A DNA stretch of 64,000 nucleotides from Loxodes magnus. Lineage: Eukaryota; Ciliophora; Karyorelictea; Loxodida; Loxodidae. Position numbers and translations under genes: made by a program. The notes beneath the pieces are model-generated. The model saw only the letters and a list, made by a program, of their open reading frames with translations, made no database searches and had not been told where the DNA came from. Shown here piece after piece: positions 1-64,000 of this stretch. Where the stretch lies: assembly GCA_946699065.1 (NCBI GenBank), contig CAMPDV010000014.1, forward strand, positions 1,302,001-1,366,000, written 5' to 3'. Within the stretch, counting starts at the first letter, position 1. Every line of letters begins with the position of its first letter.

Positions 1-2700
1 AATTTAGTTAACAATTTAGAAAGCAAGGAAAATTGATTAAAAATGATTAAAATTATTTAAATTTATGGAAATTAAGAATCAAATGAATAAATAGATGATG
101 CTAAATTATACATAATAGAAAATAAAATATTAATTATATAAACATTTAAGAAATAAAATTATTTTTTATCAAATTAATTTAAAAAAATTCTTCCGGTAAT
201 GATATCAGAAAAGGTCAAATATGTAAAAGAATAATAAGAAAAAGGTAAAATAAATTTAATTAACATATTAATGTAAATTATGTTTTAATCTTTACAAATC
301 AAACAAGAGAGAAAATTTATTTATGCAAATGTTATATTTCTTTTGCTATTTATCTTGCAATAAAACTAAAAAGTTTAATATAATTAAAAATGTTCACAAT
401 GATATGAACTAAAAAGCAGCTAATTTATATTAAAAAAAATAGAAACTGTTAGTAAAAAGATTATTAGGGAAGTTTATAAATTATTAAGATGTATAAATTA
501 TTAAATTTTCTTCCTTTAAATATTAGTCTTTTTAAATAGTAAATTACCTTTTTATCTTAAAATTTATGTTATGAGATATAAAAATGAAAAAGGATATACC
601 TTACTTAGTAGATTAAATAAAATCTAAGCATTAATTTAATTTCACGTAATTAATGAATTATTCATAATATTACTACTTTGATTACTGACTCAGTAACATT
701 TAACTAAAGATAAAATTGAAAAGTAATCGAAAAATATTTTTTAATTTAATTAAATTTAAACCAAAAAAGTTTTTCGACGTCTTTAATTAGAAGAATTGCT
801 TCCTTCAATTATAGAGTTAGTAAAATTTGTTCAATTGATATTTAATCTACCCTAGATATCATCATTCTTCTTTAATTATTCCTCCTTTCGACTTATCTTT
901 AACTTCTTCCCCTTTCGCTTTCTCAATTTCTAGAGATTCAAGTCCTCTTTTCATTAGCTTCTTGTGAAATATTTTGGTTTATAAGTCTAAATACTCCAAT
1001 TTTAATCCTTGAAAATGAGTTTAAAATATTTTTTTAATTAAAGAGATATAATTAATATTAAATAAATTATTTGATCTTTCTTCTATATCTAGTAGATATT
1101 TAATAGTCTTATGTATTTTACAATTGTAATTTATTATGCTTTTTACGATTTTTTAAATCTTGATTTGCTTGTTTTTTTGTTGAAAAAGTTTGGTTTTAGT
1201 TAAAATAAATTTTATAGAAAAATTTATTTCAATTAAAATTTGAATAGCAACCTTAAGAAGAAAATATTCTAAAACTATGAAAGGAACATAAAGAGCGTAA
1301 AAACTATTACTTATAAATGAAATTTATTATTTATGTTTAAAAATTATTTCTAATAATGTTCATTTAGGTTTTAAAGCTAGTTCAAAATATTAAAATTTAA
1401 AAAAAAATTTTTTTGATATCTTTAATTTTCGGAATTGTTTCTTCAAATTAAAGATATTAAATTTGAATATTCATCACAGTTCTTTCTGTTATTCATCAAT
1501 TCTTTTTAGTTCTCTTATTATTCAGCTTTTACCAACGTAAGCAATTCTAATCTTCTATAAAAAAAAATTAGTTTAATATATTTTAAGGATCTATGGGTTT
1601 TGACTATTACAAGGTCTAGTAACAATTTCCAAATTATCAGAAGCTAAAACATGAAAGATAACAATTTTTTAGCATAATTATCTAAAGTAATAGAGAAAAG
1701 GTAAGAAAATAGACTAAGAATCTTTGCTTTTAAGAATAAAAAACATTTTAATAAATATCATTTAGAGATAACTGAGAGACGAAACTTCTTTAAAGATTAA
1801 AAAAATTATATGAAAAATGTTTAAAATAAAAAGATTAAACTTTATTCTAAAATATATTTTATCAATCATGAAATAAAGAATCATTTAGTATTCAGGAAAA
1901 GTTAAATAAATAAATATTAAATATAAACAACAAAGTATGCATATTAAAGTATATTTTATAAAAACATATCATTAAAGTAGAAGTAAATTATAAAGTAATA
2001 ATTGATTATAGTGCTTAATCATCATTTATTTAAAACTTATATTTAGAATTTTCTCATTTTTTCCCTTATTTTAAATTCTTAGAATAAATACTTAAAAATC
2101 TTCTTGTTCATTAATATTTTTTATCTTCGTCAACAGTTTTTTCAGCTGGATTAATCTTAAGCATTTATTGTTCTCGATTTTTATTTAAGTTTATCACTAT
2201 TTAGATTATTTTTATTTTTTGAATCTGCTTTTTTTATTTAACTTTAGTTTTGCAAAATATTTTACGCAAAAAATTAACTTAATAATTTCTCGGGCTTTAA
2301 CTTTCTCTTTAAAATCTTCAAATTCTAAATAAATCTCTATTTTATAGCAGTGTAATATTCTCTTAAATCTCTTTTTTACTTTAATAAAATTTTTAAAATA
2401 AAACTCAATTTAGTTTAAGTACATTCATCAGCTTTCTGATGGAATATTGACATATTAATGATAAAGAAAGTGATTTATTATTAAGACGTTTAATTTATTG
2501 AGCAATACTTTAATTTTTTTGATTTGAGATGTCTTACGTTAAGTTTTTTTAACTTTTTTATTGGATTTAGTCAGATAAATTATAAATTAAATTTTTCTAA
2601 AATTTCCATTATATTAATTATATTATATTATATTAAGAGTTAATATATAAAAGTATATACGAAAAGTTATATATTAAAGCAATAAAAATAATAAAGTACA
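1..2700. other. AT-rich spacer without recognisable gene
   Basis: Low-complexity A/T runs; no motif, repeat copy or RNA gene seen on either strand. Confidence 0.5.
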
Positions 2701-2715
2701 GCAGTAATAATTAAA

Positions 2716-2946
2716 TTAACGTGAATCCAACTTAGGTGGTCTATTGGGTATTTCCAAAGATCAGCTTTTACATTACTTTGATGCCTTTTGTCAAGTAGGT
2801 TCAGCTGCTTCAGAAAATACTTGAGCAAAGAAATTCGGAAGAAGAATATTAACTAATGATCTTAAAATTGACTTCTCCACATCTTTGTTCCAATGTCTAA
2901 TACCTTTTGTTGGTTTTTGGCATGTCTAGGTAAGAAGTAGATATTT
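2716..2946 (+). CDS. Candidate exon of unknown protein
   Basis: A GC-richer island in AT-rich DNA. One frame reads NLGGLLGISKDQLLHYFDAF, then CQVGSAASENTWAKKFGRRI and FQCLIPFVGFWHV, with one Trp as TGA and one as TGG. Composition is protein-like in this frame only. No start or stop is assigned and no family recognised. Confidence 0.35.
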
Positions 2947-3901
2947 TTTCATGATAATCAAACTTAAAGCTTATTAAATATAATAAAAAAGAGAGAATAA
3001 TGAAAAATTATAAAAGCTCGTAAAAAATCTATAAACAGAAATAAAAATAAGCTTAAAAATATATAATAGAATAAAAGCTAATAACTAAAGAAAAAAAAAG
3101 TAAATCTATTAAAAAATAATGTATAATTATTAGAGTAATTCATAGTAATAAAAAAGAGAGAAGTAAAATAATAAAGAGTTAAAAGGAAAATAAAATAATT
3201 AAAAGTAAATTCATACTAATACTATATCATCTATTTATATCCAATTATTATATATACTATTATTTTCTCCATTTTAGACAATGAGTCACTTTTAGCTTTT
3301 TCTTTATTTTTAATACACTAAAAGCTTGATAAATACTCTAACTTTTACTCCTTAGCAGGAATATATGTCTTTCTATGAATTATAGTAAGTTGATTCTAAA
3401 CTTAACTTTATATCTTCTGTTTGAAAATTATTATAAGCATTTATAATAAGAATAAACCTTACTTAAGAAAAATTCACCAGAAAAAAAAAGATAAAAGAGG
3501 ATCTTAAAGTTCATAAAGATTTTTGCTCAGTAATTTATAATAAAAGATATAATTAAGATGGAAATGCTTTTGAAAATTGTAAATAATAAATTGAGAATTC
3601 GAAGAAGATGCTGCTAAATTAAATTTGAAAAAATGTAAGTAAGAAAAATAAATATAATAAAAAATAAATGAATAAAAATAATAGAGATAAAAAGTGTAAG
3701 GAGGTTAAAAAATATAAGAATTGCATATCTTATGTTGAATAAAAAGAATTGTGAAAAAGAAGAAAAATAAAGTATTTAAAATAACCATGAAATGTTAAAT
3801 AAATATATAAAATTAAATTAAAAAATATAAAACTTCGTAAAATAGAAGCTAAGTATTATAAAATGTCTTTTTAACTCAGTTCCTTTTTTGCTAATCATAA
3901 G

Positions 3902-4068
3902 TAGAAAAAGAGAAAAAAAGAGAAAAAGAGAAAAAGAGAAAAAGAGAAAAAGAGAAAAAGAGAAAAAGAGAAAAAGAGAAAAAGAGAAAAAGAGAAAAAG
4001 AGAAAAAGAGAAAAAGAGAAAAAGAGAAAAAGAGAAAAAGAGAAAAAGAGAAAAAGAGAAAAAGAGAA
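3902..4068 (+). repeat. 8-bp polypurine tandem repeat (GAGAAAAA)n
   Basis: About 20 near-perfect copies of GAGAAAAA, a 167-bp pure purine/pyrimidine tract. It is open on both strands as Lys/Arg/Glu or Phe/Leu/Ser repeats; I regard that as incidental. Such tracts can form triplex DNA and are length-variable. Confidence 0.95.
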
Positions 4069-5277
4069 ATGGTTATAATGCATAGTAAAAAATAGAAAGA
4101 TATTATAAATAAGAATTTAAAAGAAAGGAAGGAAGGAAGTAAGAATCAAATGAGAAAGTTAATCTAAAAGTAAATTTAAAAATAAAAATATTTGAAAGAA
4201 TAAAAAGATTAATAAAATCTTATAGAAATACAAAAAAATTATGAGTGGTTTTAATTTTTTTCATATTGATTCACAATATTAGTTTTAAAAAGATGGACAA
4301 AACAAAAGAAAATAAAAAAATATAAATGAAATATTTTTTAAATAGAAAAAAGAAATAAACGATTATAAAATGTAAAATTCTTTTTTGTTCAGCACTTTTG
4401 CACTTTAGTAAAAAATGAGAATTACAATTTTTTATAAAATGCATGATATTCAATTTAAATATTAAACGAGATAATACATTCAATTCCTTTATATTATATA
4501 AATATTTAAATAAAATCAAACCAAAAATTTTGACATATATTGAAAAAATGAAATCGATTAGAAATACATTCAGTAGTTTTATAAGCATTCATATAAAAAA
4601 CGATTTAACTATTCATATTTAATCAATTTATAATAATTTTAAAAATTTTAAGATATACAATTTAATCTTTTTGATTAAAAATTAAATTCTTTCAATGCAA
4701 ATATTATATAAAAGAATATATTAATAACATATATAATAAGAGATAAAGATAATAAACAAAGATAAATATATATAATGATATTTGTACTTTAAATTTTATC
4801 ATATTAAAGGCTAAAGTTTAATTAATGTAAATTACAAGATTGGTATTTTACACACCTTTACAAAATTATACTAGATATAAAAAGTTTAAATGTTCGATTT
4901 GATTTAACTGCAATACTCTTTATCAAAATATATTTGATTTAATATTATTTTGCTAAAATATGAAAAAAGATCTTTATACAAAATAAAATAATTATAGAAA
5001 TTAATCAAAAGCAAGCTAAATATCTATTATTAACCCGAAATAAAACTAATTTGATATTTATTAAATGGAAAAGTAATTTAGCATATATCAATGGTATTTT
5101 CTTCACTTCTTTAAAGTTATTAAAATTTACCTTATATCGTAGATTTTAGTTATTTTTGACTAATTATTTAGATTATAAATCTTAATTTGATAATTTTAAC
5201 TAAGTTTTTCGAGAAATTCTTCAATGCCTTCTAGACATGTACTCTTGTATTTAATTTTTAAATCAATATTTGATCTT

Positions 5278-5582
5278 TAATTTTAAACTTAAAAAGTTTT
5301 GGACTGCAACTTTTTACAGTTTAATGATCCCAACACTCCCTTCATGGGATAACGGGGATATCCTGTTGCTTTCGAAAAGCAGCTACCAGGGAGCTCCATC
5401 GCTATGGGCAGCCAGGCTTCAAGCTCCTACCAGGAGTGGATAATCAAGAGGAAGGCGTTCCCTTGCAAAGGTTGACTTTGACCAGGGACTTTCTCAGCGA
5501 CAGGAAAGGAACTTTTTCCTAGCCATAAAACCAGAAAGTATGATTCAGAAGGTCAATCTCAGTTCCCACCATCTTTTTAATT
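5278..5582 (+). mobile_element. 305-bp SINE-like element, copy 1, with 16-bp target duplication
   Basis: A GC-richer unit flanked by perfect direct repeats ATCAATATTTGATCTT (5262-5277 and 5583-5598). The interior holds many short inverted repeats and is nearly identical to the unit at 18.8 kb. It also matches the inverted unit at 22.9 kb. No ORF is conserved among copies. Read on the minus strand it would end in a T run (AACTTTTT), as polymerase III transcripts do, but I see no clear A and B boxes. I cannot link it to a known RNA. Confidence 0.8.
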
Positions 5583-5599
5583 ATCAATATTTGATCTTA

Positions 5600-7300
5600 T
5601 ATCTTCTTCTCTTAAAGGCTCTAAAGTTATGGGATCAGTTCCTTATCTTCTTATTCAATCGATTAGAGCCTGTCTTTCGTAGCTATGTCCTGCAGGTGTC
5701 ATTACTGGATCTTTCATTATTTCTATATAAATGATTACCTCCTGTAAGTTTACAACTAAAAGCATCTATATCGCACTCCTCTTCTTCTTAAATTTGATTT
5801 ACAAAATTTCTTGAAGCCTATGTTTCCACACTTTCATTTACAGTTCGCGAACTGAAATAATAAAATTACTTGTATAAACTTTAAAAACTAAAGCAACTGG
5901 GTAATCCAACTAGAAATCCGAATACATAACCTGAACCTGCTCCTTTTATTAAATTTCGATCAATGCATAATTAATTTCTTTCCTAAGCCATATTATTAAG
6001 GTAATAATGTAAAGGCATTTGAAATGAATTCTATTATAAATATGATAATTGCTATTTGCATTCTAGCATAAATACTTGTATAGCACTAAAATAATTTTAG
6101 ACTGGGTTATTTATATTATATGTTACTATTTAGAAAGATTTATAAAATATCACTATAAACTAAGAATTTATCTGACTAACTTAAATAAAGTTTTGATATA
6201 AATGGTTTAAAAGATGACTATAACTGCTAAAATTGTGTTATTTTATTTTAAAGCAGAAGATATATAACATTATTTTCTTTTAATAGAATATTGTTAATTA
6301 TTCAAGACTTATTTCAAGGCAACTTTTTTAATTTATTTATGCTATAAATGACTCTTGTCGATAATCCAAATACAGATATTTTAGAGATTGCAACTCCTTC
6401 TTAATTTTACCATTTTTGTAGTATAAATAAATGTAAAGCCGAGCATTCGCAAGTTTGATTTTTTTCTTAGTTATATTTACAACTATCTAAGTATTTATTT
6501 CAAAATTTTAATGGAGATTATAACTTACATGCTCAATTATATATTCTACTCTTATCACTATTTTTCTTAGAAGTTTCTTAAAATTCAAGCTGTACAGATT
6601 ATGGCTTCTTTATTTGTCAATATTTAAGATCTTATTATAATAAAGTCCATACAATGGATTTTACTCTTTTCTATTGATATATTTTTAATGGTGCTTTATA
6701 AGAACTACTGCTAACTAGTTAATCATTTCCATCTAGAGTCTCGTTTTCCTGCAGACAGTTTTAATAAATAAAAATTATTATAAGAAAGGATATCGAACCA
6801 ATAATAAAGATTTTGCTTTATCTACTATCATCATAGTTTAGAGCATTATTATATCTCTCATGTCTCCATTTTACTAATTTTCAAATCTTTTTTCTTTAGT
6901 TGCTGTTTTTCAATAGTGCTAAGTAATCAAGTACAACCACTTCATTATACAGGCAATCGTTAAACATTATATTAAATTTATACAACTCATAAAGCAAAAA
7001 TTATTATTTTATTATACAGAGTTATAAAATCTTCTCAAGAATAGCCTATTTGCATTCATAAAATCATTCAAAATCTTTTTTCTTTTATTTTCTTTCATTT
7101 CTTAATGTATGCATTCAACATTTGGCTATTTTATCAAGTTATCATTTTTAATTAGCTTCTATTTTGTTTAAAGCTTACTAGTATATTTGCTAACTATTAA
7201 CTAGAATAATCAATTATTAAATTTGAAATATAGACAAAAAATATGATTTAGCAACTTTTAGCTAAATATAAGTTTAATATAAGTATAAAGTAAAATTAAT
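5600..7300 (+). other. Region without assignable gene; weak membrane-protein-like frame
   Basis: One plus frame contains TLVDNPNTDILEIATPSQF, then KDFALSTIIIVQSIIISLMS, and several hydrophobic stretches. It could be a multi-pass membrane protein, but AT-rich non-coding DNA gives hydrophobic translations too. Not called as a gene. Confidence 0.25.
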
Positions 7301-7328
7301 GAATGATTAGACATTACTCCAAAGGAGA

Positions 7329-7700
7329 ATGGTACAAGGAGCCAAGCACAAAGTTATTATTGTGGCTAATTTTCGCTTTTAGGATTATTTCACGAGTCAA
7401 TGTGAATTTTAAAGTATTCCGGGAAGATAAGGCTTCGTTAAGAATGATTAAAATCTAATCTTTCACACTGTCTGATTGGATTGCAGAGTCGGCGGTGTTA
7501 GTATTGCATAAAGATTTATTGAAAATAGCTTATCCTCAAACATAGTTATGTGTAAGAATATTGTGAAATGTACTTACTGATTTTTGGAAATCCAAAATCC
7601 TGAGCTTTTAGCCTACTTAGAATTTTCATAAATTCATAAGTTAAACTAGTTTTAATTTAAAAAATAGAAATAGTTGTATTTCCAAAGTAATATTTAGTAT
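7329..7700 (+). CDS. Candidate coding remnant with a relative at 48.2 kb
   Basis: The frame from ATG 7329 gives MVQGAKHKVIIVANFRFQDY, then CRVGGVSIAQRFIENS and NIVKCTYWFLEIQNPELL. The minus strand at about 48.2 kb gives RKDIIVCTYQFLEVQNPELF. Between them Gln changes CAA to TAA and Leu TTG to CTG, both silent. Indels upstream put RVGG in different frames, so at least one copy is broken. Family unknown; it could be an old mobile gene. Confidence 0.35.
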
Positions 7701-7828
7701 TGAACACTTATCATAAGTGTCAAATTGACTAATCTTAGATATTTGATGAATAATATTAAGAAATTAGTCTTATAATTATCCTAATCTTATAGATAATTCT
7801 ATCAAATAATTACAAATATATATAAAAA

Positions 7829-8667
7829 ATGGCAGAATGTCTCAAGAAGGGTTTTTTTCCAGCTCCATAGAAAAAGGAAAGCAAACCAGAGGCTTCTAAT
7901 TCTTCTTCTACTACATCTTCTTTAATAACATAATAATTTTCGTATTCTCTTTAACCCCCAAATTTTGAAAAATAAAGATAATCTTAAATTGAATAAGAAA
8001 TTAAATCAACGAAACTGACTAAAGCAAGCCAGAGTTTTTACTCCCATAGCCACGATCAAGGAACTATATGAAAAATGGTAACTAAAAAATAATGTGGAAA
8101 TAGAAAAATGATGAATAGCTAATAATAGAATAACTTATGAAATCTATCTGTAATCTATAAGAAGAAGTTTAAATATTAAAGATAGAAAACCAATAATTAT
8201 TATAGAAAATTTAAAACAATGAGGAAAGATTAATGAAACAGGAAATCGAAGTGAAACTTTAGGGAGAAAAAGAATTTAACCTTAAACTTTAGATGAAAAT
8301 AAAATGGAACTAGAATATATAAAAACCATAGAGATAACTCCTCCCACAAGAATCTTCAATCTGTGCTACCTGTTCAAATCAAGATTCCACATATACAAAA
8401 GATGCAAGATATATTTGGATAAACAGAGAAGAAACAGTGAAGAGATTTGGAGAGAACTGTCAAGAATTTATGTAGAAAGGATGGAAGAATATTTAGAAGG
8501 AGGCTTTTTCAAGGGAGTCCCAAAACTCCAAAAAACTGGGAGTCCCAAACTTTATTTTAAACCTAAAGGAACGAACTCTGGAGGTATCCATTGAAGGGGT
8601 TTTGTTCCCCAGAGATACGAACACTTTAATTTAGTATACATTATTATTATTATCATTATTACTAATA
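7829..8667 (+). mobile_element. CCHC zinc-knuckle retroposon, copy A (degenerate)
   Basis: Starts at an ATG giving MAECLKKGFFPAPQKKESKP, close to the start of the copy at 30.9 kb (MNGFKKGFF). A charged coiled-coil part follows, then a zinc knuckle at 8364-8405 (C-YL-F-KSRF-H-IYKR-C) in which the second Cys is Phe. Next comes WRELSRIYVERM, matching WRELARLYV of the 32.7-kb copy. At least one frame change separates the coil from the knuckle, so the ORF is probably dead. The 3' part has inverted repeats (GGGAGTCCC / CTGGGAGTCCC) and a tail of ATT repeats at 8640-8665, as in LINE/SINE-type retroposons. Confidence 0.65.
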
Positions 8668-9370
8668 TCTAGAAAATTAACTTAAGCAGTTAAACATATA
8701 AAGTTAATAATCTTTGATTTTAATTATAAACTAAAGAAGAAAGTTCTTTTAGTAAAAATTTATTGCGAGAATTAAAGAAACTTGTAAGGAAAGGTATTAA
8801 GTGCATTACTCAGGATAAATTCGTAATTGAATAAAGATAAAGTATAAAATCTAATTAAATTATCTAAAAGCTGTAAATATTAATTGGAACAAGTTATAAA
8901 CTCTACAGAATGAAATAAAACACTAGGATTTTTCAAAATAGAATTAATAGTCGTATTTTTTATTTTAATAAGTCAATTGTGCATATTGATAGACTAATTT
9001 ATTACTCAAAATTATATGAAAAGCATCTAAAAAAATACTAAGAACATTAAATATAATTTTTTCTGTTTTATGGTTACTATTAAATTAAACTTATTTACAA
9101 ATCGCCAACTATCTAACTTTAGAACTATTTATTGAATTAAAATAAATATTTTCTAAATTATTTGTATTCAAGTTATTTTAAGTTCCACAAGATAAATTAA
9201 AAGTTAGCAGCAATATTAAAAATTAATAGACAAGTAGTTAATGAATTATTTATATAATAATATTTTATAGATAAGTTTATTCTAGTTAATTTCTTAGGTA
9301 ATTTAAGATAAATTACATTGCTATTTATCATATTTTTTAGAATTTAGTTTAAGTTATATTTAAAGAAAAA

Positions 9371-11434
9371 ATGTCATAGAGAGCATGTGATACATGTACT
9401 GAATAATTTGATCAAACCTAACATCTACCGAGATAAGTTGAATGTGGTTGCATTAGATGTGAAAATTGTTTGAGAATCATGTATAAAAACTTTAAATATT
9501 TCAAATGCCCTTTGCACAAAAAAAAAACATATACTGAGGTAGATTAGCTAAGGATAGTAAATGAGTATCTAAATCTTGAATTTCTAGATAAGTGTTAGCA
9601 AGTTTAAAAATGCTAATTACACTAAGAGGAGTTAAAGTACTACTGTTAAGAAGACTAAATCACTATTTGTGAATCATGTATCCAGCAAGAACATAAAAAT
9701 CATCTTATCTAATCACTCTTACAAAGGATATAAGAGTAAAATTTACATTTATAGTAAATTATATAAGAGATTAAGAAAAAGATAGATGAAAAGTTAGACT
9801 AAATAAAGATTAAATCAGAGATTTTGATCTAATAAAAGAATCAAATTTAAAAGCAGATAATTGAATAGACCAATAAACTACAGAAATAGATAAGATAAAC
9901 TAGTAAAATATTAATAAGGGAAACTCAAGATTAAATAGATCTAGTTAGTAGGGAGCTATTGGATACAAGTGAAAATCTCTAAAATAAGTTAAATATGATT
10001 CTTAATATCAAAATGGAAGAAATTTGTTTGGAAGATCAAAACCAATAAATCTTTGAGATGCAGTAATTATATTCCTCTATTGATTCACAAGAATATTAAG
10101 TTACATGTTCATCCACAAAATTAGAGAATATCATCCAATAAGACTAAGACTATGAGAATCGTTTCTGGAGCATTTTACTAAAACATAATCAGATAAAAGA
10201 ATACATCCAATTAAAAGACTAGAATTTACTTTTGAAAAATGAATTAGTATAATGCAATTAGTTTATACTAGATCTAAAGCTTCAGATTCAGACTTAGAGA
10301 GAATAATATTAGAGAGAGAAGTAAAAGCTATCTCAAGAATCATAAATATAAGAGTATTTTTACTAAAATAAGATAAAATTACTCTAATAATAAGTAAATC
10401 AATAATAATAAACAATCAAAATGAAATAAACAGAATATGAATAAGTTTAGTAGTAATATTAACTTATCATCTAAACTACTAAAATCAATCAAGTATAATA
10501 GCAACAGTCATAAATTAATGTTTAGCAAGTTACTAAATATTAAAGAATAAAATACAGTTCTAACATAAGATAAGAAGCTAAAATAGATTCTTCCAATGAA
10601 GTTGAAAGAATAATATAAGAATAGCAAGTGCCTAATCTAGTACCAGTTTACGAAGATAATACTTATTCATACTTAGTATCTGACAATCTGATAATATTAG
10701 CGGGAGGAAAGTCAGAAGAATCTCATATGAATGAGATAATAAGAATAGAGAATGACTAGCTTACAAATTTTAATATGAAATATCCTAAGAAGAGAACAGT
10801 AATGGCATATGACTAAGTAACGGCTAATATTTATATCATAGGAGGACTAGATCCTCAACATGATTATCCAAATAATCTTATCTATTCAAATAAATGTGAA
10901 TAATATAATATAAAAACAAATGCTTAGTAAATAATAGCAGAACATCCTCTATAGTTAGTTGATTAGGGAGTAAGTGTGATCAGTGATTAAGTGTTAACAA
11001 TGGGAGGATATATAATAGAATTAAAAGGTAAATACAATTATACAGATAATAAATCTTCGTGATAAGAAATAGACTAGATATGGTAATATAGTGTAGTCAA
11101 GAATGAATGAATAGAGCGGTCGGAGGTATTACCAAAATAAGCTGTAGTACTGGGAATGATTTACATTATATAAAGAGAGAGCATATTACTATTTGATAAT
11201 AAAAATAAACTAGGAAGAACTTATCAGTATGATGCTAAGTAATTTTGTGAAGATGGATAATAATTTCCATACAGTGGCGACAATTTTTGGTATAATCCAT
11301 GTGAGTGCAACTAAAGTATATGGATGTGGTAATCATGGTCACCCAAACATACTATTTTATGTTAATATGACTTGAGAGCGAAAGAGAGAGAATGGAAAAA
11401 TCATAAGCTATAGATAGAGAGTATAGGCAACTGA
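9371..11434 (+). CDS. TRIM-like RING / B-box / coiled-coil / kelch protein, copy 1
   Basis: Read with TAA/TAG = Gln this gives a protein of about 681 residues, with one 18-nt intron at 11028-11045. The N-terminus is a variant RING (CDTC, then CGCIRCENC, then CPLH). A type-2 B-box follows (CQLH, then C and C-ESC, then H-KN-H). Next come about 300 residues of Gln/Lys/Glu-rich coiled coil, then a C-terminal kelch region with repeats such as LIILAGG and IYIIGGLD. RING/B-box proteins of this plan are usually E3 ubiquitin ligases with kelch repeats as substrate binder; that role is inferred. In-frame TGA occurs at 11060 and 11108; the second aligns with Trp (TGG) in copies 2 and 3. The last TGA (11432-11434) is at the same place in all three copies. 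The start is the ATG shared by all copies just before the RING. Confidence 0.85.
11028..11045 (+). other. 18-nt spliceosomal intron in TRIM-like copy 1
   Basis: GTAAATACAATTATACAG. It begins GTA and ends TACAG, and aligns with 19-nt introns at the same place in copies 2 and 3. At 18 nt it keeps the frame here, so it is recognised only by comparison with the two paralogues, where removal is required. Confidence 0.75.
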
Positions 11435-12344
11435 GAGAAAAAACTTATTAAATAAAAAAAAAAAAAATTATGAATAAAATAAAAAGAATAAAATTTATAA
11501 AAAATTTTAAATTAAAATCTATTATATATTAAATATTAAAATCAAATAAATGTGATTTAATATAACTCATCTTTATTTTTAATTTAGATAATTTATCTTT
11601 TTTTGTATTTCTTATACTGATAGCCTAATACATTTAGAATTTTATATGAAACTTATTTTTGCTCTAAATATATAATTTCTAGTTCTAAAGCTTTTATCGA
11701 TTATCATTAGCTTTTACTAAGATTAATTATTTATTCATTCTTTTTTTTTACTTTTTCATTTTTTTTCAGAATTATATCACGATATTTTTTATTTAAATTG
11801 CTATTCTTTGCAAGAGGTGAAAAATAATCTTTCCTATATTCATAGATTTTAGATGATTTCTTTCTAGTTACTTAATATTAATGCTTTTTTGTTTGTTTTA
11901 ATATTAAGATTTTTAATTACTTTTAAAATTAATCATACTAAGATCTTAGATTTGCTAAATATATTTTGCTGAGTTTTTAGATTTTTATTAACCTTTAATC
12001 TCTGAAAGTTAAGTTAGAGCTTAAACTTATCCTTAAATTGATCTACATATTTGAATAATAATCAGTTTCCTCGCTAATAATTTTATCTTTTTTAACTATT
12101 TTCTTAGCTAACAAATTTTATGAGCTTAGGCTTTGGTTAAAAAACTATGGAAAGCTAATATTCTTAGTCATTTATATTATAATCTTTAAAAACTTCTACA
12201 GTTTTTAGCTTTAAGTCAATTTAATTATAATAACTTCACTTTTCTACAACCTAACACCTTATTTCTTTAAAAATTGGATTCACTATAATGACTCTATAAT
12301 TTATAATTCTTCAGTTAAGCTTCTCTTTTATTTTTTTCTCTTCA

Positions 12345-12760
12345 CACATTTTATAGTTCGAATTAAGATAAGAAAATGCAGTAAAAATTAGAGAAGAATA
12401 AGTTTAGATAGTAAATTCATATTTACAGATGATTGCTAATATATAAAAAGGGAATATGCTTCTTTTTAAAAGTTCTAATAAAGATGTGTAAACTTATAAT
12501 TAACTAAGTACAATAAATAACGCTAAATTAACTTTAGATCAGATAATCATTGACTGAAAACCTCTAAGCTAAAAATATAATTAAGGTTTATCAACTTTTA
12601 TCGTCTTAAAATATTAGAGCACGTTTAGTTATGAATGAAATTTGTTCTGAAGTTAGTAGATAAATCTAATCGTAGTCTATGCTTCTGTTAAGAGAAAAGT
12701 ATAAAATTATATGTAAAGCTAGCTCAAGATATTTTATATATAATTATCTTAAAGCTAAAA
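12345..12760 (+). CDS. Candidate coding segment of unknown protein
   Basis: One frame reads VNSYLQMIANIQKGNMLLFK, then SSNKDVQTYNQLSTINNAKL and LDQIIIDWKPLSQKYNQGL. Three Trp are TGA. There is no defined start, and I recognise no family. It lies between the two facing TRIM-like genes. Confidence 0.3.
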
Positions 12761-12959
12761 TAATACTTTCTTAGTCTTTATTTAAGTTTCATACCTTTAT
12801 TATTATTTTCCTTTGAATGATTTGAGTAAATATTATACTTAAACTTAATTAGTTCTGTGCATATAATATAGATAAGTTTTCTCTAATAGCTTCTTTTTAT
12901 TTATCTTAATAATTTTTCTTATGATTAAAAGAGTACCAGGAACAAGATTTGAATCATCT

Positions 12960-13190
12960 TATTACACCTACATTTTTTTAAGGTCTCTAGTGGGATCCAA
13001 GATCTTGAAGGAAATGCATCTGGAGGCTTTCCAGCTTTGTTAGGACTTGAAGTTTATGATTATGGAGTATGCATTCATTAAACATGATGGTTCCTGTTTT
13101 CAGGAACTGATGAACAGAATATCTTCGACGAATCTTTGAATTGATCATTAAAAAAATGCAGTTCGGTGAGATAAAGGCTGTCCAAAAGCT
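12960..13190 (+). other. GC-richer island, possible exon
   Basis: Stands out from the AT-rich surroundings. One frame gives VSSGIQDLEGNASGGFPALL, then GLEVYDYGVCI and FSGTDEQNIFDESL. Another frame also looks protein-like, so the coding frame is undecided. No repeat copy elsewhere in the window. Confidence 0.3.
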
Positions 13191-13199
13191 CTAGTAGTA

Positions 13200-14820
13200 A
13201 TTAATTAATTACTATATTTTCTTACTATAAAAATTGTTTACTACTAAGCTTCTGATTTCAATCACTTCTACTTCAGTAGTTAAATTATAAGATATTATTG
13301 TACAATATTATTTTTACTTCAATCATAAATAATATCTTTAGAGTTTTAAAGAGACAAGAGACATAATCTTTTTGAAGTAGCTAGGATCTGGGTAATAGAC
13401 AAATGAAGTTTCTAAAAAATTAGTAATTCTTCTTCTTTAATTACATTATTTTAATGTAATACGCAATTTAAAATTGCCCTATTGCTTTTCTAATTTATTG
13501 ATATATGACTAATATAAAACCTAAAGATAAAAAGACATAATTAAGATCACATGGGATTTAAGTTAAATAAAGTAATAATCTATATGAAAGATTCTAAAAT
13601 ATATAAGTAAATATTGGATTGATCAATTTCATCAATTAACTATTTTTAAAATCTTAAAACTTTGAATTAATGATGATTATCCTTTATTTAAATCTCATAT
13701 TAAAAAGAAAGATTAGATAGTAGGTTCATAAAGAAAATCCATTTTTAGTATTCATTTTTCAATTATAAATTTTTATAGCATATAAAAATTAAAAAAATTA
13801 AAACTAAAATAATTTAAAATAAAAGCATTTCAAAAATTTCTTTATAGTATTTTATCTTTTATTCACCTCTTATTATTTATCTTTCTCATCTTGACAACAT
13901 TTTTTACATCTATTATCATTGAATTTTTTATCCTTCATTCACTCTAAAATAAACTTTCTTTTTTTATCTTTCTTTATTCTGCAACATTTTAAAATCATTC
14001 TTTATATTTATTAATTAAATCCCTTTTATACTTCAATAGATCCTTATTATTTTTTATTACTTTTAAAAAATCTTGCTTTTACTTTTATTTTACTTATCTT
14101 GTAAATTATATAAATTCTTAAATATTTTTTTGCTTTATACTAAGCACTATCTCTTCAGACTCTCTCTTTTTATATTTTTTTGCTTTCCTTATTTATCTTT
14201 TTTTATTAAATGAGATTTTTTTAATAAAATAATAATTATTATTTTTTTAATTATTTTAAGTTAATTTTTTTTAGTTAATTTATAACTATTTTTTCTATGT
14301 GTATTACTTTTCTCATAATATATTAATTCAATATTAATTAAATTTTTTTTTATCTCTCTATTTTTATTTCTTTTATTCTCTTCTTATTCACTATTTATTA
14401 TTTTTTCTATTTACTCTTTACTTTTTTACTCTTTATTTAGAACTTTTCTTGGAACTTTATACGAAATTTTTTTAAAGTAAAATAAAAAAATAATTTTATT
14501 TAAAGAATGATTGATCAAAAACTAAATTATTTATTTTTATGAGAATGAAGGAGATTTAAAAATTTTATACATTATAGTTTATACTTACTCAACTTACAAG
14601 TATTCACTTTAATATAATATATAATTCACTTTCTACTTTACTATATTTTATCATCAAATATACCTAAACTTTCTTAATTTATTTAATTTATTTTATATAT
14701 ACTGTATTCATTCAATATTTTTATGCTTTTTATATATACTTAAGTATGTATTTTTATTACATTTTAATTTTTTACTTAATTAGTTAAAATATTTTTTTTT
14801 AATTCGTAAGAAAATTTTTC
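13200..14820. other. AT-rich spacer between the two facing TRIM-like genes
   Basis: Long T- and A-rich tracts, poorest in G/C from 13740 to 14800. No gene or repeat copy recognised. Confidence 0.5.
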
Positions 14821-14822
14821 TC

Positions 14823-17151
14823 TCAGTTATTTTGACTCTCTATCTGTAATTCAAGCTATTTCCACCCTTTCTATGTTGCTCTCATGTCATATTCACATAA
14901 AATGCTTTTTTAGTTTGCTGTTGCATCCCACATTCATATACTCTAGTTTTACTAGCATGGATTATACCAAAAAGGAGTTCCATTATATGGAAATGGTTAA
15001 CCATCATCACTAAATGACTTACCATCGTACTGATAAGTACTTAAAAAATTATTTAAATTGTCAAAGAGTAAAATACTATCTCTTTATGTATTGTAAATCA
15101 TTCCCAATGATTTAGTTTAAACTGGCAACATTTATGATTACTTTATCCACTAATTCTTAAAAATACTATATTGTCATATATCATTTATGAGTTATGGCGA
15201 AGATTTGTAATCTGCATTATTAATTACTACCTTTATGTAATATTATTCCACCTCCCATAGTTATTACTTGATCAAGCATCACACATGCTCCTTATAAAGC
15301 TATCTATAATGGATGTTCTGCTATTATTTACTAAGTGTTTGTTGTTATATTAAATTATTCACATTTATTTGAATAGAGTCGATTATATGCATTGTGTTTA
15401 GGATCATATCCTCCTATGATAAATATATTATCAGATACTTAGTCATATGCCATTACAGTTTCTTTCTTAGGATATTTCATATTGAACTTTGTTAGCTAAT
15501 CATTCTCTATTTTTGATATCTCATTCATATGAGATTCTTATGTCCATCCTCCCGCTAATATTATCAAATTATTCGACACTTAATATGAATATGTAGTATG
15601 ATTGTAAATTGGCGAAAGATCAGGTATCCCTTATTCTCTAAAAAATCTTTCTACTTTATTTAAAGAATCTATATTGACTTCTTATATTATGTTATAATTA
15701 AATTTTATTCTTTAGTATTTCTTTATCTTTTATGAAATTGGTTATGACTGTTATTATTACTATTGCATGACTTAAGTCGTTTAGATGTTGATGTTCTATT
15801 AAAATTAATATTAACCTTTCATTTTCTAAATCTATTCTTATAATTATGAAATTTCTTGTTACAGAAGTTATACAGAATGCTATAAATTATTATTTTATAA
15901 TCTTAAATCATTTGAGAATTATTATTAACTACTTAACTCAGATTTATATTGCTATTAAGAGTCTATAAGTTATTTTTCTTTATTGGCTATAGTTTCTTGA
16001 TGTTCTTATATCTGATTTTTAAGAAAATGCATCTACTGTTAATGCTCTTAATTGTTCTTTGATAAAACTTAGTTCTGCTCTTTTTATATTTATTATATAT
16101 ATTATTAATACTGTTTTACTTGATCTTAGATCATATTAATCTAATTTTGATAAGATTATTCTTAATTCAAGAGTTATTGAGATAATGTTTCTTTCGTTTT
16201 TTATTATTTACCTATGTTGTCCTCTAAAAAATGAAGTTAAAGTTGTAGATCTTGAATCTCCTACTTTTATTAGGCTATTTCAATCTTTTATTATTGGTAT
16301 TAATCTTTAGATTATTTGAATTCTCTTACTTGATTATTATTTGATAATATGCTTCAGATATTACTCTCATAATCTTAGTCTTATTATAGATGATTCTATA
16401 GGGTTTACGATGAAGATGATATTTAATACTCTTGAGAATCTATTGAAGAACTTAATTGCTACATATCAACAATTTATTAGCTTAAATCTTCTAAGATAGT
16501 TCCTCCTATTTAGGTTCTAAAGATTTAGCTTAACTTATTTTATAGATTATGCTTAAGTTCTATCAATTATCTATAATCAAGATCAATTTAGCCATGCTTT
16601 TCTGACCATAAACTTCTGGAAGCTTATCTTATATGATCTTATATCTTATTGCTATTTTATAAAATCTCCTTATAGACTTGATTCTTCTTCTATAGAAAAT
16701 TCTCTGATATTGTTTTGATTTATTTTAACATTTAATTAATCTTTAGTTAACTGGCTTGTACAATTTACTCTAAGTTTTAGCATTACTCTTAAATCCTTTA
16801 TTAGATAGGCTAGATCAGATGATTCTTGTGTGATTAATTGATACATTATTCACAAACTATGACTTTGTCTTCTTAACAGTAGAACTTTAACTCCTCTTAG
16901 TGCTAGGTGCAACTTTAAGCATTCACATTCCTTGAGATGAATATGGATTGTAGATACTCGTTTGCTATCCTTAGTTAATCTACCTCAGTATATGTTTTTT
17001 TTTTGTGCAAAGGGCATTTGAAATATTTAAAGTCTTTATACATGATTCTCAAACACTTTTCACATCTAATGCAACCACATTCAACTTATCGCGGTAGATG
17101 TTAGGTTTGATCAAATTATTCAGCACACGTTTCACATGCTCTCTATGACAT
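14823..17151 (-). CDS. TRIM-like RING / B-box / coiled-coil / kelch protein, copy 2
   Basis: This paralogue of the gene at 9.4 kb faces it from the opposite strand. The protein is about 769 residues once the 19-nt intron at 15212-15230 is removed: 2,329 nt minus 19 is 770 codons, with no other net frame change. The RING (CETC, CGCIRCEKC, CPLH) and B-box (CTQH ... CEQC ... H-KN-H) are intact. Two in-frame TGA codons in the kelch part fall where copy 1 has TGG Trp (the motifs I-W-Q-Y and S-I-W-M-W), so UGA is read as Trp. The gene ends at the TGA shared by all copies after a QIES-x-x-N motif. It was probably made by DNA duplication because the intron is kept. Ubiquitin-ligase function is inferred from the domains. 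Confidence 0.85.
15212..15230 (-). other. 19-nt spliceosomal intron in TRIM-like copy 2
   Basis: On the minus strand: GTAGTAATTAATAATGCAG. Without removing it, the kelch region runs out of frame. Removing it joins ...HK-G to AT-TAC..., which matches the other copies and continues to the shared terminal TGA. Confidence 0.85.
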
Positions 17152-18131
17152 TTTAAAATGGAAATATTTAAATTTAACTGAAACTAAATCCTATGAAAGT
17201 AAAGATTAATTAGATTGTAATTCCTCATAAATTATTTAAAGCACTTACTTTAAATAAACTTATCTATAAATCAATTGTTTTATTAAACTAGCATTATCCT
17301 ATACATTCATAACCCACATTACTATTCTCTGATATTTTTTTTTAAACTTTATCTAATTTCATAAAAATGAGTATTGCTAAGCAATTCTATTTTCTTTTAA
17401 ATTCAATTCTTAGTTAGATAAAAAACATAGAATTAAATGAGAAGATAGTATAAATATAAACAGGTAATAGTTAAATGCTATGTGTTTAATATTTTTATCA
17501 AACCTGCTTGTATAACTTCGAGTATTAAAAATAACTACCAGTGTTAAATCCTTGTTAGTTAGAAATAATAATACTTGTAATAATGGCATCTCATTGATCG
17601 TTTATTTTATTGTAATTACCGTTCATTTTTTATGATTTTTAATCCTTTTTCTTTTTATTTACTTCTTTATCAATCTTGCTTTAGTAATTTAGTTTATATC
17701 TTTACTGGAAATTTCTTAAGCTTATTTAAGTAACTTTCTTGATTTTTTCTATTATTTCATTCTTTTTATTTTAATGCTACTAGCTAATCTAATTGTCAAA
17801 ATATAAAAATACTATATCATATCATTTTAAACAGCTCTTTCGTGTTCTTTTAATTCCAAAAATAGAATCTGATTCAGATGTTATTTTATGGTGTTTTTCG
17901 ATGAATTAAAAATAAAAAATAGCTTAAATGCTAGTTAGAGAAAATAGTAAGAAGTATATTGTATTGTTCAAGCTCAATATTTAAGGAACTATGCTTCATG
18001 GATTTAAATTGGCTACTCTTTGAATATTATGATTAAAAAAACGGAAAATTTCTTGCAATAAGTCTCTTCTTTAAAAGGATTCACCTTAGTCAAAAAAAGA
18101 TAAATAAAAAGTGCTTTAAGAACTTCAAATT

Positions 18132-18768
18132 ATGCAATTAGAAAATTTCAAACTCCTAAGAATTGAATAAGAACTAGAAAGAAAAATAGAATATCTGATG
18201 ACAGAGAAAAAAATAGAAAATAAACAGTCAGGAAATATCAGAATAGAAAAATTAGAAGAAAAATTAAACCAATTCACAGAGTTAACTGAAAGCATATTCT
18301 TATAAAAAATATAAGTATATGATCCGATGGATGTTGAGCAACAGTCCACAACAACTTTCATTTCATATCAGAAAATAATGAGATACTGATACGGCAAGCG
18401 ACCAGGGCATAGAGTAAGAAGTTGCATCCAATTTTAATAAAAATAAAAGAAAACAATAAAAAACTAATGGGGAAATATTTTCAAGATCTATTGCAATTAA
18501 GAAGGTAAACTGTATAGAAAGAAAATACTACAACTAAAGAGTGAAGCTCCTTATATCTAATAGGCGATTAACGAATTCAATAAAAATTGACTGGGATTCG
18601 ACCTATTCGAAAAGATTAGAAATAACAACCTAAAAATAATCAAGACTTATGATAGAAAAAATCCAAACAGATTTGAAGTTGATACTTATACCTAACTTTA
18701 AACTTAAAAGTGGTTAGCCTAAAAATGGCAGACCCGCTATAATCAATTATTTATTTATATCACTTTAA
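18132..18768 (+). mobile_element. CCHC zinc-knuckle element, copy B (knuckle decayed)
   Basis: One frame from ATG at 18132. It starts with a Glu/Lys-rich coiled coil (IEKLEEKLNQFTELTESIF), then YDPMDVEQQSTTTFISYQ, then a knuckle relic at 18384-18425 (Y-WY-G-KRPG-H-RVRS-C) in which the first two Cys are Tyr and Gly. After it: IKNQWGNIFKIYCNQEGKLY, then LKIIKTYDRKNPNRFEV. The 29.1-kb copy has the same blocks (YPMEIEQQ, YISYQ, HKVRIC, IIKNQW, IIKTHDSEDPSKFEV). TGA is Trp in R-Y-W-Y and N-W-L. A SINE-like element is inserted just downstream (18796). Confidence 0.6.
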
Positions 18769-18795
18769 TTTTAAAAATTTTGGAATTAAATTAAA

Positions 18796-19107
18796 TTAAT
18801 TTAATTTTAAACTTAAAGAGTTTTGGACTGCAACTTCTTGCAGTTTAACAACCCTAACACTCCCTTCATGGGATAACGGGGATATCCTGTTGCTTTCGAA
18901 AAGCAGCTGCCAGGAAGCTCCATCGCTATGGGTAGCCAGGTTTCAATCCCCTACCAGGAGTGGATAATCAAAAGGAAGGCGTTCCCTTGCAAAGGTTGAC
19001 TTTGACCAGGGACTTTCTCAGCGACAGGAAAGGAACTTGTTCCTAGCCATAAAATCAGAAAGTATGATTCAGAAGGTCAATCTCAGCTCCCACCATCTTT
19101 TTAATTA
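18796..19107 (+). mobile_element. 312-bp SINE-like element, copy 2, with 16-bp target duplication
   Basis: Same family as 5.3 kb. Direct repeats TTGGAATTAAATTAAA flank it (18780-18795 and 19108-19123). It is inserted just past zinc-knuckle copy B. Different flanking repeats from copy 1 show an independent insertion. Confidence 0.8.
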
Positions 19108-19699
19108 TTGGAATTAAATTAAACTTATAAGCTTTGAAGTTTCTAAATCTGTATATTCCATAAATGCAGAATCTATTTAGTCTTCATTTCAAATCTAATT
19201 AATCATTAATTATATTGAAATAAAAACTATTCAAAATTATAAAAATATACTTAATATCATGATATATAGAATCAAGCTCTTGAATATATCAAATAATCAA
19301 TATATTTCTTTCTGACTTAAACTAAATTGAGTTTGACTAAGTAAGACATGCATAATTTACTTAACTATTAAATATATTATTATTAAAAACATAAGATTTG
19401 TATGCTATTTATTATTCTATTATTAAATTTCAAAGCTTGTTTTATATTTTATTTACATATAGTGCTGCGCACCATTGTGGTGCTACGCGCACTTTAATCA
19501 AAGTTTTTTTTTAATATTCCAGTAAAATAGATATCTATTTTCTTTTTTTATAGATTACCTTTAAAGGGGTGTATTTAAAACCATATTGACTACCTCATAA
19601 AGGAGTTAGCTTGATGTTGCTATTTAAATTAGATATTTATAAATAAATATAACCAAAATTATTTATTTTAAATGAAGAATTTAAGTCATTAAGTTTAAA

Positions 19700-20685
19700 T
19701 CAACTTTCTTCTATCTATATTATTTTAGATTCAAAATCTCTGAGTGAAACTTATAAGATACAACGATCTCCTTACTGATTTTTAATTGCTTATAACCATA
19801 TTTAGCTATTATTGCCATATCCTTAAGATTCACTTTTCATAGGTATAGGAAGCTTTTTCTCACTTTATAGAAATTGTTATGATTTATCATCATAATAAAA
19901 TATTGTATCTTGATATTCATGCTAAGAATTTTTACCTCCTAAAATTATAAAATCTTTCTTCGACTTAAACGTTGAAATCAAAACTAAACCTTATGAAAGC
20001 TCACTTTAAAAAAAACTTCATGTCTGATTATCCTAATTTCATACTTCAATGCTTGATTAATACTTCTCTCTATTTCAACCTCCTACAACATATATTTTTT
20101 ATCCATCACTGCAGGCACTTACGCCTGATCTCTTACAATTTAAGTTCGGTATTTTTTCCCATTTTACAGGTTTTTCAATATTTATTCTTCAAACACTTCA
20201 CTTAGGATTCTGATTAAATCCTCCTATTAAATAAATTGAGTTTTGCAATACAGCTACAGCAACTATTATCTAAATTTGTTTAAAATAGGAAATTCGCTTT
20301 TAACTAAGTGAGCATACTTTTGTATAGAAAATTCATATAACTGTTTTTCTACATTCCATAAGTAAATTTTGTTTTTATTCTAAACTGATCTTGAAAATAA
20401 TTGACATTCAAAGTCAAGTTAGATGTTTTTAAATATTTTTCTATAAGGATAGTATAATTCTATCATATTATTTTCTATTCTATGGATGAAAAAGTCTTAG
20501 GAGAACGATGGAAATAATTCGAATTTTTACATTAGGATAGGAAGCTTTTAATAAGCTAGACAAATACTATTACCTAAACCTTTTCTTCCAAGTTTTCTTA
20601 AGTATAGTATCTAAACTAACGCTTATTACTTCGAAAGCTATAAATCATTTTTTAGGTCTAAATTTTTTGCTGGTTGGTCTTCCAT
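19700..20685 (-). pseudogene. Kelch-repeat protein, copy K1 broken by a 1-nt deletion
   Basis: The closest relative of K2 at nucleotide level. It is 986 nt between ATG (20685) and the homologous TGA (19700), one base short of a whole number of codons. The missing base lies where K2 reads AGA TAA TCA GTT and K1 reads AGATAATAGTT, just after the N-K-F-R motif (near 20274). Upstream and downstream halves otherwise read as good kelch sequence in two frames, including TGA Trp in GG-W-N, EV-W-N and QT-W-S. It is either a recent pseudogene or a sequencing indel. The ATG differs in context from K2 (starts MEDQPAKN). Confidence 0.75.
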
Positions 20686-20744
20686 TTTATAAAATTAAAT
20701 AATTAATTAAATAATTAATTAATTAATTAAAATAAAGATGATTA

Positions 20745-21135
20745 TAGAGCGCGTACCACCTCGTTGGCGCTTAGTTCATCAATATTAATATTAGATATTA
20801 AAAAAAGTATTCTCATTCTTCTTGCTAAAATTCTAGTAGTCCAATGAGTCCCCTTAGCTTCTCCAATGGGAAATCTGCTTATTAAAGATTATTATCGAAC
20901 TTTTAACTAAATACTATAGTCTTCTTCAATAAGATCTAAATATGAATAATCGTTAAGTAATTAGCGGTGTGTCAGTCAAACTTTCATATTGCTAGCGAGA
21001 ACTCTTAGATAAGTTAGATTTGTCTCTTTCGAGCTTGTCCATCCTTCCCCGTGGTGGTATCTAGTGCGAAATTACTAGCAGTGCAGTATAAACAGTACCA
21101 GATTACCTATTAAATTTCCTGACTGCATCCTGCAT
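20745..21135 (-). repeat. About 390-bp dispersed repeat, copy 1
   Basis: Alignable over its length to 61912-62305 in the same orientation. Both share, on the plus strand, CCAATGAGTC, GGGAAATCTGCTTATTAAAG and CTTTCATA. Differences between copies fall about evenly on the three codon positions of the best frame, so I see no sign of protein selection even though the frame looks protein-like. It may be a non-coding RNA or an old mobile element. No target duplication found. Confidence 0.55.
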
Positions 21136-21385
21136 TCTTATTTTTTTAAATAAACTAATAAAAGTCTTTCAGCATTGCTTGACAAATGACTACTTGATAA
21201 TTATATATTTGATAAATATATTAAATTATGAAGTCTTTAAGCATATGAATTATATATTTTAATGGAACGCTTTTTTGGGCGAAAGTTATAACTTCTATTG
21301 AAGAAGAAATTACTTTAATAAAAATGCTAATGAAATGAAGTTACTGATATGAATCAATTAATTCATTTTAATTATTTTCTTAAGT

Positions 21386-22025
21386 TCAAGCATCGTTCTT
21401 TTCATCTTCCAACTCTTCTCCATTGCTTCTTGTACTTTCTTGTTGTTCTTCTTTAGGCTCCAATTATTTATTTTTACTTTTCTTACAATTTCAATTCTTT
21501 TTTAGTGGATTCCTGGCAAAAATTTTATTTGAAGGTATGTATCCACCCACTTTTGAGAAGTGAAATGCAAGTTTATGTAAAGCTAAACGTAAGTTATTAT
21601 TTTTTTCCAAGTTTTTAACAGGAAATTTATCAGAAAATTTCTAAGTGAGTCCAATTAATAGACACATTCGTAGATACTTAAATAAATCATTTTTTCCACA
21701 TGGACGTAACACATTTTCCACAGGATAATGTCGTTTACATAAATCAATTTGAAAATTCTAAGATTAAGTGCGCAACTTAATGATCTAAATTATTTCTTTC
21801 CTGTATTCGTTGTTATGCTTAATATGATTTATCTGAAGAAAATTGTAAATTCTAAGATTCTTCAAGTTACTCTCTGAAAATAAATGCAATGGACATTTCT
21901 CTATAGCGTTGAGTTTCTTCTTATTAAAATTTGTGTTTTATTATATCTTTGATAAATTTCTCAATAGAAAGTTATTTATAAAACATAATTTGATCTTCAT
22001 TATTAATTCCATAAAACTAAGACAT
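21386..22025 (-). CDS. Hypothetical protein with one 19-nt intron
   Basis: Candidate of 206 residues. Exon 1 (22025-21777) starts MSQFYGINNEDQIMFYKQ and is charged and Gln-rich. Exon 2 (21757-21386) contains CKRHYPVENVLRPCGKND and FHFSKVGGYIPSNKIFARNP, and ends with an acidic Glu-rich tail (EELEDEKNDA) and TGA. The two frames are joined exactly by a 19-nt GT...AG segment, the intron length seen in the TRIM-like genes; total length minus intron is 207 codons. One Trp (K-N-W-N) is TGA. I do not recognise the family. The call rests on composition and the intron fit, not on homology. Confidence 0.45.
21758..21776 (-). other. Candidate 19-nt intron
   Basis: On the minus strand: GTTGCGCACTTAATCTTAG. 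It falls between two protein-like frames and joins them in phase 0. The 5' end GTTG is less typical than the GTA of the proven introns. Confidence 0.45.
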
Positions 22026-22888
22026 CTTTTTTACTTACTAAAAGTACTAAGATTTTTAGTTTCAATCACATTCAAAGAGTCTTCCTATATTGGATTCTGG
22101 GTAATTCCTAGCTCCTTTCCGTATTTTGTAGCTTTATTGAAACTCTATAATAAATATTAACTAGAGAAATAGTCAAGTTTTGCTTGCTTCTATCTATAAT
22201 GAACATTTCAAATATTTGCGTAAGTTAAAGCCTTTAATCCTTGAATTCAAGTAAAAGGCTATTTATCTAGAAATCGGTCAAAATTATATAAATTTCAGTT
22301 GAATAAACGATAAAATGATTAAAGCTAGAAAGCATTGGTAGTTATAATGAATTATTTGATTTTTAACGTAAACTAGTATTAAACTATCAATGTGTATATT
22401 TAGTATATCAGTCTAAAAATCACATTAGTAAGGAAACAAACTAAATCAAAATAACTTTATATTCAAATTTTCTAAAATTAGAGTAAAATGAAAATATAAA
22501 GGGACTTTGGTTAATTCATATATCTATGAGATTTCTTATATGTACTAATGTTATTTAACTTTAGTACAGTTATGTAAATAGAATTTTTTATAACTTTATT
22601 TAATAAAAACTAAGTAAGGAGATAGTTAACGAAGCAGGAGTCTTTTATGCACCATTAACATTTATTTTCCTGGAAAAATACTTATAAGCAATTATTTTGA
22701 AAAGTAATTGGAGCACTAATTAAGGAAGAAATTAATGTCAAAATCAATCGATTTTATGATAAATACAAACTTATATCCCATTTAGGAAATATATCACTTT
22801 AGTATTATAATTTTAGTTTTGCTTCAAAAAGATTAACTGTTTAAGAAGTTTCTGAAGACATCAATTTATTATATTTAAGCAAACAACT

Positions 22889-23213
22889 GAATATATAATT
22901 GAAAAGATGGTGCGAGCTGAGAATGACCTTCGTGACAAAACTTTCTGGTTTTATGGCTAGGAACAAGTTCCTTTCCTGTCACTGAGAAAATCCCTGGTCA
23001 GAGTCATTTTCTGAAGGGAACACTGTCTTTGAGATTATCCGCTCTTGGTAGGGGCTTGAAGCCTGGCTGCTATAGCGATGGAGCTCCCTAGCAGCTGTGC
23101 CTGGAGCACAACAGGATATCCCCGTTATTCCATAAAAAGAGAGCGTCGGGTTGTGCAATCGGAAAGGAGTTTCCGGTCCAAAAACTTTTTTAGTTTAAAT
23201 TAATTAATTAAAA
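22889..23213 (-). mobile_element. SINE-like element, copy 3, inverted and more diverged
   Basis: The reverse complement of the 5.3-kb unit, about 290 bp of core (22904-23199), with more substitutions and small indels. Short direct repeats CAAACAACT lie at 22880-22888 and 23214-23222, suggesting an older target duplication. Confidence 0.7.
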
Positions 23214-23214
23214 C

Positions 23215-26200
23215 AAACAACTTAACTCAATTATAAATTTTACTTCAAAAGCAAATTATTAAAATAATAAATTATATGAAAAGATTTTATGCTAGAAAAT
23301 AGTGATATTTCTTCAATTTACTTCATATCTTTTATGAAGATATTTTAGATAATTAATAAATAGAAATATAATTAATCTGTAAAATAAATAAGCATGCTAA
23401 ATTAAAAAAATAGACATAAAATTATAAAAGAGTTTAATCAAGAGATATTCAAATTCAAAATTAAAAAAATGAGAAAATAAATACTTTTTTTGTTAATAAA
23501 AGAAACAAATTTACTAAAAAGGCTAAAAGATTTTATTTTTCAAAAATTAATAACAAATAAAAAACAGATAAAATAATAAATAAAATATTAGAAAAATATA
23601 AGAGAAATAAGATTATTTTACTTCAATAAAGGAGAAGTGTGAAAAAGAAATTATTATTTACAAAGAAAAACCAATAATCAAGATTACTAAGTAAGATTTA
23701 AAAAAAAGACAAAAAAGAATTCCTGTTTAACTATCAGGCAATGAAGTGTGGAATAAGTTGGAAATTCTCAAGATCACTATATTATAAATTACAGTATTAT
23801 TAAATTCAAATCAATTAAATAGTCAGTAAATTCTACATTTTTGCGTCAAATGAAAATTTTCCATAAAAAGTATTTACTAAAAAAGGCAAATATTGTAGAC
23901 TAAATAATTAAAAAAAATGAAAAAACTAAGAGTCAAAGGAGTTAAAAATAGTTTGATGAATTTTAGTTCAAGAAAAATAAAGGTTATCAAATTAAATATC
24001 TACCTGAATAATAAAAATACTAATAAATATATTTTAATGTTAAGGTATTTATATCTTTAACTAAACTATATTTTCGATTACTTTTTAGTTTTATCTTTTG
24101 ATAAATAATCTTCACCGAAATTGTAACAAAAATTTAGAATTTTCTGTTAATTCATAAATTACATAAAATATAGTTATGAATCTAACTGTGTTCTCTTCTT
24201 CTAATTATGGTACACTCTCGATTACATTTTCATTTCATATCATTAAAATTCTGAGGTAGAAATTTTCATCTATTTTTATTATATTATTACTGGTAAGTAG
24301 AAAATATATTAATTTATACAATTTAATAAATTCTTCATTTTCAAATGAAAAAAATATCTTTTACCAACAATTTTTTCTATTTTAAAATTATAAAAATTAT
24401 CTTATTTAATAATTCATTCTTCATTATGAAAACTAGTATTTATGCTCATCTTTTTTATTTTTTATATTGTAAAACGCATAACTAAAAATTACTATGCTTA
24501 TATCATTAATATTTTTTAATATAAATCTTAAAAAAAATTAATTAAAGCTTAAAAATGTTTATATTTGCTTTAAATATATCAAATTTTATCTTTTATGTGA
24601 AATATATATCAAAATAATTATTTTTCTTTAATCAATATATATTAAATGCGTTTTTAAATTATCACAGCTATTATTTATTATTATATTTATATGAAAAGTT
24701 GACTTGCAATAGTTTTACAACTTTGATTCTTAAGTAAAACTACTTTATATACTTGAATTTATTTTTAATCAATTTTTCTAAATAATTAGAAAAATAAGCA
24801 AATAATTGAATTATAATATTTAATAAAAATACATTTATAAATTCTAGAAAGTAAATATCTTTAGTTTCTTTATTTCGTTTATATATTATGTATTTTTTCA
24901 ATTTTTGTCCATATTCAGAATTTTAAGGTTAGTGAAAAATAAAAAAGCTCTTATTCTTTTTTATTTTCAAAAACTTAAAAGTAGTTCTGTTATTTTTTAA
25001 TTATATTTTATATAATTTATATCGTCTTTAGAATTTTTAAAATAAACTAATGAGAAATAACATATTTTGATTTTATTTTTTAGCCTAATATTAATTTTTT
25101 ACATCTTTAATTTTAAGTTTTATTCTTGTTACTTTACTTCTTTTGCTTATATTTAATTTTACTATTTATTTCGCTTTTATTTAATCCCTTTTTCACTTTA
25201 AAGTCCATCTCACTCACTCTTATAATGTAAAAGGATGAGCATTAAAAATCTTTCATACTTTATTATTTTTATAGTTTTTTCATAGTATTTTTATGTTATC
25301 AAATCTATTAATTTTAATTTACTTTTAAATTTTATTTCTCATTTATTTCTTACTCCTTCTTTTTCAAATATATATTGAAATCTCTTTACTTATTACTTTC
25401 TGCTATATATCATAACTCTATTCTCAATCTATCATTCTATTTTACTTCTTCCATTTTCTTTGCTTATAACACTTTTTCACCTACTTATTTTCTATTTAAT
25501 TGTTTTTTTAACATTTTTAGTCTATCAAAATCAGATTTAATTGTATAAAATGCATAACCAAAACGTTTTTTATATAATTTAAACAATATTTATTAATTAT
25601 AATTTAGTTTTCTTTAATTTATTTAATTTTTCCGTTTTTTATAGAAATATGCTCATTTTTTTATTTCTCAATATATATTTAATTTTTATTTTTCATTTGC
25701 TAACTTTTTTTAAACTTTTTTTAATTTTATTCTTAAGCGATTTTATATTTTTATTTTCCTGTTTACTCTCTCTTTTTTACATATAAAGTTAAACTGTTCA
25801 TAGTGTCAATCTGGACATTGTTTAAAATAAGATGATTTAAAAGCAACACTCCTCATCATTCTTGATTTTCTAATGAATTTATTTTCACTAAAATTTTTTC
25901 AGTTTTTTTGATATATTGCTCTTGTTTATTGAAATTACAAAATTTTAGTAATTCTTGTATAAATGTCATTTTCTCTAACAATAGTAGCATATCTTTCATA
26001 TTTATCTGATTTTTTTTATATAAATAACCTCTTTTTATTCTATCTATATCTAGATCGTCAAATTAATTATGTTTGTGTTAATATTTTTTTTGCTTAATAA
26101 TCTCAAAATCTTGTTTTTTATAAAAGCCTTATTGTTTCTTGCATATTGTTAGTCTAAATCTTCCAATAGCTTGGAGATTTCTTTCCTAACTAATAATTCT

Positions 26201-26700
26201 AATCTATAAGTTACCTTATCCAAGATGATACAAGTTTCTTAGTTCTTAATTTTCCTACTTAAGCACTTTAATATCTTCCTGATGAATAGAATTTCAAATA
26301 ATAATAGTTAAATTTTTATTTCCTTTTTAATTATCTTTGATGGAAGTTTTTTTATTGTTATTCTTTAGGATGTGCTTATAATATTTATTAGCTTCTTTAT
26401 TAGCTTTATAAATGAGGAGAAGAAGACTCTTATTATTTTTTAAGCCTGTTTTTTCTCTTGAGCTATTTTCTCTTCTTAGTTCAAGAAAAGGTTTGCGAAA
26501 ATAATATAGAAAAATTTAACTTATTTTAGCCTGACTCTTTGTTACTCTCTTCTAAATATATTTTAATATTTAAATATATTCAAATATTTATATTTTTTAT
26601 TTATATTTTACTCTTCTTTTTAAATTTAAATTTACTTAAAATATTTATACTTTTTTATTTCTTTTAATATCAATTTCATTACTTTAATCTTTTTTGTTTT
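23215..26700. other. Long AT-rich stretch without recognisable gene
   Basis: About 3.5 kb of low-complexity A/T sequence with strand asymmetry changing near 24 kb (A-rich to T-rich). No motif, element or RNA gene seen. Confidence 0.5.
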
Positions 26701-26704
26701 ATAT

Positions 26705-26975
26705 ATATATTTATAGTAAACTAAAAGTCAAGAAAAGTTTGCGTTCCCTGGAATCTAAACCAGGTTCTAGCTGCCAGTTTTTTAACGTGGTGGAAACAAC
26801 GACCAAGTTTTTTAAGTGGGAGGTAACCACTATGATAATCTTCTTGTTCCGTTGGAAATCTTCTTCTTGAATACTCCTTATGGAGTTACGTATAGTCTTG
26901 TAAGTTATCTTCACGTCTTTTGATCTTCCTTTCTCTTTAGTTACTTAAAGCTTTGGCAAGTCTTCAGTAAATGGT
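26705..26975 (-). mobile_element. CCHC zinc-knuckle retroposon, copy C, 5'-truncated
   Basis: Minus-strand 3' fragment. It starts just inside the knuckle (NNHLLKTCQSFKQLKRKE), then the conserved T-W-R-Q-L-T-R-L-Y-V and FKKK. The 3' untranslated part matches the 32.9-kb copy: CCACCACGTTAAAAAACTGG, then ACCTGGTTTAGATTCCAGGG. It ends with TTTACTATAAATATATAT. Loss of the 5' end with an intact 3' end is the usual result of incomplete target-primed reverse transcription. Confidence 0.65.
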
Positions 26976-27483
26976 TATTTGAATGTTTTTTTATATAATA
27001 TATATGCTTTATTATATACTTTATTGCATATATTTACATTATTTCATTTTTATTTTATTTCAAAAAATGGAATAAGAATGTTCGATAGTATAGTAGTAAT
27101 TGGCGTGTACTATGCTTAATTACAAGTAATATCGTAGCAGATGCCTATGGATAAGGATGTTAAGCTTTTGGGAATTAAACTTAGTTTAATTAAGAATTCT
27201 CTCTAGCGATATGAAAGGCCGTCTAATAACTCGGTATTCACATTTGGGAGATGAAGTTCAAGTCTCAGAGTTTCCTACTTTCATATATTACTAGCCTTAA
27301 CAGGATTTAGATGAACACGAAATAACATAACTGAATCTAATTAATAGTGTTAAAAAAAATTGTATTCAATTGTGGTGCTTAACACAAGAGTTGGAATTTC
27401 CTCCATTTCTTCTTCCGCCAGCCTTATTAAAAAAATTTAATGGTAAAGAAGAAAGAAATAAAATGATTTATTTTAAACGACGA

Positions 27484-28322
27484 TAAAAAAAAAAATGGAA
27501 TAATCTATTCGCCTTTCCAAAAACCAAATTAAGAACGCAAAAAGGAAAGCTGCGAAACAAATGCAGAGACAACAACAAGAAGAAGATAAATCAAGTTCCT
27601 CCTCTGAAGGAAAAATCATAATCGGAACAATAGAATCGAATCCAGTAAAGGTATAAAAATAATCCGAAATATAAATATAGCTTGACCAAATGAAAACAAT
27701 AATACAAAATTATTAGGAAACAATTTACAACCAAGGGGAAAAAATAAGAGAACTAATGAATACTATCGAAGATTAAAATAACGAGCTACTAATAATTAGA
27801 CGATAATTGATTTAGAATAATCTAGTCACGGAATAGTAACTATATGAATAATCTCAATCGAATTTTAAGCAAGAACAAAATATGATTATCGAAAATGTTT
27901 CTACATAAGCAAACGTTTAAGAAAAATAGAATGACTAAAAGATTAATATAGATTTAATCAAAAGAATCGATTAACTTGAAAAAAAAGTATTTCTGAAGAG
28001 ATTCAAGAAAAAACAAGGCAAACAATGCTATTATTGCAAATCAAAGTGACACTTATTACAAAATTGCGATTAGTGAAGATAAATTTAGATAAAAGAACAA
28101 TAAAGAACGTTAAGCATACTCAGCAGACTCTGAATAACCTAAACAGGGATTTACAAGAGAAAACTATTCACATAAAAGACAGAAGATCCTCTGTGGTTCC
28201 ATCCACATAAAAAAATGGCGTGGTATCCATCCACGCTAAAAAAATGGTAGCAAAAACCTGGTTGAAAATCCAGGGAATGCTAAACTTTAATTACTTTTAG
28301 TTTACTATTATTATTATTATTA
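27484..28322 (+). mobile_element. CCHC zinc-knuckle retroposon, copy D: young, complete, with 16-bp target duplication
   Basis: The unit is 839 bp and is flanked by perfect direct repeats TTATTTTAAACGACGA (27468-27483 and 28323-28338). It begins with a poly(A)-like leader of about 11 nt straight into the ATG. It carries one ORF and a 3' region with small hairpins (CCATCCAC / ATCCATCCACGC; CCTGGTTGAAAATCCAGG), and ends in repeated TTA. There is no room for a reverse transcriptase, so it must have been mobilised in trans or is an ORF1-only derivative. It sits inside the ORF of an older related element (E). Confidence 0.85.
27495..28265 (+). CDS. Gag/ORF1-like protein with CCHC zinc knuckle (retroposon copy D)
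   Basis: About 256 residues, starting MEQSIRLSKNQIKNAKRKAA (basic), then acidic Ser-rich and a coiled coil (GEKIRELMNTIEDQNNELL). The zinc knuckle is at 28026-28067: C-YY-C-KSKW-H-LLQN-C, with the Trp before His encoded by TGA. The spacing C-X2-C-X4-H-X4-C is that of nucleocapsid proteins. The tail is basic. Such proteins bind element RNA. The end at TGA 28263 is uncertain, since other copies read TTA there. No reverse transcriptase or endonuclease is visible in the element. Confidence 0.7.
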
Positions 28323-28796
28323 TTATTTTAAACGACGAAAAGAAGAACAATCATTTTTAATAGTGGTGAGATTGACAAAGGTGGTAATCATTAATTTAAT
28401 ATTATTATAAAAGAAGATCATTATGTGTTAATTCTTTAAAAGGTTAATGCATATAAACAATCCTGCTGGAAATATTAAAAAATTGAAAAAAAGCAAAATA
28501 TAAAATACTGGAAGGATTTAATCAAGATTTATTATAGTTCTGAAGGTGAAATTTATAGGAAAAATTTATTTAAAGTCATCAAAGAAGCTTCTATATTCAA
28601 AAATAGATAATCAATTTAATAAAAAATGATTAGGTGCTGATTTATAGAAAAAATAGAAAAATGATAAATAATTGTAACAGAGAAGACTCTAACAGGATTG
28701 AAGTGAGTATTTTTTATTTAATATTAAACTTTTGCTTCTGACTAATCTAATAAAGGTAAAAATCACCTTAATTAATTATTGTTATTAATATGTAAA

Positions 28797-29548
28797 ATGG
28801 CACCTTATTAATAGCAGACCTCTGCAACAAAACCTAGTAACTTTTAGTAAGATGTGATCAATAATTTTTTCTTTCTTTAGAATGAGAATTAAAGATGCTA
28901 TTAATGATATTTATTACGCAATTAAGATTTAATAAACTCTGTGGAAATTTTAAAATCTAAAAACTCAACATGACGATAGGAATTAGTTATAAAAGTACCA
29001 TTGAAGCAAATTTAAGGGAGATAAAATTTTAGAAACTGAACAATCCTAAATACATAACTACCCAATGGAAATAGAACAATAACCTATAGCTAAATATATT
29101 TCCTACCAAAGCGTAATAGTATGATGTTATTTTAAACAACCAAGACATAAAGTACGAATTTGCTATCAATGAAGACAAAATGAAAAGAGAATAATAAAAA
29201 ATTAATGGGAATATTTATTAGGAAATTATTGAATTAAGAATGTTTTCTCTGTAGGTTAAAAAATACTCCAAGTTAATGAATATCCCTATGTGTATAAGCA
29301 ATTAGTAGATTCAATAGAAAACTATATGGATATTACCTTTAGAAATAAAGAAATAAAAGTATCTTTAAAATAATCAAGACACATGACAGTGAAGATCCAA
29401 GTAAATTTGAGGTGACTACTATTTTTAAGAAATAACTTATATCTTGTGGTAAATCAAATAAAGGTGACATCAAAAAATAAATTGTGTTAAGTTAATTATA
29501 TAGCAATATTATTTGTTAAGACAATAAATTTAGCACAACTATATTAAA
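28797..29548 (+). mobile_element. CCHC zinc-knuckle element, copy F (knuckle decayed)
   Basis: Starts MAPYQQQTSATKPSNFQQDV. It contains NYPMEIEQQ, then YISYQ, then a knuckle relic at 29122-29163 (W-CY-F-KQPR-H-KVRI-C) where the two first Cys are Trp (TGA) and Phe. IIKNQW follows and, in another frame, IIKTHDSEDPSKFEVTT. It is the closest relative of copy B. At least one frame change occurs after the knuckle, so it is not intact. Confidence 0.55.
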
Positions 29549-29889
29549 ATGATTTCTTTTTAGAATAAAAATAAATTTAATGTCTTTAATTTTGCCATTT
29601 TATCATTCTTTTTTATACGAAAGTTTTTTAACAGTATGATATATTCTCTATAACACTCTGCTTAATTTTTAATTTAGCAAATGTAAGCGAGTTATAAAAT
29701 ATAATTTCACTTCAATTTGATTTATTTAAGATAAATGATTATTAACAGTTCTAATAATTTACTAATATTAAATATTATTATATTAATACAGCTCCTTCTT
29801 GTATAAGACTGAAACTAGCTTTACTCACTATTATCATTTATTTTATTTTTTCTATATTGGTAAATTTTTTATCATATTAAATCATTAAA

Positions 29890-30930
29890 TCATTAAAATA
29901 ACTGATCGCCTTCCGGCTTAATTGAAGTTTTAAATGTATAAAATCTCCTTTCCTGCATGTTCGTTTTTTGTGCTCTTTTTCCTGGACTTCTCTCTTTTTA
30001 ATAGTTTGAGTTAAGAATTTGTTTTTTTTTCCAGATTTTCCCATTTCCCGATGGGAAGAATTCCGTCGCTCGCCATTTCAGTTGCTAATAGTTAATATTA
30101 CTCCAAATATTCATTCTTATTCTTTTCTATTGGGAACATTTTCGCCATAGATGTCAAGTGCTGTTGCAAATTTAACATATTTTCCTTGCTCTAGGAAATA
30201 TCTTTTCTTGTTTCTCTATTTCCATTGGAATTCCTTAAGAAGGCTTCTACAGGTTTTTTCTATTAATTTAAGTCTGGAATCTAATTTTACTCAGTTTTTC
30301 TCGTCTTGCTCTTGCATTACTCAAATATCATTCTCTAAATTTTAAATTGACTCATAGACTCCGACTTTAGCTCTTCGGTCTACCATATGGACTTCGTCAT
30401 CATCTTCATGGTTTATCAGATCCTGACTTATTGTAAACATCTCTTCCTTCTGGGAGTTTAATTCCTCTTCGATTTTTTTTATTTTTCTAATAAGTAGATG
30501 AATCAGCTGTTTCATCTATTCAGAATTCAATTGTTCTATTTCAATGTTTCTAAATCAAAGGTAATAGGATCTATATTAAATTATCGTACTTTACCTTCTT
30601 CGTTTATTTTTTATTTCTTCGTTATTATTTTTATCGATTCAGTTGAGTAATCTCTTTTTTCAGTTTTCAATGGAGGCGTTGAAAGCTGTGTCAACTTTTC
30701 TGTTCTGAATTTTTGTCTCAGTTCCTGCTTGTCCTTTGATGGAAGAAGTCCGCTTTATTTTAATTTGTAGGATTTAGTATTTTTTATTAGTTCTTCTAAT
30801 TTATTTTGTTGTTCTGGTTATTTTTATTAAGAAGAGCGTTAAGTTGAAGAAGACGTGGTGAGAATATTTGCTTCTGGTTTTCTCTCCTGTTCTGAGGAGA
30901 TAGTAAAAAACCCTTCTTGAAGCCATTCAT
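29890..30930 (-). mobile_element. CCHC zinc-knuckle element, copy G, intact knuckle
   Basis: Minus-strand copy starting MNGFKKGFFTISSEQERKPE (30930). A Glu/Lys-rich coil follows (QMKQLIHLLIRKIKKIEEEL; EDDDEVHMVDRRAKV), then an intact knuckle near 30137-30178: C-QI-C-NSTW-H-LWRK-C, with Trp before His again encoded by TGA. After it come basic and Trp-containing stretches with TGG. Two frame changes occur upstream of the knuckle. One can be closed by a 17-nt GT...AG segment, the other cannot, so I am unsure whether the ORF is alive. The 3' end holds a short ATGATTTA tandem. Confidence 0.6.
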
Positions 30931-31238
30931 TTTTTTAATCATATATAGAGTTATTTAAATTGAGAGAAATTATGTTTATTTCTTAAATTTTAGATATACA
31001 AAGAAATTAAAATTCCTAGCTAGGTGCAAATATTGAAGTTGTAAATAACCTTAAGTTGCTATATGGATTAAAGTATTTGATTTATTTAGATTATGTAACT
31101 AATATTTATGCTTCTAGTTGTTATTTTAGTAATTAACTTAGTTATTTTTAAAACCTGTACAATTAAATTACAATTATTTTAGTGATTTTGCTCAACATAT
31201 TCACTCATCGACAAAAGAAATAGCCAAATAGATTTGAA

Positions 31239-31727
31239 ATGAAATTTGCTAAAAGAAATAATGAGGGATATAGCAATGCTTTAGGCATAAAGATACAAGA
31301 TCTAGTAAAAGTCAATAGAGTAATAGTAAACCTTTCTGTGTTATTTTTGGAAAATAATTCAGTTGAAATACACAACAAAAAGATGAAAATTAAGTTGGAA
31401 ATTCGGAAAGAAAGAGATTGGCAGCAATTCATATTAAGTATAATTAAAGTTTGTAATATGGATTAATTATCATAAAAATGAAGTAAAACAGTTCCTATGG
31501 GAGCTGAAGCTTAAGACTACTTCGTGTTAATGGCCCATAATATATTCGTTAGAATTTAAATTCACTAATAAAGAATCTGGAGATAAAATATTCCTAAATA
31601 ACTTAGTTTTTCCAGAAATTTTCTTAATTAAGCAAACAGTCAGAGTAGCATTGAGCTAATATAAAAAAGTCTTCATAAAACCCTTTTAATTAATAATGTG
31701 AAGAAAGTAATTAAATTAAAAACATGA
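31239..31727 (+). CDS. Hypothetical basic protein
   Basis: An ATG-initiated frame of 162 residues to TGA at 31725. It begins MKFAKRNNEGYSNALGIKIQ and has a Lys/Arg-rich middle (HNKKMKIKLEIRKERDWQQF), then VPMGAEAQDYFVLMAHNIF. It contains TGA as Trp once (Q-K-W-S) and TGG twice. The first 75 codons carry no TAA/TAG/TGA. No family recognised. It lies in the retroposon cluster but has no zinc knuckle. Confidence 0.45.
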
Positions 31728-32219
31728 AAACAACAAGTTAGTTCAAAAAGAGCAAAGTAATCTCCAATTTAAGTAGGTATTTATACTTTGTGATTGCTTG
31801 TATAGTTTTGCATTTTGATTATTATGCAAACAATTTTAATAAGCTCTAGTGAAAATTAGATATGAGAAGATGCAGCTTCTAATGCAGTTGTAACTAGTTA
31901 ATTACTAAAAGAATTTTTTGGAATAGATTAAATAGTATAAGAAGTTTTAAAATTAGTTTCTAAATAGAAAAAAATTAAATAAGCGATATCAAAATTAACT
32001 TAAATAGGTTAAAATAATTCAATTAAAATTACAAAAAACTGAATCTAAATTAAAGTAAATGAACCCATAAATTAGCTTTCACAAACCTTAATAAAGTTTT
32101 TTAAAATAAGAAAGATTATCTTTCTAAAGTTGAATATAAGCTTAACATTTATTTAAATTGATATAAGATAGTATAAAATGTTAAATAGGTAAAAAAATTG
32201 GAAAGCTAGTAATGGAAAA

Positions 32220-32990
32220 TAGAAGCAAAGAAAGTCAAGAAGCTTGAACAAAATAAAATATAACATTAAATAAAAGATCTTACAAAACCTGACTCTCCTC
32301 CATCGGCAAAATGAACACGCCTTTAAGGAAACACTGAGGTACAGAAATTTGATACAATCAAATCGTTAAGCAATCAAGTTTGATTTATTAAGAAAAATCT
32401 CTATAAGCAGGATAAGGTAATATTTAATCTCGCGGAAAAGATAAGGGAACTTATAAATACAAGTGAAGAACTTAATTAGAAAGCCAACTGATACAATTCT
32501 AAGTAGTGACTAAAGAACAACTCTGGCTATAATCTTAATTTAGATCAAGCAAAGTTGACATAATGGATATTGAATAAGATTAATAAACATAGAACAAATA
32601 GAATTAATAAGAATAAAAATAATAATAGAACCTAATAACTAGAATAGAAAAGATAGAGAATCACTTATTCCCGGAATTCAAGCCTAAAACCATCAAATAT
32701 AGAAGATTCTGATTCTGCCCCTCAAAGAATCATTTACTGAAGACATGCCAAAGCTTAAAGCAACTAAAGAGAAAGGAAGAATAAATAACGTGAAGAGAAC
32801 TTGCAAGACTTTATGTAACTCTTTGTAAAGTATTCAAGAAGAAGAGTAAGAAAATTATCATAGTCGCTACCTTCCACATAAAAAACTATGTCGTAGTTTC
32901 CACCACATTAAAAATTGGCAGCGAGAAACCTGGTTTAGATTCCAGGAAACGCAAATTTTTTTTGACTTTTATTTTACTATTATTATAATT
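32220..32990 (+). mobile_element. CCHC zinc-knuckle retroposon, copy H (degenerate)
   Basis: Shares EKIRELINTSEELNQKANW with copy D (EKIRELMNT), then QLWLQSQFRSSKVDIM. After NLITRIEKIENHLFPEFKPK comes a knuckle F-WF-C-PSKN-H-LLKT-C near 32707-32748 whose first Cys is Phe. TWRELARLYVTLCKVFKKK follows. One frame change lies near 32500. The 3' part matches copy C almost base for base (GTTTCCACCACATTAAAAAT, then AAACCTGGTTTAGATTCCAGG) and ends TTTACTATTATTATAATTAT. Confidence 0.65.
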
Positions 32991-33296
32991 ATAAAATTTT
33001 AAATATACTTAAAAGACTTGCTTGCAACTAAACTATTTATTCATAAGAAATTCAAATTTAGTTATTTAAATAATCCTCAAGTGGTACATACTCCTTAAAG
33101 TGTTAATTAAGATATAACAGATTACTAAAGACTACTAAGACACTTACTAAGTAGCAATATGAATTATAAACTAAATTCAATATTTTGTAATTAAGCTTTA
33201 TGATTTGATGAAATTATAAAAGGTAGAAACTATTTTTAGATTGTTATCTGAAATGAATGTTAGCAACAAATAATTTGCTTATCATACTATCTATTA

Positions 33297-33774
33297 ATAA
33301 TTGAAATTAAAGAGGGTGGAAATGGGACCTGAGATGCACAAGCGACCTTCAGCAGGTTTAAAGGGACTTACGATGAAGATGCAATCCCCCGTGCTGAGAA
33401 ATAAGCCACAGAAAGGCTTAAATACCTTCCCTCAACAACTTGTGCACTCTGTGGTGCATTCATCCTTGGACTTCCCAACTAAGGAACTCAATTACACCTC
33501 CTACTAACTCAGACCGAGGTGCCGCCTTGGAGTGATCTCTCCACCTCTTAGGAACTAACTAGGCAGATCGGCGGTTTCTACCAGTTGAAGTCGGACTGGA
33601 TGGCGATATTCGCCTATAAAGCCAAAAAATGGGTCCAGGCGAGACGATAGGAAAGCCCAAAAAGACATACACAAGAAGAAAAGATAAGTGATGATGTGCA
33701 CTTAACACACATCAGGTAGGCATCTATTAAGATAATAGTCCCTTCCTTAACACTTAATTTACATTTACATTTAC
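33297..33774 (+). mobile_element. 478-bp SINE-like retroposon with (ATTTAC)n tail
   Basis: A GC-rich island ending in three repeats of ATTTAC. It is flanked by ATCATACTATCTATTA (33281-33296) and ATCATACTATCTACTA (33775-33790), a 16-bp target duplication with one mismatch. The interior contains hairpin-forming segments (GACCGAGGTGCCGCC; GCGATATTCGCC). The 5' part is open for 68 codons in one frame, but I see no motif. No second copy lies in the window. It is unrelated in sequence to the 305-bp family, so it is a separate family. Confidence 0.75.
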
Positions 33775-33789
33775 ATCATACTATCTACT

Positions 33790-34590
33790 AGTTAAATTAA
33801 AATAATCTGCTAACTCAGAAAACAATAAATAGTAGACTTTGAGAAAATAGGTTATACATAGTAAACTAAGCTAAATTTAGTTAAATAACTCATTTTTAAG
33901 AAATAATTAGCTATTAAAGTGTATCGAATTGGATAAAGATATGAGAGTTAGTTTATAAAAGAGTAATAATAAGCTGTATAAGCGAAGCATATAAAGACTA
34001 TATACTCATTAAAATGTTAAGCATCAGTTTTACAATGAAATCCATTAACTGAAGGATCAAAACTAAAAACTTAATTAAAGGATGATAGCATTCTAATATA
34101 TTTTCAATTATAACTCTCCAAAATATTTTGATCTTCTATATTATTAAATTAAATTAAATTAAAACATAATGAAGTTTTTAGATATAAGAGGACTTCTTTC
34201 AAAACTAAAAAATGGAAAAAATCCTTAATATATGAAAAATCACAGCTTTTAAAATAATAAAGCAATAAAGTATTGCAATCTGCTTAAAACTTAAGAGAAA
34301 GCAAATAGATAATTCTACTTTAAAATAAGCGTTAAAAGAAAATTTTAAAACATGAACTTTTTCTTAAATATTACTGTATTATCTCATTTTAAACCTTAAA
34401 ATTTATTAATTCCAATTCCCTTAAAATCTCTATTCATTATATTTTTACGTAGAATACTTAAGAAAATATTTTTCAATAAATTTATTTGGTTGCCTCATTT
34501 TATTTTGAGGTTAATATTTAAACTAGATATTTATAAATAAAGATAGCTAAAATTATTTATTTTAAATGAAGAATTTAAGTCACTAAGTTT
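33790..34590. other. AT-rich spacer between the 478-bp retroposon and kelch gene K2
   Basis: Nothing recognised. The last 100 bases, just downstream of K2, resemble the region downstream of K1 (plus-strand TTATAAATAAA...TTTTAAATGAAG), i.e. a shared 3' flank. Confidence 0.5.
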
Positions 34591-34594
34591 TAAA

Positions 34595-35599
34595 TCAACT
34601 TTCTTCTATCTCTATTATTTTAGATTCAAAATCTCTGAGTGAAACTTATAAGATACAATGTTAGTCTTTCGGCTTTTTTACTACAGAGAACCACATTCAA
34701 CAATTATCTCCATATCCTTAAGATTCACCTTTCATAGTTATAGGAAGTTTTTTCTCACTTTATATAAATTGTTATGATTTATCATCATAATAAAATATTA
34801 CATCTTGATATTCGTACTTAGAGTTTAGACCTCCTAAAATTATAAAATCTTTCTTCGATTTAAACGTTGAAATCATAACTAAACCATAGGGAAGCTCACT
34901 TTAAAAAAGACTTCATGTTTGATTATCCTAATTTCATACTTCAATGCTTGATTAATACTTCTCTTCGTTTCAACCTCCTACTACATATATTTTTTATCCA
35001 TCACTGCAAGCACTTACGCCTGATCTCTTACAATTTAAGTTCGGTATTTTTTCCCATTTTGCAGGGTTTTCAATATTTATTCTTCAAACGCTTCACTTAG
35101 GATTCTTATGATATCCTCCTATTAAATAAATTGAGTTTTGCAATACAGCTACAGCAACTGATTATCTAAATTTGTTTAAAATAGGAAAATCACTTTTAAC
35201 TAAGTGAGTATACTTTTGTATAGAAACTTCATATAACTGTTTTTCTACATTCCATAAGTAAATTTTGTTTTTATTCTAAACTGATCTTGAATATTGTTGG
35301 CATTCAAAGTCAAGTTAGATGTTTTTAAATATTTTTCTATAAGGATAGTATAATTCTATTCTATTTTTTTCTATTCTATGGATGAAAAAGTCTTAGCAGA
35401 ACGATGGAAATAATTCGAATTTTTACATTATGATAGGAAGCTTTTAATAAGCTAGACAAATACTATTACCTAAACCTTTTCTTCCAAGTTTTCTTAAGTA
35501 TAGTATCTAGACTAACGCTTATTACTTCGAAAGTTGTAAATCATCATTCAAGTCATAACAAATTATGGGTTGCTTTTTTCGTTTTATTTCTCCTTCCAT
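34595..35599 (-). CDS. Kelch-repeat protein, intact copy (K2)
   Basis: An uninterrupted frame of 335 codons (334 residues) from ATG at 35599 to TGA at 34595. Kelch signatures are clear: IYLIGGYHKNPKWSVWRINI and IYVVGGWNEEKYQSSIEVWN, followed by DNQTW. Six internal TGA codons fall at kelch Trp positions (K-W-S, V-W-R, GG-W-N, EV-W-N, QT-W-S, NC-W-M), while three other Trp use TGG. The final TGA follows EIEES in all three copies; beyond it the copies differ by indels, so there TGA acts as stop. Gln is mostly TAA/TAG, with CAA/TAA swaps between copies. No intron is needed. Kelch blades usually bind proteins; the partner is unknown and no second domain is visible. Confidence 0.85.
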
Positions 35600-36291
35600 T
35601 GTGTACAAATTAAGTTGATAAGACATTTTATTAAATTGATAGATAAGAGAATAATTAATAGTTATGCGTTTGGAAAAAAGTCTCAATTAAGAAGTCTTTA
35701 TACAAATAAGAGGCTTTCAAAAATGACTTAGGATGATAGTCATAGTTACATAGAAGTTAAAAGGATAATATTAATAAAGAAAAAAACCAAAAGTTTGCTT
35801 GTCATCCTATTTTAAAAAGGATGGGTCCAATACCCACACTTCAAATATCTGTATTTCTCAAAGCATTTGCTTCTTAAATTAAAGTAAGAGTTTATTTATC
35901 TAGATATCAATCCAAACTATATAAACAATAATTGGAAAAAGGTAAATGATTAAAGCTAGAAACTACTGGTATTATATAATTTCAAGATTTATAGAGAGTA
36001 AATAAGAAAATTAAACAAAGCAGACTAACTCTTTCTTTAGTTGTATGGAGAAAGATATTAATTGCTTAAAGAAGTTAAACTTTAAAATGAATATTTTTAG
36101 AGGATTTATTAAATAAAAAATTCCATTGTAAAAGATATTGCTCTATCATATATTTAATAAGCCAAAGTTACTTGGAATAATTAAAGGTAAATCAAGAGAA
36201 ATTTAAATATAATCTCAAGTCATTCTTTAATGAAATGTTTTAATTATATCTCCTTGAATGTTAGTTATTAAAGGTGATCTATCATATCAGA

Positions 36292-37170
36292 ATGGCAGAA
36301 ATAAACAATGATAGTCTAAAAATCTGAATAGGTTCTTTTTAAACAGACAAACATTAAAACTGAATTGTAGGGAATATGAACTACTAATAGATTTGAATAA
36401 AATAAGGAATTAGAGAGTAAAAGCATTGATAGATTTAATCTAAACTTAAGGAAGCTATAAAATTAATTGATTCTGAGTTTATTAGCAGTAATAAAATGTA
36501 TATTTACTCTGGTGATTCGCAATTCTTTACCTTCTTTAAAAAAAATGAAGTTTAGAAATTAAATTATTGTGTTTCCTAGTTATAAGAAAGAATGATATAG
36601 TTCTTAATTAAGTAAAATAAGAGTTAGCATCACTCAAGCAAATTAAATATTTCTTATTTTATAAACTAAGAGTTATTATCTATTAGGGATTTTAATTTAG
36701 TTTATATAGATAATGAAGAAGGCTAGTTAGTTCATAATCAACTTGGTAGAAGTCAGCTTTAGTGATATTTTTTAATTGGAGTAGATGTATAGAAGGATAA
36801 TAAGAGTGAGGATGGATATATATTACTATCTTAAAGAAACTAGTTTAAAAAGTATTATTTTTAATCTGACTACCTTTTCAGAATGATTCTATATTACTAC
36901 TCGCTTCTTTCAAAGATTCAATTGATGTGGTAAACTGAAGGAATTCAAATAATGAAATATATGACTAGAAGAAAGAAAGAATGAATGAAGCTGAAATTAA
37001 ACTAGGATATGCAGTCTTAAACAAATAAGTAGACAAAAAAGGACTTTGCTACCACATTATGATGATTACAGTCTAAGCATATTTAGTAATTTTGAGTAAT
37101 TCTATGAACTGTAAATGATCAATGATTGCTAAGTATATTTAAAATAGATATCTGATTATATAGAAATAGA
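36292..37170 (+). CDS. Candidate coding region, unknown
   Basis: From ATG 36292 one frame gives MAEINNDSLKIWIGSF, then NKMYIYSGDSQFFTFFKKNE and DFNLVYIDNEEGQLVHNQL. A second frame takes over near 37163. Under this code the other frames are also open and partly protein-like, so this is only a pointer to where a gene may be. Confidence 0.22.
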
Positions 37171-38729
37171 TAAAATAAATAATGCAACAAAAGTAGAAAT
37201 TAATGATTATATTGCTTGATGAGAATATTTGATTACTCTAACTGAGTTCGAAGTAAAATGTATAAAGCAATTAGCTTATTAACTTTTACTAAGCATTAAA
37301 TAGTTTAATTATAGAACAGATTATAAAATTCAACTTTCTATGATGTTTATGAAGCTTTCTTTTATTTTTTAAAAAAGATTCAGCTTTATTAGAATAGATA
37401 AAGAGAGTATTTGTGTAAAAACTCTTTATATAGCACTAGAATAAACTTTATAAATGTATTAAGCAAGTTGTTGTAAGTTTTAAACAATGGTATACTTGGA
37501 AATTTAGGTTTATGAAACTCTTATTGAAAAGATAATTAAGTTGATTAATCAGTTTATGTAATAGAGAAGTGTCTTAAATCTAATAAGGTATAAATAAATA
37601 TTGCAAATGATAGTGTTAAAAATCATAAAAGTTATAGCTTAGAAAATTTATGGAGTGGAGAATTAAAGTGCAGTAGAAGAAAAAGTACAATAAAGAATAC
37701 TTGAACTGGTTCACAATAGATTATCTTTTTGTTTCTATTGTGGCTATTTATTTATATTAAAAACTAAGAGAAAAAAGTTATCGACTAAGGAGCTATTATG
37801 AGTAAAGGAGTTTAAATAAGCTGATTTGATTCTAAAAGTTAAAATTGCAATTAAATTTAAAGTTTAGGAAGTTTAGTATAATTCCTCAAAAAAACGAGTT
37901 CTGTGAATTTTGCTTAAAAGGAAAAAATTAAATTTTTCTTAAGCATATATCCTTTGAAATAACTACCTAAACATAAGCATCTCTAGTATCTTGAACATAA
38001 TCTTGGTTTATTCATATTTACTTTTATATAGATATATATCAAGCTAGATGCTCATTAATTTGGTAAATTGGCACAAATGATAGCTTTAAAAATATCAAAG
38101 GCATATTGAAAAAGTAAGAGGTTACTTTAAATATTATTAAATCATGATTATTAAAAATCATTTAATATTAATATGATTCATAGCATCAAAATTGTCTTAT
38201 CATCTCCTTTCTAATTTTCCCGGTTTATGCTATCATTTTGTTTTTTTTGATTGCTTTAACTACTGTTAATTTGCTGTCATCACAAAACTAATAGAATGAT
38301 TATAATGACTCCATTTTTCTTTTATAAATCACTTGATGATAGCATTTCTTATATTATATTTAATACTCTCTAATTTTCTTAATTTTGCAGGCTCTTAAGT
38401 ATCTTTAAGTTTTTAATTAATTTTAACTTATATGAAGAAGAACTTTTGGGGTATTTATTATATTCTAGTTGATTTGGGACTTTACTAGTTTTTCTTGCTT
38501 GTAGAAACTAATTGAAGATTATGATTATTTTCATTTTTTACCTAGTATGTCTATTAAGGTTCAGACGAAACAGTTATATAATTGTGAACAATAACTATGA
38601 AATATTAAGCAAGACAATCTGAAAAAGAAAATGAATAATAAAGAACATAAAAAGGATTAACTGCAAGCAAATAAGGCAAATACTTTACTTTCGTCTTTGG
38701 TTAGTTTTAGTATATAAAGTATCTTCATT

Positions 38730-40990
38730 ATGAGTATAGTCAATATAAAAAGGAAGGAATTTAAATCTAACTGTTGTTGAAAGTTTAGCTAAGCATGATA
38801 CAACTTATAATGATTATATAGATAATACTAAAGAACAAAATTAGCTGAGAGACATTAAAAATGAACAAATAAGTATAAATGCTTCTTTAATTATAGAAAA
38901 TTAAGCTTTTTAATAATGCTAGAAAAATACAAATCAAAGGATTTAAATTCATTAAGAAGAATGTGTCCTAAATTTAAAGTTTTGTAGGTAATCTAAAAAT
39001 ATAATTCTGTATATAAAATATAAGGCAAGAGTTTGTGGTTAAAATCAGTATTTTTATCAAGAAATTTAAGCTATTTACCAATAATCCTCTAGAAATAAAA
39101 AATCCTGAAAAGGGAAGAGAAAAGATTGAGTTAGGTAAATTTAAAAAGCTTACATAGTGTAAATATCAGTTTATTAGCTATAAAGACATACGTTAAGTTA
39201 ATATATCACATGAAGTTTAGAGTTTTACTGAATAATTAAAACTAGTAAAAGCATCTTAATATTTATCATCTATAAAGAGAAATATTCAAATGGTTGCATT
39301 ATATAAATTCCATTATAATGTCACTTAAGTTTATTGAATAAGAATTTTATCAGACTTTATATTAATTAGCTAGCTCTAAAATGAAAGAAATAAAAATCCC
39401 TCAAATTTCAAATTGCTAGACAGTTAATATATTTCAGACCGAAATCTCTTAACTAATAAAGTGTAATAATTTCAAAATTTACCATTAAAAGTAAATAAGC
39501 CTTAGAAGATAAAAAGGCTTAGACAAAATTTTATTTTTATGGTTCTAAGAAATCTAAAAGTTGGTATCATTTCACATAAGTTTCTTACTAGTAAATTAAG
39601 TCATTTAACTATATTAGATATCATTCAACATAAATGGATAGTTATTTATTTATACAAATGGAGATAAGATATAATTAAAGATATATAGCAGTACCCTTTT
39701 AAATTCTCTTACCTAAGGTTTAAGTAAATAAATTTCATAAAGATACATCTAATCTAGTTAAATAAGCTGAAAGGTTTATTTATTTAGGAGTCTAAAATTG
39801 ACTTTCATATTACTTACCTTTAAATTAAATTAAATTAAAATTGTGGATGCTATCAACATTCTACCTTTTAAGCATCACTTCAATCCTTTAAGAATTGAAG
39901 GCTTAAATAACTAGAAAAAAAGAAGCTTTTTAATCTTTTTCAAGAAAGATAGTTTACGATAAGCTAGCTATAATCTTAGGTTTAGAGATATAGTTAGGGA
40001 ATATTTTAGTATCGAGGATCGGATTTAAAATATTTGGTAATTAGTTAAGAGATAAATAGCTAGAAATCAAACTTTTGAAATGCATCAAAATAGAAAATTG
40101 TATCAGTATCTGGTTATTTAATTATATTCTTAAGAAAAATCATTCTTTATCCATATGTGAAGAGTATAAGTAAACACCTTCTAATTATCTTGGTACTTTA
40201 AGTAGCTTTTATCTATATTTTTAGTATAACCCTAGCTATCAAATCCATTTTAGACAGAGTGAAGATTTCATTAATAAATTGTGATTTCAATTTTTAAAAC
40301 GAAAAATATATAAGAAAAAATAAAGAAGTAAGCAAAAAACAGTCGAGTTATATAGTAAAGTGTATGAAGGTAAATTTACTATAAGACAGATTAATTAAGT
40401 AACAAATACTTTAATGCACCTTTCTACTTTTTTTCTCAATCAAATATCTCAAAATTTCCTTTCTGTAGTTACTCATTTTGATGCTCTTTGCTTTATTCAT
40501 AATTTATCTTATAAGCTTTAAATAGATTCTTTCTAATTTTTCTTATATGGCTTAGAAGTATAATAACTTGAGTTTTATAACTTAATCTTAGAACAAAGGT
40601 TTGCTATCAACTCTAGCAATTTTTTTGATATAATAAACAATATTTAAAATGCTAATATGGAATAAGAGGTAAAGTAGACGATATTTTTGGATGTAATAAG
40701 GATTAAAAAATAGAAGCACTATATTGATAGCCACTTTAGTTGATAGTAAATAGAAAAAAAATTTCCATAAATCTTAGGTCATAAGGCTATGAGTAAAGAT
40801 ACCAAAGTATAGAGATTATTGAAATAGTTTGTGAAAATACCAACTGATTCTAAATTTCTAAAAAGGAAAAAATAAAGGCTATTCAAAGCTATAATTAGTG
40901 CTCTTATACTTCTTGCTTTTTTAACTTAGTTATATAAAAACTAAATTTGAAATCAAAAATTCTATTAAAGTTCTATAATTTGCTGACAGA
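38730..40990 (+). CDS. Candidate large coding region, unknown
   Basis: The frame from ATG 38730 is most protein-like between about 39900 and 40950: NILVSRIGFKIFGNQLRDKQ, then KVYEGKFTIRQINQVTNTL and FPQILGHKAMSKDTKVQRLL. One hydrophobic stretch (AIISALILLAFL) could be a membrane segment. No homology recognised. Openness of the frame is not evidence, since no stop codon can be relied on. Confidence 0.22.
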
Positions 40991-41086
40991 ATAAAAGCAT
41001 CCCATAAATAAAGTTCAAATATGAAAAGGAAAGAGAGATAATTAGTGTAAGGGTTTTTAAAAACTGCTTTTAGTTATTTAAGGTAT

Positions 41087-41118
41087 AAGGAATAAGGTAT
41101 AAGGTATAAGGTATGAAT
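41087..41118 (+). repeat. Short tandem repeat of ATAAGGT
   Basis: Four to five imperfect copies of a 7-mer (ATAAGGT) in a row. No gene overlap recognised. Confidence 0.8.
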
Positions 41119-41119
41119 G

Positions 41120-43240
41120 AAATGTGTAGAATGAAATGTTTTGATGAAAAAATTAAATATAATATATTTATAAATATATACTCGATATTAAACTAGCCAG
41201 ATGAGGATGAAGCATTGCCAAAAAAAATACGCAATACATAAAAAATCTCGGACATACTAACAATTATTAATTTTAAAGTTAGGAAAGTAAGTTTGATTTA
41301 GTTGAATTAAAAGAAGCAAACTTAGAATATAAACCTGCTTAAAAATTTTAGTTTGTTCAGTCATATGATTGAAGATCTATAATATCCAAAGATAAAAATT
41401 AAAGTTTATCGTTTTAGAGTATATATCATACTCTTTATCCAAATAGTGTCTTAACGAAAGCTTTAAAATTACATACCAGCAAGTAAATTTCTTTTTTTCT
41501 CTTTACTATTGCAAAATTTTAAGGAAATAAGGACTAAGATAGAAAAGAAATATAGATAAACTAATAAATCATAATAGGAAAGATAAAAATTATGAGGATG
41601 GGGATTGATAGTCTATTACTGATAATTTAAGCATAAATGAAGACTCTAAATATCATTAAAGCTTAACATATTGTAAGGCATTCACTTTTAATATGATCTT
41701 TTAATTTTACACTACAGGTTAGTAAGTAGCTATTCATTTATTTTCTTCTAGGTATTCTACCAGATTTTTGACTATTAATAGTCAAATTTGGCATTTTTTA
41801 TAAAAGGACTTTAAAATAATTTCTTTTATAAAGGAAAAGTAAAATAAGAATAAGAGTCTTTATATGTATTCTAATTATATGGTCAGGAAAGTGTAAAGCC
41901 ATTTAAATCAATTAAAACTCATTATAATGCTTAATTATAGCAAAAAGCTAATTTATCATTATATAGAGAAGGTTAAAGAAATTGAACTAATAAGGACCAT
42001 ATCTAAACTTTGAGTGGTATCTATCACATAGTTTCATATTAAAAATAATTAAACAACTTTCTTAAAAATTAATATATGACTAACATTAAGATAAACTAAC
42101 AAGGAATAGAAAGAAAATATTAAGAGTAAAAGATGGAAAAAGGAACATCTATCACTAGTTTATTTAACTAAAAACTCTAAGTAAAAAACGATTCAAAATC
42201 AACGAATTTTTAAAAAGATAGCGTCTTAACACTAATATAGTTAAAAGCTAATAATATTAATTTTTTCTTTACCAAATTATTTCTTAAGTTTAAAAGAAAG
42301 GATATTATTAAGTCGCTAGCCCTTCTTTACTCATTAAAGCTAAGAAATTTTTATAGAGAATTCTAATAAATCAAATTGTACTGATGCTAATAATTCCTTT
42401 TTCTAAGTTTTATTATAAATGAAATCTAAAATTTAAGGTGGCGTTATAGCAACTCCAGTTTTAAGCGAATTTGATTTAGTTGTCTTATCTTTTAAGTTAC
42501 TAAGAGAAAATAAAATTGCTATATACAAAAATGGTTTAGCATGCTAATATAAAATTGAGAATCTCAATCTTTCCCAGTAGTTATAAATATGAATAATACA
42601 GTTATTTTAACATTACAACTGAATAAATAAAATAGAGATAGATCTTGAGAAATACATAAAGAATATAAAAATGGATTGTCTAATAAATATCTTCTAACCA
42701 ATAGACACAAATTATGATTAAAGTTGCTTAATAATTAAAAGGATAGTTAGGGTTTTACTCTGATGGACTATGAAGTCATTCAATTCCTACCTTGAATAAG
42801 TAAATTTTTTTGATCAAAAAGCTAACAAAACAACTACAACCATAAACTACCTGATAGCTTTATTTTAAGACTTATTAATTTTCAAGCTTCTTTAAAAAAT
42901 AAGTTTATTTTTCTAAATCTAAAATTAATTATAAGCTAGTATACCTTATAGACAATTCAAGGTTATAGTTATTTAAAAAAAATGAAAAATGATATATAAG
43001 TCAAATAATAACAGACTTCAGGAGAAAAGTTCCCTTGAAAACTTTAAGCTGTAGATTTAATTCTACTTGCGCTTAAAATAAATTTACTACTATGAACCAA
43101 ATTAAGAGTATAGAGTATATGCTTAAAAAACGAAGTTTTAAAGGATTTAAGATTTTGAATTTTAGACTAAAAGAAAATAAAATAATTGACAAGGATGTTT
43201 AATTAGTTAGATGCTATTTATAAAACTTATGAAAAAACAA
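41120..43240. other. Region without assignable gene
   Basis: Somewhat richer in G/C than the AT spacers, so it may hold coding sequence. I see no motif that decides a frame or strand. Confidence 0.3.
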
Positions 43241-43512
43241 AATCATAATTTATTAAAAGTGCTACTGTTAAAGCTCCTACTTTTCAGCTACATTAAGAAC
43301 ATTTCTGAGTGATATTAGACTGATTATATTAAATTAGAATGAAAGTAGAATTTGAATATTAGGATGATATGAACTCTTATATATTTATTATTTCTCTTTT
43401 CTTGAAAAACTATCACCAATATTTATTTCTGTTTATCTTAAAAATGATTTGTTAACTTAACTTAAATTATAATTATTTAATTATTGTGCTTTAAAAAGTA
43501 TTTAGAGTAAGT

Positions 43513-44718
43513 CTACTCTCTAGTAAAAAGAATATCGAAGAGACCATTTTTATTTTTCACTTCTAGTTATTTAAGGTAATTCAAATCTACCTTTTCGAAA
43601 TCGTAAATTGTGAAGTTCTAATATCCTCAATATTTTAGTAGTTACTAGCACGAGTAATGCTAAAATACTCTCTAATCGTCTAGTTTTCAAAAGTGAAAAC
43701 CTTCTTTTATTAGTCACTGCATTTATTCCTCTACCCACGACTCTCCTAATAATTTGAAAATATTGATAAATCATTCCATTATTATTACTATATCCTTTGA
43801 TCTTCTAATGATCTCATGAGCTCCTTGTATTCCCGCTAGATCTGCAGCTTCGATGTCAAACTTCATCAAATGAACCTCAGGAAGAACTTCAGGTGGAAAA
43901 AGTTCGTCCAAGCTTACAGCTAAAATATTAAACTACTTTGACTTTTCGGATTCTTTTATCTTACTTCTAATTTCCTTTTTTTTTGCAAATCCTTTACTTT
44001 TTTACTCCTTTACTATGTCTTCAACTTTACTAGAGTAACTTTTAGGTGCGAAATTAAATATCATATCCTAAGTTCTGTTGTATACTGCGTAGTTATATAT
44101 TTAAACCCTTTTCTATAAGTCATTAATAATTAGGGAAGTGTTTACGTATTATAAATTTACAGCATTAGCGTCTATTGTAAACTATTGACCTCCTTTATTC
44201 TCATCAAGTAGAGAAGCCATTTTAATGGTATGAAATCCGAAATAGGCGCCACATTCTATTATTTTCGAATATGGTTGAATAATTCCAATCAGAGCTAATA
44301 GAGTAGATGGTTCATAAACACAAGTCTTATATTTTCTAACACTATTGTAAATACCCAGCTCAGCTTTTGAATATGTTAAATGAAGGGTTTTGCTTCTAAA
44401 CTGTATTGGCAGCTTCCTTGCAACAAACGTTTCTTTAGTATAGTTACCTTTTTAAATAGTTGTTCCAAGTCACCATGCTACTTCATATACCTTTTCTAAT
44501 TGTTCTGGGTATTAAATGTTTTGTATTTTTACTTAGTAGTTCTTAGATAGAATAAAATCTCTCTTACTCAAACTTAAAGCTGGCTAAGGCTATGTTTTGT
44601 TAATAATTTATATAATAGGTATAAATTCTTATTACTTCTTCTTTCATAAGGAAATTAAGCTGCTTAGTAGTATTAAAGTTCATAGAACTAAAAAAAAAAT
44701 CATATAACTAGCTCTCAT
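43513..44718 (-). CDS. FkbM-family SAM-dependent methyltransferase, membrane-anchored
   Basis: A single-frame protein of about 401 residues. Residues 7-25 form a hydrophobic signal anchor (FFLVLWTLILLSSLISLW) followed by KKK, so it is probably a type II membrane protein. The SAM-binding region reads IIECGAYFGFHTIKMASLLD, then TIDANAVNLQYVNTSLIIND. Later motifs are LMKFDIEAADLAGIQGAHEI and DIVIIMEW, typical of the FkbM fold (O-methylation of sugars or lipids in relatives; substrate unknown). Seven Trp codons are TGA (residues 13 and 25, in A-W-W, ME-W-F, MQ-W-L, HF-W-K and Y-W-G) and two are TGG. Homology ends with GLFDILFTRE followed by TAG at 43513; the first in-frame TGA after that is at 43243, which would add 90 AT-rich residues. 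The true end is therefore uncertain. Confidence 0.8.
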
Positions 44719-44729
44719 TTCTTTTTTTA

Positions 44730-46550
44730 AAGCTTCAATTTAATTAAGCTAAGCATTTATGATATTAAGAGACTGTCTAGTTTGTCTACTTTAAATTAAA
44801 GGGATTTATTTACTTTAATTTGAAGTTCTATAAATAAAATAATTCAGGCTTATTTAATTGAAATATCGTTGATAAAATACTTTAAATCCTTTATTAAAAC
44901 TTTGAATTTTAAGATATTTCTAGTTTTAAAAATAATAAAATGTTTCTCTTTGTATTTGTAGTTTCATGTCCTAAGCTTATAGTTCTCCTATTTAAACTCA
45001 ATATGTATTGGAGTTCTATAAAGTTTTGTGTTTATTAGATATTTTGCTCTTAGATGCACAACTGTTTAAATGGATTTGTCTTTATTATTTTAGATTTTCT
45101 TTAGTTATGGAAAAATATAATGCAACTTTCATCTTCCAGATCTTCCTTAATTATTTTAAATCCTCAGTATGCTAATATCAGATAAATAGTCTAGAACTCA
45201 ATTATTCATTTCTTAATTGCTGCTCTAAAAATAATTTCTGTTTCTTTTTTCTCATCTTTTAGATAAAACTCAGTCCCAGATGATTTAAATCTTAGTCCCA
45301 ACTTTATTGATGATTTTCTAGGGAAAATTCTTAAGGAGTATATTAAAAAATGATATCTTCATAACTTAAACATTAGAAATGTTAATAGCTTCAATTTGTG
45401 CATGGAAGTTATAAACAGAAATTATTCTACTGAAGCTTAAATTCTAGAAGTATTGTCATTTTGTATATATCATATATTGGATTATATTATAGTCAGATTA
45501 AATAATTTACACTATATAAAAAGGCAGACATTCTCACTTTATAATTTATTTCTTTAAAGCATTAAAAATATGCTTATTATACTCATTTTTAACTTTCTCT
45601 GATTGAAATAAATCTAATTCTTTAGTCTTTAGATTATGAAGGAACTTTCAAAAGCATATTTACTTTCTTTGATAGTTTTCTTAGCATTGATACTTGAATC
45701 CTTATCCTTTGCTACTATCATTAATTTGAGTTTTGATTAATAAAGCCTAACTATTTTCTAGTATATAACTAACTTCAAACTTTTTTATCTATGCTTATTA
45801 TTTTAACTCAAGCGTATACCTTCCTGCTCTCTCTCTCTCTACTCATTATATGAAAATTTATTTTTAACTTTACAATAAAAGCAAGTTAATTAAGCCCATA
45901 ACTCTATGCGATTTAGATAGAGTAAACAAAAAATAATATCAACTAAGAAGAGAAAGCTAAGGTGTAAGTGTACCTATAAGTATCTTGGTATTATAAAGCA
46001 AGTCAAGTTAATTTATTCTACTTTTATTATTACTAAACAGGCTCTAATAGCATTTCTAAGCAAAGCTTCTGAGATATTATAAAGTGTCATACTCAAAATT
46101 GGTTGAAGTTACTTTTCACAGATAATTTTTCTATATTTTAGATTTTCGTTTCGATACTTTCTTAAAACTTCTAAAACTTTTATAACTTTCTTTTGGAGTT
46201 AAATCCTTTACCATAGCTTGCTAGACTTATTACGAGAGTTATATATAATATCTTTTTTTACTTATGATATTCATTTGATTAAGTCATAATAAGTCCAACC
46301 TAAGAAGATTTACATATTTTTCTCTTCAATCTAATTAACTTTATTTCAATGTTTTTACTTCTCTTTAAAGTTTGCTTACTTTTTAAACTTCTTAATCTTA
46401 TAGTTAGAAATATTGAAATTTTTAGATGTAGAATTTCAAATTAATATAAGCAAGAGATCTAATTCTAAATCGATTATGAACTGAAATATATTAAACTGAT
46501 TAATTTTAATGTTTGAGGACAGATAAATTATCGCTATGCTGCTTTTTCTG
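44730..46550. other. Region upstream of the FkbM gene, nothing recognised
   Basis: T-rich sequence with a short CT microsatellite at about 45823-45840. No gene call supported. Confidence 0.4.
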
Positions 46551-46559
46551 AACAGCCTT

Positions 46560-47470
46560 TTTATAGACATAATAGGAATATTCTACTGATCAGTTTTTGA
46601 AAACAAGACCACCATAAGTAAAGAATATAAATGATGTATGTCCTTTTGGGCGCTTTTCCTTCAGTGCCTGGATCCAATCAGGGAAGTTTTTAAGGTAAGA
46701 AATATAATAGGACAATCAAAATATTGCTTCCCATATCTCCTATATGACTTTATAATTATTATAGATTGATCAGAAGCATAAAAAAAGTTGCCCGAATCTA
46801 ATATATATAAATAGGTATAAATTTGCTAGATATTTGCTCTGGAAATAAAGCAATGCAACCTAGGTCTATTTTATCTAATTTATTACAAATTGTTAAATAA
46901 AAGACCCAACATAATGTATGTTTCTCTCACAATTCTTTCATTTATAGTACTGTAATAATAATTTAGGATAAACTTTCATCATTTTATCAATTTTATTTTC
47001 TTAAAGTTTTCCTTTTAATATATTGCTTATTTTAACTTATTTTTATAAACTCAGCTTCCATGTTGAGTATATCTACATCTTAAATTGATTGTTTAATTTC
47101 ACTTAAATCAAAAGCAAAATATATTATGATTCTCCCTCTAGATTTCTCTCTCTTAAATCTTTTAATTAGGCTAATTTCAGTTTAAATTGTATCAAATCTT
47201 TTTAAGTGTTTATCAAATAAATTTTTCTTTTTTGATATTTTAACTATCCTTATTTTACTTTTGCGCTTTATTTATTTTAGTTTCCTAATTTATTTTTTAT
47301 GAGATACTCTTTATTTTACAGCATTAGCCTCTATGCAATTATATACTTTCATTACTACTAGTTTTTTCATCTGCACTTCTATGGAATCTCCAATAGTGAG
47401 GTATATCTTAATAGATTATCTATTTTAATCTCTTTATATTATCATCTGAAGAGAATATTGATTTTGTCAG
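46560..47470 (-). CDS. Candidate gene, possibly flavodoxin-like
   Basis: On the minus strand one frame reads IYLTIGDSIEVQMKKLVVMK, then RGRIIIYFAFDLSEIKQSIQ and LGCIALFPEQISSKFIPIY. A second frame then reads FPDWIQALKEKRPKGHTSF followed by IFFTYGGLVFKNW. The TYGG block after a basic residue and hydrophobic strand resembles flavodoxin-fold proteins. A 22-nt GT...AG segment (about 46755-46776) would join the frames. Trp codons include TGA. The assignment is weak: frames are easily open under this code. Confidence 0.3.
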
Positions 47471-48119
47471 ATAAATATCTAATAATAATGATTTAAAAGT
47501 ATTTAATAATGTTGATAGGTAAGCAATCTATCAAATTGAATAAAGATTTAATTATCTCTTGTACTTATTATTGCTTTCTATTCGGAAACTTTTTAAATGC
47601 TCTGTCTATCAACTAAATTATTCACTAATTATCATATGCTTTTCTTATTCTCTTTGTAATTTATCATTTCTTATATAATCTAAACTTGAAACTCGTAGAT
47701 CGCTTTTTAAAATTTCTCATTCAAAAGCAAATTTGATTTATTCTTTTTTAGTACAGCAAATTAACGCTTCAAGATTTAAAAGGAATGAAAGTAGGTTAAG
47801 AAGTAGAATGTTGATAGCATCCACATTTATAGCTTTGAATAAATTTAATTTAAACTCAAGAAAAATTAATTATTACACTCAGTTTTCTGAACTCCAGCCT
47901 ATTTTTATTATTTGTAGTTTATAAATCCATCCTATCTTTTTGTATAGTGAGGTAGCTTTATTCTGGTAATAGAAAGGAAGAGAGTTTGGGGATATATAGA
48001 ATACTGATTCCAGAAAAAAAGAGATATATCTAAATTATTTTTGACGAGAAGATGTTTAGACACTATCTCCAAAGAAAGCATAGGAACTGGACGACCTAAT
48101 AATTTAAATGTAATACTCT

Positions 48120-48380
48120 CATAAAACAGAATATTTTAAAAGTTCCTACTTAATAAATTTAGAATAAAATATTTAGTTTGTTAAAATAGCTCAGGATTTT
48201 ATACTTCCAGAAATTAATAAGTACAAACTATAATATCTTTACGAGAAACTACGCTTGAGGATTAATCTTCTCCACCTCATCTTTAGGCAGTGTCACACCG
48301 CCACCGACTCTAAAATTCAATACAAACATTGCAAAAGCTTAGATTCCAGTCATCCTTATCTTTCCAGAATAATTAAATAA
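48120..48380 (-). pseudogene. Candidate coding remnant related to 7.3-7.7 kb
   Basis: Minus-strand sequence alignable with 7430-7640. It contains RVGGGVTLPKDEVEKINP in one frame and SSSVVSRKDIIVCTYQFLEV in another, so a frameshift or intron lies between. It sits next to a further candidate coding stretch (46560-47470). Confidence 0.3.
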
Positions 48381-49156
48381 GCACTAGATCTTCTCAACAA
48401 ATATCTTAAAAATTAAGAATATTAAATATTAAGTCTGAACTAAAACCTTAATAATATCATTAGCCTTAAGAGTAATTTGAATACTAAACAATTAAATTAT
48501 TAATAACTTATATCTATAATTATAAATTAGCGATAAACAGTTTCTATCTAAATCCTTTATTTATATTTTATATATTGAACTTTTATTTTTTTATCAAATA
48601 TTAAATTTTACAAAAGATTCATAGAAATCATTTTAGAAAAAGTATTCAGCATTACTTTAAAAGAAACTTGGTAAACGACTAGAACTTATTTCTACCTTAT
48701 AAAAAGCTATACTAGTTTAAAATTTAGAAAATTGAAGAGCAAGAAAAAAGAAAATAAATTAAGTATCATTGTATTAATGTCTTAGTTATAGAATTGAAAT
48801 GAAAATTGTAGATATCTGATGATGTTATATATCATTCTTACTTTTACTATATACTCTACTATATTTTTAACTTAATCACTTTATTTAAAAATTTAATTGT
48901 TGGGACAGATAGATGTTAAGCACTCAATTGTATAATGAAAATAGGGAAGGAGAATAAGCTTTATTATATAGATGGTACTTTTCAAGATATAGGAGGGGAA
49001 AGTCTTTAAAAACAAAAAGAAAATATAAATAGAGTATTAGTGGTAGTTGGCTTTTCCAAATTTATTAAAATTTATTATTTAAATTAGATAATTATAATCA
49101 AAATTAGCCAAAACTATTTACTTTAAATAAAGATAATTAAGTTATTAGTATATAAA

Positions 49157-50161
49157 TCAACTTTCTTCTTTCTCAATTATTTTAGATTTTAAATCTCTGA
49201 GTGATACTTATAAGACACAAACCTTGTTTTGCTGCTCTTTTACTACATAGAACCATATTCAGCCATTATCAACACAACCTTAAGATTCGCCTTTCATAGA
49301 TATAGGAAGTTTTTTCTCACTTTATATAAATTGTTATGTCTTATTATCATAATAAATTATTATATCTTGATATTTGTACTTAGAGTTTAAACCACCTAAA
49401 ATTATAAAATTTTTCTTCGATTTATATGTTGAAGTCAATACTAAACCATAGGGCAATTCACTTTAAAAAAGACTTCATGTTTGATTATCCTAATCTCATA
49501 CTTCAATGTTTGGTTGATACTTCTCATTGTTTCAACCTCCTACAACATATATTTTTTATCCATCACTGCAGGCACTTACTCCTGATCTCTTACAACTTAA
49601 GTTAGGTAGTTTTTCCCATTTTTCAGGATTTTTAATATTTAATCTTTGAACGTTTCGCTTAGGATTGTTGTGATATCCTCCTATTAAATAAAAATAGTTT
49701 TAAAGAACTACAGCAGCTGCTGATTGTCTAAATTTGTTTAAAATAGGGAAATCACTTTTAACTTAGTGAGTTTACTTTTAAATAGAAACCTCATATAACT
49801 ATTTTCATACATTCCATATGTAAATTTTGTTTTTATCCTAAACTGATCTTGAATATTCTAGAATTGCAAAATTAAGTGAGATGCTTCTAAAACTATTTCT
49901 ATAAGGATAGTATAACTCTACACTTTTTTTTTCTAGTTTATGAATGAAAAAGTCGTAGCAGAACGATGGAAATAATTCGAATTTTTGCATTAAGATAGGA
50001 AGCCTTTAATAAAATTGGCAAGTACTATTACCTAAACCTTTTCTTCCAAGTTTTCTTAAGAATAATATTTAAACTAATGTGACTTACTTCGAAAACTAGA
50101 TATCATTTTTCAGATTTAATTATTTTTCTGGTTACACATTTCGTTATAATTCTCCTCCCAT
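49157..50161 (-). CDS. Kelch-repeat protein, intact copy (K3)
   Basis: A paralogue of K2 with the same length (335 codons) and no frame break, starting MGGELQRN and ending KEES-TGA. It keeps the TGA Trp codons in GG-W-N, EV-W-D and QT-W-S. The two TGA in the N-P-K-W-S-V-W motif have become CGA (Arg) and CAA (Gln). At a Gln where K2 has TAA (N-K-F-R-Q-S) it has CAA, a silent change that directly supports TAA = Gln. Same-length coding in a clearly diverged copy argues for function. The gene stands alone between AT-rich spacers. Confidence 0.85.
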
Positions 50162-50169
50162 TTATATAA

Positions 50170-51200
50170 ATTAAATTAACTAGATATATTTATAATCCAC
50201 TAGACAAGATATTAAATAATACTTATACAATTCATAAATAGACTTAATTATGAGGTTTCTATACTTATAAAATTAAAGTCAATAGCCTGTAATAGCAAAA
50301 GTTTAAATGTCTCTATTTTTTAATATAGCTTGTTTAATACCTAGACCTCAGATATCAGATTCATTCAAAACATTTACTCTTAAAATTAAGAAAAATGTTA
50401 TTAATCTAGATAACTATCCAAGCTATAAAGATAATAGTTGAATAATGTGAAAAATATTGAAGAAAGACAATATAGGCAGTTATTGTATGCTATTTAGATT
50501 TTCTAGTTATACTAAGAATAAAAAAGAGAGGGATATTATAATAATATCAGTAAACTAAAGACCGTTTGAGAAAAGAAATAAAAAATAGCAAAAATATTTT
50601 AAAATAAATGCTATTAAAAACAGAGTAAATGAAAAGAAAATTATCGATTTGCTATTTATTGAAAGAGAAGATATTATATGTAAAGAAGTTATTCAAAATT
50701 AGCATTATTCTATAAAAAGATAGTCGAAAAGTTAAACTTTCATATATAAAGCAAAGAGGAAGTTAATTTTTCAGTCAAAAGTTGCTCAATCTTAAACTGT
50801 ATGGTAAAAATTACAACTATTACAAAGATAGAAAAAATTAAATAAAATGCTCTAGAAAAATAAAACAAAAAAAAAGACAAAAAATCTTACTTGTTGAAAA
50901 ATTATTTGCTAATAAAATTAACTTGGAAATACTAAAAATGAAAAAAGATAATTTAAAATTAAAGCAAGTGATAATTGAAGAAAGAGAAAACTTTTACGAA
51001 AGAAAGAATTCTTATATGAAATTTTAATTAAAAAAGCATAAAGATTTTAAGTTGATATTAGATAATAAATTTTTGGCGTTCGAAATATACAGAAAGAATT
51101 TATTGCTAAATAAATAAAAATGTTGTTGAAATTCTTTGTACAATAGAGAATTTGAATCAATATAAAAAACAAATTTTAAACACTAGAAATGTTGAGAATA
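50170..51200. other. AT-rich spacer between kelch gene K3 and BRF1
   Basis: Nothing recognised. It contains the upstream region of K3 and the 3' flank of BRF1. Confidence 0.4.
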
Positions 51201-51214
51201 GGAGATTATTTTTA

Positions 51215-52256
51215 CTATTTATCAAGCATATCATTCAAATTAGGACTCTCTCTTTTCCTTTTTTCATTCTTTATTTTCTTCTACTGCTTTCCAATTCAGT
51301 CAGCATTCAACTTTTCCTAGAGGAGAGTTTTAATTTTTTCTTCCTAGTCTGTTAACAGGCACTATTTTATTTCTTCATCATCTGTAAAATCTTCAAAATT
51401 TACGTCAGAGTTAGTGATTGCTAAATGCTTAGGTTAATCTCGTAATTTTGTATAGGAAGGAGGATCTAATTCAAATGATATTTGCTCCAAGTTAATGGTT
51501 TAGAGCTCATTTTTAGGTAAAGATGAAGCAGGACTATTTTTAAAGTCATTTATTCTCTTCATAATAGTACTCTCTGATACTTTAAGTGCATTTTGAATGT
51601 CTTTAATTTAGAAGTTTAATTCATGCAATTTAGTTAATATGAGAATGGCAGCACCACAAAGTCCAAAAGGTCTTTTTCTAGTCGTAATTTAGTCTCTTTT
51701 CTTACGTTACAATATTCTTAGTGTTGTCATAGTAACTGAGTTGTTTTTGCCCACAAATTTAGTTTGCTGCAAATCGCTTAATATAAATGCAGGGATCAAC
51801 ATTTGTTATTCTAAGATTAATCTTTTTTAATAATAGCTAAACTAGCTTGATGAAGCATTTTCCTAAAGTAAAAATATTAACTCCAATAGCATCTGCAAAG
51901 TCGATTAATAAATGTGGAGTTTAATCTCTTCTGCATATTACATAAAGTGAAGCAGCTAATGTTTGCTGTGTGTTTCTGCCTTTTAAAAATCTATCCTTTT
52001 GTGCTAAATAATATAATCTTTGTGCTGCTTCTACCTGGTATTGACTTAAATTAAGAAGGGCAACTATACTGCTAAGTTCACATTGCACTCTTCAAGTATT
52101 GAAGTTTAGCGAATTCTAATTGGTGACAATTTAGCCAACTGGATTTTTGTTTACGAAAGTCACTTCGGAAACTAGTTTATTATCTTACTTGATGCTTCCA
52201 CAACTTAAGCACTCATTTTGTTTTCAATCAAGAAAAGAACATGTACAGCAAGTCAT
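51215..52256 (-). CDS. BRF1: BRF1, TFIIB-related factor of RNA polymerase III (TFIIIB subunit), with one frame break
   Basis: The N-terminal zinc ribbon has C3/C6 and C16/C19 (MTCCTC ... ECLSCG), then KLVSEVTFV. First cyclin fold: VEAAQRLYYLAQKDRFLKGR, then TLAASLYVICRRDQTPHLLI, then FTLGKCF and DPCIYIKRFA. Second fold: KNNSVTMTTLRILQRKKRD, RPFGLCGAAILILTKLHEL and VSESTIMKRINDF. Then LDPPSY and the BRF-specific EEIKQCLLTDQEEKIKTLLQ. This is the scaffold that places RNA polymerase III on tRNA and 5S genes. Internal TGA codons (L-D-W-K, N-T-W-R, NAD-W-I) sit inside conserved sequence; the third is Tyr in animal BRF1. One extra base near 51763 shifts the frame between RFA and KFVGKNN: an assembly indel, a mutation, or a frameshift. 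Coding character ends at a TAG/TAA cluster (51215); TGA at 51296 is the alternative stop. Confidence 0.8.
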
Positions 52257-53079
52257 TGATTAGAAGATATTATAGCAATAAGCTAAAGAAAAATTTTTTA
52301 ATTTACTTTTATTAGTTTCTTTTAATAATTATAGTCAAATTAGTTTTAATCATTTTATTACAGCCATAAACATTAATAAGTTGACATCTATAAACTTTAA
52401 GATTTCTTATAATGCTTATATAAACTAGAGTCTTTATCAAGTTTCTAGTTTAACTAAGAACTTAACATATCATACTACTAAGCAAGGCTATTACCTATTT
52501 ATATTATGTATTTTTTATTCTATTTTTGGTTTTTTTTGTGTTTCTTTTTTAATCTTAAAAGATTTGTTTATGAAATAAAAATAGGTTTCTGATATTTGAA
52601 TTTATGTATTGGTATAATTAGTTTTCTAGCTTATTAAAACTTTTTAAAGTTAGATACTTTAAATTTTAATAAAAGTTGATATTTTTACAAGCTTATTAAT
52701 TAATATTAAAATTACCTTTATCTATTTAGAATGTTTTATAAGCTTAATATCTCATATTAATTTTCAGGATTTAATTTAAAATTTTCTTTAGTTTCTGTAT
52801 GTTTAGTACTTACTTCAGCTTTTTTGGATTTTAATATTTCTTTATAAATGCCATCTATTTCTTTTTAGACTTTTAGAAGGAAAAATATAATAGGAGACTG
52901 ATTAAATAGTTGTGAAAGATTAACTAGCAAATACTAAATTAAAAATCAATTAAGTTTTTTTAATTTTATTATGTATTTTTAAGTTACTCCTTAATCCTTT
53001 TTTTATAAATCAAATTTTAACTTAAAATAAAAAATTTAGGATTTTTTTGTTAGAATTATTTCTTCCAAATTTATACATT

Positions 53080-53960
53080 AATTTTTTAATGTTAGTCACG
53101 ATACTCTCTTTTCTTGAATTTTTTTCAGCATAATCTTATCAGCTTTTTTCAAATGCACATACAAATTAAATGTATGATGTTCTTAAAGGTATTTCATCCT
53201 CTAGTCCGCTAACCTCTAGATTTTTCTAGAGGCTAAATATAAAAGTTTGAGTGTTTCTACAATTCTTCTCCTTGCTAAACTTAATGTCCTTGAGATATAT
53301 TTTTGACAAGATAAAGATTGGAATCTTTTATCTTTAATATTTTCTGAATTTGTTGCAATATAATATTTCTCTTTTTAATTTTAGTTGCTGTTTTATCTTC
53401 TTTTTGTTTTCCAACTTCTTAAAGTAGTTTCAGTTCTCTTTTTAGAGTTTTCAAATTTCTTGCATCTTTACCATTGATGTGTTTAAGAGTTACAATAATA
53501 ACGTCTTTTTGTTTCTCATTTAGGATTAAATCTTGCTTTCTTTTCTCTCCCGATCATCTTTGGGTAATTTCCTTATTTTTTAGATCCATTTAAAGTTTCA
53601 ATTTTCGCTGATTTTCTTCTCTTTTTTTAGCTAGTTTTTTTTTATTTCTATTTCTAGTGTTTTGATTAACTGTTCTGGTTTTGTGAAATATTAAAAAATG
53701 CGATAAACTTAGCTCATGAGTCTCGATTCTAATTCTCTATAACTTCAAGTTTTTTCATATATCTTTTTATCTTTCTTCAGCTTTTTGACCAATTCCTGGA
53801 GGTCCAGCTACATTTTCGCCAGATAATCATAGCTTATTTACTGTTCTTTGGTGAGATTCGAGATTTTCGATGGCATAAAATTTTTAATGTTTTCCTAAAC
53901 ATTTTTTTCATGATAAATTAAAAATTATCAAATTCTCCACAAATACAAAAGGAATTCTCA
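53080..53960 (-). CDS. Candidate Lys-rich coiled-coil protein
   Basis: On the minus strand: MPSKISNLTKEQQISYDYLA, then KMQLDLQELVKKLKKDKKIY. Later, in another frame, LNEKQKDVIIVTLKHINGKD, then ARNLKTLKRELKLLQEVGKQ and LARRRIVETLKLLYLA. It is very Lys/Glu/Leu-rich, as in coiled coils. At least one frame change or intron is needed. No family recognised. Confidence 0.3.
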
Positions 53961-53969
53961 ACAGAATAT

Positions 53970-55880
53970 TGACGATCCTTGAGATTTTTTATTAATGCCA
54001 TAAGATTTTATCCTTAATTTATATAAATTAACAGTTTCTCTTCTTAATAGTTATTCAATTTTGTATATGGAATATAATGAAATTTTTAGATTTTTTTTAA
54101 TTATTAAGAATATATTTCAGAGCTAAATAAGCTTAAAAGACACTCAGTTAAGATTCATAAAACATGATTCATTAAAGGTTTATTCATTTATTCAGAATGC
54201 TTTTCTAGCTTTAAATCTTATACTTGCATTGATTTTATTCATTATAGCAGAAATCCCATTTTACGTATTTTAGGGCATTAGCTCATCTCCTTATTCTGCT
54301 TTAGGGAGTGTATAAAATCTTACAAGATTTTTGAAATGCCATGTTGCCACATTTTTTATACCTTAGCAATTTAAAAGCAGTTTTTTTAATTACTGCTAGA
54401 TATTTGGAAGTTTTATCTTGACAATAATTTTTCAAGTTCTTTTTTAGTTCGAAAGAAATCCTAAATACGTGACTTATTACTTTTATACGATTTATTAAGT
54501 TCCAATCTTCAAATGAAGCTATATCATCCTATTTTATTTTTCTATAAAAATAAGATAACTTCACATTTAGGAATATTTATTGATAAGTATTTTCAATCAA
54601 AAATTGTTTTACTTTATTATTTATTGTGTACTTTTCTTGATTTTGACAGTAAATTTTAATCATCAGATCGTCATCTAAAAGTGAAATGTTTATCTAAGTT
54701 CATAAGTTTAAATCCTGGCTAACTACTTTTATTTTCTAAATAAAGATCTATATTATCATAGAACTTTCCTACATAACTCCATTACTATATTAAAGCTTTT
54801 TTTGCACATTTTTCATCTATTAGAAATGATGAAATCAAATTCATAGGAAGATTCAAATGCAATTATAATACTCAATTACAACTTAACTCTTCTAAGTTAG
54901 TCAGATAATAGTTTTCTTTCTATGGAATCAAATATTATCTCGACATCAATAAAAATTGTTATTAACTACATATTTCTTTTTGCTTACTTGTGGAAGATAA
55001 CAAAGATTTGTTATATCACCCAAATTTTAAATATTTTTAGTTATTTTTCATAAATTCCATTTACTAAAATGATTTAAATTTCTTTAATATATCGTACTAT
55101 ACATCTTTTCGTTAGAACTTTATCTTGAAACTTGAGAATAGTGTTTATAAGTGAAACTGGTGCTAATATTTTCAATCATCGTTACTTCCTTTTTTAAATT
55201 TTGAATAATGATTGAAGTGTTAAATTGATCAAGAAATCTTTCAAGTTTAAGCATATTATTTAAAAAAGAGTGAAGAATATAGCATGCTAGATTCCTCAAA
55301 ATAAATTTTCTTTTTATTTTAGTTTGATCTTGAATATTCTCGTAATTCAAAGTAAATTTAGAGGCTTTTATAGCTATTTTAAGATTTTTTCTTTTATCTT
55401 GCAACTTATTTTCATACTTACAAAATTTAGTCTTTTTTTACAATTCACTTTCATTCTTATATTATCTCTCTTTATAATTTTATCTTTTTTTGCTTTATTT
55501 CTGTCTTATAATTAGTCATTATTTCTCTACTTTTATACTTTAATATTTATATTTAGATTCATTATTTAAACTTTAATCACTTTAGTATTCTATTTTTTTC
55601 TTCTTTAATATCTTTTAATTATTTACTCCTCTTCGTTACCTTTTTTAATATTATCCTCTTTAATGCATATAATTATCTATACTTTCACTCCTATCCAATT
55701 TATTTCTATTTTTTTGATCATCTCTCTAAATATACCTTTGCGTACATATTTTTATCTTTTATTTAATATAAGTATTTAATAAATTTTAGCTTATACATTT
55801 AAAAACCTTTTATATAGGTTTTGGCCTTTAAATTAATTTATAATTATCATTATTTTAAATCTTTAATTCTTTAAATCTTT
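53970..55880. other. AT-rich spacer upstream of the candidate coiled-coil gene and downstream of TRIM-like copy 3
   Basis: No motif recognised on either strand; T-rich from 55400 onward, next to the 3' end of TRIM-like copy 3. Confidence 0.4.
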
Positions 55881-55890
55881 TCTTATTCTC

Positions 55891-58240
55891 TCAGTTGCCT
55901 AACCTCTCTATTTGTAACTTATGTTCTTTCCATTCTCTTTCTTTCGTTCTCATGTTATATTAATATAGAATGTTATGCTAAAGTGAATGTGCATTAGTTG
56001 CCTCCCACATTCATATACTCTAATTGCACTCTCATGGATTATACCAAAAGAATTATTAGTCATTGAATGGGAATTATGAACCATCCTCACTAAATTACTT
56101 ACCATCATACTGATAAGTTCTCTTTAAATTATTTTAATTGTCAAATAGTAATATACTTTCTCTATATGCATTAAATATCATTCCCAATGATTTAGCTGCC
56201 TCTGGTAATACTTTTGATTACCTTATCCACTCATTTTTTACTACACTATATTATCATACCTAGTTTATTTCTTCAAATAAAGATTCATTTTCTGTATTAT
56301 TAACTATTACCTCTAAGTTCTATGATATACCCTCCCATTGTTATCACTTGTTCATTCGTCGCACATAACCCCTAATTAGCTAATTATAAGGGATGGTCTG
56401 CTATTATTTATTAATCGTTTGTTTTTATATTATAATATTCACATTTATTTGAAAAAAGAGAAATATTAGGATAAGCATGTTGAGGATCTATACCTCCAAT
56501 AATATACATATTAAACGATACTTAATCATATGCCATTGTCGTTTCTCTTTTAGGATATTTCATATTTAACTTAGTTATCTAGTCATTCTCTATTTTTATT
56601 ATCTCATTCATATGAGATTCTTATGTTCATCCTCCAGCTAATATTAATATATTTTCGGATACTTAATATGAATAAGTATTATTACTGCGTACTGGTAGAA
56701 GATCAAGTATATATTACTTCTTGGTTATTCTTCTAGCTTGATTGGAAGAATCTATAACTATTTTTTGTATAATGTTAGAATTACGCATTATTCTTTAATA
56801 CTTGGTTATGCACTAAGATCCATCTAATAACTGCTACTATTATTATTCTTATTTAACTTGAGTTGCTTAGCCAAATACATGCTATTACTATTACTATTAA
56901 GCTATCATCTCCTAAATATACTTTTGTAAGCTTAAATTCTCTTACTACAAAAGTTATATTTAATTATATTAGTTATTATTTTCTATGAATAAATCCTTTG
57001 GTTTTTATTTTTAATTACTCGTCTCAGATTCATAAAACTTTTGAAATGCTTTAAGTTATTTTTCATAATTTTCTGCAATTGCTTTTTATTTCTATATCTG
57101 AATAGTTAGGAATTGTGCTTATTTTGAATATTCCGCATTTTTCTATGCTAAAATTTAGTCATGCTCTATTTATGCTCTTTAGATAGTCTAATTTTATTTA
57201 TCTACTTAATCTTATAAGTTACTTATTTAAGTTTAAAGAGATTAAATTTAGCCTAATAATTATTGATTTGACAATTCTTTCTCTCCTTATTATTTATTAT
57301 ATTAGTCTTCCTAAGTTTTAAGCTTAAGCTTTAAGTTTTGCATTTGTTGCTTTTACTATGGTATTGCTTTCTTCTAAATTTAAGCATATTCTTTCAACTT
57401 GCTATATTTTTTTACCTAATTTTAATCCAATAAAGCACTTCAGAATTGATTCTCGTAATCTAAATTTTGTTGGAAATTATTTATTAAAGACTATGATGAT
57501 GAAAGCAAATTTTAATAATCTTGAGAATCTATTGAGAAACTTAATTGCTATAAATAAGTGATTTATTAATCACATTCTTATAAAGAGTCTTTTTCCATTT
57601 TGATACTAAGAATCTAGTTTAATTTATTCTAGAGATTCGCATTCACTTCTATCATTTGTTTAATTATAGGACTCATTTATTCTTGGGTTTTTTATATCAA
57701 TATTTTTCTGGCTTGCTTTATTTAATTTTATACCTTATCGTTTATTAGTATAATCTCCTTATAGATTTGATTTTTTTACTAGAGCATTCTCTTTGATATA
57801 ATCGTTAGTTAGTCTTATTTTTAGTTTATCTTTTGAATTATTTCCTATTTTATTTGCTTTTAAAGCTTATTTTACTCTTAGATTCTTTGCTAGATAGATT
57901 AGATATGATGATTCTTATGATACATATTAAAGCATTCTTTGCATACCTATACTTTATCATCTTAGCAATATTAATCTAACTCTTCTTAGTGTTATATGCA
58001 TCTTTAAATTGTCTATTCTTTAGAGGTGGATATAGATTGTAGATATTCGTGGACTATCCTTAGCTAGTTTATCTGTGTTTATGTTTTATGGTTATGAAAC
58101 TGGCATTTGAAATGATTTTAGCTTCTGTACCTGATTTTCAAACACTTTTCACATCTTACACAACCACATTCAACTTATCTCGGTAAATGCTTGACTTAAT
58201 CGAATTCTTTATTACAAGTTTCACAAACCCTCTAGGACAT
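55891..58240 (-). CDS. TRIM-like RING / B-box / coiled-coil / kelch protein, copy 3
   Basis: This is the third and most diverged paralogue, about 776 residues after removing a 19-nt intron at 56292-56310 (2,350 minus 19 is 777 codons). The RING reads CETC ... CGCVRCEKC ... CQFH, and the B-box CIQH ... CQDD ... CKEC ... H-KN-H. The coiled coil is Gln-rich, mostly encoded by TAA/TAG. TGA appears in frame at the same two kelch Trp positions as in copy 2, and once at a position that is Cys in copies 1 and 2. All three genes end at the homologous TGA. An intact frame over 2.3 kb despite clear divergence suggests selection on the protein. Confidence 0.83.
56292..56310 (-). other. 19-nt spliceosomal intron in TRIM-like copy 3
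   Basis: On the minus strand: GTAATAGTTAATAATACAG. Same position and phase (after the first base of a codon) as the introns of copies 1 and 2; removal restores the frame. Confidence 0.85.
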
Positions 58241-58439
58241 TTTTTATAATGGATATTTAAATTAAACTTAAACAAATTCAAAAATTACAATGATTCTTTA
58301 CTCTGTAATTAATCATAAATTTTATAATTAATTAACTTAAAATAAAATTATCTAAAATTATTCATTTATATAAAGAATCCTAAAACAATGTGAAGCTAGC
58401 TTATTACTTTTTAATATCATTCAAACATTAAATAATAGA

Positions 58440-58870
58440 TTGCTAATCAAGAAGTAAAAAGAAGAATAATTATGTGCTGATTCTGAAGAAAAATAGGGCA
58501 TGTAATAAAGATCTGCTGGAGATACCATAAGATTCAAAAATACGAAAATAAAAAATCCTGAAAAGCCTGGTCAAGGTTTATTGTACATCTAAAGGGGAGT
58601 TATATTGAAGACAAATGTATGATGGAGAAAAATTACTCGAATAAATAGTAGATACTCAAAGAAGAAAAGCCAAGCAAATGTTTGAAAAGGACTGAGTTTG
58701 TAACAAGATTCCAACCGTAAAAAAAGGCCAGATTAGTAGAATAGATATACAATACAAGAACATGAACCAGAAGAAAAAATGGAAGATTTCAACGAGTCTT
58801 ACGATGATTTTCGAACCTTTTTTATTTACTAATACGTAGCAAGGCAAACAATGAAAATGACACATTAATA
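58440..58870 (+). mobile_element. CCHC zinc-knuckle element, copy I (fragment)
   Basis: A knuckle at 58475-58516 reads C-WF-W-RKIG-H-VIKI-C: His and last Cys are kept, and the second Cys is TGA. It is followed by CWRYHKIQKYENKKSWKAW (compare CWKYQKIEKK of copy E) and, one frame over, SLVKVYCTSKGELYWRQMYD (compare IKIYYSSEGEIYRK). A frameshift therefore separates the two parts. No 5' part is recognisable. Confidence 0.55.
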
Positions 58871-58899
58871 AATTATCTTATCACTATTATTATATTTTA

Positions 58900-61890
58900 A
58901 TTAGTGAAACTTCAAATAAATTCATAAATTATCAATACTAAATAAATTCACTTCATTCAATTGTAGTTTTTAAGGTAGATAATCTCAAATTTTTATAAAT
59001 AAGCATAATTAAGTTAAAAATTAAGCTGGTAATAAAAAATAATGTAATAGAGGATAAACTATTAAATAAGGAAATTACTAACGAATCTAAAGGAGAGAAA
59101 AGCATAAAAATCAAGTAAATGGAAGAGAAGATTAATCGATTTAACTTACATACTCAATCAATAATCTAATAAAGCTATAGCAAAAGAGATCTTTTGGATA
59201 ATAAAGAAAAAATAAGCAACTAGAAATATAATGAACATTTTAAAAATTATGGGATCTTAAATTAAAAAAAATAGTATAAAGAACAACTTATTTTGAAATA
59301 GCTTAAATCTATTTTTATAGTAAATGCAAAAATAAAATAATACAAAAATTTATGACAAAAAAAGATTATTAAGTGACTGTAGAGTAATTAGAGAATTGAA
59401 ATGAATAGAAAACATTTAAATTATAATTATAAGAATTTAGTTTGTATTATATGAGTGAAATTATGCTAGAATAAGAATAAAACTAAAATTAATTCAAAAA
59501 TAGAAAAGAAATAGTGAAAATAAAATAAAAGAAGAAAAGTATTTTAGATTATTCTTATATAAAAAAAATTGATAGATACGATTGACTATTCATAAGCAAG
59601 TAGATAGTTAAAATTTTTTATAGATAGCTTTTTTAAGATTTTAGCAAGAAAGTTTCAAGGATTTCCATACTCTTATCGTTATATTATACATATTTGAAGT
59701 AAGGTTTAACTAAATAAAAAAATAATAGTATTATAATCAGACTGTTTAAATTAGCATTTACTATAATCCCTTGAAGATATTTCGACAAATGTATCTTTAA
59801 TCTAAACATAATTTTTGATTAACATGAATAATAAAGAAATTAGATATTTAAGTAAAAGTAGTAGAAAAAGAATAAAAAATTAGAATTTTTCTTTCTCGTT
59901 TTATGGATAAAAAAATTTGAAGACTTAATTAAAACTATGGAGTTATACAAGGGATTACCCATAATCATTTACTTTCACTTCCTCTTGTAATATAGTAATA
60001 AGGTCTTTGTAGAAAATAAACACTTCATAAAGCTGAAATGGAGCCGAGCTTATGTTTTGAACAGTAGAGAGGAATAAGCAAAGTGAAAGATATAATAAAT
60101 AAAAGTATATATATAATGGCAAGAAAGATTTTATAGTCCCAGTTTTTGCTTTTTATACGGAAAGAAACTATGAATTATCCAGAATTTGATACAGGGAAAA
60201 CTTTTTGTATATAAATTAATTAAAAATCTATAAAATTTTTAACAGTAAAAAAGATGCTCTTTAGCTTTATGGAATAAAAGGATAGCTAATTCATTATTTA
60301 AAGTCAATTTCTATTTAAAACAATAACAAAAAATTGTAGATAAACTTTATTAAGATGTGATTTACATTATTGAGATATACTCAATGAAGATAATCAGATA
60401 GTAATTTGAAACTTCGCAAAGCATATGGGCAAGAAATCATCTCAATCTTCAATTTTATATCTAATTTTTATATTTCTCAAAATGACTTACGTTTATGTCG
60501 TTATTTGTGAAAAATTAGCCCTGCATATGTTGAGAAGAGGCAGATTCATAAATTTATTTGAATATGTCGAATATTAAGATAATTTAGTAATATTTCCGAA
60601 AGATCTCTTTAAAACCTTGAAAAATGTAATAAGTTATGACTAAATATATTTGAGCTAAATCACATTTCTAAATAATAAATAGAATAAATCTTAAAATCTA
60701 AATTGTTCACAGGATTTTATTAAGAAAAAGATATTTAATATATGGAAAAAGCTTAAAAATAATTAAAGAAGTGGAAATACAAAAAAAGTTTGAGATGTGA
60801 AGAAGAAGATTAAAATAAGAGAAGAAGTAAGGTGAGAAAAGAGATATGACGTCTATAAGATTAAATAAATAAATTATTTAATTTAAATCAGAAAATCTTG
60901 CAATAATATTTGATTAAAATGAAACATTATTATTAATAACTCTCTTTTTTCCTTTTTTTACATTCTTTGTATTTCACTTAAATTATATGCTGTTTATAGC
61001 TTTTTTCTGATTATATTTTCTCTCTTTACTTATAATCTTGCTCTTTTGATTTCATTTTTAACATTTTTAATAACATTAATTTTTGTCTCATGTCTTATTA
61101 TATAAATCACTGAGCAAGAAACCCTTTTATTTACTAATTTTATATTTTATTTTTGCTTTAATTTTATTTACTTTTACTTTGACTTTATTTTCATTTTAAT
61201 CTTCTTTAGCTTTAATTTGTTCTTCTCTTCTCTCTATCCTATTTATTATTTTCAAATATTTTGTTATTTTCCTTCAATTTTACTTAAAGGAATATAGAGT
61301 CTAACTTTATTTTTTAAATATGCTAAAATCTCTATTTAAGCATTCCTATTTCATTAAAAATATAAATTAAAGCAAAACTTTTATATTTCTGTTGCTTTAC
61401 TTTCAAGTTATTTCGTATTTTATATTATATAAAATATATTTCATAAATAGCTTTTTATTAGACAAAAATAAAGGAAAGAAATTGAATTTTGCATTTAATA
61501 AAGTCTTAATTATGAGATAAATGTAGAATAAACTTAAAATATAGTTGAATCAATAAGGCAAAATAATTTTCTCCTAAAACTTAATTTTATTCATAAGCTA
61601 AAATTGTCCAAATTAGTAACACTTAATATTTGTAAAGAAGTAGAAAACTTAGTATATTTAAGATATGACTTTCATTTTTAGAGTTCTATTCTAATAAATG
61701 CTAGTGATATTCTAACTCGTTTAGAAACTACTCAGAAGAATCTCTATATTTCATAACTATGAATATGTTAGGCTATTACTTATCATTTTATTAATTTTAA
61801 ATTAGCATCATTTTAAGAAATTTTATAAACGAAGTAACATAGTAATAAACTAACATAAACTATTTTAAATTAAAGAATAACCTATAATAA
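58900..61890. other. AT-rich region without recognisable gene
   Basis: Low-complexity sequence, A-rich then T-rich from about 60930. No element or gene motif recognised. Confidence 0.45.
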
Positions 61891-61911
61891 TTATATCAAT
61901 AAATAAATATT

Positions 61912-62305
61912 GTTATAGACCACGTGGAACCTCGTAAACGCAGCTCTTTCAATATTAGTATTTCATATTTAAAAAAATCTTCTCATATTTCTGGTCGTTG
62001 TTTTAGTCGTCCAATGAGTCGCATCAGCTTCTCCAAATGGGAAATCTGCTTATTAAAGATTATTCTCGAATTTTTAATCAAATACTCCAGTCTTCTGGAA
62101 TAAGATCAAATAAAAATTAATAATTAAGTCATTAGAAGGCCTGTCAGTTAAACTTTCATACTGATAGCGAGAACCCTAGGCAAGTATTGTTTGCTTCTTC
62201 CGATCTGTCCACTCTTCCCTGTGATAGCATCTAGTGTGAGATTACTCTCAATATAGTATACACTGCACCAGATAATTTACTAATTCTCCTGACCACAGCC
62301 GACAT
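61912..62305 (-). repeat. About 390-bp dispersed repeat, copy 2
   Basis: Partner of 20745-21135. On the minus strand it directly follows a candidate coding stretch (62437-62939), and the same frame continues through the repeat to a TGA at 61896. Relative to copy 1 it has an extra T in the GGGAAATC block region and other indels. Confidence 0.55.
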
Positions 62306-62436
62306 CTCTTTTATTTTTATATTAATAATGAACTACAAAGGTTCCAACTTTAATAGGCTTTTCACAATTCTAAAGTTTAATTGTTTTGTTAAATCTTAAA
62401 TTACCAGTTTTGTATGGATCGCTTTCCTAAAAAGCA

Positions 62437-62939
62437 TATCTACTTGTGCTGATTTAAACCTTTTTTATAATTGAAATTTTGGTTCAGTCAAGTTCACTAC
62501 CTAACATTTGCTCGTTTATTCTTTGTTGTGCTATTACTATGTCTCTTAAAATTTTGCTGCCTCTACACATTTTCTTTCTGCTAAAGTCCCATTTGGAATG
62601 CAAAATAATTGCTGGACAGTTGCCATAATTTTGAGTTTTCTTTTTATTATTATCGTTTAAAGTATAAGAACTATCTTACCATTTGGCTAATTCTCCTGCA
62701 ATATCAGCATTACTTTATTCTCTTATATAAATAAATGCTTTCTGGCTAATTTTTATATCCTACATCTATAATTCATAGACATATTTTAAAGAATTAAGCT
62801 TTTCGTCAGTTCTGCAAATTAATTTCTCTTTGTCTCTAATTACTTGATTCTCACATTCGCTGAATATCTATAGTTAGTTTTTTATTCTTAGGTATTAGAA
62901 GTCAGACTTGCAATTTTTCCTTCAAGCTCTTTCATACAT
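62437..62939 (-). CDS. Candidate coding segment, charged protein
   Basis: From ATG 62939 the frame reads MYERAWRKNCKSDFQYLR, then SECENQVIRDKEKLICRTDE, KAFIYIREQSNADIAGELAK and RDIVIAQQRINEQMLGSELD. The composition is clearly richer in D, E, R, C, G and A than the AT-rich background. Under UGA = Trp the frame stays open to TGA 61896 (347 residues), but the last third overlaps a dispersed repeat. No family recognised, and the end of the gene is uncertain. Confidence 0.35.
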
Positions 62940-63367
62940 CTTAAAATTTGATATTTTCCTTCTTTTATTTTTGAATTCTATAATTATAGTTTGCTAACTT
63001 TACTCTGTTTGATATGAATCCTTATTAAAAGTGACTTTTGCAAGAAATGTTCCATTTTATTAAATAAACCATATTTAAACTTCTAATATTACTTAGTAAG
63101 CAAGTCTAAAATAATTTTATTATACAAGTTTTTATATTTTTATTATATAAAAATTATATCATTTTGGATATAATTTAAAGTTAAATCATTTATAACAGAC
63201 TACTAATAATATGGCTCAGAAAATAGTAGAGATGTACAAATTTATAATAATATCATACTTACACCATTTTCTAGCTTTTTATTTGGAGCATTAGGTTGCT
63301 TTTTTTTGTAACCTATTTAGCAAGTAAGTTTAATATTTTAGTAAAAGGCCAAAAATTTAACATACAA

Positions 63368-63649
63368 ATGAGGAAACATAAGTTTTTAATGAATTTGTAA
63401 ATCAAAGATAAAAAGAAGAGGAATATGCTTTTAGTCGCAAGATTACAGGAAGTAAATGTTTATATGGAAATTATGAAAGATCCAGTAATAACACCTTAAG
63501 GAAATAGTTACGAAAGATAGGCTCTCAATGATTGAATAAGAGACAAAGGAACGGATCCATTAACTACTGAACCTTTAAGGGAAGAAGATATAAAATAAAG
63601 CATTAATTTAAAAAATTAGATACAAGAGTACATGCCTAGAAGGCATTGA
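63368..63649 (+). CDS. U-box protein (probable E3 ubiquitin ligase), 3' part
   Basis: Ninety-three residues from the nearest in-frame ATG to TGA at 63647. The U-box reads MEIMKDPVITPQGNSYERQA, then LNDWIRDKGTDPLTTEP and LREEDIKQ. This matches the family pattern in which a Trp follows the second helix; here that Trp is TGA. U-box domains recruit E2 enzymes. The usual Cys-Pro-Ile before the domain is missing in this frame. The first exon may therefore lie upstream: a GT...AG segment of 18 nt (63324-63341, GTAAGTTTAATATTTTAG) could be an intron joining an ATG near 63211. That join does not yet give a clean frame. Stop TGA is followed by AT-rich sequence. Confidence 0.7.
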
Positions 63650-64000
63650 ACTCTTCCTTGAAAAACTTAGTTAAAATAATAAAATTTGAGTTAATTTTAT
63701 AAGTAGATAAATAAAATAAATCTACTATAAAAGATATTAAACATAATTATATTTAAGTAAAATCAATTAAGAGTGCTTATTGTCATTACCAAATTCTCAA
63801 TATTATTTTGCCCCAATCTTGCTTACTAGGATAGCTTTTAAATTTTTTTGTTTGATGATAAAGAATATTTCAATATTATCAGCAGGATATTTTAACTATG
63901 AAAGATTAAAGTAAGTTACTTTCAGATAAAGAGCAAGATAGAAGAAGATATTTAGTTAGCTAGTAAAATTAGTGCTGTCATCATCAGTAAAATATTATTT

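Follow-up and report, generated by a model that had tools for sequence, protein, structure and literature searches.

UGA as tryptophan and as stop in kelch genes of the ciliate Loxodes magnus, and the genomic organisation of its tRNA-Trp(CCA) genes

Genes and repeats in the window

The DNA analysed in this study, referred to as the window, is a stretch of 64,000 nucleotides from Loxodes magnus (assembly GCA_946699065.1, contig CAMPDV010000014.1, positions 1,302,001 to 1,366,000). It contains three copies of a kelch gene (kA, kB, and kC) and three copies of a B-box/kelch gene (tA, tB, and tC), which are listed in Table 1. On the minus strand, the frame of kB runs from an ATG at 35597-35599 to a TGA at 34595-34597, and its translation passes through six internal TGA codons before the terminal one. 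The initial annotation had described a kelch frame with six internal TGAs here, and both the count and the start and end coordinates were exact. When TGA is read as Trp, Kelch_1 (PF01344) scores 74, 73.8, and 69.3 bits in kA, kB, and kC, respectively, against a curated cut-off of 20.1; the score of kA was obtained in the reading frame of the part beyond a one-base deletion. Because this deletion, which may also be an assembly error at that site, shifts the frame of kA, two of the three kelch copies are intact.

The window also contains an FkbM-like methyltransferase gene (PF05050, 3.1e-8) with an in-frame TGA (VIIME*FIN, where the asterisk marks the TGA, as it does below) and more TGAs downstream; a homolog search with this gene gave none. 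Nine further long open frames in the window had no Pfam match at E 0.01. ARAGORN found no tRNA in the 64 kb, and Rfam gave no match at the gathering score. An interspersed repeat with a GC-rich part occurs in several copies, one of which is inverted among the three located in Table 1.

Table 1 Features of the window. Strand is given relative to the contig; column counts refer to the alignment of 28 kelch loci.
Feature	Position	Strand	Observations
Kelch gene kB	34595..35599	-	Translation; Pfam Kelch_1 7.5e-21 (TGA as Trp); dN/dS 0.43 against kC
Internal TGA PK*S	35093-35095	-	kC has Arg (CGA); column 185: Lys 10, Arg 7; not a Trp column
Internal TGA V*R	35084-35086	-	kC has Gln (CAA); column 195: Gln 13, Phe 6, Tyr 4; not a Trp column
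Internal TGA VVGG*N	34970-34972	-	Common to kA, kB, and kC; aromatic column 233: TGA 9, Tyr 15, Arg 2, Asn 1, Glu 1
Internal TGA IEV*N	34934-34936	-	Common to kA, kB, and kC; aromatic column 247: TGA 7, Tyr 17, TGG 1, Phe 1, gap 2
Internal TGA NQT*S	34913-34915	-	Common to kA, kB, and kC; Trp column 254: TGA 21, TGG 3, Gln 1, gap 3
Internal TGA NC*MW	34697-34699	-	TAA (Gln) in kA, TGA in kC; column 330: TGA 2, Tyr 2, His 1, gap 23
Terminal TGA after EES, probably used as stop	34595..34597	-	Common position in kA, kB, and kC; faster kB/kC divergence and GC drop beyond
Kelch copy kA	about 19700..20704 (upper end approximate)	-	One-base deletion and frameshift
Kelch copy kC	49157..50161	-	Intact; same terminal TGA as kB
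B-box/kelch copy tA	9371..11062	+	TGG at 10166-10168, opposite TGA in tB and tC; terminal TGA 11060-11062
B-box/kelch copy tB	15181..17151	-	Internal TGA 16354-16356; ends in TGA 15181-15183
B-box/kelch copy tC	56285..58240	-	Internal TGAs 57440-57442 and 56627-56629; terminal TGA 56285-56287
FkbM-like methyltransferase gene	43774-44508	-	In-frame TGA
Interspersed repeat	5276-5575		GC-rich part
Interspersed repeat	18800-19099		GC-rich part
Interspersed repeat	22895-23141		Inverted copy

Internal TGA codons of the kelch copies

A codon alignment of the three copies showed that VVGG*N, IEV*N, and NQT*S are common to all of them. PK*S and V*R are present in kA and kB with other codons in kC, NC*MW is present in kB and kC with a TAA in kA, and kC has a private TGA at a position where kA and kB have Glu. 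The earlier description of the copies as sharing most of these codons therefore holds for three of the six TGAs of kB, and the remaining three differ in kA or kC.

Relatives from the same genome were aligned to determine which residues stand opposite these codons. A search yielded 120 matches, from which 30 loci were taken and 28 were used, the two pieces of kA being left out; the 28 loci, some of them close paralogs, are not independent of each other. All six TGAs had been placed at kelch tryptophan positions. This assignment stands for NQT*S, where TGA and TGG account for 21 and three loci, respectively; VVGG*N and IEV*N lie in columns that are aromatic only, and the other three TGAs, half of those in kB, are outside Trp columns. 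The occurrence of TGA against Tyr at the aromatic sites VVGG*N and IEV*N fits Trp. Column 205, in which kB itself has TGG, is a second Trp column (TGA 17, TGG 9, other 2 among the 28 loci), and a third consists of TGA 10, TGG 5, Tyr 7, and other 6.

The dN/dS ratio between kB and kC is 0.43 in the coding frame versus 0.58-0.88 in the five other frames, and it is 0.37 before and 0.43 after the first TGA of kB. A ratio of 0.43 is only moderately low, and selection on this pair is moderate rather than strong. Given the three non-Trp TGAs in kB and the frameshift in kA, parts of the local kelch array may be decaying.

TGA in kinase domains and in the B-box family

The protein kinases, an unrelated family in the same genome, were aligned with TAA, TAG, and TGA masked, using the best 50 of 136 listed domains (coding GC 32.6%). 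Among the 37 TGAs in these 50 domains, 28 fall in three columns in which the majority of sense codons is TGG (P about 8e-52, uncorrected for relatedness), with TGG/TGA counts of 32/13, 13/9, and 22/6. These columns make up 112 of the 12,755 codons, and ten other codons taken for comparison are found there in one of 2,229 occurrences (a single TAA). The nine TGAs outside the Trp columns comprise one in a Leu-majority column and one in an Ile-majority column, with the rest in mixed columns. The initial annotation had suggested examining whether TGA aligns with Trp columns in conserved genes or at random residues; in the best 50 of 136 kinase domains, 28 of the 37 TGAs align with TGG-majority columns.

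The share of UGA among Trp-type codons in the best 50 of 136 kinase domains is 37/128 (0.29), compared with 0.73 A-ending codons among AAR, GAR, and CAR. In the kelch family it is 136/179 (0.76) versus an A-ending share of 0.75; not all of the 136 are in Trp columns, and the two clear columns give 38/50. The choice of kinase domains by score works against TGA-rich ones, since 120 TGAs were counted by hand in the 86 domains ranked lower (1.40 per domain), versus 37 in the best 50 (0.74 per domain). We therefore do not rely on an avoidance of UGA in kinases.

In the B-box/kelch family, the codon alignment of tA, tB, and tC contains one conserved column with TGG, TGA, and TGA, and another with AAG, TGG, and TGA. 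Together with the kinase columns and kelch columns 254 and 205, this family supports the reading of internal UGA as Trp, as judged from aligned codons.

UAA and UAG as glutamine

In three sequence pairs of the B-box family, TAA is aligned with CAA more often than with any other non-TAR partner (33 column-pairs), the next being Leu (20), Lys (18), and Glu (16). Between kB and kC, TAA/CAA or TAG/CAG alternation occurs in six Gln columns, and not in only one, as the initial annotation had counted. These substitution patterns support Gln as the meaning of both UAA and UAG.

TGA at gene ends

The alignment bears out that all three kelch copies have a TGA directly after EES. Before this codon, kB and kC differ at 118/903 sites and have no indels; over the next 100 nt they differ at 27/100 sites and have one 1-base indel (Fisher P 0.0005 versus the region before). 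For kA and kB, the corresponding values are 64/902 and 11/99 (P 0.16, not significant), with a 1-base indel before the terminal TGA and two, 1 and 6 bases long, beyond it. The copies had been said to drift with indels past this point, which is true of kB and kC; for kA and kB the indels are present, but the rise in divergence is not significant. The GC content, 27.7% in kB, drops to 15% over the 60 nt past its terminal TGA.

More distant members of the kelch family do not share the EES-TGA end, and the evidence for the stop therefore comes from one local gene group. All six gene ends read are TGA (the three kelch and three B-box copies only, at the DNA level), and the last sense TGA in kB, the one gene considered in this respect, lies 33 codons upstream of the stop. 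The common EES-TGA, the faster divergence of kB and kC beyond it, and the drop in GC support a second role of UGA in termination, as far as the DNA of this local gene group indicates.

tRNA-Trp genes and eRF1

The genome assembly analysed comprises 705,730,643 bases in 7,843 contigs. ARAGORN and a covariance model identified a tRNA-Trp(CCA) whose anticodon stem has four base pairs and is topped by a U27-C43 mismatch. Four genes of this type were read and are identical across the tRNA. An exact genome search with its 28-nt core gave 72 copies, all of which are on contig C148, and a control with the reversed pattern gave 0 matches. Sixty-six of the copies are arranged head to tail at 157,303-173,043 in steps of 241-242 bp, with one step of 285, and six more are located within 155-210 kb of the same contig. 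Three tRNA-Trp(CCA) genes read on contig C110 (L095, L096, and L098) have a 5-bp stem, and in a further one, on contig C7736 (L097), the stem is broken. The tRNA genes on C110 (L095, L096, L098, and L099) have a similar body with differing anticodon arms, namely Trp(CCA) with a 5-bp stem, Met(CAT), and Arg(CCT).

As a control, the core of tRNA-Pro(UGG) was found in 128 exact copies that are dispersed, with 25 contigs represented among the matches listed. Compared with this control, the copy number of the tRNA-Trp array is not exceptional. A high tRNA copy number is usual in this genome, and it is the single tandem array that differs from this one control.

Two near-identical eRF1 genes are present (L090 and L091, contig C196). 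A third PF03463 match, L089, is presumably Pelota and was left out of the comparison. Relative to the solved chain 5a8l, the L090 protein keeps the NIKS motif and has Arg at Thr58, Gln at Ser60, Ala at Ser70, and Phe at Tyr125; for Thr58, Ser60, and Tyr125, we take the numbering to be that of the human protein. The translation of L091 also has Ala at the Ser70 position. The change associated with readthrough in Blastocrithidia, Ser70Gly in the eRF1 numbering of that report (PMC12153298), is absent from L090 and L091.

Discussion

According to the published account of its code, L. magnus uses NCBI table 27, in which UAA and UAG are sense codons and UGA is either Trp or stop (PMC11441545). UGA is described there as the sole stop codon, which is also read as Trp if the poly(A) tail is sufficiently distant; transcripts with poly(A) tails end only in UGA, and sense UGA is depleted over about 20 codons before the stop (PMC11441545). 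The macronuclear assembly of that study has 706 Mbp and a coding GC of 33.5% (PMC11441545). The initial annotation had proposed, from the letters of the window, that UGA is both Trp and stop with UAA and UAG as Gln, and this is supported by the kinase, B-box, and kelch columns, the CAA partners, and the shared EES-TGA. It named karyorelicts and Condylostoma as the known bearers of such codes, and the karyorelict code, published for Loxodes magnus itself (PMC11441545), is the one that fits. The dual use of UGA is real and was correctly read, and it has already been published in kind and in this organism.

We conclude, with a probability of about 95%, that the Loxodes magnus kelch gene follows the published ambiguous code, with UAA and UAG as Gln, internal UGA as Trp, and the last UGA near the mRNA end as stop, the most likely mechanism being one based on the tRNA-Trp(CCA) with the 4-bp stem. 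Internal UGAs would be read by this near-cognate tRNA, whose anticodon stem has four pairs only, as the literature on such tRNAs suggests. It would compete with eRF1 at internal UGAs, and termination would prevail close to the poly(A) tail; for this last step we likewise draw on the literature, in which the nearness of poly(A)-binding protein has been proposed to decide stopping (PMC4967479). Because 5-bp-stem tRNA-Trp(CCA) genes also exist on C110, we infer rather than observe which tRNA reads UGA.

Three other explanations were weighed. The kelch copies might be pseudogenes whose TGAs are nonsense mutations in a genome that uses TGA as stop only, and the frameshift of kA, the alignment of three kB TGAs with codons for Arg or Gln in another copy, and that of the private TGA of kC with Glu are in line with such decay. 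Against it, TGA and TGG interchange in the same way in the B-box family and in 50 kinase domains elsewhere in the genome, selection is alike on either side of the first TGA of kB, and dN/dS is lower in the coding frame than in any of the five others; given the kinase columns and the selection across the TGAs, we reject a pseudogene origin as very improbable. We assign a similarly small chance to the possibility that UGA is Trp only and that the protein continues past EES to a later signal. Table 27 has no stop-only codon, so that the frame remains open past EES, and kA and kB remain alike over some 100 nt past the TGA (11/99 differences), but kB and kC diverge faster there, with a frame-changing indel, and the GC content of kB drops to 15%.

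The least probable of the three is a code like that of Condylostoma, in which UAA and UAG would also act as stops at transcript ends. In that code, all three codons are used within genes in the same way (PMC4967479), and the ends of the kelch and B-box copies speak against it, since those read, six gene ends only, are TGA. As far as the code of Condylostoma magnum is set out in PMC4967479, it agrees with our observations in that all three stop codons are sense within genes and UGA is Trp or stop, and it differs in that UAA and UAG are also stops, which was not seen at the six gene ends read here.

The published ambiguous code of L. magnus (table 27) agrees with ours in UAR as Gln, internal UGA as Trp, and terminal UGA as stop, and nothing in what PMC11441545 states about the code contradicts it. 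Beyond the code given there, the present analysis adds examples at the level of genes and the organisation of the tRNA-Trp copies. Blastocrithidia, as characterised in PMC12153298, similarly reads UGA as Trp with a tRNA-Trp(CCA) that has a 4-bp stem and has an eRF1 altered at Ser70. It differs in that UAA is the only stop, UAR is Glu, and Ser70 is replaced by Gly (PMC12153298), whereas Loxodes magnus has Ala.

The organisation of the putative UGA-reading tRNA genes is the only part of this work that is possibly novel. As a tentative and rather doubtful extension, the UGA reader in Loxodes could be a homogenised array on a single contig (66 head-to-tail and six nearby 4-bp-stem tRNA-Trp(CCA) genes) beside a small set with 5-bp stems, and the size of this array together with the Ser70Ala change in eRF1 might set the ratio of Trp to stop. 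Kelch-like families would then drift freely to UGA, with a share of 0.76 among Trp codons that equals the third-base preference for A over G, and conserved genes would avoid UGA.

The data presented here, obtained from raw sequence, support a nuclear code that is one of few to give a single codon both a sense and a stop meaning; genes of this kind would be cut by standard gene finders. The locus with 72 copies of the 4-bp-stem tRNA-Trp offers a defined site for studying what makes readthrough efficient.
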